Assembly (NCBI RefSeq): GCF_014696715.1
Contig: NZ_JACJQO010000006.1
Span: forward strand, 124,001 to 188,000
Origin: Pseudanabaena sp. FACHB-2040
GTDB lineage: Bacteria > Cyanobacteriota > Cyanobacteriia > Phormidesmidales > Phormidesmidaceae
Length of the DNA: 64,000 nucleotides
Reading direction: 5' to 3'
The position numbers were made by a program, and so were the translations under genes. Below are positions 1-64,000 of this stretch, piece after piece. The notes under the pieces were generated by a model. It was given only the letters and a program-made list of their open reading frames with translations. It did no database searches and was not told where the DNA came from. Numbering within the stretch: position 1 is the stretch's first letter; every line of letters begins with the position of its first letter.

Positions 1-705
1 GGCACCCTCCAGAGAAGCCCCTGTTAAGTTGGCTCCACTGAGTTTGGCATCGGTGAGGTCGGCATCGCGTAGATTTGCGCCGCTGAGATCCGCCCACCGC
101 AAATTTGCGCCCTTGAGATTAGCGCCCCGCAAATCGGCCTGGCTCAGGTTTCCCTGGCGCAACTCCACGTCCTTCAAGACTGCGCCATTGAAGTTAGCTC
201 GGCTGGCATCTACCCCGTTTAGAATGGCCTGAGTGAGGTTGGCTCCCGCCAAAACGCTGCCCCGTAGATCAGCGCGAGTCAGGTTGGCATAGTGAAGATC
301 GGCCCGGTCTAGATGCGCTTCCCGCAGGTCGGCCTCACTGCAGTTGGCAGACACTAAACGACCCTGGCTTAAAGTAGCTCTGACCATCTCAGCCCGGATC
401 AACGAGGCCCCGGTTAAATTGGCGCTGGTCAAAATCACTCGAATGAGGTTGGCAACGTTGAGCTTGCTGCCGCTCAAATCAGCGTGGCTTAGGTTGGCCC
501 CACTCAGGCGAGTAACGTTGAGTTGTGCCCCTTTAAAGTCGCTATGGTTCAAGTTAGCGCTGCTGAGATTAGCCACGTTTAAAGAAGCATCCTGCAGGAT
601 GATCTCAGAAAGATTGGCCCCAATCAGGCTACATTCATTCAGGTTGGCTCCGGTAAAGTCCCGGATACCCTGAGCATATTTGCCAAGCAGTTCTTGTCCG
701 TTCAT
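1..705 (-). CDS. Pentapeptide-repeat protein, C-terminus cut by window edge
   Basis: An open frame reads from an ATG at 705 to the left edge without a stop, giving 235 visible residues. After about 15 residues (MNGQELLGKYAQGIRDF) almost the whole protein is A(D/N)LxX pentapeptides, such as GANLS, ADLRG and ANLTG, predicted to form a right-handed quadrilateral beta helix. Such proteins are abundant in cyanobacteria; some act as scaffolds or membrane-associated proteins, but most have no known function. No kinase or membrane segment is visible in the part seen. It is divergent from tyrA. A TTG six codons upstream is in frame, but the ATG is the natural choice. The family is certain and the role unknown. 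Confidence 0.9.
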   Translation of the reverse strand, partial: MNGQELLGKYAQGIRDFTGANLNECSLIGANLSEIILQDASLNVANLSSANLNHSDFKGAQLNVTRLSGANLSHADLSGSKLNVANLIRVILTSANLTGASLIRAEMVRATLSQGRLVSANCSEADLREAHLDRADLHYANLTRADLRGSVLAGANLTQAILNGVDASRANFNGAVLKDVELRQGNLSQADLRGANLKGANLRWADLSGANLRDADLTDAKLSGANLTGASLEGA

Positions 706-800
706 GATGCAGATTCTAGCCAAGGACTCGGCAATAGCTGAAGATGAAGGGATGGGGTTTTGACCATAGCACGAGTCTCCCTGGGGAGGAACAGTCAGCC

Positions 801-1640
801 ATGAGGATTGGAATTGTAGGGTTAGGGCTAATTGGGGGATCTCTAGGGATCGATTTTAGCCAGCAGGGCCATCAGGTAGTTGGAATTGGCAGACGCTCTG
901 AAGTTTGCCAAGCTGCTCTGGAGCGCAAGGTGGTTCACCAAGCTGGTTGCGATTATAGTCTGCTCAGCGGGGTGGATGCCGTTTTCGTTTGCACGCCAAT
1001 TGCTGCGATCGCACCCACAGTAGCTGCGATCGCACCCTACCTAAACCCGCAGACTGTCGTTACCGATGTCGGCTCAGTCAAAGCAGCCATTGTCGATGCT
1101 GCTACCCATCACTGGCCTCGATTTGTCGGCGGGCACCCAATGGCTGGTAAAACAGAAGTCGGGCTAGAAGCCGCTGAGCTAGGTCTCTACGTCGATCGGG
1201 CCTATGTCCTCACTCCACTGACTCAGACCCCTGCTGATGCCGTAGAGACTGTTGCTGGTTTGGTCAAAGATCTCCGGGCCAAACTGTACCAGTGTTCCCC
1301 TGAGATCCATGACCGGGCCGTGGCTTGGATATCGCATTTGCCGGTCATGGTCAGCAGCAGCCTGATTCAGTCTTGTCTAAGTGAGCCTGACGCAGAAGTG
1401 GCTCAGCTGACTCGGGCACTGGCCAGCTCAGGGTTTCGAGATACCAGCCGGGTAGGAGGCGGGCCGCCGGAGCTGGGCCTGATGATGGCCCGCTACAACC
1501 GGAACTCAATTTTGCAGAGCCTGCACGGTTACCGGAACCAGCTAGACCAGGTAATCGCTCTAATCCAGGCTGAGGACTGGGAGGGGGTACAGCAGCACCT
1601 GCGCCAAACGCAGGCAGCCCGGTCTGAGTTTGTCTCGTAG
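801..1640 (+). CDS. tyrA: Arogenate/prephenate dehydrogenase TyrA
   Basis: This enzyme makes tyrosine by NADP-dependent oxidative decarboxylation of arogenate, or prephenate in some family members. The N-terminus (MRIGIVGLGLIGGSLGID) is a Rossmann dinucleotide-binding motif, followed by DVGSVKA and GGHPMAGKT, the conserved substrate and cofactor segments of TyrA. The ATG at 801 is chosen over the in-frame start at 744 because it begins at the Rossmann strand, follows a GGGAGG site and gives 279 residues, the usual cyanobacterial length. No ACT domain is present. Two HIP1 octamers 21 bases apart encode the AAIAP repeat near residue 70. Arogenate specificity is inferred from the cyanobacterial context. 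Confidence 0.93.
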   Translation: MRIGIVGLGLIGGSLGIDFSQQGHQVVGIGRRSEVCQAALERKVVHQAGCDYSLLSGVDAVFVCTPIAAIAPTVAAIAPYLNPQTVVTDVGSVKAAIVDAATHHWPRFVGGHPMAGKTEVGLEAAELGLYVDRAYVLTPLTQTPADAVETVAGLVKDLRAKLYQCSPEIHDRAVAWISHLPVMVSSSLIQSCLSEPDAEVAQLTRALASSGFRDTSRVGGGPPELGLMMARYNRNSILQSLHGYRNQLDQVIALIQAEDWEGVQQHLRQTQAARSEFVS

Positions 1641-1685
1641 GACTAACGCCAGATCTAACTTTAGGACTGCCTAGCTGAATTTGGG

Positions 1686-3515
1686 CTAGGAGACCGGCTG
1701 AAGCGGCTCTGTCGAAACCACAACGGGCTCTTGATAGAGCAACACCGTAAAAGTGACAGTCGATCCCAAGCCCTCGCCCATGCTGATGAACTGAACAATG
1801 CCCCCCATTGCCTCCACCAGCTTCTGGGAGATCGCCAGACCCAGGCCTGTGCCGCCATACTGACGGGTGCGCTCTCCATCCACCTGGCTGAAGGTCTGAA
1901 ATAGCCGATCCTGTTTCTCCAGAGAAACACCAATGCCTGTATCAGATACGCTGACCTTGACCTGTCCCGGCCAAGTTTTATCCTGGAAGGTCATTTTTTG
2001 AGGCTTGATCTCAGCCGTAATTCTGACTTCTCCAATGTGGGTAAATTTAATAGCATTGCCCACCAGATTCAACAGCACTTGGAGTAGTCTCTGGTAATTG
2101 CCGTTGAGAACAATTTCATCTCGGGTTGGGGGCAGCAGGATGTTGAAGTCTAGATTCTTTTGCTCGGCTTGAGGTCGGATAAAGTTTTCGACATCGTTCA
2201 ACAGCTCACGCAGGCTAATCGGCCCCATCTCGATCTTCATCTTGCCAGCTTCAATCTTGGCAATATCGAGAACGTCGTTGATTAGGTTCAGTAGGTGAAT
2301 AGCCGATTTGTGGGCTTCTTGAATAAATTCTTCCTGCTCAGCAGGGTCGTCAGCCATGCCGTCTAACACCAGCTTGAGGAAGCCGATCATGCCGTTGAGA
2401 GGGGTTCTCAATTCATGGGAGGTATTGGCCAAAAACTCACTCTTTAGTCGGGAGGCTTCTTCGGCCTGCTTGCGGGTTTCCTCTGCCTGCCGCCGAGCCT
2501 CTTCCAGCTCCCGGTGCTTTTCCACTAGGCGAGCATTGGCCTGCTGCAGTTGAGAAGCCAAAGCATGGCTCTCCCCAAAGAGGCGAGCGTGGGCGATCGC
2601 AGTACCAACCTGGTCGGCCAGTTCGTTGACCAGATCTAGCTCAACTGCCGACCAGGTTCGATCAGCTGGGGCAAACAGCAGGATCAGGCCATTGATTTGC
2701 TCCTGGTAGCGAGTTGCGATCGCAAGCAGACTAGATCGGCCCTCGGGTTGTTCTAGCTGGGTAGTGACTGGGGAGGGGGTTGCGATCGCACGTCGCAAAT
2801 GAGGCCAATCTGCCAAATGTAGGACCTGACCCTGCCAGGAGCTAAGCTGATCAGACTGGCAAAACTCTGCCGCTACCGTCACGCTACCGGCCGTTACTTG
2901 GTAAGCACAGACCCAGCACCGCTCTACTTTAAACAGCTGACCTAGTCCATCTACCGTCTGCCGCCAGATCGTCTCTAGATCCAAAGTTCGGCGAATGTTT
3001 CGCGTAATCTGGCTCAGCTGAATTGCATATCCCTGTAGCTCCGAGCAGGTCGATAATGTCTGCCAATCTGAGGAGGCCTCTGCAGCACTTGTCCAAGCCG
3101 ACACATCTTCCAGCGCATAAGCCAGTGCCACGACGCACCGAGATCCCGACTCTACGCCGATGACAGGGTTAAGAATCCAATGAGCTGCCACCCCCCCTTT
3201 CTTAAGAGCAATGCGGGCCGCGAATTGGCCCTGCTCAGCCGTCGTCCCAACCTGGTGTAGAGAGCTTTCAAAGACAGCAGTCTCTGCTTGACAGAGAAAC
3301 TTGACCAAGGGTTGACCGATCCAAGACTGAAAAATTCCCTGCTGCCTAGAGGGTAATAAAGGGCTAAATGCAGACAGAACAATCCCCTCTCGATCCAGCG
3401 TCAGAACAAGCAAAGGCTCATCCAAGGCAGCAGAAATCGATCCGGAACCTTCATCCACATGAGTTTCCTGAGAGAGGACGTGAATCGGGGAGTCGGAACT
3501 GACAGACCGAGCCAT
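1686..3515 (-). CDS. GAF-domain sensor histidine kinase
   Basis: A soluble 609-residue histidine kinase. Residues about 30-135 look like a divergent PAS-type domain. Residues about 175-315 form a GAF domain. Residues 320-360 are a charged coiled coil rich in EEARRQAEE. The HisKA segment [10 protein letters not shown] carries the phospho-acceptor His367, and the HATPase domain shows the N box (GNAIKFT), G1 (DTGIGV) and G2 (GGTGLGLAIS). It has no transmembrane helix and no receiver, so a partner regulator must lie elsewhere. No chromophore-binding cysteine motif was recognised in the GAF. It is convergent with tyrA, with only 45 bases between the stops. Signal and target are unknown. Confidence 0.9.
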   Translation of the reverse strand: MARSVSSDSPIHVLSQETHVDEGSGSISAALDEPLLVLTLDREGIVLSAFSPLLPSRQQGIFQSWIGQPLVKFLCQAETAVFESSLHQVGTTAEQGQFAARIALKKGGVAAHWILNPVIGVESGSRCVVALAYALEDVSAWTSAAEASSDWQTLSTCSELQGYAIQLSQITRNIRRTLDLETIWRQTVDGLGQLFKVERCWVCAYQVTAGSVTVAAEFCQSDQLSSWQGQVLHLADWPHLRRAIATPSPVTTQLEQPEGRSSLLAIATRYQEQINGLILLFAPADRTWSAVELDLVNELADQVGTAIAHARLFGESHALASQLQQANARLVEKHRELEEARRQAEETRKQAEEASRLKSEFLANTSHELRTPLNGMIGFLKLVLDGMADDPAEQEEFIQEAHKSAIHLLNLINDVLDIAKIEAGKMKIEMGPISLRELLNDVENFIRPQAEQKNLDFNILLPPTRDEIVLNGNYQRLLQVLLNLVGNAIKFTHIGEVRITAEIKPQKMTFQDKTWPGQVKVSVSDTGIGVSLEKQDRLFQTFSQVDGERTRQYGGTGLGLAISQKLVEAMGGIVQFISMGEGLGSTVTFTVLLYQEPVVVSTEPLQPVS

Positions 3516-3745
3516 GAAACCAAATCCAAAATGATTGAAGCGGATAGAAGGATTTTCAGGAACTCATGAGATTCGTAGGCATAGCGCCAGAGTTAACTCT
3601 CGTTGCCAGCCCATCATCAGACAGGGTTTGAAATAACTAGGCATGACCCAGCCTTTCAAGCCACCCATGTCACCCCTAGCGTACCCTCAGACTACTGAAC
3701 AAGTTAACTTAATAAAGCTCCATTAGGAATTTTGCTGAAGTCAGG

Positions 3746-3952
3746 TTAATCGTTCCATTCCCCTTTGGGAGGAATTGTCGGGTTGCGCTGGAGCGAGCGG
3801 GCCAACTCATCTTCTCGTTGTCTGCCGCCTTTCAGCCATTGCCTCAGAGCTACTTCAATCACCTTGCTAGGATCGGATGTGAGGTGGCTCACCTCCTCAA
3901 GCAGTTCTCGATCTAACTGAATGGACAGATCTACCTTGTCGTCAGTTGTCAT
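3746..3952 (-). CDS. Ribbon-helix-helix antitoxin-like protein, orphan
   Basis: A 68-residue protein starting MTTDDKVDLSIQLDRELLEEV, with a ribbon-helix-helix pattern: a short beta strand (VDLSIQLD) followed by two helices ending in ALRQWLKGG. The C-terminal tail (NPTIPPKGEWND) resembles the toxin-binding tail of type II antitoxins. The ATG at 3952 has AAGGA about 10 bases upstream; a longer start at 3994 would add 14 unlikely residues. No toxin gene is adjacent on either side, so it is either an orphan antitoxin or a small DNA-binding regulator. Confidence 0.7.
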   Translation of the reverse strand: MTTDDKVDLSIQLDRELLEEVSHLTSDPSKVIEVALRQWLKGGRQREDELARSLQRNPTIPPKGEWND

Positions 3953-4346
3953 TAGGGTTGTCCTTGGTTCGCAAGCTGAGGTGGGTTTACTCAACGGGTT
4001 AGTTGCTCAAAAGTCAGAGCGTGCAATGCTATTGGCGTTTAAGCCGGGCCGACTGGGGCCAGAAACCCCTGCAGCCCTTTCCAGCAGCAAAACACGCGCC
4101 TAGCAAAGCTTCTTCATATTCTATGATCCTAAATAATAGGCGGTCATTAACCCTTTGTCCTTGAGATTGGTTGGTCAATCGGGAATAAATTAGAAATACA
4201 GAGCACACTGGGGTAGTGGTGAACCGCCCTAACTGCGGTCAGCCTCTGCCAGCACAATCTTGGCTTACCGACAACCGCCAATACAGCTGAAGACATCGCA
4301 TTACAATTAGTTAAGTTCCAAGTTTTTCCGCCTGGGTACTGCTTTT
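3953..4346. other. Non-coding gap between the RHH gene and lepA
   Basis: No convincing gene is present. A small hairpin ACCGC-N7-GCGGT lies at 4223-4239. The region should hold the divergent promoters of the RHH gene and lepA, but I cannot assign -35/-10 boxes with confidence. Confidence 0.5.
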
Positions 4347-6152
4347 ATGACCGACGTTCCCGTTTCTCGCATCCGCAATTTCTCCATCATTGCCCACATC
4401 GACCACGGCAAATCGACCCTGGCCGATCGCCTGCTTCAGCGTACCGGCACCGTCAGCGATCGGGACATGAAAGAGCAGTTTCTGGACAGTATGGACTTGG
4501 AGCGGGAGCGGGGGATCACCATCAAGCTTCAGGCCGCTCGCATGAATTATCAGGCGCAAGACGGCAATACCTATGTCCTCAACCTGATCGATACGCCCGG
4601 CCACGTCGACTTTTCCTACGAAGTATCGCGCTCTTTGGCAGCCTGCGAAGGGGCCCTGCTAGTGGTAGATGCCTCCCAAGGAGTAGAGGCCCAAACCCTG
4701 GCCAACGTTTACCTGGCTCTAGAGCACAACCTCGAAGTCATTCCAGTGCTGAACAAAATTGATCTGCCTGGTGCCGAACCTGAACGAATTAAGCAGGAAA
4801 TCGAGGAGATCATTGGCCTGGACTGCAGTAATGCCGTCTTGGCCTCTGCCAAACAAGGCATTGGCATTGATGAGATTCTTGAGGCCATTGTATACCTCAC
4901 ACCCCCCCCTCAAGACACTGTTGATCAACCCCTGCGAGCGCTGATTTTCGACAGCTACTACGACAGCTACCGGGGTGTCATTGTCTATTTTCGGGTCATG
5001 GATGGCACTATTCGCAAGCGCGATCGCGTGCGGCTGATGGTTTCAGGCAAAGAGTATGAGATCGATGAGTTGGGCGTCCTCTCTCCTAATCAGATCCAGG
5101 TGGAGGCGCTTCATGCTGGAGAGGTAGGGTACCTGGCAGCTTCCATTAAATCGGTAGAAGATGCCCGTGTCGGCGACACCATCACTCTGGTTAAACATCC
5201 CGCACCCACTCCCCTTCCCGGTTACGTTGAGGCGAAGCCGGTGGTGTTTTGCGGCCTCTTCCCCACCGATGCTGACCAGTTCGAGGAGCTGCGCGAAGCT
5301 TTAGAAAGGCTGCGGCTAAGCGATGCTGCCCTACAGTATGAACCGGAAACCTCCAGCGCCATGGGCTTTGGCTTTCGCTGCGGCTTTTTGGGCCTGCTGC
5401 ACATGGAAATCGTGCAGGAGCGCCTGGAGCGAGAGTACGATCTCGACCTAATCACCACTGCGCCTTCCGTTATTTACAAAGTGACCACAGTCCAAGGTGA
5501 GGATATCTATATTGATAACCCCAGCACCTTGCCCCCGCCGCAGGAGCGGGAAAAGATTGAGGAGCCCTACGTTAAGGTCGAGATGATTACGCCTGAGGAG
5601 TTCGTCGGTACGCTCATGGAACTTTGCCAGAGCCGCCGGGGAGACTTTAAGGACATGAAGTATTTGACCCAGGGCCGCACGACCCTAGTCTATGAGCTGC
5701 CCCTAGCTGAGGTAGTCACTGACTTTTTTGACCAGATGAAGTCCCGTAGTCGGGGCTATGCCAGCATGGAGTATCACCTGATTGGCTACCGAGAAAATCC
5801 GTTAGTCCGGTTGGACGTTTTGATCAACGGGGATCGAGTCGATCCTCTGGCCACGATTGTTCACCGGGATAAGGCCTACTACGTCGGTAAGGCTTTGGTG
5901 GAAAAGCTAAAGGAATTGATTCCCCGACACCAGTTCAAAATTCCCCTGCAGGCTTCTATCGGCACCCGCATCGTTGCTAGTGAAAGCATTCCGGCTTTGC
6001 GGAAGGACGTGCTAGCCAAGTGCTACGGTGGCGATATTTCCCGTAAGAAAAAGCTGCTGCAGAAGCAGGCAAAGGGTAAAAAGAGGTTAAAAGCCATCGG
6101 TACGGTAGATGTACCCCAGGAAGCCTTTATGGCAGTGCTAAAGCTGACTTAG
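4347..6152 (+). CDS. lepA: Elongation factor 4 (LepA)
   Basis: A translational GTPase that acts on the ribosome and can promote back-translocation or help initiation and biogenesis. The G1 motif AHIDHGKST lies near residue 16, followed by DTPGHVDF (G3) and NKIDLP (G4). The C-terminus ([17 protein letters not shown]) is the LepA-specific tail rather than the EF-G domain IV. At 601 residues it is full length. The ATG at 4347 gives the canonical [21 protein letters not shown] start. It appears monocistronic, with inverted repeats downstream. Confidence 0.97.
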
Positions 6153-6162
6153 CCTCATTAAC

Positions 6163-6196
6163 GCCAGAATTGCCTCTGTATAGACGCAATTCTGGC
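6163..6196 (+). terminator. Inverted repeat after lepA
   Basis: A perfect 11-bp stem, GCCAGAATTGC (6163-6173) with GCAATTCTGGC (6186-6196), begins 10 bases past the lepA stop. No T-run follows, so intrinsic termination is uncertain. Confidence 0.5.
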
Positions 6197-6258
6197 AACA
6201 ATCCGGAAAATCGCTTCAGATCCAAGCTTATATTAGGGAAATTTTAAGATTGAGTGAG

Positions 6259-6298
6259 GAACCCAGAGCTGGCTCAACGGCTCCACTGGGTTCAGATA
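6259..6298 (+). terminator. Second hairpin downstream of lepA
   Basis: GAACCCAG (6259-6266) pairs with CTGGGTTC (6286-6293), with GAGC/GCTC able to pair inside. AGATATTCTTTT follows. It could back up the first hairpin as a terminator. Confidence 0.4.
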
Positions 6299-6642
6299 TT
6301 CTTTTGAGAGTTTGACTTGCAGCTAAGGCGAATGGATTAAAAGCACTGGTCTAGACAAGGGATCTCGTCTTATGAATTTTTTACTTATTTAAAGAATCTG
6401 TGAAGTTTAGGAGCACAGCTAGGGCTGTAACCAAGATTATTTTGCCCCAACCCCTTGTAATAGCAGGGTGCCGCCTATACTTGGTTTCTGGCAGAGCGGC
6501 TTAGATCTTCTAGGAACACAAAAGCTGTTTTTAGAATCTCTTAGGTTATCTTTACAAAAAGCAACCACAGCGTACTCTCACATCCCTCAAACAGCCTACA
6601 GGGCGAAGTTCGGACAGCAGTACTGTACGAGGTAAGGTATCT
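6299..6642. other. AT-rich leader region before UDP-xylose synthase
   Basis: About 340 bases without a gene, which presumably contain the promoter of the sugar-nucleotide genes. A CAGTACTG palindrome lies close to the start codon. No promoter boxes were assigned with confidence. Confidence 0.4.
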
Positions 6643-7632
6643 ATGCGAATTTTGGTAACTGGCGGTGCGGGTTTTATTGGCTCTCACCTAATCGATCGCT
6701 TAATGGCCAATGGGCATGAGGTGGTCTGCCTAGACAACTTTTATACAGGTCACAAGCGCAATATTCTGAAGTGGCTTGATAATCCTTATTTTGAATTGAT
6801 TCGTCACGATATTACTGAACCGATTCGGTTAGAAGTTGATCAGATTTACCATCTAGCCTGTCCGGCTTCTCCAGTTCACTACCAGTACAACCCGGTTAAG
6901 ACCATCAAGACTAACGTGATGGGGACTCTCAATATGCTGGGTTTAGCTAAGCGGGTCAAGGCCCGCTTCCTGCTGGCGTCAACCTCAGAGGTGTATGGCG
7001 ATCCGGAGGTGCATCCCCAGTCTGAAGAGTATCGGGGCAACGTGAATCCAATTGGTATTCGCAGCTGCTACGACGAGGGCAAACGGGTTGCTGAGACCCT
7101 GTCCTTTGACTATCACCGCCAAAACGATGTCGAGATCCGAGTGGCCCGCATCTTCAACACCTACGGCCCTCGCATGCTGGAGAACGATGGTCGAGTTGTT
7201 AGCAACTTTGTGGTGCAGGCGCTGCAAGGCATTCCCCTAACGGTATATGGAGAAGGGTCGCAGACTCGCAGCTTCTGCTATGTCTCCGACCTAGTTGAGG
7301 GGTTGATTCGTCTCATGGAGGGGGATCAGCAAGGGCCAATCAATTTGGGGAACCCTGATGAGTATACGATTTTGCAGCTAGCCCAAACGGTTCAGGCTAT
7401 GGTCAACCCAGATGTGCCGATAAAGTTCGAATCGTTGCCCCTAGACGATCCCAAGCGCCGGAAGCCGGATATCACTCGGGCTCAATCTTGGTTGGAATGG
7501 AACCCGACTGTTCCTCTATCAGAGGGGCTCAAACTCACGATCGAGGATTTTCGAGCGCGTTTGGGAGAGCGGGTTGTTGCGCAAGGGACAAAGACCGGCT
7601 CTTTGGGCTCATCGCAGCTGCCCTTAGCTTAG
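6643..7632 (+). CDS. UDP-glucuronate decarboxylase (UDP-xylose synthase)
   Basis: An extended SDR enzyme that converts UDP-glucuronate to UDP-xylose with bound NAD. The GGAGFIGSH Rossmann motif is at residues 7-15, STSEVYG at about 113-119, and the catalytic pair is Y143-x3-K147 (SCYDEGK). The segment [10 protein letters not shown] and the length (329) fit the bacterial/plant UXS group rather than GalE. GAGGTAAGG precedes the ATG. The next gene makes its substrate, so the two form a UDP-Glc to UDP-GlcA to UDP-Xyl pathway, probably feeding polysaccharide synthesis. dTDP-glucose dehydratase is the main alternative and fits less well. Confidence 0.9.
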
Positions 7633-7729
7633 AAAGGTGCCCCTAGAGAGGCCTACCCCTCCTGGGGAACTTTTCTATGAATGTTTTTCATCCATCTGTA
7701 CTGTCCAATAGCACTAAGGATTAAGGTTT

Positions 7730-9118
7730 ATGCAAGTATGCGTTATCGGAACAGGTTACGTAGGACTGGTGACGGGTGTTTGCCTGGCTCATGTTGGACA
7801 CGATGTGATTTGTGTCGACGTTAACGAGGAAAAAGTAAAGCTCATGCAGTCGGGCCAGTCCCCAATCTATGAACCGGGCCTGTCTGACCTAATGAAATCT
7901 TCGATGGCGGCCGGCCATCTAGAATTCACAACCGATCTCAAGTATGGGGTTGAGCAGGGAGAGGTGCTGTTTATTGCGGTTGGCACTCCTGCCCTACCTA
8001 CAGGCGAGAGCGACACTCGTTACGTAGAGGCAGTAGCCCGGGGCATCGGCAGCCATTTAACCGGCAACGACTATAAAGTGATTGTCAATAAGTCTACGGT
8101 GCCCATTGGCTCTGGAGACTGGGTGCGGATGATTGTTCTAGATGGCGTGGTCGAACAGCAAAAGACGCTAGTGACCGCAGGCGGTGGTGCTGTTGAAGCC
8201 CCACCCAAGGTACCCCAGTTTGACGTGGTCAGCAATCCTGAGTTTCTGCGTGAAGGATCGGCTGTCTACGATACGTTCAACCCCGATCGCATCGTTCTCG
8301 GCAGCAATAATCCGAGGGCGATTGAGGTTATGCAGCGGCTCTACGCGCCAATCGTGGCTCGCACGTTTGCTGATAATCCGGCTCTGCCTCCGGTGCCAGT
8401 ATTGACGACGGATCTGAGTTCGGCGGAAATGGTGAAGTACGCTTCTAACTCATTTCTGGCCACCAAAATCAGCTTTATTAATGAGATCGCTAACATTTGC
8501 GATCGCGTTGGAGCCGATGTCACTCAAGTAGCCCAGGGCATTGGCCTTGACTCCCGAATTGGCCACAAGTTCTTGCAGGCGGGCATTGGCTGGGGCGGTT
8601 CCTGCTTCCCGAAAGACGTTGCAGCCCTAGTTCACACCGCTGAAGACTATGGCTACGAGAGTCAGCTACTCAAAGCCGCCGTTGAGGTCAACGACCGCCA
8701 GCGGCTAGTTGCCCTAGAGAAACTGCAGCAGGTGCTGAAGATTCTCAAAGGCAAGACCATCGGCCTGTTAGGTTTGACCTTCAAGCCCGACACCGACGAC
8801 ATGCGAGATGCGCCCTCTCTAATCTTGATTGAGCAGCTCAACCGACTGGGCGCAAAGGTAAAAGCCTACGACCCAATTGTGGCTCAAAGCGGCATGCGTC
8901 ACGGCCTGACCGGAGTCAACGTCGAGACAGACCCCGAAATGATGGCTGACGGCTGTGATGCCCTAGTGCTCGTGACAGACTGGCAGCAGTTTAAGACGCT
9001 AAACTTCCCCCGCATGGCTCAGCTAATGAACGCTCCTGTCATCATTGACGGCCGCAACTTCCTTGACCGGGCTGTTCTTTTAGAGGCTGGCTTTCAATAC
9101 CTGGGCATTGGCCGCTAA
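7730..9118 (+). CDS. ugd: UDP-glucose 6-dehydrogenase
   Basis: Oxidises UDP-glucose twice with NAD to UDP-glucuronate. The N-terminal GTGYVGLVTG Rossmann motif, the catalytic cysteine C292 in GWGGSCFPKD and the C-terminal GLTFKPDTDDMRDAP segment are all present. It has 462 residues. An insert around residues 140-165 (VVEQQKTLVTAGGGAVEAPP) is typical of cyanobacterial members. The gene begins 97 bases after the decarboxylase gene with AAGG upstream of the ATG, and ends at a strong terminator, so the two genes probably form one transcription unit. Confidence 0.96.
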   Translation: MQVCVIGTGYVGLVTGVCLAHVGHDVICVDVNEEKVKLMQSGQSPIYEPGLSDLMKSSMAAGHLEFTTDLKYGVEQGEVLFIAVGTPALPTGESDTRYVEAVARGIGSHLTGNDYKVIVNKSTVPIGSGDWVRMIVLDGVVEQQKTLVTAGGGAVEAPPKVPQFDVVSNPEFLREGSAVYDTFNPDRIVLGSNNPRAIEVMQRLYAPIVARTFADNPALPPVPVLTTDLSSAEMVKYASNSFLATKISFINEIANICDRVGADVTQVAQGIGLDSRIGHKFLQAGIGWGGSCFPKDVAALVHTAEDYGYESQLLKAAVEVNDRQRLVALEKLQQVLKILKGKTIGLLGLTFKPDTDDMRDAPSLILIEQLNRLGAKVKAYDPIVAQSGMRHGLTGVNVETDPEMMADGCDALVLVTDWQQFKTLNFPRMAQLMNAPVIIDGRNFLDRAVLLEAGFQYLGIGR

Positions 9119-9143
9119 CACCTAAGCGCTATCAAGTGCATTG

Positions 9144-9178
9144 GCAGGGACGAAGGAATCCTTCGTCCCTGCTTTTTT
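9144..9178 (+). terminator. Rho-independent terminator after ugd
   Basis: A perfect 13-bp stem GCAGGGACGAAGG / CCTTCGTCCCTGC with a 3-base AAT loop is followed by TTTTTT. This is the clearest canonical terminator outside the aroF leader. Confidence 0.93.
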
Positions 9179-9208
9179 AGTATTGAATTAGTTGAATTTA
9201 GTGTTGCA

Positions 9209-9862
9209 CTATCGCAGCCGATCCGAGTATCGCTCTGGATCTACAGCAACGCCGCGAGAAAACTGACGTCGGTGAAGAATTTCGAGCTTGCCACCCACTT
9301 CTTGAATCAAGGCCCGCTGGCGACGGTAGAGCCCCTGGAACAGATTAGCAAACAGCAGCGTGACAATAGCTACAACCAGCCCTGCAGCCGTAGAGATCAG
9401 GGCCTCACCAATGCCCAGGGTAACCCCGCTGCTGCCCGGTATGTCCCCTAGCTGCAGTGATGAAAGAGCCTGAATCAGACCCAGAACCGTTCCCAAGAGA
9501 CCTAACAGTGGGGCAACTCCTACCACCGTCTCCAGCGCAGTTTGAAACCGCTTGAGCAGAGGGAGTTCTGCCTGGGCGGCACTTTCTAACGCCAAACGAA
9601 ATTCCTCGGGCGTGGCTTCCCCTAAAGCTAGGGCCGCTAGGCAAATACGAGCAATCGGAAGTTGGCTGTGCTGTTTCAGTCGAGCCAGGGCTGCCGAAGG
9701 ATTTTGGGAGTAATTTTCAAGCAGCTGCCTCACCACCGATTGCTGCTGACGCAGCAGTTTAGCCCAAAACCAGCAGCGCTCAAAAACCAAAGCTGTTGCC
9801 AATAGGGAAAACAGCAGCAGCGGCACCATAACGATACCGCCCGCGACAAAAAACTCAGGCAT
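9209..9862 (-). CDS. MotA/TolQ/ExbB proton-channel family protein
   Basis: A 217-residue inner-membrane protein of the ExbB/TolQ family, which uses the proton-motive force to energise outer-membrane processes. The first membrane helix is near residues 10-30 (IVMVPLLLFSLLATALVF), followed by a cytoplasmic loop and two further helices. The signature LLGLLGTVLGLIQ and the following GIGEALISTAAGLVVAI are the conserved pore segments. No ExbD, TolR or TonB gene is adjacent, so its partner lies outside the window. The substrate or role (TonB import, Tol-like or motility) cannot be decided. Confidence 0.9.
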   Translation of the reverse strand: MPEFFVAGGIVMVPLLLFSLLATALVFERCWFWAKLLRQQQSVVRQLLENYSQNPSAALARLKQHSQLPIARICLAALALGEATPEEFRLALESAAQAELPLLKRFQTALETVVGVAPLLGLLGTVLGLIQALSSLQLGDIPGSSGVTLGIGEALISTAAGLVVAIVTLLFANLFQGLYRRQRALIQEVGGKLEILHRRQFSRGVAVDPERYSDRLR

Positions 9863-9966
9863 AGAAGAGATTCCGACGGATTAAGTGCGCCCCAAGGCCA
9901 TGAACACTATAGCCGAGCTATGGGTGAGCGCAACTTGTACGGCAGGAAGAGTTAGGACGTTTTAGA

Positions 9967-10003
9967 AACAGTTATTGCCACAGGCTTTGTGGCAATAACT
10001 GTT
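9967..10003 (-). terminator. Hairpin downstream of the DUF2993 gene
   Basis: A perfect 16-bp inverted repeat AACAGTTATTGCCACA / TGTGGCAATAACTGTT with a 5-base loop lies between two minus-strand genes. Only a weak T stretch follows on the minus strand. It probably ends the DUF2993 transcript. Confidence 0.6.
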
Positions 10004-10096
10004 AGAAAGCCTACTTAAACGAGGCATTCGACAAACTAGCGCTTATCTCAAGGCTGCTGGTCAACGTAATGGCTGCGGCCAAACTAGAGCAGGGCG

Positions 10097-10891
10097 CTAC
10101 GGTATGCCTGGGAAATGGTCAATTTGAGCATAACCGCTGAAAACAAGCTGTTTACCTTGAGTTTCTAGTCGGTTGATCCGCAGCATGACCCCATCAAGGT
10201 TAAACCGCTCAAGGTCGACCATCTGGTTGAGCACTCCAGCAAAGCCCAGAGTCATCGTCTTGGAGAGGCTTTGAAGAGCCTCGGGAATGCCTTCGGGCTG
10301 AAACTGGGGATTGCCAAATAGAATGCGTCGCCGCTTCTCAACCTGAAGAGTCGCTGTAAACTGCAGCGGCAGATCCTTTCGATTAGGCAAGTCTGTTCGG
10401 GCAGAAATCGCAACCTGCTGCTGCGGCTGCAGCTCAAACGTGACATCTCGGAAGCTGACAGGTTCGCCCCCAGAAAGCCGGGTGAGTTCGGGCTGATCAA
10501 CATTTTTCAGCCGCTGCTGCACTAGGTCGGCCTCGAAAGCCTGGTTAATTGCCGCTTCAGTCAAAACCACTTGAGCAATCGCCTGCGTGGGCTGGCGCAA
10601 GCGAATCTTACCTCCCAGCAAAGCTGCCGCATCAATGGCCACAGCATCCGTCTCGAACATCATCTCCGCTGTTTCAAACTGCTTGCGGATTACTAGCCCC
10701 CGCCCCTCCATACGAAAACTGTCGATCGTGCCCTGCAGAAGTTTGCTAGGGGGCGAACACCGCACGGACACATCCAGCCAATCGCACTTGGAAAACAGAT
10801 GGCGAATAGACTGGGTCGCGACCGAGTTGATCATTCGGTCACTGAAATCATTGGCCCCCGCTGGCTTAAATCCGGTCATTCCGCCGAGCAT
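10097..10891 (-). CDS. DUF2993 (LmeA-like) lipid-binding protein
   Basis: A 264-residue protein of the DUF2993 family, whose actinobacterial member LmeA binds phospholipids and matters for cell-envelope glycolipids. The segment RMINSVATQSIRHLFSKC followed by LQGTIDSFRMEGRGLVI, and PTQAIAQVVLTEAAINQAF, are the patterns I recognise from cyanobacterial members. No clear signal peptide or transmembrane helix is seen. A cell-envelope lipid role is inferred from the family only. Confidence 0.8.
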   Translation of the reverse strand: MLGGMTGFKPAGANDFSDRMINSVATQSIRHLFSKCDWLDVSVRCSPPSKLLQGTIDSFRMEGRGLVIRKQFETAEMMFETDAVAIDAAALLGGKIRLRQPTQAIAQVVLTEAAINQAFEADLVQQRLKNVDQPELTRLSGGEPVSFRDVTFELQPQQQVAISARTDLPNRKDLPLQFTATLQVEKRRRILFGNPQFQPEGIPEALQSLSKTMTLGFAGVLNQMVDLERFNLDGVMLRINRLETQGKQLVFSGYAQIDHFPGIP

Positions 10892-11792
10892 GAAGGTAAA
10901 CGCCTATCTCGCTTCATCCTCTATTTGTAACAAAACATGAAGCAATTTGACAAAACTTTGCTGTCTACTCCTTAGAAGCATAGCAGCAGGAGGAGAAACA
11001 GGCCCCTACTGCTAGCAAAACTTGAGCGCTGGAAAAGCCCTTGACAGAGGGGCGTTTCGGGGTCGGTTTTAGCTTTGAAAGGGTGAGGCAACCCTGGGGT
11101 TTCTATCTCATATTCTCTATAAGGAGTATAGAAAACAGATCACGTTAACAAAGCAGATAGCTCCTACGAAGGCACTCAAGCCATCTGCAAGGGCCAAAAA
11201 CTCTCTGCCAACCTCTACAGCAATTCAACAACCCGCAGAACTCGGCAGTTTGTGTAGGTCTTTAGGCTCGGCAGGTGCAAAAGGATTAAACAAATGAGGA
11301 GAATGATTAAAAAAGAGAGATTTGCTAAGAGAATGTTCATGCAGCTTTAGACAAGAAAGGAGAAATTTACGATCTATCCGACGAAATATTTCTGTTCTTT
11401 TCAACGGCATTAAAAGTTGTCTAAGACGCTGTAGTTTTACGACTTAGCAAGGCTTTGACCCGCGCTTCACAAATTTATGTTTTCCCTTAGAAAAGAGGAT
11501 GCTTCTTTTAGGGGATGTTATAAAAAGCTTTAGTTATCAACCTTTGAGGGCTCGGGCTTAGACCTGTCAGGCGGCTGAAATCGTTTGTTTACTATCAATC
11601 TTTGAACCTTGGTCTGCCTCTCAGCAGCCGGAAGTATCCCGGAAACTTCAAGGTGATTTTACCTAATATATGATTGAGACAGCATTGGCAGGCCGACGTC
11701 TTCAATTCTTGATTTATGGCTTCGAACCCCAGTGATAAAAAACGCTTTACTCAAACGGTCACACAACGCACATAACAAAGGAGACTATTAAA
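10892..11792. other. 0.9 kb region without a convincing gene
   Basis: The stretch is AT-richer than its surroundings. It includes small hairpin potential, such as TTTCTAT...ATAGAAA near 11100-11135. A 61-codon minus-strand frame at 11225-11410 has no recognisable features and I do not call it a gene. The region must contain divergent promoters for the DUF2993 and NYN genes and could hold a small RNA or a long 5' UTR; nothing specific can be named. Confidence 0.4.
11709..11738 (+). promoter_or_regulatory. Possible promoter of the NYN-domain gene
   Basis: TTGATT and TGATAA are separated by 18 bases, the TGATAA ending 54 bases before the start codon. The match to the sigma-70 consensus is moderate only. 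Confidence 0.3.
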
Positions 11793-12437
11793 ATGCTTAA
11801 CCATCATTCTGTTAACCACCACTCTGCCTTGAGTGAAGATGCCGTTTTTACCCCTGAGCAGGTCTTAGACAACCGGGGCCGAGTAGGTATTTTCATTGAT
11901 GGTTCTAACCTGTTCTATGCTGCTCTGCAGTTGGGTATAGAGATTGACTACACTAAGCTACTGTGCAAGTTGACCTCAGGGTCACGCTTGTTTCGCTCCT
12001 TTTTCTATACTGGCGTAGACCGAACCAATGAGAAGCAGCAGGGCTTTTTACTGTGGATGCGGCGCAACGGGTATCGAGTAATTGCCAAGGATCTGGTACA
12101 GCTGCCCGATGGCTCGAAGAAAGCCAACCTAGATGTTGAGATTGCCGTTGATATGATGGCCTTAGTGAAGTACTACGATACGGCTGTGCTGGTTAGCGGG
12201 GATGGGGATCTGGCCTATGCTGCCGATGCTGCCAGCTACCGGGGAGCCCGAATTGAGGTGGTTAGCCTGCGCTCGATGACCAGCGATAGCCTGATTAATG
12301 TCTCGGATCGCTACATCGATCTGGAAATGATTAAAGACGACATCAAAAAGACCCCTCGTAACTCCACTAGTAACTACACCTACCGTCCGCTCTCTACCCT
12401 AGGTATTCCTGGTGAGCTAGAGGAAGAAGACCTTTAA
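11793..12437 (+). CDS. LabA-like NYN-domain protein
   Basis: A 214-residue NYN (PIN-like nuclease fold) protein. The motif VGIFIDGSNLFYA at about residues 31-43 supplies the first acidic residue, NLDVEIAVDMM the second, and VLVSGDGDLAYA the third cluster, so the acidic metal site looks intact. The order matches the LabA/DUF88 family; LabA in Synechococcus elongatus affects circadian gene-expression feedback. AAAGGAGA lies ahead of the ATG. The C-terminal 30 residues are low-complexity and acidic. Nuclease activity is inferred from the fold, and whether this is the LabA ortholog or a paralog is not decided. Confidence 0.85.
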   Translation: MLNHHSVNHHSALSEDAVFTPEQVLDNRGRVGIFIDGSNLFYAALQLGIEIDYTKLLCKLTSGSRLFRSFFYTGVDRTNEKQQGFLLWMRRNGYRVIAKDLVQLPDGSKKANLDVEIAVDMMALVKYYDTAVLVSGDGDLAYAADAASYRGARIEVVSLRSMTSDSLINVSDRYIDLEMIKDDIKKTPRNSTSNYTYRPLSTLGIPGELEEEDL

Positions 12438-12530
12438 GCCCTATCGGTTGACTGTGCGAGAGTGTCTGGCTGAGTGCCATGGGGATAGCTAAAATCGACT
12501 AGGATCGGCTGGACATTACTGGCAGGAGCA

Positions 12531-13703
12531 ATGGCAAAGGGGTATCGGCTAGCCGTAGCACTGCTGACGTTAGCAGTCATTTTGGGGAGTGTACGGGCCT
12601 GCCAACTGGTTCGTCAGTCGGGACAGCCTGTGGGAGAGGCTCAAGAGGACATTGATCCTGGAGAGGTGGGCCTGACTTTGCGGGATGTGACTCTGGAGCA
12701 GCCTGATGAAACGGGGCAACTGCTCTGGCGGGTCAAGGCCAAGGAAGTAACTTATAGCCCTGACCGGGAAGTGGCTCAGCTTAAGGAACCGGATGGGGAG
12801 CTGTTTCAAGACGGCGAAATTATTCATCGGGTGCAGGCCGATCAGGGTGAGATTCGAGAGAATGGCAAGGTCGTTTTTTTGTGGGGCAACATTGTTGCCA
12901 CTGGGGTTCAGAACCAGGCGGTGCTGAGGGGCAATGAGCTGGAGTGGCGGCCCGATGAGGATATGTTGGTCGTGCGCGATCGCATCACGGGCACCCACCC
13001 CCAGTTGCGAGCTGCTGCCCAGGAAGTGCGGGTCTACAACCGAGAAGCGCGAATGGAGCTAGAGGGCAACGTCGTTGCCAACACGGTGGTTAAAGACCCG
13101 CAAGCTGAGCCCTGGCTCAAGCTGCAGGCCGATCAGATGGTTTGGTTTTGGCAGCAAGAGCGGGTTGAAACCGACCGACCGCTACGGGTTGAGCAGTTTA
13201 AGGCGAACAGTATCACAGATGTTGTGACGGGCCAGCGCGGCACAGTAGACCTGGCCCAGCGAATTGTCACCCTAAATCAGAATGTGGCCCTACAGCTGCT
13301 GGAATTTCCGCTCCAGGTCAACAGCGATGTGGCTGTCTGGAATGTCGCTCAGCAAACGGTGCAAATTGACTCGCCTGTGCGGATGATTCAGCCGCGCGAG
13401 CAGGTGGTGGTCACGGCTGACCGGGGCCAAATGGATTTGGGTCAGCAGACCGTTCTTTTGACTCAAAATGTCAGAGCCCAGGGAGAGCGCAACCAATCCC
13501 AATTGACGACTAACCGCCTAAGCTGGAATGTTGAGGACCAGACGATTGTGGCCGAAGGCGACGTGAACTATCAGCAAGGCGACCCTGCAGTTCAGGTGAC
13601 TGGCCCTCGTGCCGTTGGCCAGCTGCGCGATCAGACGATTGTGGTCAGCGGTGGTCGTGTAGTCACTCAGATTTTGCCCAATGGGACTATTGAACTACCG
13701 TAG
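12531..13703 (+). CDS. lptC: LPS export periplasmic protein LptC, long cyanobacterial form
   Basis: A 390-residue LptC/OstA-like protein. The N-terminus has a single hydrophobic anchor ([15 protein letters not shown]) followed by a periplasmic region of repeated beta strands with LptC/LptA jellyroll character, such as [19 protein letters not shown] and repeats of Q...V.L..NV. The family bridges the inner-membrane LptBFG complex to LptA in lipopolysaccharide export. It is about twice the length of E. coli LptC, as is usual in cyanobacteria. Its 3' end overlaps the convergent cobS by 17 bases. Confidence 0.85.
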
Positions 13704-14430
13704 CCAGACAGAGCAGCAGCGCCTCAGTCCACTCTACGATTGCGCCGTAGGTGTCGCCCGTATGGCCGCCTAGCTGACGGTTGAACCAGGCTCCGGTGAG
13801 CGTTGTGATCGCAATCCCCCCCAGCACCAAACCCACCCCCAGCGGCCACTGGGCTGGATTGAGCCTCAGGTAAAGGCCGCTGAGCGCCAGCAGGGCCCCG
13901 CTGCTCGGCAACAGATCCCAGGGCAGGCGCAGGTGAGGCTTGTGAAAAGCGCCCTTACCCGCCGGCCTCAGGTAGGGGTAGCAGCCGATCGCCACGACCT
14001 GTCCCCAACGCCCCCAGCCAGCCACCGCCATTAGCACCAGCCAGCGGCCTTGGGCCAACTCTGCCAGAGCCAGAGTCTTGAGGCCAAGAATAATGACTGC
14101 CGCCATCGCGCCAAAGGCCCCAGTTCGGCTATCGGCCATCACGTCTAACCGCCGCTGCGGATCTTGCACAGCTAGACCATCAGCAGCGTCCATCGCACCA
14201 TCGAGGTGTAGGCCCCCGGTCAAGGCTAGCCAGCTAGCCACGATCAAAGCGCTGCGGGTCAACACGGGCATTTGGGCAGCCGCTAAAAGGCCGTCTCCAG
14301 CCGCTAGCAGTCCGCCAATGGCTAAACCCACTAGGGGCGCATAGCGGGCAATACCCCTAAACTCAAGGGGCCAGTCAGCCGGAACAGGGAGACAGGTATA
14401 GAATGCGATCGCAGCCGCTCCCCGCAGCAT
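13687..14430 (-). CDS. cobS: Adenosylcobinamide-GDP ribazoletransferase CobS
   Basis: A membrane enzyme that joins adenosylcobinamide-GDP to alpha-ribazole in the last part of cobalamin or pseudocobalamin synthesis. The start [17 protein letters not shown] matches the CobS N-terminus, and [15 protein letters not shown] is the family signature with the acidic metal ligands. Several hydrophobic helices follow. The frame continues upstream to a TTG at 14538, adding a four-fold KLxQ repeat; the ATG at 14430 is preferred because it gives 247 residues, the usual length. No cobalamin riboswitch was recognised upstream. Confidence 0.88.
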
Positions 14431-14486
14431 TCCTTGAGACAGTCTTTGAGAAAGCTTTTGGGACAGTTTTTGAGGCAGTTTTTTAG
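14431..14486 (-). repeat. 12-base tandem repeat just before cobS start
   Basis: On the minus strand the frame upstream of the preferred cobS start reads [16 protein letters not shown], made by four imperfect copies of a 12-base unit (AAACTGTCTCAA-like). Whether it is translated depends on the true cobS start. Confidence 0.7.
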
Positions 14487-14771
14487 AAGGGTTTTTGGGA
14501 GGATTCGGGCCAACTGGGTGAGTAGGTTTTATCGCCAACGGACTGCTGCCTCCGCAACACTGCCTAAGTTCAGGGGGAAAACCAGAGACTTTCTGTATTC
14601 TGCCGGAACGTACGTCAGGTCAGGCACTGCCAGGATTAAACCGTATTCCAACCCACAAAAAAGCCCTATCAGATCGGATCAATCCAATTAATATCGAGTA
14701 TCGTGGGAAAAGAGCCTGTTGGGGGCGAGGCTACTACCCGCCCATCACCTAACGTTACCTGGCTAAAGACC

Positions 14772-15227
14772 ATGAACCACGAGTATCACGGAAATCTTGG
14801 TTTGCCTGCTCCTTGTTTGGTGGACGTGGGCACCGTTGTCAACAAAAACGACATGCTCAGACTGTTGCAGGATCTTGGCCAGGTTCGCTACATCCACACC
14901 CAGGATGAACGGGTCATTAGCAAAGGCGAAGGCTACATCATGGAGGTGTTTGCCGACCCTCAACAGTCTACTCTGGTTGCAAACCGAACTCTTTACCTCA
15001 ACGTATTGAGCTTTGACTGCCTAGAGATGGGGCAGATCGACGACAACCAAACCCACTTTGATTTAATTCAAGACAACCGCCGTCTTCGCCTGGTTCCGCT
15101 GTCCAATCCACTACAGGATCAGACGGGCCGTAATCTCAACGTCGCTGCTTTTGAAGCGATAGTTGCAGAGGCCTTGTCGGCTAGCTGGGATGCTTGCCTG
15201 GATGATGAAGGCAACTTCCCCGACTAA
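14772..15227 (+). CDS. Conserved hypothetical protein
   Basis: I do not recognise a named family. The 151-residue product begins MNHEYHGNLGLPAPCLVDVG and is acidic and soluble, without signal peptide or membrane helix. Regular hydrophobic spacing and normal codon use suggest a real gene. The frame extends upstream to a GTG at 14703; neither start has a good ribosome site, and the ATG is preferred because the upstream residues are low-complexity. It stands alone between cobS and ndhD1, so context gives no function. Confidence 0.7.
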   Translation: MNHEYHGNLGLPAPCLVDVGTVVNKNDMLRLLQDLGQVRYIHTQDERVISKGEGYIMEVFADPQQSTLVANRTLYLNVLSFDCLEMGQIDDNQTHFDLIQDNRRLRLVPLSNPLQDQTGRNLNVAAFEAIVAEALSASWDACLDDEGNFPD

Positions 15228-15410
15228 GCTCTATAAGTTTTTACAATCTAGCCGTCAAGCTGTCAATCCTCTAGTAGGGCATTTTGCTGACTTGAGTTAG
15301 GCACTGGCGTCAACCTCGCAGCTCGCTCTGCAAAGAGTAAGCCGCAGCGTACAGCTTAAATGGCCTGCTGCGGAAGAATCTGCTGCCAAATCTCCGCTAG
15401 GTGCGAAGTG

Positions 15411-15458
15411 AAATATTTACCTTATTCATACCAAGGCCGGGTAAATATTTATGAATAA
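15411..15458 (+). promoter_or_regulatory. Interleaved inverted repeats upstream of ndhD1
   Basis: AAATATTTACC (15411-15421) is complementary to GGTAAATATTT (15440-15450), and TTATTCAT (15422-15429) to ATGAATAA (15451-15458). The order A-B-A'-B' means the two helices cross rather than nest. The block ends 56 bases before the ndhD1 start. Confidence 0.55.
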
Positions 15459-15514
15459 TTCCACTCACGGAGGAGTATGATAAGGCTAATTCCAAGCCTT
15501 AAGTATTTTTGCTC

Positions 15515-17203
15515 ATGTTTTCGGACGGATTTCCCTGGCTCACCGCGATTGTCCTGCTGCCCCTGGTAGCCGCGTTGCTGATTCCTGTGCTGCCCGACGA
15601 GGGAGGTAAGCGCCTACGATGGTATGCACTCGGTGTAGGTATTGTGGATCTGGCCCTGATGGCCTATGCCTTTTTCACCCACTACGACCCCAGTAATTCC
15701 TCGTTTCAGCTAGTAGAGAACTATGCCTGGGTACCCCAGATTGGGTTCAGCTGGGCAGTTTCGGTCGATGGTTTGTCTGTTCCGCTGGTGCTGCTAGCTG
15801 GGCTGGTGACAACGCTCGCCTTGTTCTCAGCCTGGCAGGTTGACTACCGGCCTCGGCTATTTTACTTCCTCATGCTGGTGCTATACGCTGCCCAGATTGG
15901 GGTGTTTGTAGCCCAAGATATGCTGCTGCTCTTCATCATGTGGGAGCTGGAGCTGATTCCGGTATATCTGCTGGTGTCAATCTGGGGCGGCCAAAAACGC
16001 CGTTATGCAGCAACTAAGTTTCTTCTTTATACGGCGGCTTCTTCATTATTTATCTTGGTGGCGGCTCTGGGTCTGGCCCTTTATGGCGATGGCCCCGTTA
16101 CCTTTGACATAGTAGAGCTGGGTCTAAAGCAGTATCCGCTGCTGTTGGAAGTTTTGCTCTACGGCGGACTGCTGGTAGCCTTTGGGGTCAAGCTAGCAGT
16201 TTTTCCGATGCACACCTGGCTGCCCGATGCCCACGGTGAAGCGTCTGCCCCAGTATCGATGATTCTGGCCGGGGTACTGCTGAAGATGGGGGGTTATGGG
16301 CTAATTCGCCTGAACTTAAATCTACTCTCCGACGCTCATGTCTACTTTGCTCCCGTCCTGGTCATTTTGGGCGTGATCAATATTGTGTATGGAGCCTTAA
16401 ATTCCTTTGCCCAAACCAACATGAAGCGGCGACTGGCCTATTCGTCGGTTTCCCATATGGGGTTTGTGCTGCTAGGGATTGCCTCCTTCACCGACCTAGG
16501 GATCAGCGGAGCAATGCTGCAGATGATTTCCCACGGTCTGATTGCAGCGGTGCTGTTTTTCCTGGCTGGTGTGACCTACGATCGCACCCACACTATGGCT
16601 ATGCAGGAGATGAGCGGTGTTGGGCAGGCAATGCCCAAGGTGTTTGCCCTGTTTACCGCTGCGGCAATGGCTTCCCTAGCGCTTCCCGGTATGAGTGGCT
16701 TCGTTAGCGAACTGGCAGTTTTCATGGGCCTGGCTAACAGCGATGTCTACAGCACCGGCTTTCGGACGGCAGCGGTGGTGCTGTCGGCGGTCGGTCTAAT
16801 TCTTACGCCCATCTATCTGCTCTCCATGCTGCGGCAGGTGTTCTTTGATACCGGAGCTGCGCCAGTTTGTGATTTGGGTAAGGGCGGTGCTGCTGGCGTG
16901 ATTACTGAGGACATGGTTTGTTTTGGCACCAGCTGCGTATTACCTGAAGACGCCGACTTTACAGATGCTAGGCCAAGAGAAGTCTTCATTGCCGCCTGTT
17001 TTCTGGTGCTGATTATCGGCATTGGGTTTTACCCTCGGTTGACAACTCAGGTCTATGATGTGACCACTGTGGCACTCAACACCCAAATTCGCGAGTCTTA
17101 CGGCGAGGTAGCTCAGAGCAGCCCTCAACTCTATGCTCGTGTCTTTGCCGTGCCGAACCTGAGCGGATCTGAAGTGGCCACAATTTCCGGAGTGGCTCGG
17201 TAA
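15515..17203 (+). CDS. ndhD: NDH-1 subunit NdhD (NdhD1-like)
   Basis: A proton-pumping antiporter-like membrane subunit of the cyanobacterial NDH-1 complex, used in respiration and cyclic electron flow. The protein has about 14 hydrophobic helices. Key segments are [18 protein letters not shown] with the pump glutamate, [18 protein letters not shown] with the pump lysine, and [10 protein letters not shown]. The N-terminus ([33 protein letters not shown]) is like NdhD1 of the respiratory complex rather than the CO2-uptake NdhD3/D4, and no ndhF or cup gene is adjacent. The ATG at 15515 is preferred over an in-frame TTG two codons upstream. Confidence 0.92.
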
Positions 17204-17232
17204 TCTAACTGTGAGTTTGAATGGCAACCTCA

Positions 17233-17262
17233 AAGCGGTCTCGATTACGAGGCCGCTTTTCT
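17233..17262 (+). terminator. Rho-independent terminator after ndhD
   Basis: AAGCGGTCTCG and CGAGGCCGCTT pair around an ATTA loop, with one G-T wobble, and TT-CTT follows. It lies 30 bases after the ndhD stop. Confidence 0.8.
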
Positions 17263-17495
17263 TGTGCGACGAACAGCTCAAATTTGCCCGTCTGCTAGTG
17301 CAAAAGCCCCCAAACATCTAAGCTGCAAAGCTTTTAGATAGCAGCCTGGGATGCCTCAGCCTGGAAAAATTCTTCAAAGAAAATCAGCACATTCTATCAG
17401 GTGGGGAGACAGGGTTTGGGATTATGCTCAAGAAATGGCGGCTGCAGATGTTAGCCCACTGAATTTCGTCCATTGCCCGCTGTTCGTCCAACTCT

Positions 17496-19862
17496 ATGCC
17501 TATAAACGGTTCTCCAACCGGTTCTAGCCCTTCCCCTAAAACTGAGAGACTATACATCGAAGAGCAATACCGCAGCCTGTTTGAAAATGCTCCAGACGGC
17601 ATTTTTCAAACAGATTTTGAAGGGCGCTATTTACGGGTTAATTTGGCCCTAACCCGTATTTATGGCTATTCCTCAACGGCGGCGCTGCTGGCCGCTCAAC
17701 CCAATTTGAGTGGGCAGCTATATGTCGATACCAGCCGCCGAGACGAATTTGTGGCGCTGATGTCTTGTCAGGATGTGGTGCAGGATTTTGAATCCCAGAT
17801 TTATCGCCACGACGGCAGCACTATCTGGATTGCGGAGACGTGCCGGGCTGTGCGGGATGAGCAGGGCCAACTGCTTTACTACGAAGGTTTTGTCAGAGAT
17901 ATTAGCGATCGCAAGTGCGTTGAAGACGAACGCAAGCGCGCCGAGATTGAGTGTAAGGGGATGCAGGCTGACTGGGAGAGAACTGCTGCGGCGCTGCTGC
18001 AAAGTGAATCCCGCAACCGGGCCATGCTGGCAGCGATTCCGGATCTCATGTTTCAGGTCAATAGCCAGGGTATCTACACCGACTACCTCAATAAAGATCC
18101 AAAGGCCGATCTGCTGCCCACCGATTTTCAGCCCCTTGGTCAGCACCTCTCAGAGCATTTGCCAATAGAAGTAGCCCAGCGCCACCTCCATCACTTGCGG
18201 CAGGCGTTGAGTACCGGACAAACCCAGGTTTACGAGCAGCAGTTTCAGTTTCACGGCAAGGCACACTCTGAGGAGGTGCGGGTAGTGCAAAGCGGGGAAA
18301 GCGAAGCCCTGTTTATGATCCGCGATATCAGCGAACGCAAACAGGCGGAGCAGGCCCTCCTGCAAAAGCATCAGGAACTGATGGATACGCTAGCGCAGCT
18401 ACAGCAGGCCAAGCAGGCAGCAGAGGTGGCTAACCAGGCTAAAAGTGCTTTTCTGGCCAATATGAGCCATGAGCTACGCACCCCACTCAACGGTATTTTG
18501 GGCTACACCCAGGTGCTGATGCGCGATCGCACCTGCACTCCCAAGCAGCTAGATGGGGTGCGCACCATTCATCAGTGCGGCTCCCACCTGCTGACGTTGA
18601 TCAACGACATTCTCGATCTCTCTAAAATTGAGGCCCAAAAAATTGAGCTGACCCCCCAAGAATTTCACCTAGGGGCTTTTTTGGAAGATGTTGCCAGCAT
18701 TTGTCTAATTCGAGCCGAGCAGAAGCGGCTACAGTTTATCTACAAACCGGTGGGCACCCTGCCTGAGGGCGTTCGTGCCGACGAGAAGCGGCTGCGCCAG
18801 ATTTTGCTCAATCTGCTGAGCAATGCTGTGAAGTTCACTGTGCAGGGCCAAGTCACCTTTCGGGTTACCGGTCTGCAGCAGGCAGATACCTGGATTGAAG
18901 ATGAAGCGGTAGATGCAGAGCGGACACCGCTTTACCGGCTGCGGTTTGAAGTAATCGATAGCGGCATCGGCATTGATGCCGATCAGCTCGTTCGCGTTTT
19001 TCAGCCCTTTGAGCAGGTTGGTGATTATGCCCGAAGGGCGGAGGGCACGGGCCTTGGGCTGACCATCACCCAACGGCTAGTGGCGCTGATGGGGGGCACC
19101 CTGCAGGTTGAAAGTCAGCCAGAGCAGGGCAGCCGGTTCTGGTTTGAGATCGATTTACCAGGGCATGTAGGCACGCTCGCGCCACTCCTAACCGGGTCTA
19201 GCCAAGACATTATTGGCTATGAAGGCCCCCGCCACACGATCTTGGTTGTCGACGATCGCACCGACAACCGCGCTGTCGTGCTGGGTCTGCTAGAGGCACT
19301 GAATTTTCGCCTGATTGAGGCCGAAAATGGCGTCGAAGGTCTGTCGAAGGCGGTAGAGTACCGCCCCAATCTAATTATTGCTGATTTGGTAATGCCTATA
19401 ATGGACGGGTTTGAAATGACCCGCCGCCTCCGCAAGCTAGAGGGCTTTGAGCGCATTCCTATCATTGCCTCCTCAGCCAGCGTGTTTGAGTTTGATCGGC
19501 AGCGGAGTCAGCAGGCAGGCTATGACGACTTCTTGCCCAAGCCTATTCAGGCTGAAGAGCTGTTGAACAAGCTAGCAATCTACCTCAATCTGGTTTGGGT
19601 GCGAGAACAGGCTTTGGAAAAACCAACCGAAACCACGGACTTCTCAGTAAACCCCGCCGAGATTGTCATGCCTCCGGTAGCCGAACTGCAAGACCTCTTT
19701 GCCGCAACTCAAATTGGTCATATTGAACGCATTATTCGGGAGGCCAACCGTATCAAGGCACTGGGCACTAGCTTTGCCCCTTTTGCCGATCAGGTCTTGT
19801 TTTTAGCTGATCAGTTTGATGATGTTGCGATCGCTCAGCTGCTTGAACCGTATTTTTCCTGA
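17496..19862 (+). CDS. Hybrid sensor kinase: PAS-PAS-HisKA-HATPase-REC
   Basis: A soluble 788-residue hybrid histidine kinase. A PAS domain spans about residues 22-145 ([25 protein letters not shown], ending in [13 protein letters not shown]). A second lies at about 165-285 (ending [13 protein letters not shown]). HisKA carries His325 in [10 protein letters not shown], and HATPase has [10 protein letters not shown] and GTGLGLTIT. The receiver carries Asp630 in [10 protein letters not shown]. An extra 100-residue helical tail follows. No membrane segment is seen. The next gene starts 9 bases later and carries an Hpt domain, so phosphate transfer from this receiver to that Hpt is plausible. Confidence 0.92.
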
Positions 19863-19870
19863 ACCTCGTC

Positions 19871-22300
19871 ATGAATTTTTCTGCCAAACCTCAAATTCTG
19901 ATTGTGGATGACTATCCCACCAACATTAAAGTGCTGTCAGATCTGCTGATTGAGTACGGGTTTGAGGTATTGATTGCGCGAGATGGGGAAAATGCTCTGC
20001 AAAAGCTGCAGCGAATCTTGCCCGATCTGATTTTGCTGGATGTGCTGATGCCTGGCATCGATGGTTTTGAAACTTGTCGCCAGCTCAAGGCCCAGGCCAC
20101 AACCCGCGACATTCCTATAATTTTCATGACCGCTCTAGCCGACCCAATAGACAAAATCAAGGGGCTGACGCTGGGGGCGGTTGACTACATCACCAAGCCC
20201 TTTCAACAGGAGGAGGTGCTTGCCCGTATCAACTCCCACCTGAAGCTGCGGCATCTGACCCGACAGCTAGAGCAGCAAAATTCCCGGCTGCAGGAAGAGA
20301 TTCGCTCTCGCCAAATTGCCGAGTCAGCCCTGCGTGTGTCAGAAGAGAAATTTGCCAAAGCTTTTCGCTCGAACCCTAGTCCCATGATGATCCTGACCCT
20401 GGAGGAGGGCCGAGTCACCGATATTAACCAAAATTGCTGTAAGGTTTTAGGCTGCCTGCCCGAGGCCGTTTTGGGCAGAACCTTTGATGATCTGCACCTA
20501 TGGGGGAGGGAGGATTGCGATCGCTTCCTAGCCGATCTGCGCGAAAGTGGGGCCATGCACCGCCAGGAGTACCAGTTCTACACCGTGACTGGCGATGTTC
20601 GCAGCCTGCTGATCTCCGCCGAAGTGATCCAGGTGCGAGAGCGGCTTTGCGTTCTGACAATGGCGCTAGATATCACGGACTCCAAGCAGGCCACCGCTGA
20701 ACTGCAGCAGGCCAAAACCACCGCTGAACTCGCCAATCAGGCCAAAAGCCAGTTTTTAGCCAATATCAGCCATGAACTGCGAACGCCGCTAAACACCATT
20801 TTGGGCTATACCCAACTCATGGCTCGCGATGCAGCGTTAACGATGGAACAGCAGGCAAGTCTCAACATCATCAGTCGCAGCAGTGACCACCTACTGACCC
20901 TGATCAACGATGTTTTGGAGATGACCAAGATTGAGTCGGGGCAGCTCAGCCTGCGCCCCACAGACTTTAATCTCCACAGCCTGCTCGATGCCCTTTCCGA
21001 AATGCTAGAGCCTAAGGTGCAGGCTAAGGGCCTGCACTTAATCGTAGAGCGCAGCCCCGATGTGCCGCCCTACGTGTGTACCGACGCGACAAAGCTGCGG
21101 CAGGTACTGATCAACATTGTCGGCAACGGCATTAAGTTTACAGAGTCGGGCCGGGTCAGTTTGCGGGTGTCGGTGAGCCAGCCTGATCCTCAACTGCCTA
21201 ACAGCTCTCAGCTAACTTTGCGCTTCGAAGTCGAAGATACCGGACCCGGCATTGCTACCGACGAGATTGACCTGCTGTTTGATCCCTTTATCCAAACAGA
21301 GAGCGGGCGACAGTCGCAGGAAGGAACCGGCTTAGGGCTGCCGATCAGCCAGCGGTTTGTGGAGCTTTTGGGGGGAGCCATTCAAGTTAACAGCGTAGTC
21401 GGAGTCGGCTCAACCTTTAGCTTTGAAATTCCGGTAAAGCGGGCGGCAGCACCAGAGACAGGCGGCAGCCCAGGAGTAGGGCAGCGAGTAGTGGGCTTGG
21501 CGGCAGGGCAGCCCACCTATCGGCTGCTGGTGGTAGAAGATCAAACGGCCAACCGTCAGCTCTTGGTCCAACTCTTTTCAAAGGTGGGCTTTGAGGTGCA
21601 GCAGGCAGTAAATGGGGAAGATGCGATCGCACAGGCCCAGATCTGGCAGCCTCACCTGATCTGGATGGATGTGCGTATGCCAGTGCTAGACGGCTACGAA
21701 GCCACTCGACGGATTAAGCAGCAAGCAGGAACTGAATCAACCCCCAAGATTATCGCCCTTACAGCCAATGCCTTTGAGGAAGAACGGGCAGCAGCCCTAA
21801 CAGCAGGCTGCGACGACTTCTTACGTAAACCGATCCAGGAAGAGAGCCTATTTAATAAAATGGCCGAGCATCTAGGGGTGCGCTACGCCTATCAAGACTT
21901 GCACCACCTCCCCTCAACAGCAACCCAAACAGCAGCATCCCCAGCTTCCCCCTTCCGCATCAAGCAAGCAAGCCGCGCTGAGCTGTGGGACATGGTCAAC
22001 GGCGATACCCACTTTTTGGCCGACTACCTAAGCCTCCACCTAGAACAGCTGCCCCAGCTGATGCAGGCTTTACGAGATGCGATCGCACAGCAGCAGCCAG
22101 AAGCCCTATCCCTAGCTGCTCACACTCTTAAGGGCATGGGCATGACCTTTGGAGCCAGCCGGTTCACCGACCTCTGCTTCAGCATCGAACGCGCTGCCAA
22201 AGCCGGAAATACCGACATTGCCCCAGCCCAGATGCAGCAGCTAGAAGCTGAACTAACTGGGTTAATGGCGGCTATTGGGTTAGAGGTTGGTAGTCTTTGA
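19871..22300 (+). CDS. Multidomain phosphorelay kinase: REC-PAS-HisKA-HATPase-REC-Hpt
   Basis: A soluble 809-residue protein. The N-terminal receiver has Asp57 (LLDVLMPGIDG). A short coiled coil leads to a PAS domain at about 160-275. HisKA has His301 ([10 protein letters not shown]), and HATPase has NIVGNGIKFT and GTGLGLPIS. A second receiver has Asp600 (MDVRMPVLDG). A C-terminal Hpt domain has His751 (AAHTLKGMG). All phospho-acceptor residues are intact. The N-terminal receiver could accept phosphate from the upstream hybrid kinase, making the pair a closed multistep relay. No DNA-binding output is present in either protein. Confidence 0.93.
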   Translation: MNFSAKPQILIVDDYPTNIKVLSDLLIEYGFEVLIARDGENALQKLQRILPDLILLDVLMPGIDGFETCRQLKAQATTRDIPIIFMTALADPIDKIKGLTLGAVDYITKPFQQEEVLARINSHLKLRHLTRQLEQQNSRLQEEIRSRQIAESALRVSEEKFAKAFRSNPSPMMILTLEEGRVTDINQNCCKVLGCLPEAVLGRTFDDLHLWGREDCDRFLADLRESGAMHRQEYQFYTVTGDVRSLLISAEVIQVRERLCVLTMALDITDSKQATAELQQAKTTAELANQAKSQFLANISHELRTPLNTILGYTQLMARDAALTMEQQASLNIISRSSDHLLTLINDVLEMTKIESGQLSLRPTDFNLHSLLDALSEMLEPKVQAKGLHLIVERSPDVPPYVCTDATKLRQVLINIVGNGIKFTESGRVSLRVSVSQPDPQLPNSSQLTLRFEVEDTGPGIATDEIDLLFDPFIQTESGRQSQEGTGLGLPISQRFVELLGGAIQVNSVVGVGSTFSFEIPVKRAAAPETGGSPGVGQRVVGLAAGQPTYRLLVVEDQTANRQLLVQLFSKVGFEVQQAVNGEDAIAQAQIWQPHLIWMDVRMPVLDGYEATRRIKQQAGTESTPKIIALTANAFEEERAAALTAGCDDFLRKPIQEESLFNKMAEHLGVRYAYQDLHHLPSTATQTAASPASPFRIKQASRAELWDMVNGDTHFLADYLSLHLEQLPQLMQALRDAIAQQQPEALSLAAHTLKGMGMTFGASRFTDLCFSIERAAKAGNTDIAPAQMQQLEAELTGLMAAIGLEVGSL

Positions 22301-22423
22301 GGGACGCAGAGACACGGGAAATGAGGAAGCCGGGGAACCAAAACGAAGAGTTCTTTCACATCTTTGCACTCATCCACCCATCCACCCATCCCCATATCTG
22401 CATTTCCCTCTTTCCAAACAGAG
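22301..22423. other. Spacer with short CCACCCAT tandem repeats
   Basis: Between the kinase stop and the aroF promoter lies a stretch with text like GACGCAGAGACACGGG and a CCACCCAT repeat of about 2.5 copies near 22374-22392. It resembles degenerate interspersed repeats seen elsewhere in the window near 43080. No terminator is evident. Confidence 0.4.
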
Positions 22424-22452
22424 TTGACGCTTTTGGTCGGGCTTGCTACAGT
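22424..22452 (+). promoter_or_regulatory. Sigma-70 promoter of the aroF leader
   Basis: TTGACG (22424-22429) and TACAGT (22447-22452) are separated by exactly 17 bases. Transcription should begin near 22459, about 19 bases before the first leader ORF. Confidence 0.7.
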
Positions 22453-22477
22453 TCTAAACAGGTAATTAAATTTTGCA

Positions 22478-22534
22478 ATGGTTTCTGCAGCCCGGCAGTT
22501 TTATTTTTGGTTTATGGAGGTTCACCGGCGGTGA
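22478..22534 (+). CDS. Aromatic leader peptide 1 of the aroF attenuator
   Basis: An 18-codon ORF, MVSAARQFYFWFMEVHRR, ending in TGA. Five consecutive codons (F-Y-F-W-F, 22499-22513) specify aromatic amino acids, the end products of the pathway opened by the downstream DAHP synthase. The ATG is 19 bases after the predicted transcript start; AGG at 22460-22462 is the only weak ribosome site. Directly after the aromatic codons, inside the ORF, lies GGTTCACCGG, which can pair with a downstream segment touching the terminator. This matches the design of ribosome-stalling leader peptides. Translation is inferred, not shown. Confidence 0.75.
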   Translation: MVSAARQFYFWFMEVHRR

Positions 22535-22590
22535 ATTCAGTTTTTGCTGAAGACCTCCGGTGAACCGCAGAGCGTGACCTCTGCGGTTTT
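22517..22590 (+). terminator. Attenuator 1: antiterminator and terminator hairpins
   Basis: The terminator is AACCGCAGAG (22563-22572) with CTCTGCGGTT (22579-22588), a 6-base loop and then TTGTTTTT. The competing helix pairs GGTTCACCGG (22519-22528), inside leader ORF 1, with CCGGTGAACC (22557-22566), sharing 4 bases with the terminator stem. Further local pairings are TTCAG/CTGAA (22536-22540/22547-22551), GGAGGT/ACCTCC (22517-22522/22553-22558) and TCACC/GGTGA (22522-22526/22530-22534). Confidence 0.75.
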
Positions 22591-22623
22591 GTTTTTACCC
22601 CACTTTCTCAATTAGCTTTAACA

Positions 22624-22689
22624 ATGACTGCTGCTAAGTATTGGTTTTTTGGATTTTTCTTTACCACCGGGTCAGGAACCGGAGGATAG
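22624..22689 (+). CDS. Aromatic leader peptide 2 of the aroF attenuator
   Basis: A 21-codon ORF starting MTAAKYWFFGFFF and ending in a glycine/threonine-rich tail and TAG. Seven of the eight codons from Tyr to the last Phe (22639-22662) are aromatic: Y, W and five F. The 10-nt segment CCGGGTCAGG (22667-22676) lies between the aromatic codons and the stop, so a ribosome stalled early would expose it and one at the stop would cover it. The ribosome site is weak. Together with the terminator after it, this is a textbook arrangement for attenuation by aminoacyl-tRNA supply. Confidence 0.8.
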   Translation: MTAAKYWFFGFFFTTGSGTGG

Positions 22690-22739
22690 GACTTCCTATG
22701 CCAACGACCTGACCCGGAGCTAACCCCTCCGGGTTTTTT
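22667..22739 (+). terminator. Attenuator 2: antiterminator and terminator hairpins
   Basis: The terminator is ACCCGGAG (22712-22719) with CTCCGGGT (22727-22734), a 7-base loop and TTTTT. The antiterminator pairs CCGGGTCAGG (22667-22676) with CCTGACCCGG (22708-22717), perfectly over 10 bp, and occupies six of the eight bases of the terminator's 5' strand, so the two are mutually exclusive. A small hairpin ATAGG/CCTAT (22686-22690/22695-22699) nests inside the antiterminator. Confidence 0.85.
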
Positions 22740-22831
22740 AATGCCAGGTTTCTAACGTTTTGCAGTTCCGTTTTTCGCAGATCCTTTGCAGATTCAAGTT
22801 CCAGCCCAGTTCACTCCCTTTAGGACTCAAC

Positions 22832-23689
22832 ATGAAAGACGCCAACCTTACCCTAAAAACCCACGCCGAGCACCAGACCCTGGTGAACATCAGTCCCTCT
22901 GTCACAGTCGGAGGAGATGACCTGCTGATTGTGGGCGGCCCCTGCACTGTTGAGAGCCTAGAACAAATGCAGCAGGTCGCCGCTCACCTCGTTAACGCCC
23001 CGGTTCAGGCTCTTCGAGGCGGCGTTTACAAGCCCCGCACCTCCCCCTATGCATTTCAGGGACATGGAGAAGCGGGGCTTCGAATTTTAGATGAAGTTCG
23101 ACAGACTCATCAGGTGCCGGTAGTTTCTGAGGTGATGGCGATTCACCAGATTGAGTCAATGCTGGCCCATGTGGACGTGCTTCAGGTGGGCAGCCGCAAC
23201 ATGCAAAATTTCGATCTCCTGCGGGCTTTGGGTCAGACCAACAAGCCCATACTGCTAAAGCGAGGTCTGGCCGCTACGATTGAAGAATTTGTCATGGCAG
23301 CTGAGTACATTGTCAGCCACGGCAACCCCAACGTTATGCTCTGTGAGCGAGGTATTCGCAGCTTCGATACCTACACTCGCAACGTGCTGGACTTAGGAGC
23401 AGTGGTTGCCCTCAAGCAGTTGAGCCACCTGCCGGTGATTGTAGATCCCAGCCACGCTGCGGGTAAGCGAGAGCTGGTGCCAAACTTAGCCAAAGCTGCG
23501 ATCGCAGCCGGAGCCGATGGCCTGATCATTGAGTGCCACCCTGTTCCTGAGGAATCTGTCTCCGATGCACGGCAGGCTCTCTCCTTGGAAGATATGGTCA
23601 GCCTAGTTCACAGCCTGCGCCCCATTGCCGCCGCTGTTGGTCGTAGAATTCCAGAAGCTGGTCCTATCCGTCAACCCGTTTTGGTTTGA
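22832..23689 (+). CDS. aroF: 3-deoxy-7-phosphoheptulonate (DAHP) synthase
   Basis: Catalyses condensation of phosphoenolpyruvate and erythrose-4-phosphate, the first step of the shikimate pathway to Phe, Tyr and Trp. The product from MKDANLTLK has 285 residues and belongs to the KDO8P-synthase-like DAHP synthase group: GGPCTVES at residues 35-42, [31 protein letters not shown], and [10 protein letters not shown] near the metal site. It has no chorismate mutase or ACT-type extension, so feedback control may rest largely on the leader described at 22424-22739. AGGA lies 7 bases before the ATG; the longer frame from 22760 begins with TTG and runs through the leader. Confidence 0.94.
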
Positions 23690-23698
23690 GCCCCACTT

Positions 23699-24388
23699 AT
23701 GACTATTGTTCTCACCAATGATGACGGGATCGATGCTCCCGGCATCTATGCGCTGCAGCGGGCGTTAAACGGTCGTTCCAGCGGCATTGTCGCCCCAGAT
23801 GCTCCGCTCTCTGGGTGCAGCCATCAGATCAATCGTGGGGGGCCCATTTCCATCCTTCAGCGGGCTGAGCATGCCTACGCCATCGGTGGCACCCCTGCCG
23901 ACTGCACCCGAGTTGCCCTCAGCCATCTGTATCCCGAAGCTGACTGGGTGCTCTCTGGCATCAATGCAGGCGGCAATTTGGGAGCAGACGTATACGTTTC
24001 TGGTACCGTTGCCGCCGTACGAGAAGCTGCCCTGCTGCGCAAGCCTGGCATTGCCCTATCTCACTACATCCAGCGGGGACGGCCCATCGATTGGGATGTG
24101 GCCACCCGCCTGGTAAGTAAGGTGCTGGAAAAGCTGCTATTAAAGCCGCTAGAACCTGGCTGCTTCTGGAACGTCAACTTGCCTCACCTCAGCGCTGACG
24201 ATCCTGACCCGGCAATGGTTGAGTGTGCCTGCTGCACCCAACCGCTGCCCACCGATTTCGTCGTTGAAAATAATCAATTTCGCTATGTCGGAGAGTATGG
24301 AATGCGATCGCGCGATCCTGGTTCTGACGTAGAGGTATGCTTCTCAGGGCAGATTAGCCTGACCAAGATCTGCCTTTGGCCCGCGTGA
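23699..24388 (+). CDS. surE: 5'/3'-nucleotidase SurE
   Basis: A metal-dependent phosphatase acting on nucleoside monophosphates. The N-terminal LTNDDGIDAPG holds the metal ligands D8 and D9. S38 (APLSGCSHQ) and N89 (SGINAGGNLG) match the other active-site residues, and GTPADCTRVAL is a family motif. At 229 residues it is slightly shorter than many homologs. It starts 9 bases after the aroF stop and so is probably cotranscribed and placed under the aromatic attenuators, though no metabolic link is obvious. Confidence 0.92.
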   Translation: MTIVLTNDDGIDAPGIYALQRALNGRSSGIVAPDAPLSGCSHQINRGGPISILQRAEHAYAIGGTPADCTRVALSHLYPEADWVLSGINAGGNLGADVYVSGTVAAVREAALLRKPGIALSHYIQRGRPIDWDVATRLVSKVLEKLLLKPLEPGCFWNVNLPHLSADDPDPAMVECACCTQPLPTDFVVENNQFRYVGEYGMRSRDPGSDVEVCFSGQISLTKICLWPA

Positions 24389-24493
24389 AGCGGGAGAGAG
24401 GGGAGTTGTGCTTTGCTGCTACCGGCTGATCTTCTGTTGGGTCACGCTGTGCTTGACGCCAACCTACAAAACCCTTCGCATTCCCCCTTTACC

Positions 24494-25111
24494 CTACTTC
24501 TCCTTAACCAAAACCCCATTCAAAAACACGTCTGCCAGTCCTTCAGCCAGTTCCTGCATGGCCTGAATCGAGCTGCCCTCATCCCCTAAGGTTTCCTGGC
24601 TAAATCCAGCGACAGCAAACATACCCAAAAAAATCCGGGCCACTACCCGAGGATTCATGGGGCGGTAGATACCTTTATCCATAGCAGTTTGAAAAAAAGC
24701 TTCGGCTACGTCAGTCATTTTGCCAATGACTTGGCCCTGAATCTGCTCGCGCAGCTCTGGATGAAACTGAGCTTCCATGAAGCAGACTCGCATCATGTCG
24801 GTGTTTTTGCGCAAGTTGAGCATTCGCCGGCGCATCACCTGCCCAATCGCTTTGTAGCTGCCCATTTCGCTAAGCTCAGTCAGCAAATCGGTCAGCAGTT
24901 CTACCCATCCTTGAGTAGCAACCTCCACCAAGATTGCCTTTTTGTTTTCAAAGTGCCGAAATAGTGTTCCCTCTGCAACACCTGCTGCCTGGGCCAGTTC
25001 CCGTGTAGTTGTTCCACCGTACCCCCGTTGGGAAAAAAGCCGCAGGGCTGCATCCAAAATCTTGGTCTGGGTATCAGCTTCAGTGGGAGCGGTCCTAAAA
25101 TAGGCAGCCAT
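24494..25111 (-). CDS. TetR/AcrR-family transcriptional regulator
   Basis: A 205-residue repressor-type protein from MAAYFRTAPTEADTQTKILDAALRLF. The helix-turn-helix is TTRELAQAAGVAEGTLFRHFENKKAIL, typical of TetR proteins, and the C-terminal ligand-binding region is helical and not assignable. The frame can extend to 25195, but the extension has unlikely composition and would run through a palindrome (25132-25147) better read as an operator. It is convergent with surE. The target genes and ligand are unknown; autoregulation is suggested by the palindrome. Confidence 0.85.
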   Translation of the reverse strand: MAAYFRTAPTEADTQTKILDAALRLFSQRGYGGTTTRELAQAAGVAEGTLFRHFENKKAILVEVATQGWVELLTDLLTELSEMGSYKAIGQVMRRRMLNLRKNTDMMRVCFMEAQFHPELREQIQGQVIGKMTDVAEAFFQTAMDKGIYRPMNPRVVARIFLGMFAVAGFSQETLGDEGSSIQAMQELAEGLADVFLNGVLVKEK

Positions 25112-25131
25112 AATTTGAACCCATAAAAAAT

Positions 25132-25147
25132 CAGGGAGCACTCCCTG
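25132..25147. promoter_or_regulatory. Palindrome upstream of tetR, likely operator
   Basis: CAGGGAGCACTCCCTG, a perfect 7-bp inverted repeat with a 2-base centre, lies 21 bases before the preferred tetR start. On the minus strand it is followed by ATTTTTT, so a hairpin acting on the transcript is an alternative. Confidence 0.5.
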
Positions 25148-25367
25148 TAGCGCCATTGTGGACTGAATGCTCGGAGAATGCAGGCTCAGATTCACATAAC
25201 CTCACAAAAATGAGCGTGTTCGTCACAAAAACATTTCGAGAAGAAACATTTTCGGCAGTTAGAAGAAGCTAAAATCTTCCTTCTCCTAACAAGTTCGGGA
25301 ATCTTAGAAGGCAAAGTTGAGCCACCCGAATCAGCTTCTACACAGAGCTTTGATATCTTGAAATCAA

Positions 25368-25417
25368 CTAGAGAAAACAAGCATTTATCCTTTCCGCAAA
25401 AGGATAAATTTCTCTAG
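25368..25417. repeat. Nested inverted repeat between tetR and hsp20
   Basis: ATTTATCCTTT (25383-25393) pairs with AAAGGATAAAT (25399-25409), and just outside CTAGAGAA (25368-25375) pairs with TTCTCTAG (25410-25417), leaving a 7-base bulge on one side. It lies in the divergent intergenic region; operator, terminator or small RNA are all possible. Confidence 0.6.
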
Positions 25418-25462
25418 AGAACAATTCATTGCTGCATAAAACCAAGTTAAAAAAGCAACTTG

Positions 25463-25492
25463 TTGACCGGAGCAGGCTTCCTCTACTCTAAT
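25463..25492 (+). promoter_or_regulatory. Candidate promoter of hsp20
   Basis: TTGACC (25463-25468) and TCTAAT (25487-25492) are separated by 18 bases. It would give a 5' UTR of about 33 bases, as in known cyanobacterial hsp17 genes. No CIRCE element was seen. Confidence 0.4.
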
Positions 25493-25503
25493 CAGTTAGC
25501 TAC

Positions 25504-25526
25504 TTTTGCCTTAATTAAAGGAGGAA
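25504..25526 (+). promoter_or_regulatory. Probable RNA thermometer masking the hsp20 ribosome site
   Basis: In the RNA, UUUU-G-CCUU (25504-25512) can pair with AAGG-A-GGAA (25518-25526) around an AAUUA loop, with one G/A mismatch and two G-U pairs. The AAGGAGGAA strand is the Shine-Dalgarno sequence, ending 5 bases before the ATG. Short, weak SD-masking hairpins of this type control hsp17 translation in Synechocystis and other cyanobacteria. Confidence 0.6.
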
Positions 25527-25531
25527 ACGAT

Positions 25532-25968
25532 ATGATACTCATTCGTTGGGAACCTCTTCGAGAAATTGAAACCTTACAAAAAGAAATGAACCGTCTTTTT
25601 GATCAGTTAGGCTCGTCTGAGTTAAGCCAAGTCGGCAGTGGCGCTTTCTTGCCAGCAGCTGAAATGAACAAAACCGAAGAAGCTATTGACCTGAGGGTTG
25701 AGATTCCGGGTGTAGTCCGTGAAGATATCAATTTCAGGTCTCAGTTGCCTCTGTAGCTATCAGCGGGGAGCGCAGAACAGAGACTAAGACTGAACAGGAT
25801 GGAATGACCCGGAGCGAATTTCATTACGGTAAATTTGAGCGGGTGATTTCTCTGTCCAGTCGCATCCAGAATACTCATGTCGATGCTCAGTACAAAGACG
25901 GCATCTTAACGCTTCACCTACCTAAAGAAGAGGAGCAAAGCAAAGCCGTTAAGGTCAATCTTAGCTAG
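25532..25968 (+). pseudogene. hspA: Small heat-shock protein Hsp20, frameshifted
   Basis: The first part reads MILIRWEPLREIETLQKEMNRLFDQLG and on to EIPGVVREDIN, the N-terminus and early alpha-crystallin domain of cyanobacterial HspA/Hsp17. At about 25733 the frame breaks; the next frame continues VSVASVAISGERRTETKTEQDG, FHYGKFERVISL and GILTLHLPKEEE to a stop at 25966. The span is 437 bases, one short of 146 codons, so a single-base deletion around AATTTCAGG explains it. Both halves are otherwise intact and no other stop is present, so the event is recent or a sequence error. The in-frame product would be a 74-residue fragment lacking the crystallin core. Confidence 0.85.
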
Positions 25969-26000
25969 CGCCTATTTGCCTTTATCAGGCAAATAGGCGC
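25968..26000 (+). terminator. Hairpin directly after hsp20
   Basis: A perfect 14-bp stem GCGCCTATTTGCCT / AGGCAAATAGGCGC with a 5-base loop starts at the hsp20 stop codon. No T-run follows. Confidence 0.6.
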
Positions 26001-26006
26001 TAGGCG

Positions 26007-26046
26007 CTAGAGGGACAATTCTCTTGAAAGAGAATTGTCCCTCTAG
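26007..26046. terminator. Second, 18-bp hairpin after hsp20
   Basis: CTAGAGGGACAATTCTCT and AGAGAATTGTCCCTCTAG form a perfect 18-bp stem with a TGAA loop, followed by GTTTAT. With the preceding hairpin it forms a tandem pair. Confidence 0.65.
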
Positions 26047-26185
26047 GTTTATAGGAAAGTATTTGGGTTCTCTATCGTGAGTAGGGATTTTTCTGTACCC
26101 AACCCAGAAGAAAGCTATCTCTTCTGTAAGAGGTGGCTTTCTTCGGTAGTCGGTAAGTTGAATGAGAACTCATGGAGACCAATTT

Positions 26186-26536
26186 ATGATTAATATAATT
26201 TCCGGCGCTATCACTCGCGTCAGTTCTTTGCTAAAAGCCCTTCAAGTTAAGCGTTTTCTGGCCGCTGTTTTAGTTGGATTTATTTTACTGTCAACCACCG
26301 TTGGTTCTGAGCCAGTGGGTCGTGACGTCACTAAAAAAGTTGATAAGATTATTCATCAAGGCGATTCTGATCGGCCCAAAACAACTGGGGAATGGAATAG
26401 AGAAGCTCGTGCTACGGAAGATGCCCCTGGCAAACGGGCCGCAAGAATTGGGGAAGAAACCAAGGAAGCTGTGAAGGATTGGGCGGGTCTGTATCCTGAT
26501 GTAGCTAAGAGAACTATTCCTGGCGTAGGCGACTAA
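26186..26536 (+). CDS. Small exported or membrane-anchored hypothetical protein
   Basis: I do not recognise a named family. The 116-residue product starts MINIISGAITRVSSLLKAL and has one hydrophobic segment (FLAAVLVGFILLSTTVGS, about residues 24-41) that could be a signal peptide or anchor. A very polar tail follows with GEWNREARATEDAPGKRAARIGEETKEAVKDW. The tail resembles stress-related cyanobacterial proteins in composition only. GGAGA lies about 10 bases before the ATG at 26186; an ATG at 26162 has no such site. Its position after hsp20 hints at a stress role, which is inference. Confidence 0.7.
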   Translation: MINIISGAITRVSSLLKALQVKRFLAAVLVGFILLSTTVGSEPVGRDVTKKVDKIIHQGDSDRPKTTGEWNREARATEDAPGKRAARIGEETKEAVKDWAGLYPDVAKRTIPGVGD

Positions 26537-26672
26537 GCTAACTGAGCCGGGTTGAAGCAATCCGATGCTGCTTAGTTAGGCTTGTTTTAAGTAATTAGCA
26601 CCAGGATTAGCAGCCGAGGAATGATGAGAGTTCTGCTAGTTCCTTCTACACAGAACTGCCTATAGGGAATGA

Positions 26673-26720
26673 CAGGTGCTGCACTGGACGTGTAGGTACG
26701 TGCCTAGTGTGGCACCTGTT
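26673..26720. repeat. Hairpin-forming sequence
   Basis: ACAGGTGC (26673-26680) pairs with GCACCTGT (26713-26720), with further partial pairing inside (GCACT/AGTGT). It lies between the small exported protein and the next hairpin and might be part of a small RNA. Confidence 0.45.
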
Positions 26721-26771
26721 AAGCAGACTTTTGGAAACTGGTATTAGCTTTGGAATGAAAGGCTCGTAAAG

Positions 26772-26816
26772 AACTCCCTATAGGGGCGCAAGACCTTAAT
26801 GCCCCTATAGGGAGTT
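26772..26816. terminator. Bidirectional hairpin before DUF815 gene end
   Basis: AACTCCCTATAGGGGC (26772-26787) pairs perfectly with GCCCCTATAGGGAGTT (26801-26816) over a 13-base loop. It lies 18 bases past the stop of the minus-strand DUF815 gene and can serve both directions. Confidence 0.65.
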
Positions 26817-26833
26817 TCGTGTTTGAAATCGGG

Positions 26834-28126
26834 TTAAGTGGGGCTGCCGAGCTTCAGCTCTGCATTGAGAAAATCAACAAATTGCCGCGCCGTTCTCCCT
26901 GATCGCCCGTTGTGGCGAGTCGCCCACTGTAAGGCTCGCTGAGTCAGATCTTCGTCAGGCAGGCTGATGCCTGCTTGTCTGCCCAGGTGCCGGACAATCT
27001 CCAGATAGGTGGGCTGATCGGCAGGCTCAAAGGTCAGGGTGAGGCCAAAGCGATCGCTAAACGACAGCTTCTCCTGAAGCGTGTCCCACGCCTGAATTTC
27101 GTCTTGATCGCTGGGCTTGGGTCGTTCGCTAAAGTATTCCCGCACCAGATGGCGGCGGTTTGAGGTGGCATAAACCACTACGTTTTGGGGCCGAGCCGTA
27201 ACGCTGCCCTCCAAAACGACTTTTAAGGCTTTAAAGGCTTCATCGTCTTCTTCAAAAGACAGATCATCTACAAAGACGATAAACTTCAAGGGAACGGCCC
27301 GCAATTGATCCACAATCAGGGGCAGGTTCCGCAGATCGGCCTTGGCCACCTCCACGAGGCGCAGCCCTTGATCGCTATATTCGTTCAACAGAGCTTTGAC
27401 TAGAGAAGACTTGCCTGATCCTCTGCTGCCGTACAGCAGCACGTGTAGAGCCGGGTAGCCTGCCAACAAAAACCGCGTGTTTTTAATTAGTTCACTGCGA
27501 GGAATTTCATAGGCAGCTAGCTGGGACAACCGCGCCGGATCCGGGGTAGCGATGCCTACTAGCTGATCTTGCTGCCAGCGAAAGGCTCGATGCTGACCAA
27601 ACAGCCCCGTGCCGTGTCGTTGGTAGTATTGAGCCAACTCGGTTAAGCCCTCGGCCCAGTCTGAGAGGCTCGGAAACTGAACGGGCAGGGGCAGTTCGCT
27701 GATGTGCCAATCGATGGGAGCTTGGGGCAATTGGCAAACTGTCTGCACCCAGCGGCTCAGCTTATCGCTGGGAAATTCATGGAGCTTTTGTAGCGTTCTG
27801 AGATCTTGACGGGCTGCATCTAAAAGAGCATTGGGCAGCTCTAAAGAGTTGTACTGCTGAGCCTGCAGACTAAAAGGATTATCGGCTCTGAGGATCTGTT
27901 GAACCAGGTGGGAGCGCCAGCTCTGTTGAGCTGTTGCCAGCGCTTGAAACCACTGAGCATAAGCTCCCAAACACTCCTCTGAATTGCCTCGGCAAAGGGT
28001 CTCTAGCAAGGTTAAAAAAGCCTGTCCTACAGCGCTATCAAACACGCTGCGGTAGAGCAAAAGAGAATAGATGCACTGGCGATAGCGCTGTACTTCAGAG
28101 ATGACTTGGGAGGCGAGTCCACTCAT
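26834..28126 (-). CDS. DUF815-family AAA ATPase
   Basis: A 430-residue ATP-binding protein of the DUF815 family. An N-terminal helical region of about 200 residues precedes the P-loop LYGSRGSGKSSLVKAL (residues 231-246). The Walker B segment FIVFVDDLSFEEDDEAFKALK follows, then a sensor region VVYATSNRRHLV. The C-terminus (RHNGRSGRTARQFVDFLNAEL) has arginines typical of the AAA lid. The family is widespread but its substrate is unknown. It is divergent from the TMEM14-like gene and followed by a strong hairpin. Confidence 0.88.
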   Translation of the reverse strand: MSGLASQVISEVQRYRQCIYSLLLYRSVFDSAVGQAFLTLLETLCRGNSEECLGAYAQWFQALATAQQSWRSHLVQQILRADNPFSLQAQQYNSLELPNALLDAARQDLRTLQKLHEFPSDKLSRWVQTVCQLPQAPIDWHISELPLPVQFPSLSDWAEGLTELAQYYQRHGTGLFGQHRAFRWQQDQLVGIATPDPARLSQLAAYEIPRSELIKNTRFLLAGYPALHVLLYGSRGSGKSSLVKALLNEYSDQGLRLVEVAKADLRNLPLIVDQLRAVPLKFIVFVDDLSFEEDDEAFKALKVVLEGSVTARPQNVVVYATSNRRHLVREYFSERPKPSDQDEIQAWDTLQEKLSFSDRFGLTLTFEPADQPTYLEIVRHLGRQAGISLPDEDLTQRALQWATRHNGRSGRTARQFVDFLNAELKLGSPT

Positions 28127-28230
28127 GGCAGTCAGTTAATGTAACAATTCCCGGATAAGCGAACGAAGTTTTTTAGAAACCTGGCAGGATGGAAGACGAA
28201 CTTTAGACACGATACCTGGATTTGTAACGC

Positions 28231-28554
28231 ATGATGTCTCTGGGCGCTTTGGCTGCGATCGCATACGGTATTCTCGCCATCGTAGGTGGAGCCATAGGCT
28301 ATGCTCAAGTCCGCAGCAAAGCCTCCTTGATTTCGGGCCTGGTTAGCGGTGCTCTGCTGATTTTAGGTGGCTGGCTCTGGAGCCGAGATCTGCCAGGGGG
28401 TGTTTTCCTCAGTCTAATCGTGACAATTGCGCTGGTGATCGTATTTATTGGGCGGTTTCGCAAGACGGGCAAGTTCATGCCAGCAGGGCTCATGATTGGC
28501 CTGGGCGCTCTGACCCTGGGGCTAATGGTATTTACTCTAGTCAGCCAAGTTTAG
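28231..28554 (+). CDS. TMEM14-family small membrane protein
   Basis: A 107-residue protein with three to four hydrophobic helices and the glycine-rich pattern of the TMEM14/UPF0136 family: LAAIAYGILAIVGGAIGYAQVRSKASLISGLVSGALLILGG. Human TMEM14C transports protoporphyrinogen in mitochondria and the plant FAX proteins of the same family move fatty acids out of plastids; either role in cyanobacteria is only suggested by homology. The first of two adjacent ATGs is used. It is 118 bases before the stomatin-like gene, possibly cotranscribed. Confidence 0.85.
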   Translation: MMSLGALAAIAYGILAIVGGAIGYAQVRSKASLISGLVSGALLILGGWLWSRDLPGGVFLSLIVTIALVIVFIGRFRKTGKFMPAGLMIGLGALTLGLMVFTLVSQV

Positions 28555-28672
28555 AAAGTTTGACGGTTTGGCCCGTCAATTTTGGCTCAGGAAAAGGAAG
28601 ATTTTCGACCAATTCTGCTAGAACCTTTTAGACTTGTGGGTAGATCAGCCTTATTACCCGGAGCATACCGTC

Positions 28673-29551
28673 ATGGGTCCCTCAATTTTTGGTGTTCTGG
28701 CATTTCTCATTGTGGGATACACTGTCGGCTCCGTCCGTATTATCAACCAAGGCAACGAAGCACTCGTTGAGCGATTGGGCCGCTACCACCGAAAACTGAA
28801 GCCGGGCCTAAATTTTGTCGTCCCGCTGATGGATTCTATTGTGCTGGAAGACAGCGTGCGGGAGCGATTGCTCGACGTCGAACCCCAGTCTGCTATTACC
28901 CGCGACAACGTCTCCCTCGAAGTCGATGCGATCGTGTACTGGAAGATCCTTGATCTGGAGCGAACCTACTACTCCATTGAAGATGTGGAGGCAGCCATCC
29001 GGGAGCTGGTAATTACAACCGTGCGATCAGAAATCGGCAAGATGGAGTTTGAGCGCACCTTCTCCTCCCGCGATGAGCTGAATAAGGCGCTGCTAGATCA
29101 GCTCGACGACGCTACCGAACCTTGGGGTGTGAAAGTTACTCGGGTAGAGGTGCAGCGGATTCAGCCGCCCCCAGACGTAATCGAGTCCATGCAGATGCAG
29201 CAGGCGGCGGAGCTAAAGCGGCGGGCCACTGTTCTAGAGGCCCAAGGTGACCAAGAAGCCAGCATCAAGCGAGCCGAAGGCACCGTTCAGTCCATTCGGA
29301 TGTTGTCAGATGCGCTTAGAAGTCGCGGCGACGCCCGAGAAATCATGCAGTTCCTAATCGCCCAGCGGTACGTTGATGCCAGTCAGAAGCTAGGGGAAAG
29401 CGAAAACTCCAAAGTCGTGTTCATGGATCCTAAAGTCCTATCCGAAGGCATCATGGATCTGATGAACTCCCCCACGACGCCAGAGCAACCCGAGGACCAT
29501 TTTGACCCTCCTCAAAACAACAACAACAAGCCTCGTCGCTCCACTCGCTAG
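28673..29551 (+). CDS. SPFH/stomatin-like membrane protein
   Basis: A 292-residue SPFH (band 7) protein. One N-terminal membrane helix (SIFGVLAFLIVGYTVGSV) is followed by RIINQGNEALVERLGRYHRKLKPGLNFVVP, the stomatin/paraslipin start. The SPFH core includes AVDAIVYWKI-like and TTVRSEIGKMEFERTFSSRDELN segments, and a helical region (AAELKRRATVLEAQGDQEASI) follows. Such proteins oligomerise at membranes and often associate with proteases. The ATG at 28673 has GGAG upstream; the longer frame from a TTG at 28634 is not favoured. No NfeD gene follows. The asparagine-rich tail is unremarkable. Confidence 0.9.
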   Translation: MGPSIFGVLAFLIVGYTVGSVRIINQGNEALVERLGRYHRKLKPGLNFVVPLMDSIVLEDSVRERLLDVEPQSAITRDNVSLEVDAIVYWKILDLERTYYSIEDVEAAIRELVITTVRSEIGKMEFERTFSSRDELNKALLDQLDDATEPWGVKVTRVEVQRIQPPPDVIESMQMQQAAELKRRATVLEAQGDQEASIKRAEGTVQSIRMLSDALRSRGDAREIMQFLIAQRYVDASQKLGESENSKVVFMDPKVLSEGIMDLMNSPTTPEQPEDHFDPPQNNNNKPRRSTR

Positions 29552-29601
29552 ACCCGGATGAGTTAGGCATCAGGAGTAGCTAGGAATTGGAAACAGTGAG
29601 G

Positions 29602-29722
29602 GTGTCTAGTCCCTTTTTGTAGGTTGGTGTCGAGCTTGCAGGGGCCAGCAACCTCTTGCGTAAATTGAATTTCGCTGAGCTTCGACCCAATCTACGCAAG
29701 CCCGCAATTTTAGTCTAGACAC
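29602..29722. repeat. Intergenic element with nested inverted repeats
   Basis: The outer repeat is GTGTCTAG (29602-29609) with CTAGACAC (29715-29722). Inside it lie a CTTGCGTAAATTG / CAATCTACGCAAG pair with one mismatch and an AGGTTG/CAACCT pair. It occupies most of the gap between the stomatin-like gene and clpB and looks like a non-coding repeat element or a structured RNA. Confidence 0.5.
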
Positions 29723-29728
29723 GCCAAT

Positions 29729-29756
29729 GGATGGGCACGCTTTACTTTGCCCATCC
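29729..29756. terminator. Hairpin between stomatin-like gene and clpB
   Basis: GGATGGGCA (29729-29737) pairs with TGCCCATCC (29748-29756). It lies 9 bases past the clpB stop on the minus strand and may end both convergent transcripts; T-runs are poor. Confidence 0.5.
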
Positions 29757-29765
29757 CATGACGAA

Positions 29766-32447
29766 CTAACTTACAGCAGACTCTACCTTTTCGCTTGCTT
29801 CTGCAGGCTCTGGTAGGCTCTCGGATTCTTTAACCTTAAATACCAGTTCTCCCTCGCCTAGCTCGACCTGGAGAATAGAGTCTTCAGGCAAAACGTTCTC
29901 CAAGATCTTGGTAGCGATGGGGTTTTCTAGCTCCCGCTGAATGGCCCGCTTGAGTGGACGAGCCCCATAAACCGGATCGTAGCCACGCTCGGCAATCAGA
30001 TCGAGGGCAGCCGCCGCAATCTGCAGGCCGATCTTCTGCTCTGCCAACCGCTTCTGTACTCGCCGCACCTGAAGCGCCACAATATTCCGCAGCTCTTTCT
30101 TGCTGAGGGGGTGGAACAAAATCAGATCATCAACCCGGTTGAGAAATTCGGGGCGGAAATGCTTACGCAGGGCCACAAGCACGCGCGATCTCATCTCGTC
30201 ATACCGCGAATCATCGCCCGCCACATCCAGAATGTGTTCACTCCCGATATTGCTGGTCATGATCACCACCGTGTTGCGGAAGTCTACTAGGTGCCCTTGG
30301 GAGTCGGTAATGCGGCCATCGTCAAGCACCTGCAGCAAAATATTGAACACATCGGGATGCGCTTTCTCGACTTCATCGAGCAGCACTACGGAGTAAGGAT
30401 GGCGGCGCACAGATTCAGACAGCTGGCCCCCTTCCTCGTACCCTACATAGCCCGGAGGAGCCCCGACCAACCGAGAAACGGCGTGCTTCTCCATGTACTC
30501 TGACATGTCGATCCGGATCAAGGAGTCTTCTGTATCAAAGAGAAAGGCAGCCAGCGCCCGCGCCAGCTCAGTCTTGCCAACTCCGGTTGGCCCCATGAAC
30601 AAAAACGAACCTAAAGGCCGCCCCTGATCGTTCATCCCGGCCCGCGCTCGCCGAATTGCCGCCGCGACTGCTTCCACTGCTTCCTGCTGACCGATCACCC
30701 GGTTGTGCAAATGGCCTTCTAGCTGCAGCAGCTTTTGCCGCTCTGACTCCATCAGCCGGTTTACTGGAATGCCGGTCCACTTAGCCACAATCTCAGCAAT
30801 GTCAGCCTCTGTCACCTGCTCTCGCAGTAGGGTTGCCCCCCCAGCATGCATCTCAATCAGCCGAGCTTCCTTGGTTTCCCGTTCACGCTGCAGTGCTTCT
30901 AGCTTGCCGTACTTGAGCTTAGCTGCCTTATTGAGATCATAGGCCCGCTCGGCCTGATCTATCTGCAGGCGCAGCTGGTCTTCCTCCTCTTTCAAGGCGT
31001 TGATTGCATCAATCACCTCTTTTTCACCCTGCCACTGATCGTTCAGTTCCTGCTGCTTAGCGGCTAAGTCCAAGATTTCTTGGCGAATGCGGGTTAACCG
31101 CTCCTGGGAAGTGCGGTAGGCAGGGCCAGAGCCATCTTCGGCCTCTAGAGAGAGCTTTTCCATCTCTAGCTGCATCATCCGTCGGTCGATGATTTCCAAT
31201 TCCTCAGGTTTGGAGGTGATCTCCATCTTCAGCTTGGCGGCAGCTTCGTCTACCAGATCAATTGCCTTGTCTGGCAAGAAGCGATCGCTAATGTAGCGAT
31301 CTGACAGCACTGCTGCCGCTACCAAGGCAGAGTCGGCTATTTTCACCCCGTGATGGACCTCGTAGCGCTCTTTCAGTCCCCGCAGAATGGAGATAGTGTC
31401 TTCGGCGCTGGGCTGACCTACGTAAACTTGCTGAAACCGACGCTCTAGAGCCGCATCTTTTTCAATGTGCTTGCGGTATTCGTCTAGCGTGGTTGCGCCA
31501 ATGCAGCGCAGTTCTCCCCGCGCCAGCATCGGCTTGAGCAGGTTGCCTGCATCCATTGTGCCCTGTCCTGCACCGGCTCCGACTACGGTGTGCAGTTCGT
31601 CGATAAAGAGCACAATTTGCCCTTCTGACTCGGTGACTTCTCGCAGCACCGAGCGCAGCCGGTCTTCAAACTCACCCCGGTACTTAGCCCCGGCAATCAG
31701 AGCGCCAATATCTAGAGAGATTAGCTGGCGGCCTTTGAGCGACTCGGGTACGTCGCCATTGATGATGCGTTGGGCTAGGGCTTCTGCGATCGCAGTTTTT
31801 CCCACCCCCGGTTCGCCAATCAGCACCGGATTATTTTTGGTACGGCGCGAGAGCACCTGAATCACTCGGCGAATCTCTTCATCTCGGCCAATCACCGGAT
31901 CGAGCTTGCCGTCTCGTGCCTGTTCCGTCAGGTCGCGCCCGAACTTCTCTAGCGCCTCGTACTGCGTCTCCGGGTTCTGGTCTGTTACCTTCTGCGTGCC
32001 TCGAACCGACTTGATCGCCGCCATCAATTCTGGCGTCTCGACGTTAAAGCCCCGCAGCAGCCGTCGGCCGATGCGCTCGTCTTCCTGAAAGCCCAACAGC
32101 AGGTGTTCAACCGAAATAAACTTGTCCTGCAGGGTTTGCCGCGCCGCCTCAGCCTTGTCCAGCATCCGATCCAGACTCTGGCCCAGGTAGAGATTATTGT
32201 CAGCCGCCGCCCGCACCCGCGCCTGGCGCTGGGCAAAGGTGTCTAGCTCTTCTACCAGCAGATCTGGATCTAGCTTTGCCCTCTTCAGAATGTTGTGAGC
32301 TAGTCCCTCTTCCTCTTGATCTAGCAGCGCAATGATAACGTGCTCTACCTCCATGTACTGATGCTTGTACTGGCGGGTGACATCTTGAGCTTCAGCAATG
32401 GCAGACCAGGCTTTATCAGTAAACTTGTTGGGATCCGTCGGCTGCAT
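29766..32447 (-). CDS. clpB: Chaperone ClpB, protein disaggregase
   Basis: An 893-residue Hsp100 ATPase that rescues aggregated proteins together with DnaK. Domains in order: Clp_N repeats (about 1-150), NBD1 with Walker [15 protein letters not shown] near residue 210, a long coiled-coil middle domain (about 410-530, rich in E, Q and K), NBD2 with [15 protein letters not shown] near 610, and the C-terminal D2-small domain with [17 protein letters not shown]. The middle domain and the lack of a ClpP-binding loop distinguish it from ClpA/ClpC. No internal translation start was analysed. It appears monocistronic. Confidence 0.97.
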
Positions 32448-32636
32448 GATTTAGGTGACGTACGCGTGCAAAAGGCGCTGTGTAGTTTTATAAACAGAGA
32501 ATGTTTCAGTATATCAGGGGAGTTGAGAGGGGGCAGACAGCAACCAGAGGAAGGATTTTAAGTTCCCAGCTTCGAGTTCTTGCGTCTGAATTTAGAACTC
32601 AAAACTCGACCAAAACCCTTCTCCCGCTCCAATGTT

Positions 32637-33074
32637 TTACCCCGCAACAGTCTGCGGTTCCTCGGTCTTTTGAGGCTGGGCCGAGCTCTGAGTGCCCAAC
32701 TGAATCAGCTCCACTTTATACCCATCGGGGTCTTCGACAAAGGCGATCACGGTGCTCCCGTGCTTCATGGGGCCAGGCTCGCGGGTGACCTTACCGCCCT
32801 GCGCCTTGATCTGCTCACAGGTGCCGTAGATGTCGTCAACGCCTAGAGCGATATGGCCGTAAGCGTTGCCCAGTTCATACTGATCGACGCCCCAGTTGTA
32901 GGTGAGTTCAATTACGGCATGGTCAGACTCATCGCCATAGCCTACAAAGGCAAGGGTAAATTGGCCGCCGGGATACTCTTTCTGGCGGAGCAATTTCATG
33001 CCCAGCACATCACAATAGAACTTTAGAGACTCTTCCAGGTTGCCCACTCGGAGCATGGTGTGGAGTAAACGCAT
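32637..33074 (-). CDS. gloA: Lactoylglutathione lyase (glyoxalase I)
   Basis: Converts the methylglyoxal-glutathione hemithioacetal to S-lactoylglutathione. The 145-residue protein has both beta-alpha-beta-beta-beta modules. The metal ligands H5, E56, H74 and E122 fall at the same positions as in the E. coli nickel enzyme. Signature segments are [17 protein letters not shown] and [17 protein letters not shown] short Q/E/T-rich tail after residue 127 is unusual but harmless. It is divergent from the threonine aldolase gene. Confidence 0.95.
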
Positions 33075-33205
33075 AGATTCATCGCCTCTTGCTTCGCCTT
33101 CCTTCTATTGTGACGGAAAACCTGAGTTCCGAGGGTTGGTAGCGCACCAAACCCCTTGATCCTGCCAATTTGCGATCATTCTTTAAGTAAAGAACAAGCT
33201 GCCCT

Positions 33206-34246
33206 ATGGACACCCTCGACTTTCGCTCCGATACGGTTACTTGGCCCACGCCTGCCATGAGAGAAGCGATGGCGACAGCTGCTGTGGGAGACGATGTGTA
33301 TGGTGAAGACCCAACTGTTAATGAGCTAGAGGCGTTTGCTGCCGATCTCCTAGGCAAGGAAGCGGGGCTGTTTGTCAGTAGTGGCACTCAGGGCAACTTG
33401 ATTGCCGCTCTGACCCACGCTCAGCGCGGTGATGAGGCAATTTTAGGAGAAGATGCCCACATCTTCTGTTGGGAGGCGGGCGGCCTAGCAGTGCTGGGCG
33501 GCATCACACCCCGTCCTTTGCCCACAGATTCCCAAGGCCGTATGAATTTGGATCAGATTCGATCGGCTGTTCGTGGCGACGACCCTCACTGGCCTCGCAG
33601 CCGCCTGATCCTGACCGAGAACAGTTCTGGGGGCAATCATGGAGCTGCTATTGAGCCAGCGTATTTTGCTGCAATTCAGGAAATTGCGGCAGAGTATGGG
33701 TTGCGATCGCACCTCGATGGAGCCCGTCTGTTCAACGCCACCACCGCCCTCCAGATCAACCCTAAAGCCATTGCTCAACACGTAGATTCTGTCAGCCTTT
33801 GCCTCAGTAAGGGCCTCTGCGCTCCAGCGGGGTCTGTCCTAGTCGGCAGCCGAGATTTTATCCATCAGGCCCGCCGCACCCGCAAACTTCTGGGGGGCGG
33901 TATGCGGCAGGCAGGCATCTTAGCGGCGGCTGGGCTGATTGCCCTTAAAGAAATGACCCAGCGGCTATCGTCAGATCACGCCAATGCCCAACGGTTGGCC
34001 CAGGGACTGGCTCAGATTCCGGGCATCCTCATCAACCCGGAGCAGGTGCAGACCAACATGGTCTTTTTCTCACTGGCCGATACTGCGCCCGTCTTACCTG
34101 AAGATCTGGTGACTAAACTCTTCGACACCTACAACATCCGCTTAGGCAGTTACGGCGGGCAAAAGTTCCGAGCCGTTACCCACTACTGGATTCAGCCAGA
34201 CCATGTGGATACCCTACTGTCTGCCCTCAGACAGATTTTGAGCTAA
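33206..34246 (+). CDS. Low-specificity L-threonine aldolase
   Basis: A PLP enzyme of fold type I that cleaves threonine or allo-threonine to glycine and acetaldehyde. The N-terminus [22 protein letters not shown] and the segment [10 protein letters not shown] are characteristic. [10 protein letters not shown] holds the PLP-ring aspartate, and [13 protein letters not shown] holds the Schiff-base lysine K202. Length is 346 residues. It precedes cysteine synthase in the same direction, but a 138-base gap suggests separate transcription. The gene would be ltaE in E. coli nomenclature. Confidence 0.93.
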
Positions 34247-34384
34247 CTCTTTACTTCTAGAAGCCTTGCCTACCAGCCTTACCCGCCAGATTCGTAGGGC
34301 CCAAGCAAATAACTGCGCTGCTTGAGCCTCCTCATTTCACCTTAGGATGATAACTGTGTGATTGCAGTCAACCCAAAGCTCGCA

Positions 34385-35383
34385 ATGGATATCAAAAACG
34401 GTTTCGTCGCCGCCATCGGTAATACTCCCCTGATTCGCCTTAACAGCTTCAGCGAGGAAACAGGCTGCGAAATCCTCGGCAAAGCAGAATTTCTCAATCC
34501 TGGTGGCTCCGTTAAAGACCGGGCAGCACTCTACATCATCAAGGATGCAGAAGAGCGAGGGCTGCTCAAACCAGGCGGCACTGTAGTTGAGGGTACTGCG
34601 GGCAATACCGGCATTGGGCTAGCTCACATCTGCAACGCCAAAGGCTACCGCTGCCTAATCATTATTCCCGAAACTCAGTCTCAAGAAAAAATCGACCTGC
34701 TGCGCACCCTAGGAGCAGAAGTCAGAACCGTACCTGCCGTCCCTTACAAAGACCCTAATAACTACGTTAGGCTCTCCGGTCGGCTGGCTGCAGAAATGGA
34801 GAACGCCATCTGGGCTAACCAGTTCGACAACCTATCCAACCGCCGCGCCCACTACGAAACCACCGCACCCGAGATCTGGGCTCAAACAGAGGGTAAGGTT
34901 GATGCTTGGGTCACCGCAACCGGCACAGGCGGCACCTACGCTGGGGCTGCAATGTTCTTCAAAGAGCAAAACCCCAACATCAAGTGCGTTTTGGCTGACC
35001 CGATGGGCAGCGGCCTGTATAGCTATGTCAAAACGGGCGAAATTTCCACCGAGGGCAACTCAGTAACCGAAGGCATTGGCAACAGCCGCGTCACCGCTAA
35101 CATGGAAAACGCTCCGGCTGACGATGCCATTCGCATTGACGACCCCGAAGCGTTGAGAGTACTTTACCAACTGCTCTATAAAGACGGCCTATTTATGGGC
35201 GGCTCGGTAGGAATTAACGTCGCAGCTGCGGTCAAATTGGCCAAAGAAATGGGGCCAGGGCACACCATCGTCACTATTTTGTGCGATGGCGGCACTCGCT
35301 ACCAGTCCCGCCTCTACAGTAAACAGTGGCTAGAAGAGCGCGGCCTCTGGTCAGATACCCTAGCTCCGGCTCAAGCTGAATAA
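34385..35383 (+). CDS. cysK: Cysteine synthase (O-acetylserine thiol-lyase)
   Basis: A fold-type II PLP enzyme making cysteine from O-acetylserine and sulfide. From MDIKNGFVAAIGNTPLIRLN it has 332 residues. NPGGSVKDRAA carries the PLP lysine K44, EGTAGNTGIGLA is the asparagine loop, and GTGGTYAGA binds the phosphate. The C-terminal part (GDGGTRYQSRLYS-like) is the longer form of cyanobacterial cysteine synthase rather than compact E. coli CysK. The frame extends to a GTG at 34358, but the ATG at 34385 starts the conserved region. Confidence 0.92.
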   Translation: MDIKNGFVAAIGNTPLIRLNSFSEETGCEILGKAEFLNPGGSVKDRAALYIIKDAEERGLLKPGGTVVEGTAGNTGIGLAHICNAKGYRCLIIIPETQSQEKIDLLRTLGAEVRTVPAVPYKDPNNYVRLSGRLAAEMENAIWANQFDNLSNRRAHYETTAPEIWAQTEGKVDAWVTATGTGGTYAGAAMFFKEQNPNIKCVLADPMGSGLYSYVKTGEISTEGNSVTEGIGNSRVTANMENAPADDAIRIDDPEALRVLYQLLYKDGLFMGGSVGINVAAAVKLAKEMGPGHTIVTILCDGGTRYQSRLYSKQWLEERGLWSDTLAPAQAE

Positions 35384-35463
35384 CCTGTCCTCAGAACGAG
35401 TCAGCTATCTTGCCAAGTCAATAAAGGCCTGTGGGGCAAAGCTCAACGCTCAGGCTCAGGATT

Positions 35464-35492
35464 TGAGGTGCGATCGCATCAAGCGCACCTCA
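35464..35492. terminator. Hairpin containing HIP1 between cysK and ridA
   Basis: TGAGGTGCG (35464-35472) pairs with CGCACCTCA (35484-35492) with a GCGATCGC octamer at the start of the loop. It lies between convergent genes; no T-run follows on the plus strand. Confidence 0.45.
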
Positions 35493-35518
35493 TGAGCATG
35501 TTCACTGCACCGCTTAAA

Positions 35519-35941
35519 TTACTCAACGCTCTGCTTTGGGCTATCAGAAGTATTATCTTTTATCGCTACTCCTGTTACTTTGATTTTGCCACCAAACGGC
35601 AGAGCTGAAGCTTGGTAAATAGTACGTGCTGGTCGTTTCCCCTCCGCAAAGAGCTCTGCAAACAACACATTTACCCCGTCAACATCTGCGAGATTAATGA
35701 AAGCAATATCAACAAATACAACATCATCTTTTGAGAAACCAGCAGCTTTAACCACCGCAAGGAAGTTGGTGAAGGCACGATCTGCCTCTTCATAGGCAGT
35801 TCCAGCTATGTACTTCCCAGAAATATCAACCGATAGTTGGCCACTAATATGACATGTGTTGCCGACAACAACTGCATGGCTGATGGGTGAAGACCACTGC
35901 GGCAGTCCCTCACCTTGCGTGATAAACCTGCGTGAACTCAC
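35519..35941 (-). CDS. RidA-family protein
   Basis: A 140-residue member of the RidA/YjgF/UK114 family, trimeric proteins that hydrolyse reactive enamines or imines from PLP enzymes. The start GLPQWSSPISHAVVVGNTCHISGQLSVD and the arginine R106 in KRPARTIYQASALPFGG fit the family. It begins with GTG. The sequence is AT-richer than its neighbours (about 43 percent GC in four 60-base lines counted by hand) and the protein departs from the usual short RidA, so it may be a divergent subgroup or recently acquired. Enzymatic role not certain. Confidence 0.87.
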   Translation of the reverse strand: MSSRRFITQGEGLPQWSSPISHAVVVGNTCHISGQLSVDISGKYIAGTAYEEADRAFTNFLAVVKAAGFSKDDVVFVDIAFINLADVDGVNVLFAELFAEGKRPARTIYQASALPFGGKIKVTGVAIKDNTSDSPKQSVE

Positions 35942-36315
35942 GGCAAAACTTTCTCCTAAATGGTGTTTCTGCTGATTGAGTAAACCTCCGGCAGTAGGTT
36001 ATACCGAAGCTCAATAGCCCTAGGCATCCCCCACCTTACAAAACCTTTACGGGCAAATGCTGTTGAGGCCGCTGCAGGGACTTTTGTAGAGCGGTTTAGA
36101 TGGCCTGCTAATCCTTAAGAAGCAGACGGTTGCGATCGCATTTAATCTGTTTCAACCCTTACCCGCAAATAAACATGACCCCATTGTGCTGCGACGCCTG
36201 ACACCTGGCACACTCAACGCAAAAGCAGGGCGGTTACCACCCTGCTTCATAAGCGCAATCTCCAGGAGGCTAGCTAAACAGTGCATCATAGCGTGATACA
36301 CCAAGCTGTCCACCG
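35942..36315. other. Intergenic region between exopolysaccharide operon end and ridA
   Basis: No gene is seen. It contains a HIP1 site and, at 36223-36247, the likely operon terminator. The ridA promoter should lie at its left part, but boxes were not assigned. Confidence 0.45.
36223..36247 (-). terminator. Terminator of the exopolysaccharide operon
   Basis: AAGCAGGG and CCCTGCTT pair around a 9-base loop; on the minus strand TTTTGCG follows. It lies about 70 bases after the stop of the polysaccharide export gene. Confidence 0.65.
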
Positions 36316-37776
36316 CTAATCGTTGTCAAAGAAAAGGTCGTTGAGCGTGTTGATGATGCCAAAGGGAGCCAGGAGTGGGCTAAAGATACGGCCAACGGCA
36401 TCCAAAGCGCCGAGATAGCCTCGCTTAGGCACAACCACAACATCGCCATCTTGAATCTGATAATCATCAATCAGATTACTGAGGTCAATGGCCTGCCTTT
36501 CAATCTGGCCATCTTCAGTGAGTCGAACCAGAGTAACATTCCGCAGTTGAGCCGTATCCATTAGCGGCCCACCGGCAGCAGCAACCGCACTGGAAACAGA
36601 GCTATTCGGCTGCACCGTCACCTCTCCAGGCCGAGTAACTTCTCCGACGACCCGAACCCGAACATTGGTCGGAGCAAAGCTAGAACTGGCAATCAGGCGC
36701 GGGTCTAGATTCTCTCCGCTTCGAGCTACCGGTACATATACCGAATCTCCGTCTGCCAGAACCACAATGCCCGGATCCTGACCATTCGTCAGCACATCCC
36801 ACAGGTTAATTGTGAACTCCCGCGTTACCCCGTTTGGCAAGCGGCGTTGAACAACAATACTGCGGATGTCCGCCGTACGCTTAATCCCACCAGCTGCCGT
36901 TAACGCCGAACTTAGAGTGGGGGTGTTGGTTGCATTAGTAATGTTGGCAGACGGATTGACGATGGTATTAACCTGCGTCAAGCTGCTGAGCTGAACCGGC
37001 CCCGGACGATATACTTCGCCTGCGATATTGACAACAACCGGCCTCAGAACGGTTAAGTTAGCATCTACAACCGGGTCGGTGAGGAAAACTCTCAGCCGGC
37101 TCTGAACATCCTGAGCCAAGTCATCGATGCTTCTACCGGCAGCAGGCACAGAGCCAATCAGAGGCACGGTGATGGTGCCATCTGGTAGGACAACTCGGGC
37201 TCCTGTAAATTCCTCATATCCTAGAACCAGGAGCAGGATCTGATCGCCAGGCCCCAACACATAATTCGTCAGCAGATCCTGCGGAAGATTAGAAAACCCT
37301 GGATCATTAAAATCCATTGTCTCCGACTGAGGATTCATAAAATCCGCCGGAGGCGGAGAAAAAGGCAGCGTTTGGGCAGACGCAGGAGCCTGGGGCGTAG
37401 CGGTTTGAGGTTCTGGGGTTAACGCAATCTCATCAACCTCAGCAGCCTCTACTAATGTTGCTGGCTCTGGCGTTGCTAGCTCAGCAGCAGGTGCATCGGC
37501 TGTAGGGTCTGGTGCGACGGTCAAAGACTGGTCTGTAGGGACCACCGCATCAGCACTAGTCGTACCTAGATCAACATCAGCATCAGCACTGAGATCGGCT
37601 GCAGCAACCGGCTCAAACTGAGCAGGGGCAACTGTATCTAGCTGAGCGGACGAGGACAAAGGTAGTTCTGGCTCTGCCTGGGCTTGGGCAGGTACCTGAG
37701 CTGCCCACAAACTACACAGAACAGCGGAACCAGAGAGTAAAGGCAGCAGGTACTGACGGGATGAGGCCATGTTCAT
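36316..37776 (-). CDS. Wza-like polysaccharide export protein
   Basis: A 486-residue outer-membrane polysaccharide export (OPX) protein. A signal peptide (LLPLLSGSAVLCSLWAAQVPAQAQA) is followed by a 110-residue stretch rich in A, T, P and D with no visible fold. Then comes the Poly_export domain (YVLGPGDQILLLVLGYEEFTGARVVLPDGTITVPLIG) and two or more SLBB domains (VVVNIAGEVYRPGPVQL and VRVRVVGEVTRPGEVTV). There is no lipobox cysteine at the expected place. It is the last gene of the minus-strand cluster, 60 bases after the copolymerase gene, and should form the exit channel for the polymer. Confidence 0.9.
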   Translation of the reverse strand: MNMASSRQYLLPLLSGSAVLCSLWAAQVPAQAQAEPELPLSSSAQLDTVAPAQFEPVAAADLSADADVDLGTTSADAVVPTDQSLTVAPDPTADAPAAELATPEPATLVEAAEVDEIALTPEPQTATPQAPASAQTLPFSPPPADFMNPQSETMDFNDPGFSNLPQDLLTNYVLGPGDQILLLVLGYEEFTGARVVLPDGTITVPLIGSVPAAGRSIDDLAQDVQSRLRVFLTDPVVDANLTVLRPVVVNIAGEVYRPGPVQLSSLTQVNTIVNPSANITNATNTPTLSSALTAAGGIKRTADIRSIVVQRRLPNGVTREFTINLWDVLTNGQDPGIVVLADGDSVYVPVARSGENLDPRLIASSSFAPTNVRVRVVGEVTRPGEVTVQPNSSVSSAVAAAGGPLMDTAQLRNVTLVRLTEDGQIERQAIDLSNLIDDYQIQDGDVVVVPKRGYLGALDAVGRIFSPLLAPFGIINTLNDLFFDND

Positions 37777-37836
37777 ATGTTCTCGTGAGGCGAGTCGAGG
37801 TGTAGACAGCAGAGAATTGAGAAAAGGTGGACTAGA

Positions 37837-40068
37837 CTAGAGGCTGACTGGTGCGCCTTTGCGCGCTATTGCCTTATCGCTATACCCGTAAGGGCGAGAC
37901 TTCGCCAGAGAAACGTAGTCATCATGCTCGTTTCGAACATCAACCCCGTTCGCAATAAAGCCCAAGATATTGGCCCCCGAACGAGACAGTAGGGACTTAG
38001 AAGCCGCTACGCTAGCAGAATCAACCTGTCTGGGTCGGACAACCATCAAAATACCGTCGGCAGATTTCCCTAAAACCGCTGCGTCAGCGGCTCCTACTAG
38101 AGGAGGTGTATCGAAGATGACGTAGTCAAACTGCTGAGCCAAGCTGCCAATCAGCGACGCCATCCGCTCAGAATCTAGCAGGGCTAACGGGTTGGGTGGA
38201 ATCACACCCGCTGGCAACAAGGTTAAATTTTGGGCTACCGGGATTAAGGCTCGGTTGAGGTCACCCTCACCCACCAGGACATGGCTCAGACCAATTGTGT
38301 TTAGCACGTTCCAAAGATGATGCTGGGAAGGCGCTCGCATATCAGCATCTACCAGAAGCACCTGCTTGCCTGCCTGGGCCATCGTGGCAGCTAAGTTAGC
38401 ACAAACCTCAGACTTGCCTTCCTGCTCAACTGAGCTGGTAATTGCAATCGAGCGCAAGGGCTTGTCAGAGCTAATAAATTTCAGGTTTGCCTGCAGCATC
38501 TGATACGCCCCACAAATGAAGGGCTGGTTGCCTCGCATTGCCACAATCCGAGGAGAAAACTGGTCACCATCGAAGCCAGACTGGTCATCTGTTGGGGTTG
38601 AGAACCGAGGAATTAACCCCAGAAGGGTATATCCCAGTAGAGCCTCAGCATCCTTGACGGTCTTAACAGATCTATCAACCAGGTCTAGTAAGAAGGCAGT
38701 CGCCACCGCAGCCAGTCCTCCAGCAACTAGCCCTCCGGCAAGATACAGGGACAGGCCCTGGCCACTAGGATCAGTCGGGAGCAGTGCTGTTTCAATAATC
38801 TGAGCACTACCGACAGTTTGGCTTTCGGCTAACTGAGCTTCCTGCAGGCTATTTAGCAGAGCTTCGAAGGAAGTTCGAGCCACAGCCAGTCTCTGCTCTA
38901 GCTCTAGCTGCTGCTTTTCTAGAGAGGGAAACGTCTGGGAGCGTTGGATGTAGGCGTTACGAGCCTGGGCCAAAGCCTGGATTTGGCTGACAGCACTCAG
39001 ACGATCAATTTCGGCTTTAGCTAGCTGGCCCGTCAGGTCGCGAGACAAGTCGCTCATCTGGAGCGCATCAGGGACAAAGCTCACCTCGGTATTCAGCACT
39101 TGTGCAACCCGATTGCGGAGCAGAGCCTGCAGCGCTGCTTCTTGCCTTTCAAATGCCTGAACTGTGTGGTGGTTGCTGGTGTAGCGGGTTCTCTGGTTAG
39201 CGAGATCTGTCTGAACCGTCTGCAGATCAGTGAGTGCCTGCTGGATACCCGGTGCTTGGCTTAGGGTTTCTAGCTGGAGCGCCTGTTCTACCGTCATTCC
39301 TAGCTGCTGACGTAGATTGGCTGCTCGGGTGTCGGCATCGGCCAGAGCGGCTTGGGTAGTGTTGATTTGTGAGTTAAGGTTGTTAATTGCTTCGACGGTA
39401 GCATTTGTCTCTACCTCAAGTGCTACAACCTGGTTTTGAGCCTTGAACTGCCGTAGGGCCTCTGCTGCTTCCTCAACTTCGCCTTCGGCTTTTGGCAGCT
39501 GCCTTTGTACGAACTCCCTAGCGGCAGTCGCTTCCGAACGGTTCATAGATACATTGAACCGAACATACGAGTTCATCACCTGGTTGACGATATTGGCCGC
39601 TTCTCGCGGGTCTTCTCCCTGATAGGCAATTGAAATGGTGTCTGAGGTGTCGGCGGGCGTCACGGACAGGTTTTGCCTGAGGGTTTCGGGATTGAGGAGC
39701 TGATTGTTGCTATCCCGCAGGTTGAGCTCACGAACCGTCTCTTCCATTACAGGCAAAGACTTAATAATGTCAGCCTGAGTTGCCAGAACGTTCCCAGGAG
39801 AAAAGGGGCTAATGCTCTGAGGTTGGCCTAGCGCAGTACCAAAGCCAGTCAAGTTTGTAGAGCGGTCTGGCTGGATTAGGAGTTTGCCTCCGGCTTCATA
39901 AATAGGTTTCTGCTGGGCCCCGTAATACGCTGCTGCTACAACAGTTGCTAGCAGAACCGTCATTGCAGGCAACCAGCGGCGCTTGAGAACTAACCAGTAT
40001 CTTTGAAGATCGATATCTTCACTGGAGTCTCTGTAATCGATTGTATTAATGATGCTTTTATCTTCCAT
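37837..40068 (-). CDS. Wzc-like polysaccharide copolymerase with BY-kinase domain
   Basis: A 743-residue chain-length determinant and bacterial tyrosine kinase from MEDKSIINTIDYRDSS. A first membrane helix (WLPAMTVLLATVVAAAYYG) leads to a periplasmic Wzz region with long coiled coils (about 180-420). A second helix is GLSLYLAGGLVAGGLAAVATAFLLDLV. The cytoplasmic kinase has the P-loop region SSVEQEGKSEVCANLA, Walker A' VLLVDADMRAP and Walker B YVIFDTPPLVGAAD. The C-terminal tail has only a few tyrosines (DDYVSLAKSRPYGYSD), the likely autophosphorylation sites. A longer frame starts at 40146 but the ATG at 40068 fits the family. Confidence 0.9.
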   Translation of the reverse strand: MEDKSIINTIDYRDSSEDIDLQRYWLVLKRRWLPAMTVLLATVVAAAYYGAQQKPIYEAGGKLLIQPDRSTNLTGFGTALGQPQSISPFSPGNVLATQADIIKSLPVMEETVRELNLRDSNNQLLNPETLRQNLSVTPADTSDTISIAYQGEDPREAANIVNQVMNSYVRFNVSMNRSEATAAREFVQRQLPKAEGEVEEAAEALRQFKAQNQVVALEVETNATVEAINNLNSQINTTQAALADADTRAANLRQQLGMTVEQALQLETLSQAPGIQQALTDLQTVQTDLANQRTRYTSNHHTVQAFERQEAALQALLRNRVAQVLNTEVSFVPDALQMSDLSRDLTGQLAKAEIDRLSAVSQIQALAQARNAYIQRSQTFPSLEKQQLELEQRLAVARTSFEALLNSLQEAQLAESQTVGSAQIIETALLPTDPSGQGLSLYLAGGLVAGGLAAVATAFLLDLVDRSVKTVKDAEALLGYTLLGLIPRFSTPTDDQSGFDGDQFSPRIVAMRGNQPFICGAYQMLQANLKFISSDKPLRSIAITSSVEQEGKSEVCANLAATMAQAGKQVLLVDADMRAPSQHHLWNVLNTIGLSHVLVGEGDLNRALIPVAQNLTLLPAGVIPPNPLALLDSERMASLIGSLAQQFDYVIFDTPPLVGAADAAVLGKSADGILMVVRPRQVDSASVAASKSLLSRSGANILGFIANGVDVRNEHDDYVSLAKSRPYGYSDKAIARKGAPVSL

Positions 40069-40274
40069 GGCTAGGTGCGAATGATTTGTTTCAAGCGCCA
40101 ACGCACATCCTAAGTGGAGGGAGATGTTCCTGCCAAAACTAGCCAATAGGGGGCTGGAGGATGTGCAATTTCAACTTTAGCTTACCGATGTAGGCTTCCC
40201 ACTTGGCTCTCCCGTTACTTCACAAGGATTTCAAGTTGGTAAATCTGCAGCTAAATCCTGAGCGACAGGCGAAC

Positions 40275-40907
40275 TTATGTGGGGAATAGGTTGTCTAATG
40301 TTGGGTTTTGATAACTTCTAGCCTGTTTGGGCTGGCAGGGGTTGCCAAAACAAATGTAGCCTGATGGTAAAGATTTGAAAACGCTGCTGCGAGCGCCCAC
40401 AATGGTGTTGGCCCCGATGCTGACGCCTGGGCCGACAAAGCAGTCTGTCGCCAGCCAGGCTCCATTGCCAATAACAACCGGGGATGTTTCTAGGCGAAAG
40501 GTCGGATCTTGAATATCGTGGCTACCTGTGCATAGGTAGCTTTTTTGAGAGATGACACAATTGCACCCCACCGTAATCCTGTCAAGACTATAGAACACAA
40601 CATCATCTCCAATCCAGCTATAGTCTCCGATGCTGACCTTCCAGGGATAGGTGAAGCGAGCGGTAGGTCGAATAACGACAGCCTGCCCAATTTGAGCTCC
40701 AAACAGACGGAGCAGGAAGCGGCGAGGACTATGGGCAGCGTGTAGGGTCAGGGGAAAGACAATGGCCTGCACCAGCCACCAAAGCAGAATGACCCACTTA
40801 GGCCGTCCTGGATCATACCAGGACTGGTCATAGCGCCTTAAGTCAATCCAGGAGGGCTCCTCAAGCACACCCAGATTTAAACTTTGGACAGGATAGTTTT
40901 TATCCAT
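40275..40907 (-). CDS. WcaF-like hexapeptide acetyltransferase
   Basis: A 210-residue left-handed beta-helix acyltransferase similar to WcaF of colanic acid synthesis. The N-terminus DLRRYDQSWYDPGRPKWVILLWWLVQAIVFPLTLH is the characteristic segment before the hexapeptide repeats. The repeats (VVIRPTARFTYPWKVSIGDYSWIGDDVVFY and GVSIGANTIVGARSSV) cover about residues 75-195, with H114 in the CTGSHDI motif as the likely catalytic base. It overlaps the upstream glycosyltransferase gene by 8 bases, indicating translational coupling, and probably O-acetylates the repeat unit. Confidence 0.87.
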   Translation of the reverse strand: MDKNYPVQSLNLGVLEEPSWIDLRRYDQSWYDPGRPKWVILLWWLVQAIVFPLTLHAAHSPRRFLLRLFGAQIGQAVVIRPTARFTYPWKVSIGDYSWIGDDVVFYSLDRITVGCNCVISQKSYLCTGSHDIQDPTFRLETSPVVIGNGAWLATDCFVGPGVSIGANTIVGARSSVFKSLPSGYICFGNPCQPKQARSYQNPTLDNLFPT

Positions 40908-41958
40908 GTTTCTGGGGTTGAGGGGCGGTCTGAGGAGATTTGAGCTCTAGCTGGGGGGAAGGCTGTGCTGGCTGGTCTTTGAAATTAAGATGCCCTTTGA
41001 AGTGCCGCAGTTCGTAGAGTTTGACGCCGATTTGGTATTCGTACTGGCTCAACAGGCGGCCATAGATATAGCCAGCTCGTCCATCTAGAAAACCCAGTTG
41101 AAGAATATAGAAAAGAATGAACCTTAGCCAGGGCTTGAAGGGAAGACGGACCCAGATTTTTTTAAGAAACCGCTTGCGCTGTACAGCATTGCCCCAGAGG
41201 CTGGCCCCAATGGTACCTTCATCGCCCATGCCGGTGAGTAGGTTGTAGTAGACGCGGGCTTCCCAGTTGGAGTAGCGATTGTGTCGCTCTAGCCAGTGGA
41301 ACAGATCCCGAAAGTCTTCATGAATCATGTCGTTTTTGAGATAGCCCACAGCCCCCGGCACGATTACGTGCTCGTGAACCTCGTTGTCTCCAGTATTGGG
41401 GATATCGCCGGTCTGGAGGTCTTCGTAGCGTCCCTGGCGGTGGCGAAAGAGCCTTAGGTTCCAGTCGGGGTATTTGCCGCCGTGGCGAATCCAGGTGCCC
41501 AGGAAAAAGACGCGTCGGTTTAAGTAGTAGCCGTCAAAGTCTGGGTTTTGAATGACTTGGGAAATTTCCTGCCAGAGTTCAGGGGGAATGCGCTCATCGC
41601 AATCGACAATCAGCACCCACTCATTGCGGAAAGGTAGGTTGTCGAGTGCCCAGTTTTTCTTTTTGGGCCAGTGCCCATTGAAATGAAACTGGACAACCTG
41701 GGCACCGGCCGCTTCTGCGATCGCAATGCTGCGATCGCAACTCTGAGAGTCAACCACAAAAATTTCGTCTGCGGGTAGCAGGCTAGCCAAGCAGTCAGGC
41801 AGGTTTTTCTCTTCATTTTTGGCCGGAATCAAGACTGAAACCGGAACCGAAGCCGGATCAGGGCCCAAGTTGAGGGCCAAATCGGGAACCGAAACAGAGC
41901 TAGATGGAGTAAGCATGCGTTTGCCGGGTAGTGCAGACGGTAGAACAGAAACAGTCAC
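40900..41958 (-). CDS. Family 2 glycosyltransferase (first of pair)
   Basis: A 352-residue GT2 enzyme. After about 35 variable residues the GT-A domain starts VPVSVLIPAKNEEKNLPDCLASL. DEIFVVDSQSCD and VLIVDCDERI carry the nucleotide-sugar and metal aspartates. KYPDWNLRLFRHRQGRYEDLQTGDIPN...EVHEHV is the acceptor-side motif of the WaaE/KdtX-like group. The C-terminal hydrophobic segment may touch the membrane. It overlaps both neighbours (4 and 8 bases). Donor sugar is unknown; the UDP-xylose and UDP-glucuronate made at 6643-9118 are possible donors. Confidence 0.88.
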   Translation of the reverse strand: MTVSVLPSALPGKRMLTPSSSVSVPDLALNLGPDPASVPVSVLIPAKNEEKNLPDCLASLLPADEIFVVDSQSCDRSIAIAEAAGAQVVQFHFNGHWPKKKNWALDNLPFRNEWVLIVDCDERIPPELWQEISQVIQNPDFDGYYLNRRVFFLGTWIRHGGKYPDWNLRLFRHRQGRYEDLQTGDIPNTGDNEVHEHVIVPGAVGYLKNDMIHEDFRDLFHWLERHNRYSNWEARVYYNLLTGMGDEGTIGASLWGNAVQRKRFLKKIWVRLPFKPWLRFILFYILQLGFLDGRAGYIYGRLLSQYEYQIGVKLYELRHFKGHLNFKDQPAQPSPQLELKSPQTAPQPQKHG

Positions 41959-42911
41959 GAAACCGATGACTCACTAGGAGCAGCAGCACCTGGGGAAGAG
42001 GTGCTCAGCAGCCTGAGAGAGCTGAGTACGTAGCCCAGCTGGCCGTAAGCATAAACCAGGTTGTCAAAACACTGTGCCAGATCTCGCCAGTACCGAGCAG
42101 CCTTGTAAAGCCCTCGCAGCAGGCAAACTGATCGGCTACGAACCTTGCCGAGAGTCAAAGCCCCGTCCAAGCTTTCCCGATAGGCCTCGCTGATACCCTG
42201 CCACCAGCTGCGGCGAAGAAACCATCTGGGGTTTAACCGCTCGGGCGCAACCTGGTGAGCAACTAGGGCCTCCGGCAGATAAAGCACCTTAAAACCACGC
42301 TTTAGAGCCTGCTGCGTCATGTGAAGTTCTTCGTTAGAGAGCAGGTTCTTACCGACTCGGCCCAACTGTGGGTCAAAGCCACCGATTTGCTGTAGAAAGG
42401 CCTGGCGAATGGCATAGTTAAGGCCGCGTGGAGTCAAGCCGGGCTGAGTAATTAGCTGAGGTAGTTCGCCTAGATCATAGGCCCCTAGATTGCCCGCCAG
42501 AGCGGGAGAAAGCCATCGAGGTGGCAGCGTATTGGGCGGCCAGAGGAGGGTGACTTTGCCGCCTGCAATCGCAACCTCAGCATCCGCCGCAAAAGCCTGA
42601 TTCAAAGCAGACAGCCAGCCTACACTGGCCTCAGCATCGTCATCTAAATAAGCCAAAAGTCTCCCCTGAGCTGCGACAGCTCCCCGGTTACGAGCCACCG
42701 ATAGGCCCAGCACTGGTTCATACAAATAGCGCAGTCGAGCATGGCCAAGCCGCTGCTCGACCACCTGACGTGTAGCATCCGTTGAAGCATTGTCGATAAC
42801 CAAGATTTCAAAAGGCTCAAAGTCTTGAGCCAGCAGGCTATCAATAGCAGCACCCAGATAAGCAGCTCGATTGTGGGTGCAAATGATCACAGATATCAAG
42901 GGTTCAGGCAT
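41955..42911 (-). CDS. Family 2 glycosyltransferase (first gene of operon)
   Basis: A 318-residue GT2 enzyme starting MPEPLISVIICTHNRAAYLGAAIDSLLAQ. The aspartates of LVIDNASTD and LAYLDDDAEA supply the donor and metal site, and GGFDPQLGRVGKNLLSNEELHM is the usual acceptor-side motif. It resembles the HpsE-type glycosyltransferases of hormogonium polysaccharide loci in general form, but I cannot assign it to that system. The stop overlaps the next start in an ATGA. It is the promoter-proximal gene of the cluster. Confidence 0.88.
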   Translation of the reverse strand: MPEPLISVIICTHNRAAYLGAAIDSLLAQDFEPFEILVIDNASTDATRQVVEQRLGHARLRYLYEPVLGLSVARNRGAVAAQGRLLAYLDDDAEASVGWLSALNQAFAADAEVAIAGGKVTLLWPPNTLPPRWLSPALAGNLGAYDLGELPQLITQPGLTPRGLNYAIRQAFLQQIGGFDPQLGRVGKNLLSNEELHMTQQALKRGFKVLYLPEALVAHQVAPERLNPRWFLRRSWWQGISEAYRESLDGALTLGKVRSRSVCLLRGLYKAARYWRDLAQCFDNLVYAYGQLGYVLSSLRLLSTSSPGAAAPSESSVS

Positions 42912-43284
42912 GGCATCCTCTCACTGCAAACCCCAAACAGAACATAACACCGTCGCAGTATTAGGCACTGTCCCTAGCTTGCCCGACTCTGGCTAAGACG
43001 GCTACGGGTTTTGTCGTAATTTTCTACCTTTAACCACGGACGCATTGTTTTTTAGGAACGAATCTAAGACAAAAACATGGGGAAGACGTGGAGAAGGAAA
43101 GATGCAGGGACACGGCGAGCAAAGCTAACGCTATAGAGTTCCCCCATTTCTCTCACCTTCTCCGTCTCTCCAACTACTCCTCCCCCTGCCTCCACGTGCC
43201 GCAACTCACCGCTAACAAAGCACTACTATAAGAACCAGAGCCTTGTCGCCGCCTACCTAAGGACTGCCCTTCAGTGCATAGCCC
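42912..43284. other. Divergent intergenic region with a degenerate repeat
   Basis: No gene is seen. It holds an imperfect inverted repeat: ACGTGGAG-N10-GCAGGG (43086-43109) against CCCTGCCTCCACGT (43184-43197), enclosing pyrimidine-rich sequence. The promoters of the exopolysaccharide operon and of deoC must lie here, but none was assigned. Confidence 0.5.
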
Positions 43285-43965
43285 ATGAGAAACACTCTTA
43301 TCGATGCCGAAACCATCGATCTTGCCTCGTATATCGACCATGCACTACTGCTACCAACGACTACAGCTGAGCAAGTAGCTCACGGCTGTGGCGAAGCCGA
43401 CCGTTATAACTTTGCTGCTGTCTGTGTTTATCCAGTCCATGTCAGGCAAGCGGCTGAACTGCTGCGCAACCGTCCTGTCAAAGTGTGTAGCGTCATCGGG
43501 TTTCCCACGGGAGCCACGACTTCAGCCACCAAACTGTATGAAGCTCAAGAAGCCGTCGAAAACGGGGCTTCTGAATTGGATGTTGTGATTAATCTGGGGT
43601 GGCTAAAAGCCGGACAGACTGATGCGGTTCACCAAGAGCTGGCGATAATTTGTGAGGAAACCAATCTCCCTGTAAAGGCCATTTTAGAGACGGCTCTGCT
43701 GACACCGCCAGAGCTAGAGCTAGCCTGTGAAATTTGTATGGATGCAGGGGTTACCTTTCTCAAAACCAGCACTGGTTGGCAGGGTGGGGCCACCATCGAG
43801 GTGGTACAGCAGATGAGAGAGTTAACCAAAGGTAGAGTCGGCATCAAAGCCTCCGGGGGAATCCAAACCGTAGATCAGGCGGTGAGTCTCATTCAAGCGG
43901 GGGCAACTCGATTAGGCACCTCTCGTGGTCCCAATCTCATCCATCAGCAACAGGCCAAGGCTTAG
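43285..43965 (+). CDS. deoC: Deoxyribose-phosphate aldolase
   Basis: Cleaves 2-deoxyribose-5-phosphate to glyceraldehyde-3-phosphate and acetaldehyde in nucleoside catabolism. It is a 226-residue TIM barrel: [15 protein letters not shown] at the start, [29 protein letters not shown] with the catalytic aspartate, FLKTSTGW with the Schiff-base lysine K160, and GIKASGGI with the second lysine K188. Both lysines are intact. It lies 194 bases before recO with no shared operon signal. Confidence 0.94.
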
Positions 43966-44159
43966 GGTCATTGTTACAATAGGTTTATATGAAGATGTAG
44001 GTGTTCCTACCGCAACCGCAATCCCTGGGCGATTTGCTGCGACGTTTGTGATGGCTCGTCAGTTTTGATGTTGAGTCGTGACAAGGTGACCAGGTAGCGC
44101 CCTTGCCGCGATTTAAGTTGGGGGAACCGCAGCCATTTGCCGGGGTAAACCGTCTTTCC

Positions 44160-45086
44160 ATGAGCCGCACCTATCGAGCTACTGCCATCAACCTTAAGGC
44201 GATGCCCATAGGGGAAACTGATCGGCTCTTGACACTGCTAACACCAGAGTTGGGCGTGTTGAGGGTGACTGCTCCAGGTGCCCGCAAACACCTATCCCAG
44301 CTAGGCGGACGCAGCGGTCTATTTGTCATTAATGACGTCTTGATCGCTAAGGGCAAACGCCTAGACAAGCTGGTTCAGGCAGAAACTTTACGCTCGTTTC
44401 CAGGGTTGAGTCAGCATTTAGGCAAGCTCACAGCCAGTCAATACCTGGCTGAACTGGTTTTACTCCAGGCCCTTGATGAGCAGCCCCAGCCTGATTTGTA
44501 CTACCTGTTCGTGGAGCACCTAGAGCGGATAGAAGCCAGTTCACAGTCAGGTATTTTGGCCTGCCTGACCCATGGTATCTACCATCTCCTGGCTCTAGAA
44601 GGGGTAGCTCCCGATTTCCAAACCTGCTGCGTAACCCGTCGGCCCGTTGTTCCAGACCTGAGCAATCCAGATTGGCGGATTGGCTTTAGTGTTGCAGCTG
44701 GGGGAATCTTTCAGCTTTCTGAGTTGGGTCGCTTGGCCAGCGGCAGAGCTGCTGGAGTTTATACCCAATCCTCAGTAGTGGATAGCGCTTCTAAGCACTC
44801 AGTACGAAGTCACCGAGTCCAAGAGGTCGAGTCGGCAGCATCCTCCCAAAAGGCAATTGCGGTAACTCAGCTAACGGCTTTGGAGCTAGCGCTGCTGCAG
44901 CAGCTCAGTCGGGCCGATTTAGTGACAACGGCTCAGGGATTAGCCTCCCCGGTCGGCAGCGGGGTGAGACAACCCCACGAATTGTGGATGCGGATTGAAC
45001 GGCTTCTGAGACAATATGCCCAGTACCAGTTTGATCAGCCAATCCGTTCAGCTGCCTTAATTGACACCTGTTTTTCCAGCAAATAG
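44160..45086 (+). CDS. recO: DNA repair protein RecO
   Basis: A RecFOR-pathway protein that loads RecA onto SSB-coated single-stranded DNA. From MSRTYRATAINLKAMPIGETDRLLTLLTPELG it has 308 residues: an OB fold (about 1-80) followed by the helical C-terminal domain (YLAELVLLQALDEQPQPDLYYLF). The zinc-binding cysteines of Deinococcus RecO are mostly absent. A variable insert (about 205-245) is rich in S, A and V. The longer frame from a TTG at 44103 is unlikely. The MFS gene follows after 36 bases. Confidence 0.9.
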   Translation: MSRTYRATAINLKAMPIGETDRLLTLLTPELGVLRVTAPGARKHLSQLGGRSGLFVINDVLIAKGKRLDKLVQAETLRSFPGLSQHLGKLTASQYLAELVLLQALDEQPQPDLYYLFVEHLERIEASSQSGILACLTHGIYHLLALEGVAPDFQTCCVTRRPVVPDLSNPDWRIGFSVAAGGIFQLSELGRLASGRAAGVYTQSSVVDSASKHSVRSHRVQEVESAASSQKAIAVTQLTALELALLQQLSRADLVTTAQGLASPVGSGVRQPHELWMRIERLLRQYAQYQFDQPIRSAALIDTCFSSK

Positions 45087-45122
45087 TCCAGCGAATAGTC
45101 CAGCCCCTGACGAGATAAACCC

Positions 45123-46610
45123 ATGTGGCGTGAGTATGAGTCCGATTCTCCAAGTAACTGGGATAAGGATGGTTCAACCAGCCAACCGCCGTTTAATGCT
45201 TCAGAACTGACTCCGCCTAAGCTGGCGGGAAAACCAGCGAGCACTTTGGCTAAACCTGACATAGCAGAGCCAGTCTCCTCTAGCTCAGACGCAAAGGAAG
45301 ACGAGCAGGGTTTTTGGCCTGTTCTGAGAAACCGCAATTTTCTGACTCTCTGGAGTGGCCAAGTCTTTTCCCAGATGGCGGACAAAGTCTATCTGGTGCT
45401 GATGATCGCCATCATTGCCAGCCAGTTCGATTCGCCGGGGCAAACCATCAGCGGCTGGGTCACGGGCGTGATGATTGCATTTACCATTCCAGCGGTACTG
45501 TTTGGTTCTGTGGCCGGAGTCTTTGTGGATCGCTGGCCTAAAAAGCCAGTACTGGTCATGACCAATCTGCTGCGGGGAGGGCTGGTTGTACTGCTGCCAG
45601 TGCTGCTGTGGCTGGCAAACGGCTGGTCTGGGTTTAGCGGTCTCCCAATGGGATTTATTCTGCTGCTGGTTGTGACGTTTTTAATATCGACGTTAACCCA
45701 GTTTTTTGCCCCGGCAGAGCAGGCAGTGATTCCACTCATTGTAGAAAAACGCCATCTGCTGATAGCTAACTCGCTTTACACCACAACCATGATGGGTTCG
45801 GTGATTATAGGGTTTGCGGTGGGGGAGCCGCTGCTTGCGATCGCAGATACCCTCCTATCACCCCTAGATGGAGGTTCTGGGTTAGGTAAAGATCTTCTGG
45901 TGGGGCTCAGCTACGGCATTGCCGGAGGCATTTTGCTGCTGCTGCGGCCACAGGAAGAGAGAAGCTACTCACCCGAAACCACTCCCCATGTTTGGCAAGA
46001 CATCCGTGAGGGGTTTGCCTATTTGGGTAAACAGGCCCAGGTGCGTAGCGCCATCATTCAGCTGGTGCTGCTCTTTTCAGTGTTTGCGGCATTGGCAGTG
46101 CTAGCCGTTCGCCTGGCGGAAGTAATGCCCGCCTTGAAACCTTCGCAGTTTGGTTTCCTGCTGGCTGCTGGCGGTATCGGTATGGCCATTGGAGCCGCCT
46201 TTGTAGGCTACTTCGGTCAGCGGTTTGCCCGCAGACACCTAAGCTTCTACGGCTCCTTAGGCATCGCGGCCAGCCTGGCAGGATTGGCTTGGACCACTGA
46301 AAAACTCTGGTTTTCCCTCGTTCTGATTCTGCTGCTGGGACTTTTTGCTGCCTTAGTCGGCATTCCCATGCAAACTACAATTCAGGAAAAAACGCCGGAG
46401 GAGATGCGGGGCAAAGTATTTGGGCTGCAGAACAATCTGGCCAACATTGCCCTAAGCCTGCCGCTAGCCTTGGCTGGAGTCGCTGAAACGTTGATTGGGC
46501 TACCTAAGGTTTTCTTGAGCCTGGGCCTGATAGTGGCTGCGGGGGGGGTGTTGACCTGGTATATTGCCGATACGGGATCAGACTCAGCCGAGATTTCTTC
46601 TGAAAATTGA
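45123..46610 (+). CDS. MFS transporter
   Basis: A 495-residue major facilitator protein. The first 65 residues are a hydrophilic, low-complexity tail (SDSPSNWDKDGSTSQPP...KEDEQG); then come about 12 membrane helices starting NRNFLTLWSGQVFSQMADKVYLVLMIAIIA. The loop GVFVDRWPKKPVLVMTNL matches the MFS loop 2-3 motif, and MRGKVFGLQNNLANIALSL near the end is typical of the MFS_3/Bcr-like group. Substrate is unknown. It starts 36 bases after recO in the same direction, probably cotranscribed. Confidence 0.9.
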   Translation: MWREYESDSPSNWDKDGSTSQPPFNASELTPPKLAGKPASTLAKPDIAEPVSSSSDAKEDEQGFWPVLRNRNFLTLWSGQVFSQMADKVYLVLMIAIIASQFDSPGQTISGWVTGVMIAFTIPAVLFGSVAGVFVDRWPKKPVLVMTNLLRGGLVVLLPVLLWLANGWSGFSGLPMGFILLLVVTFLISTLTQFFAPAEQAVIPLIVEKRHLLIANSLYTTTMMGSVIIGFAVGEPLLAIADTLLSPLDGGSGLGKDLLVGLSYGIAGGILLLLRPQEERSYSPETTPHVWQDIREGFAYLGKQAQVRSAIIQLVLLFSVFAALAVLAVRLAEVMPALKPSQFGFLLAAGGIGMAIGAAFVGYFGQRFARRHLSFYGSLGIAASLAGLAWTTEKLWFSLVLILLLGLFAALVGIPMQTTIQEKTPEEMRGKVFGLQNNLANIALSLPLALAGVAETLIGLPKVFLSLGLIVAAGGVLTWYIADTGSDSAEISSEN

Positions 46611-46688
46611 AATCTTTTGGCTTTGCTCACCCCGTTCCTCAATGCCTGGGTCTCTCCCTTCCGTTCTGGTTCAGTGAGCCTTTTTTGA

Positions 46689-47846
46689 ATGCATATCGCG
46701 TGGCTTGGCAAAAAATCCCCCTTTTGTGGCAACGTCACCTACGGTAGAGAAATCACCAACGCCCTGCTAGAGAGGGGCCATCAGGTGACTTTTCTTCACT
46801 TTGCCCAGCCTCCCGAACCGGAAGCTAACTCTCAGCCTCCTGACTGTGCAGAGGTTTCGCTGCCCTTTTTGTTCAAATCCCAGATCCTCACTATTCCTTC
46901 TTTCAAATCTGGAAAGCTGCTGGTGCAGGCGCTGAAAAAGCTGCAGCCTGACCTTGTCCATGCTTCTTTAACCTTGTCCCCGCTTGACTTCCGGCTGCCA
47001 GAAATCTGTGCTGATCTGGGAATTCCGCTGGTGGCGACGTTTCACCCCCCTTTTGATCGCAAGGTCCGCAGCCTCACCTCAGGCACGCAACACCTGACCT
47101 ACCAGCTTTATGCCTCCTGCCTGGCGAATTATGACCGAGTCATTGTCTTTTCACATCTGCAGCGAGATCTGCTGATTAAGCTAGGAGTTGCCCCAAACAC
47201 CGTAGTGGTCATTCCCAATGGGGTAGATACGGCAAAATATTCTCCGGGACCGTCTTCCATCAAAGCTGAACTCGGAGCCCAAAAACTCTTTGTTTATCAG
47301 GGACGGCTTTCTCCGGAGAAGAACGTTGAGGCCCTGCTCCGGGGCTGGCGGCAGGCCCGCATGGGAGCGCACAGCCGATTGGCCATTGTTGGTAATGGGC
47401 CGCTAGCAGCCTCGCTGAAAATGTTTTACGGCGAAGACGATGGCATTATTTGGCTGGGCTTTATTGCCAATGAGCAGCGGCGCATTGAGATTCTCAGAGG
47501 TGCCGATGTTTTCATTTTGCCTTCCCTAGTAGAGGGACTGTCTCTGTCGCTGTTAGAGGCAATGGCCTGTGGAGCAGCCTGTATTGCAACTGATGCAGGA
47601 GCCGACGGCGAGGTATTGTCCAATGGCGCTGGCATCATTTTAGATACCCAGAAAGTCTCGACCCAGCTGCAAACGATTCTGCCTATCTTCCGCGATCATC
47701 CAGAAATGACCCAGCTACTAGGTCGTAAAGCTCGGCAGAGAGTGCTCGAACGCTATACGCTGAGGTCAAATCTTGCCTCTTTAGAGATTTTATATAAGCA
47801 GATGGTGGCTGAGAATACTCAGATTCTTCTCAGTCGAGGCGCTTAG
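46689..47846 (+). CDS. Family 4 glycosyltransferase
   Basis: A 385-residue GT-B glycosyltransferase. The N-terminal domain starts HIAWLGKKSPFCGNVTYGREITNALLERGHQVTFLHF. Mid-protein VVVIPNGVDTAKYSPGP and VYQGRLSPEKNVEALLRGW, and the donor motif SLVEGLSLSLLEAMACGAA with the E-x7-E pair, are clear GT4 features. No membrane helix is seen. It is 78 bases after the MFS gene; a role in glycolipid or polysaccharide synthesis is only a guess. A strong hairpin follows. Confidence 0.9.
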   Translation: MHIAWLGKKSPFCGNVTYGREITNALLERGHQVTFLHFAQPPEPEANSQPPDCAEVSLPFLFKSQILTIPSFKSGKLLVQALKKLQPDLVHASLTLSPLDFRLPEICADLGIPLVATFHPPFDRKVRSLTSGTQHLTYQLYASCLANYDRVIVFSHLQRDLLIKLGVAPNTVVVIPNGVDTAKYSPGPSSIKAELGAQKLFVYQGRLSPEKNVEALLRGWRQARMGAHSRLAIVGNGPLAASLKMFYGEDDGIIWLGFIANEQRRIEILRGADVFILPSLVEGLSLSLLEAMACGAACIATDAGADGEVLSNGAGIILDTQKVSTQLQTILPIFRDHPEMTQLLGRKARQRVLERYTLRSNLASLEILYKQMVAENTQILLSRGA

Positions 47847-47862
47847 CAGGCTTAAAACCTAG

Positions 47863-47898
47863 CTACCCGTAGAGACGCAGTCCCATCTCTACGGGTAG
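47863..47898. terminator. Bidirectional hairpin between GT4 and pheT
   Basis: CTACCCGTAGAGA (47863-47875) pairs perfectly with TCTCTACGGGTAG (47886-47898). It lies between convergent genes; T-runs are absent on both sides. Confidence 0.55.
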
Positions 47899-47911
47899 AA
47901 TTGCGGCCTAG

Positions 47912-50353
47912 TTAGCTTCGTAGAGTGACTTTGAACTGTTTCTCTAAGGCTTGTCGGACTTTTTGGTGAATTGGCTCAATATCCTCATCGGTGAGGGTTT
48001 TATCTTGAGCCCGGTAAACTAGCCGAAAAGCTAAGCTACGTTGGCCTTCTGGGACATGTTCGCCGCGATACTCGTCAAACAGGGTCACCGACTCCAGCAA
48101 TTTGCCGCCCGTGCGGGTCATTACTTTCTCCAAGTCTCCAACGGAAACAGAGAGGGGGGCGAAGAAGGCAATGTCTCGATCAGAGGCGGGGAAGGGGGAA
48201 TAGGCTGAGAACTTAATGGTACCTTTGCGATCGCTCCCCAAACACAGGAGCAGCACGTCCCAGTTGAGTTGAAACATGTAAACCTCTGAGGGCAGTTCCC
48301 GCGCCTGCTGCACCTGCGGATGCAGCTGACCGAAAGTGCCCAAACGGGTCTTACCCCGTACCCAGAGCGAGGCCGTTCGTCCAGGGTGCAGACGAGAGTC
48401 TTCGTTGTCGGGGCGATAGTCTACGGCCAGCCCCAGGCGTTGAAATATTGCATCGAGCACGCCTTTAGCCTCGTACCAAGTCAGGGGTTGCTCGCGACCG
48501 CCGTTAACCCACAGCCCCTGACGAGGATCGCCGCCTAAAATACCGCCCACAGCTTCGGCTTCGTGCAGCCCGGCTTCATCTCGCCAGAAGATGCGACCTT
48601 TCTCAAACCCGTTGAGCGGTCCGTTGCCCTGGTTCAGGTTCAGCTCAAAGGCTTCGAGCATCCCGTCTAAAAGGTCGGTCCGCAGCGCCGAGTATTCGGG
48701 GAACAGCGGGTTGGCCAGCACCACCTGCCGATCAGACTTAGGCTTGGTCAGCGAGTAGTGAATCAGCTCGGTCAAACCGGCTCCTCGGAAGCTCTCCCGC
48801 AGCCGGCGAGCCAGCTCGGCTTCAGGCGTTAAAGCCCCGCCGCTGGTTTCCGCTGGCAGCGTATCAGCAAAATTGTTATAGCCGTAGAGTCGGGCGATCT
48901 CTTCCATTAAATCGATCTCCCGCTCTAGATCGCGGTAGCGGTAGGGCGGCACCTGTACCCGCCAGATCCGATCATGCTCCGTTGGCTCTACCTGGCAGCC
49001 TAAAGAAGTCAAAATAGTGCGAACTCGCTCCGCCGGAATCTCGGCAGCAGCCTCGCCTAAATCTGTGACTGGCCCCAGCACCTGGGCGACTCGGTCCAGC
49101 CGCAGCTCAATGATACGGCTAGGAGTAATTTTGCCGCTAGCAGTGCGGTCAAAGGCTTGGGCGACCAGGATGCCCCCGGCCAGCTCTTGCAGCAGCTGTA
49201 GGGCGCGATCGCAAGCCAGATTTAGCTCCGCCGGGTTGACCCCACGCTCGTAGCGGGCCGAGGCTTCCGTCCGCAATCCCTGGCTGCGAGCCGAGCGACG
49301 AATAGCGGCAGCATCAAAATAGGCCGCCTCCAGCATGACCTTTTGGGTGCCGTCAAAAACCTCCGTGTCTTCTCCTCCCATCACCCCAGCTAGGGCCACT
49401 GGCCGGTCGTTCGCTGTGATCAGCAGCGTCTCTTGCTTCAGTTCCCGCTGCTGGCTATCTAGCGTCCGTAAAGACTCACCGGGCTGAGCATAGCGCACTC
49501 CAATCGTCAGCGTATCACCACCCGCCACCTGCTGCAGCCGCTCTAGATCAAAAGCATGGAGCGGCTGCCCCCACTCCAGCAGCACATAGTTGGTAATATC
49601 CACGACGCCGTTAATAGGCCGGGTTCCAGCAGCCTGCAGCCGCTGCTGCAGCCACAGGGGAGAGGGAGCTACCCGGATATTCTCAATCACGGTACCAAAA
49701 TAGATCGGGCAGGCTGTCTCGTCGGTTAGCTTCACCTGTAGCTCAACCGTTTGATCTGGAATTACAGGCGGCTGATGCCCTGGCAGCGTTAACTTTGCCC
49801 CAGTAATAGCCGCCACTTCTCGGGCAATGCCAACCATGCTTAAGGCATCCGCCCGGTTCGCTGTCGAGGTTAGATCTAAAATCACATCGTCTAAACCTAA
49901 GAGCGGTCGAGCGTCTTGCCCCGCCTGCATCTCCCCCTGAAAGATGTGAATGCCCTGAGAATCTTTTTCGAGGCCCAACTCTGCTAGAGAGCAAATCATG
50001 CCTGCCGAGGGCACTCCCCGTAGCTGGCGAGCCTTAATCGTCAGATCAACCTTAGGCAGGTAAGTTCCCACCGTTGCTACCGGCACATGAATGCCTGCCC
50101 GCACGTTAGAAGCACCGCATACAATCGTTGTAGGAGCCTCTGTGCCGATATCCACCTGACAGACACTCAGTTTGTCCGCATCAGGATGGGGAGCGCAAGC
50201 CTCCACCTGCCCCACGACGACGCCCTCTGCCCAGGCCCGCCTATCTTCAATATCTTCCACCTCAAACCCCGCCATAGTCAGCGTCTCAGCTAGGGTTTCG
50301 GGGGTTAGCTGAATGTCAACCAGTTCCTTGAGCCAATTGAGGGAGATTCGCAT
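47912..50353 (-). CDS. pheT: Phenylalanyl-tRNA synthetase beta subunit
   Basis: The 813-residue beta subunit of the alpha2-beta2 enzyme that charges tRNA-Phe. It has the N-terminal [14 protein letters not shown], a tRNA-binding OB domain (about 40-150; [21 protein letters not shown]), the B3/B4 editing region (about 215-400; [21 protein letters not shown]), B5 and the core domain ([20 protein letters not shown]). The FDX-ACB anticodon-binding domain lies at about 718-811 ([12 protein letters not shown]...[35 protein letters not shown]). pheS is not adjacent, as is common in cyanobacteria. No leader peptide or T-box was seen upstream. Confidence 0.97.
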
Positions 50354-50784
50354 CGGATATACCGTAACGCTGCCCGCTGAGCAGCTCTTAATGTTTGTTC
50401 ATCAACAACCCACCTATTCTACCGCCCCAGATACCCTGCAGGCGGCTGCAAAAATCCTCGATGACCGGATTCGACCTCAGCAGCAAAGAATGCTTAATTA
50501 GCACTAAAACCATAATGAAAACTGGCTTAGCCTAATTAAATGCGCCAAGTTAATCAGACTGAGGAATTCTTCAGAGATTCTTTACCGATTTGAGCACACC
50601 TTAGGCATATAACCCCCCTACGAATCAGGGAATAATTAGAGTAATGTGACAGTACCCAACGGGCCTGAAGCGGAAAATTCCCATCAACGTAGAAAAACTG
50701 TCCCTTGAGCGTGTTTCTTGGTCTCCCCCCGCCACCGTTTCTCCAAGCGACTGCCGTTACCCGAACCTAAATCCGAAACGCAGC
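50354..50784. other. Divergent intergenic region between pheT and the kinase
   Basis: No gene is seen. An imperfect 16-base palindrome CTGAGGAATTCTTCAG lies at 50559-50574. Promoters for both flanking genes are expected here but were not assigned. Confidence 0.4.
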
Positions 50785-52410
50785 ATGAGCTACTGTATCA
50801 ACCCCGCTTGCCCTAATCCCAAAAATCCGCCCACTGCTAATCAGTGTCAGGCTTGTGGGGCAACCCTCCTGCTGCGGGATCGGTATCGCATGTTTCGAGC
50901 TTTAGGCAGAGGCGGCTTTGGAGCCACCTTCTTGGCCAGAGACGAGGCGCTGCCCGGCAACCCTCCCTGCGTTATCAAACAGCTGCGTCCTTCCACAGAA
51001 GCCCCCCATATCCTCGACATGGCCCGGGATCTGTTTCAGCGGGAAGCCAAGATCCTTGGCAAAATTGGCAACCATCCTCAGCTGCCGCGACTGCTCGACT
51101 ATTTTGAAATCGACCAGGAATTTTACCTGGTGCAAGAATATATTAACGGGGCGACTCTGCAGCAAGAGGTCAAGCGCGGCGGGGCTTTTACTGAAGCGGG
51201 CGTGAAGCAATTTCTGAGCGAAATTCTCCCCATGATTCAGTATGTCCACAACAGCCAGGTGATTCACAGAGACCTTAAACCCGCCAACATTATTCGCCGG
51301 GAACAGGACAAAAAGCTGGTTTTGATTGACTTTGGCGCTGTTAAAGATAAGGTCAACCCGGTCAAGGCCAGCAGCACAGAGCAAACCGCCCTAACCGCCT
51401 ACGCCATTGGCACCCCCGGCTATGCACCCCCGGAGCAGATGGCCATGCGGCCAGTTTATGCGAGTGATATCTATGCTTTGGGCGTCACCTGCATCTACCT
51501 GCTCTCCGCTCGATCTCCCAAGGATCTAGACTATGACCCGACCACTGGAGAACTGCTTTGGCGAGAAAAGATCGAGGTGAGCGAACATTTCGCGAGTGTG
51601 CTGCAGAAAATGTTAGAAATTTCTGTACGCCATCGCTATCAGTCGATTGACGCTATTCTCCGGGATCTAGATCTAGAGCCCTACATGGACAGCCTGGCTC
51701 AGAACATGGCCTTCCAAATGCCGCCTTCGGGCAAAGGCGACCCCCTGAGCGGGCCTATCAGCAGTGCCTCTAGCCCGCTTACCTCCGGCGGCAATTCGAC
51801 AGGTTCTCCCTCATCTCGAATGGCGGCTGCCATTCGGGCTCGTCGCGATCGCGTCACCTCACGCTCGGGAGCGGTTTTGGGCAACGGTAGAAAACCGCCT
51901 TACCTAGGATCTCCTAACCGAATGCCGCCGTCTCATCCCCTACCGCTTTCCTCAACGCCTCAACGCAAGCCCTCTACCCCAAAGCTCACAGCTGACGACA
52001 TCAAGCTGACCTATGTGAAAGGTCAGCGGGATTTTTCGATGCAGATGTTTGCGCCTCTTGATCTGCAGCGTTCTAACCTTTCTGGCGTTAATTTCAATCA
52101 GTCGAAGTTTGTTAAAGCAAACTTTCAGGGCGCAGATTTATCAAGCGCCAACTTTGGCAAAGCTGACTTGCCCCAGGTCGTTTTTCGCAATAGCCGACTG
52201 AGCCGCGCCTATTTCAACTTCGCTAATTTGGAAAATGCCGACTTGCGCGGAGCCGATCTCAGCTACGCTTGCCTGTCGAACGCAAACTTACGCGGGGCCA
52301 ACCTGTGTGGGGCTGACTTAACCGGAGCTACGATTACAGAAGAGCAGTTGGCCATGGCAAGAACGAACTGGTCCACTGTGTATCCGAATGGCCGTAGGGG
52401 GATTCTTTGA
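50785..52410 (+). CDS. SpkB-like Ser/Thr protein kinase with pentapeptide repeats
   Basis: A 541-residue eukaryotic-type kinase. The N-terminus has a four-cysteine zinc ribbon (C4, C9, C21, C24). The kinase domain (about 34-310) has glycine loop GRGGFGATF, K65 in CVIKQL, HRDLKPAN with D163, DFG with D182, and GTPGYAPPEQ as activation segment. A proline/serine-rich linker (about 325-405) leads to some 20 pentapeptide repeats (about 430-515; ANFQGADLSSANF, ADLRGADLSYACL). This order matches SpkB of Synechocystis, implicated in motility and oxidative stress. All catalytic residues are intact. Substrates are unknown. Confidence 0.92.
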   Translation: MSYCINPACPNPKNPPTANQCQACGATLLLRDRYRMFRALGRGGFGATFLARDEALPGNPPCVIKQLRPSTEAPHILDMARDLFQREAKILGKIGNHPQLPRLLDYFEIDQEFYLVQEYINGATLQQEVKRGGAFTEAGVKQFLSEILPMIQYVHNSQVIHRDLKPANIIRREQDKKLVLIDFGAVKDKVNPVKASSTEQTALTAYAIGTPGYAPPEQMAMRPVYASDIYALGVTCIYLLSARSPKDLDYDPTTGELLWREKIEVSEHFASVLQKMLEISVRHRYQSIDAILRDLDLEPYMDSLAQNMAFQMPPSGKGDPLSGPISSASSPLTSGGNSTGSPSSRMAAAIRARRDRVTSRSGAVLGNGRKPPYLGSPNRMPPSHPLPLSSTPQRKPSTPKLTADDIKLTYVKGQRDFSMQMFAPLDLQRSNLSGVNFNQSKFVKANFQGADLSSANFGKADLPQVVFRNSRLSRAYFNFANLENADLRGADLSYACLSNANLRGANLCGADLTGATITEEQLAMARTNWSTVYPNGRRGIL

Positions 52411-52484
52411 CGAAGGAGCGGAGGGCAGAGGGAAGAGGGCAAAAGAGATGGGCTCAATTTCAAAAAGCTTTCGCACGTTTTGAT

Positions 52485-53102
52485 TTAGGCAACATTGGGC
52501 TGCAAAACAGCCATGCCTTTTTGTACGGCAGGCCGCTCAGCCAGGGTAGTTGTCCATTTTTGAACTTGAGGAAAGGTTTCTAGGGAGATGCCTAGGTGAT
52601 CGTAGGCAGCGACCCACGGATAGGTGGCAATGTCTGCGATGGAGTAGTCGCCCGCTAGAAACGGGTGATCTGTCAGCTGCTTTTCCATCACTCCCAGCAG
52701 GCGGAGGGTTTCTTTTTCATAGCGATTAATGGCATAGTCAATCGTTTCGGGAGCAGATCGACGAAAATGCCCTAGCTGACCAAACATAGGGCCGACACCG
52801 GCCATTTGAAACATCAGCCACTGGATCACCTGATGTCGTCCCTGCAGGTCTTGAGGCAGCAGTTTCCCTGTTTTCTCGGCCAGGTAGATCAAGATTGCAC
52901 CTGATTCAAAGAGGGTTACGCCTGTTTCCTGGTCTACAATAGCCGGGATTTTGCCGTTGGGGCTGATAGCGGCAAAATCTGGTTCAAATTGTTCTCCCTT
53001 GGAGATATCAATTTTGTGGACGGTATAGGGCAGCCCAACTTCTTCAAGCAAAATGGCAGGCTTGCGGCCATTGGGAGTGGTAAACGTATAGAGGTCAATC
53101 AT
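52485..53102 (-). CDS. Glutathione S-transferase, YfcG/Ure2-like
   Basis: A 205-residue GST. The thioredoxin-fold N-terminal domain starts MIDLYTFTTPNGRKPAILLEE, in which T9-N11 lie where YfcG-type enzymes bind glutathione. SPNGKIPAIVD is the cis-proline motif and LFESGAILIYLAE the conserved glutathione-contact segment. The helical C-terminal domain includes DYSIADIATYPWVAAYDHLGI. The absence of a Tyr/Ser nucleophile points to disulfide-bond oxidoreductase activity like YfcG, which is inference. It follows trxA on the same strand after 198 bases. Confidence 0.92.
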   Translation of the reverse strand: MIDLYTFTTPNGRKPAILLEEVGLPYTVHKIDISKGEQFEPDFAAISPNGKIPAIVDQETGVTLFESGAILIYLAEKTGKLLPQDLQGRHQVIQWLMFQMAGVGPMFGQLGHFRRSAPETIDYAINRYEKETLRLLGVMEKQLTDHPFLAGDYSIADIATYPWVAAYDHLGISLETFPQVQKWTTTLAERPAVQKGMAVLQPNVA

Positions 53103-53260
53103 GGGTTTTTGTGCTGTACTGCTGAAACAACTGCCCAGTCTAGGGTTTTTACCGCTCTGAGAGTTTTTCTCAAAGCAGAGTTATCCCAAATATTAGGGCG
53201 ACGTAGGGAGTGGGCTGGCTGAAAGCGCTCAAGCTAGAGCAATAGGTCAGTCCAAATCAG

Positions 53261-53294
53261 GGCAGGGGAAATATCGAAGCGATGCCCCCCTGCC
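53261..53294 (-). terminator. Hairpin after trxA
   Basis: GGCAGGGG (53261-53268) pairs with CCCCTGCC (53287-53294), with ATCG/CGAT pairing inside the loop. It begins 5 bases past the trxA stop; the following T content is weak. Confidence 0.45.
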
Positions 53295-53299
53295 TTGGC

Positions 53300-53650
53300 T
53301 TAAGCGGTTACGTTTGCGGTAATTAGGCTATTGAGCTTAGCAACCAGATCGGCTTTGGATAAAACCCCTGCGATCGTATCTACCCGCTCTCCTCGGCTGA
53401 AGAAAATCAGGGTTGGGATAGCCATGACGTGATATTGCAGGGCTAGATCATCGTTTTCGTCTACATTGACCTTGGCAATCTTAGCTTGGCCTGCAAACTC
53501 AGCGGCCATCTCTTCAATAATGGGGTTCATGATGCGGCAGGGGCCACACCAGGCTGCCCAAAAGTCAACGAGAACAGGAACGTCACTTTGTAGCACCTCA
53601 GCTTCAAAATTTTCTGAGGTCAGGGTCAGGTATTTTGCATCATCAGCCAT
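53300..53650 (-). CDS. trxA: Thioredoxin
   Basis: A 116-residue thioredoxin, the general disulfide reductase. The active site is WCGPC with C35 and C38, followed by RIMNPIIEEM in place of the usual K-P-L, and the cis-proline loop is VMAIPTL. The start at MADDAKYLTLTSENF has GGAG about 5-8 bases upstream; the frame extends to 53692 without support. The promoter at 53735-53763 and an inverted repeat resembling the downstream tetR operator lie ahead of it. Confidence 0.95.
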   Translation of the reverse strand: MADDAKYLTLTSENFEAEVLQSDVPVLVDFWAAWCGPCRIMNPIIEEMAAEFAGQAKIAKVNVDENDDLALQYHVMAIPTLIFFSRGERVDTIAGVLSKADLVAKLNSLITANVTA

Positions 53651-53734
53651 TAGGGGTTTTCTCCTTTGGTAAGTTGGCGGTGAAGGTAGCATTGCCCTAG
53701 CGGGCTAAACTCAAATTCTTTGCCCGCATTAAAT

Positions 53735-53763
53735 TAACTATTATCTCAGGCTGGGCTTGTCAA
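53735..53763 (-). promoter_or_regulatory. Candidate promoter of trxA
   Basis: On the minus strand TTGACA (53763-53758) and TAGTTA (53740-53735) are separated by 17 bases, a good sigma-70 match. It leaves a leader of about 78 bases. Confidence 0.5.
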
Positions 53764-53787
53764 TTTGCACAAGCTCTAATTTCTATT

Positions 53788-53804
53788 TTGGAACAAACGT
53801 TCAA
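53788..53804. promoter_or_regulatory. TetR-type operator-like repeat upstream of trxA
   Basis: TTGGAACAAACGTTCAA differs at two central positions from the inverted repeat at 54806-54822 upstream of the tetR gene. It lies 25 bases upstream of the trxA -35 box. Confidence 0.45.
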
Positions 53805-53851
53805 GTTTTGTCTGAGAAAATTCTGAGAAGCAGCGTAATTTCACACTGCCT

Positions 53852-54160
53852 TTATTTGTGCCGACGCTTTTGCGAACGGCGCTCTTGTCGGGAAATATGA
53901 CAGGCGGTTAGACCCGCTATCGGTGGGGCCACGACTAGGTAGGCTAGCCAGATTCTGGAGGTCATTTTCTGTCGGTGCTGGTCAACGCAAGCAATATCTC
54001 TAGGAAGGCAGCCGTAGGGACGCTGAAGGCTGCCTTCAGCCAGCCGCATGGCCAGAAGATGCATGCCAAACCAGAGAAAAAACAGCAGTGCTATCCCCGC
54101 TAAAAAGACAGCAATGTCTGAAGCACGAAAGGCAGTATGAGGCTTGAGCGGGTAGGGCAC
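53852..54160 (-). CDS. Small membrane protein, hypothetical
   Basis: I do not recognise this 102-residue protein. It has two hydrophobic helices (IAVFLAGIALLFFLWFGMHLLAM and IWLAYLVVAPPIAGLTAC), a loop with two cysteines (YGCLPRDIACVDQ), and a very basic end (RQERRSQKRRHK), suggesting two membrane passes with the tail in the cytoplasm. The start is 13 bases after the stop of the tetR gene, so the two are probably cotranscribed and it may be part of that regulon. Codon use looks normal. Confidence 0.6.
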   Translation of the reverse strand: MPYPLKPHTAFRASDIAVFLAGIALLFFLWFGMHLLAMRLAEGSLQRPYGCLPRDIACVDQHRQKMTSRIWLAYLVVAPPIAGLTACHISRQERRSQKRRHK

Positions 54161-54173
54161 AGGTAGATGAGGG

Positions 54174-54755
54174 CTAGCTCAGCACGGTCAAGATTGCCTT
54201 GACAATATCACGCAGGCTGTGAGGGTCGGGATCTACCTTGGAGATGACCTGGAGGCCCTGCACACTAGCGGTCAGATAGCGGGACAGGGTTCTGAGTTGG
54301 GCGTCGCTGGGGATCTCACCTCGATCTTTGGCCCGCACCAAAGCGCTGTAAAAAGCGTCCTCTAGCTTTAAGAGGGTTTGCTTTAGATAGCTAGCGACTT
54401 CTGGGTCGTGAGGACTGAACTCAATAATTGTGTTGGTCATGAGACAGCCCTGGCACGGGGAAGCGTTTTCAATACACAGCACTATGCTCTCAAAGTAGTC
54501 AGCGATGGCTTGGCGAGCCGCACCAGGAGCCTGCAGCCGGTCAACGGCCTGCTGAATGAAGGTGTTGCTGTAATGTGCGATCGCACTTAAAAACAGCTGT
54601 CGCTTATCGCAAAAAGTATCGTAGAGGCTGCCCCGGTTAATGCCCATAGCCTCTACCAGATCCTGGACGGAAGTTGCCTCGTACCCCTTCTGCCAGAAGA
54701 CCTGCATTGCTTTTTCTAGCACAGCTTCTTGATCAAACGCCTTTTGTCGCGGCAT
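54174..54755 (-). CDS. TetR-family regulator
   Basis: A 193-residue regulator starting MPRQKAFDQEAVLEKAMQVFWQKGYEATS. The helix-turn-helix is TSVQDLVEAMGINRGSLYDTFCDKRQLFL, the form found in the AcrR/YezE-like subgroup with C-terminal TetR_C domains. Cysteines at about 93, 98 and 101 (VLCIENASPCQGCLM) could sense redox state or electrophiles, as in NemR-like regulators; this is inference. An inverted repeat overlaps its own -35 box, so it probably represses itself. Thioredoxin and GST lie just downstream on the same strand. Confidence 0.9.
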   Translation of the reverse strand: MPRQKAFDQEAVLEKAMQVFWQKGYEATSVQDLVEAMGINRGSLYDTFCDKRQLFLSAIAHYSNTFIQQAVDRLQAPGAARQAIADYFESIVLCIENASPCQGCLMTNTIIEFSPHDPEVASYLKQTLLKLEDAFYSALVRAKDRGEIPSDAQLRTLSRYLTASVQGLQVISKVDPDPHSLRDIVKAILTVLS

Positions 54756-54793
54756 AGGAAAACTTGTGGCATAAGAATAGAGTTGCTGCCCTT

Positions 54794-54822
54794 GTCATAG
54801 CAGACTTGGAACGATCGTTCAA
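54794..54822 (-). promoter_or_regulatory. tetR promoter with overlapping operator
   Basis: On the minus strand TTGAAC (54822-54817) and TATGAC (54799-54794) are 17 bases apart. The perfect 12-bp palindrome GAACGATCGTTC (54809-54820), within TTGGAACGATCGTTCAA (54806-54822), covers the -35 box, as expected for an autorepressing TetR protein. Confidence 0.65.
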
Positions 54823-55053
54823 TGCTATGATCAAATTATTCAAACTCGTAATGAATACGGCTACCTAGACATCTAGAATCCTCCTGCTTAAACGGGCATT
54901 AGCCCAAGGAAATCGAGCAGCGCTGTTTGAAATAGAGCTGTTTTTCTAAAACTGCTAGACCTGCTCAGACTCTAGACTCAGGGACTGCCCCTATATTTTG
55001 TCTAGTCTTGGATCTGCTAGCTGCTACCATCCTTCTCCTGACTCAGGTGCGCT

Positions 55054-55905
55054 ATGTTGAATCCCAACAAAATTCTGATTAATTCCTTTGTAGAAGCTCT
55101 GCGGGAGGGCTACTCGTCTACCTATGGCGGTCTCAAGCCCGACTACGCCGACATCATCGCTTGGGTTGGCAGCATGGGGCTAGAAAACATCGCCAACGGC
55201 AATGCGCTCTACCACAATGTTGAGCACACTATATATGTCACCTTGGTAGGCCAAGAGATTTTGCGCGGCAGGCACATCCGCGAGGGGGGAGTGTCTTGCG
55301 AAGACTGGCTCCACTTTATGATTTCTCTGGTGTGCCACGACATTGGCTACATTCGAGGCGTCTGCCGCCAAGACAGCATTCCCAAAAATACCTTTGCTAC
55401 GGGTCGAGACAACGAAACCGTTTCTCTAGCGGCGGGGGCAACCGATGCTGGGTTAACCCCCTACCACGTAGACCGGGGCAAGCTCTTTGTGGAAGAGCGT
55501 TTTGGCGGACACTACCTGATCAATGCCGAGGTAGTGAAGCAAAATATTGAGCTCACTCGTTTTCCGGTGCCCAGCGACAGCGATCACCAGGACACCGTGC
55601 GCTATCCGGGACTGGTGCGGGCGGCAGATTTGATTGGTCAGCTAGCCGACCCCCGCTACCTGCAAAAAATTCCCTCCCTGTTCTACGAATTTGAAGAAAC
55701 TGGGGTTAACCAACAATTGGGCTACCGCAACCCAGAGGATCTGCGGCTGAACTACCCTAAGTTCTATTGGAAAACGGCCTACCCGTTTATCCAAGATGCC
55801 GTGCGCTATCTACAGCTGACCCAGGAGGGTAAGCAAATTTTGGCTAACCTCTACTCCCACGTATTTGAGGTAGAGCACGAGTCTCATCTCGCCTCTCTTA
55901 TGTAG
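55054..55905 (+). CDS. HD-domain metal-dependent phosphohydrolase
   Basis: A 283-residue HD-superfamily protein. Metal-binding positions are visible as H54 and H58 (YHNVEHT) and H95-D96 (VCHDIGY), in the order seen in PDE-like HD enzymes; a further conserved aspartate (AADLIGQLADPR) completes the site. It resembles eukaryotic cyclic-nucleotide phosphodiesterase catalytic domains more than HD-GYP, since GYP is missing. No sensor domain is attached. Substrate is unknown: a cyclic nucleotide is possible. It is monocistronic. Confidence 0.88.
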   Translation: MLNPNKILINSFVEALREGYSSTYGGLKPDYADIIAWVGSMGLENIANGNALYHNVEHTIYVTLVGQEILRGRHIREGGVSCEDWLHFMISLVCHDIGYIRGVCRQDSIPKNTFATGRDNETVSLAAGATDAGLTPYHVDRGKLFVEERFGGHYLINAEVVKQNIELTRFPVPSDSDHQDTVRYPGLVRAADLIGQLADPRYLQKIPSLFYEFEETGVNQQLGYRNPEDLRLNYPKFYWKTAYPFIQDAVRYLQLTQEGKQILANLYSHVFEVEHESHLASLM

Positions 55906-55947
55906 GATCGGCTTAGCCAGGGTCTGCCAAAGAGAAGCTGCTCAGAA

Positions 55948-56367
55948 TTAGCAGACCTTGGGGACTCGCCGGGCTGACGCGTAGCGGCGCTGGGCCTGCT
56001 GCCAGAGGGCCATGAGCTGCTGCTCCAGAGACTTCTCGAGTTCGGTGACAAAGATGCCCTCGTCGCTGCTGGCAGACTCTGCGATCCAAACCCCATGTAT
56101 GGTGACTTCTAACCAGCTGCAGGACAGGTCGTCACTCTCGCTGTCGCAGCGGTCAATGGCAATTGCTTCTGTCTGCCGCGATAGCTGCTGCAGGTAGGCC
56201 ATTCCCGGCAGATCCGCCGGTAGGGGCAAGGAGGCATAGGTCGGCTGCACTGCAATCGACTGCCCTAAGCGCAGGGTCAACAGCATTCGCTGTGCCACGA
56301 GGGCTTCAACGGTTTGGGCAACCTGCTCTAGGATAAGCCCGGTATCTGTGTATGTAATCTTCAGCAT
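55948..56367 (-). CDS. Conserved cyanobacterial hypothetical protein
   Basis: A 139-residue protein beginning MLKITYTDTGLILEQVAQTVEALVAQRMLLTLRLGQSIAVQP, a pattern I associate with an uncharacterised family found across cyanobacteria. It is soluble, with an all-beta N-terminus and a helical C-terminus (FVTELEKSLEQQLMALWQQAQRRYAS). The frame runs up to 56484, but residues before this ATG are unlike the family. Function unknown. It is convergent with the HD-hydrolase gene. Confidence 0.75.
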   Translation of the reverse strand: MLKITYTDTGLILEQVAQTVEALVAQRMLLTLRLGQSIAVQPTYASLPLPADLPGMAYLQQLSRQTEAIAIDRCDSESDDLSCSWLEVTIHGVWIAESASSDEGIFVTELEKSLEQQLMALWQQAQRRYASARRVPKVC

Positions 56368-56489
56368 GGTGAAGTCTTGAAAATCCGAAGGTGCTGAGAG
56401 TGCCAAAAACCAAACAGAGGAATGCGTAAGGCGCAAACCGGCGGGGAGCGTGAGCTTGGCGATAGGGGAAAATACAGCACACAAACCCC

Positions 56490-56511
56490 CGCTTCCCGGT
56501 TGGGAGAAGCG
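56490..56511 (-). terminator. Hairpin after the small membrane protein
   Basis: CGCTTCCC and GGGAGAAGCG pair around GGTT with one bulged base; on the minus strand GGGGGTTTG follows. It suits termination of the 71-residue gene upstream. Confidence 0.45.
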
Positions 56512-56540
56512 AGGGCTGGATAAACCTTAAAAGAGTCGGG

Positions 56541-56756
56541 TTAACCCAGCTGAAGTACAGAAGAAGAACTGCACTGCTCGCTTCGCCTATGTCGCCCGTA
56601 CCAATCGGCGGACAGATCTCCCCCGCCAAATTGGTTAAACAGGTTGTACTTAAAGCCGCGATAGGTGGATAGGAGACCTGCGATCGCACCCATCAGGCCG
56701 ATGCCGCCGCAGAGGGAGGTCATCACTTGCAGTCCGGTGGGTAGAAATCTTCTCAC
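56541..56756 (-). CDS. Small glycine-rich membrane protein, hypothetical
   Basis: A 71-residue ORF with a GTG start preceded by AAGGAGAC at good spacing, which is the main support for it. It has one hydrophobic, glycine-rich helix (VMTSLCGGIGLMGAIAGLLSTY), then FKYNLFNQFGGGDLSADWYGRHRR and a serine-rich end. I do not recognise the family. A hairpin follows. The internal ATG at residue 12 is an alternative start. Confidence 0.55.
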   Translation of the reverse strand: MRRFLPTGLQVMTSLCGGIGLMGAIAGLLSTYRGFKYNLFNQFGGGDLSADWYGRHRRSEQCSSSSVLQLG

Positions 56757-56943
56757 AGCAGGTCTCCTTGAGCAGTACAGCCAAAAAGCTGGTTGACTAA
56801 CGTGAATTTCCTATGTCAATACTACAGGTGTAGCATGAAAGTGTCTAGACTATTGTTAGCGGTTCATGAGTGGTTGCTGACCCAGCCTGCTTGTTTCATA
56901 ACCGCTTTAATCTACCTGTGTCGTTTTGGAGGTGCGCCTTCGT

Positions 56944-57279
56944 ATGCCAACCCTGTCTCGTGTATCAACCAGTGAAATGGAAGTCACCAGCATCCGTCTG
57001 GAGCGTGACCTGAAGGAGAAGCTGAAGCTGCTGTCAGGTAATCGCGGCTATCAGGCGTTGATACGGGACGTGTTGTGGCAATACGTAGAGCAATCCTCGG
57101 GGGACTATCAGCCCCAAATCACCCAAGATGAGATTCGGGCCAGTTTTGAAGCCAAAGCCGAACGACAGGAACTCTGTGCCCTGACCGGCACGCTAATTCA
57201 GCCCCAGGAACCGATGTTGTTGGGGCTGACCCCCCAAGGAACGCTGGTGCCGCTCAGTCTGGGCAGTTTGTCTCGCTAA
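56944..57279 (+). CDS. RHH-fold hypothetical protein
   Basis: A 111-residue protein from MPTLSRVSTSEMEVTSIRLERDLKEKLKLLSG. Residues 12-50 match a ribbon-helix-helix fold (SIRLERDLKEKL, then YQALIRDVLWQYVEQ). A C-terminal region (RQELCALTGTLIQPQEPMLLGLTPQGTLVPLSLG) resembles a small beta domain and is not part of the RHH fold. TGGAGG is positioned before the ATG. It may be a DNA-binding regulator; no toxin partner is adjacent. Confidence 0.75.
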   Translation: MPTLSRVSTSEMEVTSIRLERDLKEKLKLLSGNRGYQALIRDVLWQYVEQSSGDYQPQITQDEIRASFEAKAERQELCALTGTLIQPQEPMLLGLTPQGTLVPLSLGSLSR

Positions 57280-57413
57280 CGGCTGACCCCTGCTCTCAGG
57301 GCGTCATCCGATCTTTTTCTAAAACTTCCTTCTAAAAGAAACGCTTGAAAGAAAGATGCGCCCTGGCAAGCCTGCATCGAGAATGGGGGCAGTTTAACTA
57401 GGCAGGAGGCAAC

Positions 57414-58190
57414 ATGGAGGATGCTAAACCCAATCAGGTGGCGCTGGTCACTGGCGGTGCGCAGGGGATCGGTCGAGGGATTGTGCAGTGGCTGCTGATC
57501 CGGGGCTGGCGGGTTGCGATCGCAGATATCGATGCCGAAGCCGGAGAAGAGTGCCTGCAGATCTTCAGCGACTACCAAGATGCCGTTACCTTCATTGAGT
57601 GCGATACTTCCCAGGAAGCCTCAGTTCAAGCCTGTTTGGCCGCCACGCTAGAAAAATTTGAGCGGCTAGATGGGCTGGTTAACAATGCAGGCATCGCCAA
57701 CCCCCTCAATGACCCGGTAGAAACGCTAAGCCTGGATTACTGGAACCGGATTCTCGGCACCAATCTGACTGGGTACTTTCTCATGGCAAAACATGCAGTA
57801 CCCTCCTTACGCCAGAACCAGGGGGCCATCGTAAATATTGCGTCTGTGCGAGCATTTCAGTCTGACCCACACCAAGAAGCCTATGCAGCAGCTAAGGGCG
57901 GCATCGTGTCTCTGACCCATGCGCTGGCTTTGAGTTTAGGACCAGCGGTGCGGGTCAACTGCATTAGCCCCGGCTGGATTGTCGTCAGCGACTGGAAAAA
58001 AGCCAGTGAGCGCCAAGAGCCTGATCTAAGAGAGGTTGACCAGGCTCAGCACCCAGTCGGTCGGGCCGGACGCCCGGAAGACATTGCAGCGATGGTAGAG
58101 TTTTTGCTTTCCGACAAAGCCGAATTTATCACCGGCCAGAACGTTGTCATTGACGGTGGCATGAACCGCAAGCTGGTCTATGCCGAGTAG
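57414..58190 (+). CDS. SDR-family oxidoreductase
   Basis: A 258-residue classical short-chain dehydrogenase. TGGAQGIGRGI is the NAD(P) motif, NNAG at 90-93 the structural motif, and S144, Y157 and K161 are the catalytic residues (NIASVRAFQSDPHQEAYAAAKGG). ISPGWI and the end FITGQNVVIDGGM are standard. Asp38 after the second strand (ADIDAEAG) suggests NAD rather than NADP. The substrate is unknown. GGAGG lies 5 bases before the ATG. It is convergent with the ABC permease gene. Confidence 0.92.
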   Translation: MEDAKPNQVALVTGGAQGIGRGIVQWLLIRGWRVAIADIDAEAGEECLQIFSDYQDAVTFIECDTSQEASVQACLAATLEKFERLDGLVNNAGIANPLNDPVETLSLDYWNRILGTNLTGYFLMAKHAVPSLRQNQGAIVNIASVRAFQSDPHQEAYAAAKGGIVSLTHALALSLGPAVRVNCISPGWIVVSDWKKASERQEPDLREVDQAQHPVGRAGRPEDIAAMVEFLLSDKAEFITGQNVVIDGGMNRKLVYAE

Positions 58191-58216
58191 AGACGCCCTG
58201 ACCCTGCTCTTGGACT

Positions 58217-58990
58217 TTATAGCCGTCGCTCCACCAGCAGCATTCGGTAATAGGCGACCCAGCCTCCAGCCACCATAACCAGGGCAAAAACCAGCAGAAA
58301 CCAGAAGTGGTTGGCAATGTCTCCCAGCGTCGCCCCCTCTGCCGAAACCCCGTACAGGGCCTCAATCATGTGATAAACAGGGTTAAAGCGGGCCAAATCC
58401 AGCAGAGTCTGTGGAAATAGGGCTGCAGGCAGAAATGCACCGCCCAAAATTAAGAGGGGCACCCCAAAAGCTGCGATCAGGGAATTGATATCTTCGGTGC
58501 GGCGGGCGAACTGGGTGCCTAGGATAAAGCCCACCCCGACGTAGGCCGCAATGCTGAGAAGGATGATCAGCAGGCCCAGGGGGATAGAACCCTCGAAGGA
58601 GCCCCCTCGGGCGACTGCGATCGCATAGACCAGCACCGTCTGCCCCAGCCCAATCACGCAGTAAGCCACAAAAATTCCCAGAAAGTAGGAAACTCCGCTG
58701 AGAGGCGATAGGAATAGCCGCTTCAAAGTCTGCTGCTCTCGCTCTGCTACCACCGTCGCGACGCTGCCGCCCAAGCAGCTAAAAAAGAGAGCTGCCCCCA
58801 CCAAAGTTGCCGGGATAGCATTAGTAAACGCTTGCTCAGTCGAAATCTGGGCACGGCCCTCTAAAATAATGCCGTTTAGCACCAGCACCAGCACCGGAAA
58901 AATCGCCCAGAAGATCAGGCTGCGCTGCCGCCGCCCCAGTTCAGTCAATATCCGCAGCGCTACGGCAGCCACTTCCCGGAAATACTTCAT
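58217..58990 (-). CDS. ABC-2 type transporter permease
   Basis: A 257-residue integral membrane protein with six predicted helices and the ABC-2 pattern: TELGRRQRSLIFWAIFPVLVLVLNGIIL at the start, VATVVAEREQQTLKRLFLSPLSGVSYFLGIFVAY in the middle (the E-R-E-x2-T coupling segment), and INSLIAAFGVPLLILGGAFLP toward the end. It likely exports a drug or lipid. No ATPase gene is adjacent, so its partner is outside the window. Downstream it meets the SDR gene. Confidence 0.9.
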   Translation of the reverse strand: MKYFREVAAVALRILTELGRRQRSLIFWAIFPVLVLVLNGIILEGRAQISTEQAFTNAIPATLVGAALFFSCLGGSVATVVAEREQQTLKRLFLSPLSGVSYFLGIFVAYCVIGLGQTVLVYAIAVARGGSFEGSIPLGLLIILLSIAAYVGVGFILGTQFARRTEDINSLIAAFGVPLLILGGAFLPAALFPQTLLDLARFNPVYHMIEALYGVSAEGATLGDIANHFWFLLVFALVMVAGGWVAYYRMLLVERRL

Positions 58991-59356
58991 CTAAATTGTG
59001 CAGATTGTAAAGCTGCCTTAATATTACAGTCAGGTTCATTCATTTTTTTGGAGACCGTTAATGGAGGCGGGAAAACGAGCTGTTTCACTGGCAGCAGAAA
59101 TCAATCTCCTGCAGGTTCCTGGCAATTTCCCATCGTTCGCACTCAATTCGCAGGATTAATCGAACACGTTGTAGCTTTATATGGCAATATTGCTGGAGTC
59201 TGGCCAAGTTTTTAGCCGTGAAACCCTTTAGACACAGCTTCCCTGCAATAGCAACCGTCTCCTGAGCCGCGACCTTTTTCCACCCCTAATGCTTCCCACA
59301 CCTAGGTCAGGTCTAACCTGCCTATCTTCTCAGCCCATGAAGCCTCTGATTTGTCG
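58991..59356. other. Divergent intergenic region before the CruE-like gene
   Basis: No gene is seen. It should contain the promoter of the CruE-like operon and that of the permease, but I could not assign boxes; no strong repeat stands out. Confidence 0.4.
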
Positions 59357-61312
59357 ATGAGTCAATCGTTAGAAACGTTGGTTTCTCAATCTCTCTCTCG
59401 CCGCAACGTGCTCAAACTCTTTGGGGTCGGGGGCCTTGCAGGGCTACTCAGCTACTCCCGACTTACTAAGCCGCAACCCACGGTTTTTGAGCAAGACCAG
59501 ATCGATCTACCATACCACGCCGCTCGCCCGCTAAAAGCAGTAGTGGTCGGCGGCGGGCTAGCCGGATTAGCAGCTGCCTATGAGCTGAGCCAGCGGGGCA
59601 TCGCTGTCACGCTGCTGGAGCGATCGCCCCAGCTAGGCGGCAAAATTGCCAGCTGGCCGATCCAGGTAGGCGAAGATGCCTTCATGATGGAGCATGGCTT
59701 CCACGGCTTCTTCCCGCAGTACTACAACCTGTTTAGTCTGGTCAACGAGCTCGAGATCCAAAGCAACTTTAAGTCTCTCAACTACTACTCGGTCGTTTAC
59801 AAAGACCGTTACCAGCCTGAGGTCTTCCGACCCAGCCACTCGGCCTTTCCCTGGAACGTGATCGATCTGGCAATTTCTTCCCCTAATCGCCTGCGCTGGG
59901 GTATCAATCTCACCCATCTCAAGCACCTCCAGGTGTTTCGCGAAATCACCGGGTTTCGCACCCCCCAAACCTACAACCGGCTAGACGATATATCCGTTGC
60001 CGACTGGGTCGCCGAAGATTTTCCCCGAGGTCTTTACGATCTCTACTTTTTGCCCTTCGCCAAGTCTAGCCTCAACTCACCCGACGTGATGAGCGCGGGA
60101 GAGCTGATGCAGTTCTTCCACTTCTACTTCTTTGGCAATCCGGAGGGGCTGGCCTTTAACGGTACCTGTCAGGATATGGGCCGCAGCCTGGTTGATCCCA
60201 TCGTGGCTTCCATTGAGGCAAACGGGGGACGGGTGCTGACTGGGGTAAGCGTCAGCCAGCTCCATTGGCAGGAAAACCAGCTATCGGGGGTGACGTACCA
60301 GGAGGGTGGCGTTGCTACCAGTTCAGTGCCTTTTTGGGTAGAGCGCAATCCGCTGATCAGCACCGAGGATATGGAGTACTTTGGCGCAGGCGATCGGGTA
60401 TTTGCGATCGCGCCCCAGTCCTCAGCTGCCCTCTCCCTCACCTGCACCCACCAGGGCTGCAGTGTGCAGCGCACCGTAGCCACCACCCAGTCTGGATTTG
60501 CCTGCCCCTGCCACGGAGCCGCCTACGATGCCGAAGGCAAGGTTCTAGCTGGGCCAGCCCGCGAAAACCTGGGCCAGTTTACGGTGGTCAAACGCCAGGG
60601 CGACCAGGTTCAGCTCGTAGCTGCTCAGGCTGGGGGGACAGCTCCTGCCGGGGAAACTCTAGCTGCCGACTACTACGTGCTGGCCACCGACATTCCCGGC
60701 ATCAAGCATCTGTTCTCCCTGTCCGATGGGCCTGCTGAACCAGTTTTAGCCAGCCAGGTAGATCAGCTCCAGGTGGCCGACCCCTTCGCCGTAGGGCGAT
60801 TCTGGTTTGATCGCGACTTTGACTGGGAGCATAGCTGGTTTACCTCTCTATCTGGCTATCGGCTCACTGACAGCATTACCCTCTACCACCGCATTCAAGA
60901 AGATTACATTGAGTGGGCTAACCGCACAGGCGGCAGCGTTGTCGAACTACATGCCTACTGCTATAAGGAAAAGGAGTTTCCTAACCAGCAGGATTTGCTC
61001 AGCACTTTTGAGACTGAGCTTTACGAGATTGTGCCTGCACTAAAAGGGGCAACCGTGCTCCACAGACAGCTGGTTAATCAGAAAAACTTTGCCGGGTTCC
61101 CGCCAGGCAGCTTCGCCAATCGCCCGGAAACCCAAACGGAGGTGCCCAACCTGCTGTTTGCTGGAGACTGGGTGAAAATGCCTTTCCCCTGCGGTTTGAT
61201 GGAGCGGGCGGTCAGTAGCGGCTTACTGGCTGCCAACGCCATCTTGAAGCAGGAAGGCGCTCAACGTCGTCCTATCTTGTCGGTTAACCCCGAAGGGGTG
61301 CTAAAAATTTAG
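59357..61312 (+). CDS. CruE-like carotenoid desaturase/methyltransferase with Rieske insert
   Basis: A 651-residue FAD oxidoreductase of the CrtI/CrtU superfamily. A twin-arginine segment (SRRNVLKLFGVGGLAG, R15-R16) and a short linker precede the FAD motif VVVGGGLAGLAAAYEL...LLERSPQLGGKIASW. A Rieske 2Fe-2S site is inserted mid-protein: C363-x-H365 and C383-x2-H386. The end, NLLFAGDWVKMPFPCGLMERAVSSGLLAAN, is the FAD-binding C-terminal motif. I recall that cyanobacterial CruE (beta-carotene to renierapurpurin in synechoxanthin synthesis) is a protein of this class, and the next gene encodes a CruH-like oxygenase, so the call is by context and fold. Start at ATG 59357 rather than TTG 59351. 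Confidence 0.8.
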   Translation: MSQSLETLVSQSLSRRNVLKLFGVGGLAGLLSYSRLTKPQPTVFEQDQIDLPYHAARPLKAVVVGGGLAGLAAAYELSQRGIAVTLLERSPQLGGKIASWPIQVGEDAFMMEHGFHGFFPQYYNLFSLVNELEIQSNFKSLNYYSVVYKDRYQPEVFRPSHSAFPWNVIDLAISSPNRLRWGINLTHLKHLQVFREITGFRTPQTYNRLDDISVADWVAEDFPRGLYDLYFLPFAKSSLNSPDVMSAGELMQFFHFYFFGNPEGLAFNGTCQDMGRSLVDPIVASIEANGGRVLTGVSVSQLHWQENQLSGVTYQEGGVATSSVPFWVERNPLISTEDMEYFGAGDRVFAIAPQSSAALSLTCTHQGCSVQRTVATTQSGFACPCHGAAYDAEGKVLAGPARENLGQFTVVKRQGDQVQLVAAQAGGTAPAGETLAADYYVLATDIPGIKHLFSLSDGPAEPVLASQVDQLQVADPFAVGRFWFDRDFDWEHSWFTSLSGYRLTDSITLYHRIQEDYIEWANRTGGSVVELHAYCYKEKEFPNQQDLLSTFETELYEIVPALKGATVLHRQLVNQKNFAGFPPGSFANRPETQTEVPNLLFAGDWVKMPFPCGLMERAVSSGLLAANAILKQEGAQRRPILSVNPEGVLKI

Positions 61313-61330
61313 TTCCTGGTGAGGCGTGTG

Positions 61331-62461
61331 ATGGATATCTCAATGGTGGTTCCAGAGGCAAGTCCAGCCGATTCTAGCTCGCCTGTAGCAAAGGCTGAAG
61401 CAGATGTAGAAACAGGCCAAACCCCTCTGCGACAGCTCGGCATCAGCCCCAACCACTGGTATGTGCTGGCCCGCAGCAGCGAGCTACAGGCCAATCCCCT
61501 GGGCCTAACCCTGTGGCAACAGCCGATCGTGCTATATCGCGATCGCAACGGCCAAGTTCATGCCTTAGAAGACCGCTGTCCTCACCGCCAGGTCAAGCTC
61601 AGCCAAGGCCAGGTCAACGGCAGCGAAATTGTCTGTGCCTACCACGGCTGGCATTTCAATGCAGCCGGGGCCTGCTCCCACGTGCCCTACCTAGAGGCCA
61701 ACCAAAAACTGCCCAGCTGCACCCTCCGCACCTATCCGGTGCGGGAGCAGGATGGCTTTATCTGGGTTTTCCCCGGCGACCTGGCCCAGCTCGATGCCCA
61801 AAAGATCGAGCCCCTCAGCCTGCCAGAATGGGATCACCTCAACTACATCGCTACTGTCTCAATGATCGATGTCCAGGCCCACTATTCCTTTCTCATCGAG
61901 AACCTGATGGATATGTATCACGGCCATCTCCATCAGGACTACCAGGCCTGGACTCAGCCTGTCTTGCAGAGCCTAGACGCTACCGATGCGCGAGTTGATG
62001 CCCACTATCAGGCCCAAAGCTATTACCGCATTGACAAAATTTGGTCGATCTCCCAGCTCTTCATCCCGGCCCTGCGCCAACTCCACCCAGAGCCACTAGA
62101 TGTCAGCTATGCCTATCCCAACTGGGTGGCAACCCTGGGCCAAGACTTCAAGATCTGCTGCCTATTCTCGCCGGTAAACGTCACCCACACCCGCGCCTAT
62201 CTAATTCACTTCACATCTCTACAGGCCTTTCCCAATCTTCACAAGCAGCCTCAGTGGTTTCGCCACTGGCTAAAGACCCGTTTGTTTGGCTCTGCTCAGA
62301 AAATGCTGGACGGCCTAGTCGAGCAGGATGTAGTGATGCTGGAGCAAGAGCAGCAGGCATACCTCGAAGCCCCCCACCGCAAAGGTCCCGAACTCAATCG
62401 GGCCTTAGTCAGCGTTCAAAAGCTAATCCGGCAGCAGGCTGCCCAGGGGTGTAGCCAATGA
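61331..62461 (+). CDS. CruH-like Rieske oxygenase
   Basis: A 376-residue aromatic-ring-oxygenase-type protein. The Rieske motif is DRCPHRQVKLSQGQ...IVCAYHGWHF (C-x-H and C-x2-H), starting near residue 80. The mononuclear iron motif is ENLMDMYHGHLHQDY, with the two histidines of the Asn/Asp-x-x-His-x3/4-His pattern. The C-terminal hydrophobic segments resemble PAO/Cao-like oxygenases. In synechoxanthin synthesis CruH oxidises the terminal methyl groups of renierapurpurin, so the pairing with the CruE-like gene supports this role. The ATG at 61331 follows GTGAGG and is 18 bases after the CruE-like stop. Confidence 0.78.
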   Translation: MDISMVVPEASPADSSSPVAKAEADVETGQTPLRQLGISPNHWYVLARSSELQANPLGLTLWQQPIVLYRDRNGQVHALEDRCPHRQVKLSQGQVNGSEIVCAYHGWHFNAAGACSHVPYLEANQKLPSCTLRTYPVREQDGFIWVFPGDLAQLDAQKIEPLSLPEWDHLNYIATVSMIDVQAHYSFLIENLMDMYHGHLHQDYQAWTQPVLQSLDATDARVDAHYQAQSYYRIDKIWSISQLFIPALRQLHPEPLDVSYAYPNWVATLGQDFKICCLFSPVNVTHTRAYLIHFTSLQAFPNLHKQPQWFRHWLKTRLFGSAQKMLDGLVEQDVVMLEQEQQAYLEAPHRKGPELNRALVSVQKLIRQQAAQGCSQ

Positions 62462-62521
62462 GGGCAATGCCCCGCTTACAGCTACATTCTTATAACTACA
62501 GTAAATCTGAAGGCAAAGCCC

Positions 62522-63346
62522 ATGACGCCTACTCCCGATATTCTGGCCCTGGACTTTGATGGGGTGATCTGCGATGGGCTGATTGAGTATTTTCAATCGG
62601 CCTGGCAGGCTTATTGTCAGCTCTTTCAGCCCGCCTCTCAAGAGCCTGCCCCAGATTTAGCTGAAGACTTTTACGCCCTACGCCCTGTGATCGAAACGGG
62701 TTGGGAAATGCCCATTCTGCTCCATGGGCTGTGCTCTGGCCTCAGCCGCGAAGCCATTTCTGCAGACTGGCCCACCATGGCCCACCAGCTGATTACTGAG
62801 GCAGGGCTAGACAGCAAAACAGCCTCAACCGCAGTCGATAGCGTGCGAGATCGGTGGATTCAAACTGACCTAGACGATTGGCTCAGCCAACACCGCTTTT
62901 ATCCGGGCGTTATTGCTCAAGTGCAGCATCTCATGGAAGCTGGCGTTTACCTGATCATCATTTCTACCAAAGAAGGCCGCTTCATTCAACAGCTGCTGAG
63001 TCAGCAGGGCCTGAACTTAGGCGCAGGGCAAATCCTGGGGAAGGAAGTTAAACAGCCCAAATACATCACTCTCCAGCAGATCCAAAATAGTCCGCCGATT
63101 GGGGCTGCTGCCTCTGTCAGCATCTGGTTTGTCGAAGATCGGCTCAAAGCGCTAGAGCTGGTTGAGAAACAGTCCGATTTAAGCACCGTAGAGCTATTTC
63201 TAGCCGACTGGGGCTACAACACCCCCGCAGAGAAAAACCTGGCGGAGCAGTCTGAGCGAATTCATCGGCTGTCGCTCTCTCAGTTCACTGCGCCCTTGAC
63301 AGCCTGGCCCAATCGTCATTTGGACCTAAGGGGTTTGCCTGAATAG
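62522..63346 (+). CDS. HAD-superfamily hydrolase
   Basis: A 274-residue haloacid-dehalogenase-type hydrolase. The nucleophile motif is LALDFDGVICDG (residues 9-20), motif II IIISTKEGRF and the acidic motif near the end WFVEDRLKALELV. The long cap insert (about 20-130) is unusual and includes PETGWEMPILLHGL-like text. It follows the CruH-like gene by 60 bases and is probably in the same operon. A phosphatase acting on a carotenoid-related or sugar phosphate is possible, but no substrate can be named. Confidence 0.85.
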   Translation: MTPTPDILALDFDGVICDGLIEYFQSAWQAYCQLFQPASQEPAPDLAEDFYALRPVIETGWEMPILLHGLCSGLSREAISADWPTMAHQLITEAGLDSKTASTAVDSVRDRWIQTDLDDWLSQHRFYPGVIAQVQHLMEAGVYLIIISTKEGRFIQQLLSQQGLNLGAGQILGKEVKQPKYITLQQIQNSPPIGAAASVSIWFVEDRLKALELVEKQSDLSTVELFLADWGYNTPAEKNLAEQSERIHRLSLSQFTAPLTAWPNRHLDLRGLPE

Positions 63347-63792
63347 ATTTTGAGCAATAAATCTAGCAGGGCCTGGCGAGATCAGCCCTAATCTGTAGCC
63401 AGTGCCCTAAGCGTTTTGTATTGAGGAAAAATTTAGCATGGGTTCTTTCTTAGGGCATTTCTTTTACCCTCTACTTATCAAGTTGCCGTATATCTACCTC
63501 AAGTTCTGTCCCCAGTAGTAGGAAGTATTACTTAGGCAAGGCTTTCATACAAACCGGACTTCAGCTGCTAACTTCAAGGATAGAAAGGAGTTTATAAACT
63601 TTCAATGAATTAGAACTCCGTATTTCCCGTAGGCCTGTTGGCTCAATTGATTAATTGTTATTCTTGTTACCGGGTGGATCTATATAAGTCTATTAAGAAA
63701 TCCTCAGATGCTGGCGTTTCCTGTAAGCTGCACCTTGCCGGTGACGTTTTTACATCTGTAATAAGGTTCTTAGCGCGACCTGTAAAGAGCCA
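63347..63792. other. AT-rich region before the last gene
   Basis: About 450 bases without a gene, AT-richer than the operon before it. TATATAAG occurs at 63680-63687, but no matching -35 box at proper spacing was found. It presumably holds the promoter of the next gene. Confidence 0.4.
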
Positions 63793-64000
63793 ATGATCTT
63801 GATGTCAGACACTATGAGCAACGAGAATCCTTTTGCCCAATCAGTGGGCTTTTTCAGCGATCCTTCTGGGGTTTTGTTATTCCCACAGAAGGGGGTTTTT
63901 AAGGAAGTGCTTGAGCCTTCGACAACCTATCCATTGGATGATACAAAAACTGTTCCAGCGCCAATCTTCTCTTCGCCTGAGGCCTTAGAAGGTGTAGCAG
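63793..64000 (+). CDS. Unknown protein, N-terminus only
   Basis: An open frame of 69 codons reaches the right edge without a stop. Possible starts are ATG at 63793, 63802 and 63814. The sequence (MSNENPFAQSVGFFSDPSG, then GVLLFPQKGVFKEVLEPSTTYPLDD) is polar and has no signal peptide or known motif. It could begin a larger protein, but the family cannot be told from what is visible. Confidence 0.5.
   Translation, partial: MILMSDTMSNENPFAQSVGFFSDPSGVLLFPQKGVFKEVLEPSTTYPLDDTKTVPAPIFSSPEALEGVA

Follow-up and report, generated by a model that had tools for sequence, protein, structure and literature searches.

Candidate tandem attenuators with aromatic leader peptides precede a DAHP synthase gene in cyanobacteria

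DAHP synthase catalyzes the first step of aromatic amino acid synthesis, the entry point of the pathway. In a 64,000-nt stretch of Pseudanabaena sp. FACHB-2040 DNA (the window), the gene for one such enzyme lies behind two short open reading frames crowded with aromatic codons, each followed by a terminator hairpin. Ribosome-mediated attenuation by charged aromatic tRNAs is the best explanation for this serial pair, and we consider it very probable from the sequence comparisons below. Sequence and comparison among relatives establish the leaders, their predicted alternative helices, the covariation of these helices and the linkage to the DAHP synthase gene; the events in the cell are presented as a model.

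Two leaders and two terminators in the window

The elements lie between a hybrid histidine kinase gene, which ends at 22300, and the DAHP synthase gene (Table 1).

Table 1. Positions of the predicted elements and of the controlled gene in the window
Feature	Position	Strand	Basis or remark
Promoter-like site (TTGACG, 17 nt, TACAGT; TG before the latter)	22424..22452	+	Ahead of both attenuators
Leader peptide 1, MVSAARQFYFWFMEVHRR then stop; control codons F8, Y9, F10, W11, F12	22478..22534	+	ORF; conserved in relatives
Attenuator 1, antiterminator 5' strand, GGTTCACCGG	22519..22528	+	Folding, covariation
Attenuator 1, antiterminator 3' strand, CCGGTGAACC; overlaps base of terminator 1	22557..22566	+	Folding, covariation
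Terminator 1 hairpin, then TGTTTTT	22562..22589	+	Terminator scan, covariation
Leader peptide 2, MTAAKYWFFGFFFTTGSGTGG then stop; ATG 22624, TAG 22687-22689	22624..22689	+	Aromatic codons from TAT 22639 through TTT 22660-22662
Attenuator 2, antiterminator 5' strand, CCGGGTCAGG	22667..22676	+	Sequence, folding
Small hairpin in the antiterminator 2 loop, beginning at the end of leader 2	22684..22702	+	Fold
Attenuator 2, antiterminator 3' strand, CCTGACCCGG; overlaps terminator 2	22708..22717	+	Sequence, folding
Terminator 2 hairpin, GACCCGGAG-CTAACCC-CTCCGGGTT, then T run	22711..22735	+	Terminator scan; covariation in relatives
Type I DAHP synthase gene (285 aa from ATG at 22832)	22832..23689	+	Profile matches, alignment to 1rzm

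An initial annotation of the window had described attenuator 2, proposing that a 10-nt segment between the aromatic codons and the stop pairs with a downstream complement when a ribosome stalls early, and is covered when the ribosome reaches the TAG. Leader, segment, complement and terminator all lie where that annotation placed them, and its statement that the complement uses six of the eight bases of the terminator's 5' strand is accurate: CCTGACCCGG has 22712-22717 in common with the 8-bp ACCCGGAG arm. The proposed fold comparison also came out as anticipated. With 22624-22740 unmasked, the antiterminator had a probability of 0.998 and the terminator 0.0; with 22660-22700 masked, the values were 0.0 and 0.977. 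In a codon walk, with RNA assumed free from 12 or 15 nt past the start of the A-site codon, stalls at any codon from Tyr6 to Phe9 gave the antiterminator a probability of 1.0, and with the ribosome at the stop codon the terminator reached 0.98. By folding, the mutually exclusive geometry claimed for this attenuator is complete. The antiterminator probability drops between stalls at Phe11 and Phe13, and a stall at the Phe codons at 22657 and 22660 would partly mask the segment and favor the terminator. The aromatic codons that would act as sensors are therefore mainly Tyr6, Trp7, Phe8, Phe9 and Phe11, leaving out the last one or two Phe codons of the run. Since the antiterminator of the window's attenuator 2 is predicted to win even without a ribosome, this attenuator shows no protector hairpin of the E. 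coli trp kind; no-ribosome folding in other loci had a mixed outcome (26 of 30 loci computed).

The window's attenuator 1 switches in the same direction as attenuator 2 but softly, the terminator probability going from 0.65 to 0.98 in the codon walk. The softness arises because its antiterminator uses just the bottom five pairs of terminator 1; the antiterminator and a shortened terminator can coexist, and exclusivity is partial.

A scan of both strands of the 64-kb window for an aromatic leader with a terminator returned these two pairs and no others. Among 2000 dinucleotide shuffles of 22440-22760, at least one such combination arose in three, and two combinations in none. In 48 of 91 distinct loci, a promoter-like site scoring at least 9/12 stands no more than 110 nt ahead of leader 1, compared with 2.2% of letter shuffles, and none was found between terminator 1 and leader 2 in the 87 loci that could be tested. 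With a site upstream of leader 1 and none between the attenuators, both most likely belong to one RNA and work in series, behind what appears to be a single promoter. By eye, no clear Shine-Dalgarno sequence precedes leader 1 or leader 2 of the window.

The product of the controlled gene exceeds the curated cut-offs for TIGR01361 and NF006421 (3-deoxy-7-phosphoheptulonate synthase), and matches Pfam PF00793. It also passes the cut-off of NF009239 (bifunctional, with chorismate mutase), of which the synthase part alone is matched. By gene, the closest named relatives among the matches listed are from Leptolyngbya (81% identity) and from other Leptolyngbyaceae and Nodosilinea (78%), in a ranking that may omit records very near the window's own. 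In alignment with the solved enzyme 1rzm (338 residues), the protein covers residues 79-337, and a longer cyanobacterial relative covers residues 1-334. Because its alignment begins at residue 79, the window's enzyme is without the N-terminal first part, which in 1rzm is regulatory. The window's genome holds a second, different type I DAHP synthase, in whose upstream region no aromatic leader or terminator was seen, and has no match to the type II family. Among longer DAHP synthases, 0 of 25 upstream regions had an aromatic leader followed by a terminator, in a scan that was not exhaustive and whose terminator search missed 6 of 30 second terminators elsewhere. From these comparisons, the tandem attenuators seem to be tied to one short DAHP synthase isoenzyme. 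Elsewhere in the window, an ORF at 25460-25756 resembles, by eye, the start of a small heat-shock protein and ends early at 98 aa; it is possibly frameshifted or truncated.

Conservation, leader composition and covariation

Of 59 genomes searched, one of them the window's own, 49 had a match, and 30 loci were fetched, again including the window's own. Both leaders and terminator 1 are present in all 30. The terminator scan finds terminator 2 in 24; in the remaining six (L003, L006, L007, L008, L015 and L018), missed because of longer loops, GC hairpins and T runs are visible by eye. A second set, from named genomes, comprised the best 80 of 577 loci; 78 of these 80 have at least 400 nt upstream. 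Among these 78, the covariance model of attenuator 1 matches 77 and that of attenuator 2 all 78, one of them (L176) weakly at E 0.0027. The leader 1 ORF is seen in 77/78 and the leader 2 ORF in 78/78, some leaders 2 having GTG starts; the exception, L144, is the same for model 1 and for leader 1. Model 2 also weakly matches attenuator 1 in two of the best 80. Genera with the attenuators include Nostoc, Calothrix, Tolypothrix, Nodosilinea, Leptolyngbya, Phormidesmis, Microseira, Symploca, Spirulina and Hydrococcus. The fetched and named sets overlap in part (e.g., L012 and L178), and each distinct sequence was counted once in the peptide, spacing and promoter statistics.

In a sample of 386 cyanobacterial genomes spread over the phylum, a search at E 1e-60 identified 38 that carry this DAHP synthase (identity at least 69%): 37 with whole genes and one, G427, with a split gene. 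Both attenuators were found in 36 of the 38. In one other genome only attenuator 1 was found (L093 in G166), and in another only attenuator 2, with a promoter-like sequence upstream by eye (L094 in G193); such solitary occurrences suggest that each attenuator is a unit in itself. Model 1 matches in 38 of the 386 genomes, always at E 7.7e-7 or better. For model 2, 37 genomes have matches with E-values no higher than 3.2e-6, after which the E-value jumps to 8.4e-4. The filters in both scans were stricter ones, with which weak matches are lost. Model 2 matches from E 8.4e-4 up to 0.1, which were the best in 93 of the 130 genomes listed, were taken as chance. The window's own genome has one good place per model. 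The only strong match outside the 38 genomes is in G085, ahead of a broken copy of the same gene. The initial annotation's logic is supported for attenuator 2 of the window, and the conserved unit is the pair of attenuators, not attenuator 2 alone.

Several individual loci deserve mention in their own right. At the G085 locus (L092, G085:C48:72600-75200), attenuator 1 stands before what is, by eye, a truncated DAHP synthase remnant, and no attenuator 2 was found, as in a decaying copy. In G427 (L095, G427:C1:3949800-3959500), the tandem attenuators precede a DAHP synthase gene that is interrupted by several kb of inserted DNA; the insert encodes a Phage_integrase-family recombinase and brings to mind the excision elements of heterocyst-forming cyanobacteria. 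G156 has a weak second match to model 1 (E 0.0185), in a stretch where the scan found no 100-codon ORF. Outside the window's class, G388 (L103, G388:C1:1425800-1427700) encodes a DAHP synthase 59% identical to the window's; upstream of it are a single aromatic leader, MKRFYYFSFYPNALRC then stop, and a terminator with the AACCGCA...TGCGGTT core, as in terminator 1. The system could thus date far back, which we offer as a lead and not as a result.

The leaders were compared in the 30 fetched loci together with 72 (leader 1) and 69 (leader 2) named loci; among the 78 named loci the search pattern missed leader 1 in three and leader 2 in seven, and three and two mispicks, respectively, were dropped. 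Phe occurs in all 91 distinct leaders 1, Tyr in 90 and Trp in 91, and all three occur in 92/92 distinct leaders 2; the Phe content is partly by construction, because the selection required aromatic-rich ORFs. The aromatic core often reads YFYFWF or WFYGFYFW, and its codons vary mostly by Phe-Tyr exchange and synonymous third bases. Mean non-majority fractions at codon positions 1, 2 and 3 were 0.011, 0.050 and 0.061 in the leader 1 core (90 sequences) and 0.062, 0.162 and 0.239 in the leader 2 core (76 sequences), a pattern modestly suggestive of coding. In 66 of the 86 leaders 2 measured, the last aromatic codon begins 21 nt ahead of the stop. With pairing segments located by pattern, the first Trp codon of leader 1 begins 11 nt ahead of the segment in 68 of 88 cases and 14 nt ahead in 19; that of leader 2 lies 25-35 nt ahead in 66/86 and 11-15 nt ahead in 14/86.

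So well conserved an aromatic core is also what might be expected if the leaders stalled the ribosome as nascent peptides, through sensing of a free metabolite in the exit tunnel, as the TnaC leader does, instead of through tRNA starvation. We regard this as improbable. The aromatic run tolerates Phe-Tyr exchange and varies in the number and position of its residues, the conserved VH tail of leader 1 is accounted for by RNA pairing of GGTTCAC, and the presence of codons for all three aromatic amino acids would suit tRNA sensing better.

Attenuation through charged tRNAs calls for alternative helices, and the antiterminators indeed share bases with the terminators in helices supported by covariation. 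As our measure we took alignment cells changed on both sides, relative to a shuffled mean, in counts that ignore kinship. Antiterminator 1 had 99.3% of cells paired, with 30 double-change cells against 6.6 in shuffles (29 sequences); in 75 distinct named-genome sequences, with the alignment fitted to the helix, the values were 96.4% and 39 against 6.2. Terminator 1 was 96.9% paired with 8 double-change cells against 1.1 in the first alignment, and 95.4% paired with 16 against 3.5 in a second that was not fitted to the helix. For terminator 2, a fitted alignment gave 90.9% pairing and 55 double-change cells against 14.2.

The common form of antiterminator 2 differs from the window's. In it, GTTCCGGG or GCTCCGGG before the stop pairs with CCCGGAAC or CCCGGAGC; an alignment not fitted to this helix (80 rows, two of them weak matches on attenuator 1) had 90.7% of cells paired and 24 double-change cells against 8.2 in shuffles. 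Doubly changed pairs (3 vs 2.4) and pair types (9 vs 9.5) were not above shuffles. Sliding the helix by one column came close to its covariation score (0.154 vs 0.163) but gave far lower pairing (60.8% vs 90.7%). The window's register, by comparison, had 62.6% of cells paired over 29 loci and 58.5% in shuffles. As a general rule, the 10-nt register of the initial annotation had to be rejected: the CCGGGTCAGG register is perfect in only 6/29 aligned loci (L001, L002, L005, L011, L013 and L017), all in two genera, with L009, identical to L005 in this region, omitted from the alignment. A later segment, nine columns downstream and just before the stop codon, pairs at all eight positions in 17 of the remaining 23 loci and at five to seven positions in the other six. 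One locus, L012, has both registers, with nine of ten pairs in the window's and eight of eight in the later one, and is a plausible intermediate between the two.

Folding in relatives and the proposed mechanism

We folded the 30 loci at equilibrium and compared the terminator probability between a ribosome placed early, at the first aromatic codon, and one placed at the stop. The stop position gave at least 0.75 in 60/60 cases (30 loci, both attenuators), and in none of the 60 was the terminator less likely there than for the early ribosome. For the early ribosome, the mean was 0.52 for attenuator 2 and 0.62 for attenuator 1. Terminator 2 was at 0.5 or above in 16/30 loci (0.9 or above in eight) and below 0.5 in 14, and terminator 1 was at 0.5 or above in 26/30 and below in four. 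About half of the relatives do not show the sharp all-or-none switch seen at the window's attenuator 2. Where terminators stay at 0.5 or above despite an early ribosome, the order of co-transcriptional folding must decide, or the simple model fails there. An antiterminator that formed first may hold, because the terminator is transcribed last; this is beyond the reach of equilibrium folding. As modeled, equilibrium folding over the 30 loci counts against the simple reading of attenuation.

Alternative RNA folds with terminators, together with the predicted antitermination of the window's attenuator 2 even without a ribosome, might also suit an RNA switch that binds a metabolite or protein (riboswitch, T-box-like or TRAP-like) and in which the short ORFs are incidental. 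Such a switch is very improbable here. The window holds no Rfam family at gathering score, the alignments show no conserved block beyond leader, pairing segments and terminator, and the aromatic ORFs are retained in 30/30 fetched loci and, among the best 80 of 577, in 77/78 and 78/78. Candidate Rfam membership (amino acid leaders, T-box, riboswitches) was rejected; four weak matches near the site lie far below gathering scores. That the elements, lying downstream of the kinase gene, are chance or that gene's ordinary terminators with accidental ORFs is hardly credible, as it is contradicted by the 3 and 0 of 2000 shuffles, the conservation, the covariation and the linkage to DAHP synthase.

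We return to ribosome-mediated attenuation, a reading of attenuator 2 already made in the initial annotation and now backed also by conserved leaders, covarying alternative helices and linkage to one DAHP synthase. In this model, two attenuators in series behind one promoter would control the gene, and a ribosome would translate each short leader with its many Phe, Tyr and Trp codons. When charged aromatic tRNA is scarce, the ribosome would stall early, the segment past the control codons would pair with the terminator's 5' arm, and RNA polymerase would read on. When the tRNAs are charged, a ribosome at the stop codon would cover the segment, the terminator hairpin would form and transcription would end. 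Full expression of the DAHP synthase would follow only when both terminators are passed. The model assumes coupling of translation and transcription in cyanobacteria.

We suggest tentatively, and with some doubt, that the serial pair may constitute an AND-like gate with different weights, standing in for the N-terminal domain absent from the window's DAHP synthase. The Trp codon of leader 1 would then be a late sensor, at the edge of masking. If so, Phe or Tyr shortage would open both switches, and Trp shortage alone would open the first only partly. Conserved in many cyanobacterial genera, the attenuator pair makes it possible to test, in this phylum and at the entry to aromatic biosynthesis, whether translation controls transcription.

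Relation to known attenuators

The classical ribosome-mediated attenuators of amino acid operons include those of E. coli trp, phe and his. The elements described here share with them a leader rich in codons for the end product, a stop codon beside the pairing segment, and an antiterminator alternative to an intrinsic terminator. Unlike the E. coli cases, they come as two in series, with DAHP synthase as the target and a cyanobacterium as the host; nearly all leaders contain all three aromatic amino acids, and no protector hairpin is predicted at the window's attenuator 2. In attenuators of the E. coli trp type the terminator forms without translation, whereas the window's attenuator 2 folds as an antiterminator without a ribosome.

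We found no prior report of these elements in the open-access literature searched, a scope that may not catch reports in subscription journals. A 2016 survey stated that there were no reliable data on attenuation in cyanobacteria (PMC4833913), and a 2026 paper (PMC13289151) describes cyanobacteria as being without Rho and, in Synechococcus elongatus, finds a minority of ends to have intrinsic terminators. No cyanobacterial or tandem attenuator cases were found in the text examined of PMC1262725. According to Naville and Gautheret (2010, PMC2965389), no leader peptide systems were known outside Proteobacteria and Actinobacteria before their own Firmicutes case, and the string 'cyanobacter' is absent from the main text of that paper. 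The same work describes the rimP-leader, which likewise has two terminator units with a potential antiterminator at the upstream one; it is Gammaproteobacterial and, unlike our pair, is not described there as an amino acid leader.

Two published systems resemble ours in their targets. The uORFC-13-1 motif upstream of aroF in Acholeplasma (24 representatives, attenuation proposed; Brewer et al. 2021, PMC8632094) also places an upstream ORF beside a terminator ahead of a DAHP synthase gene but, compared by its description, is reported from Acholeplasma and environmental sequences only. Attenuators have been predicted ahead of tyrA, and the aromatic supraoperon of Streptococcus pneumoniae displays two units ahead of aromatic biosynthesis genes (PMC1173090); likened here by description, these differ in being database predictions around tyrA, with leader peptides unmentioned in the relevant passages.

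A further parallel is the Salmonella mgtCBR leader, whose two short ORFs within one leader act as tandem attenuators (Lee and Groisman 2012, PMC3641672). There the two respond to different signals, ATP and proline, as described in that paper, whereas here both leaders carry one set of three amino acids and stand before a biosynthetic gene. The kind of mechanism is already known; what is new, as far as the literature searched shows, is the serial pair for the same signal, its cyanobacterial host and its target.
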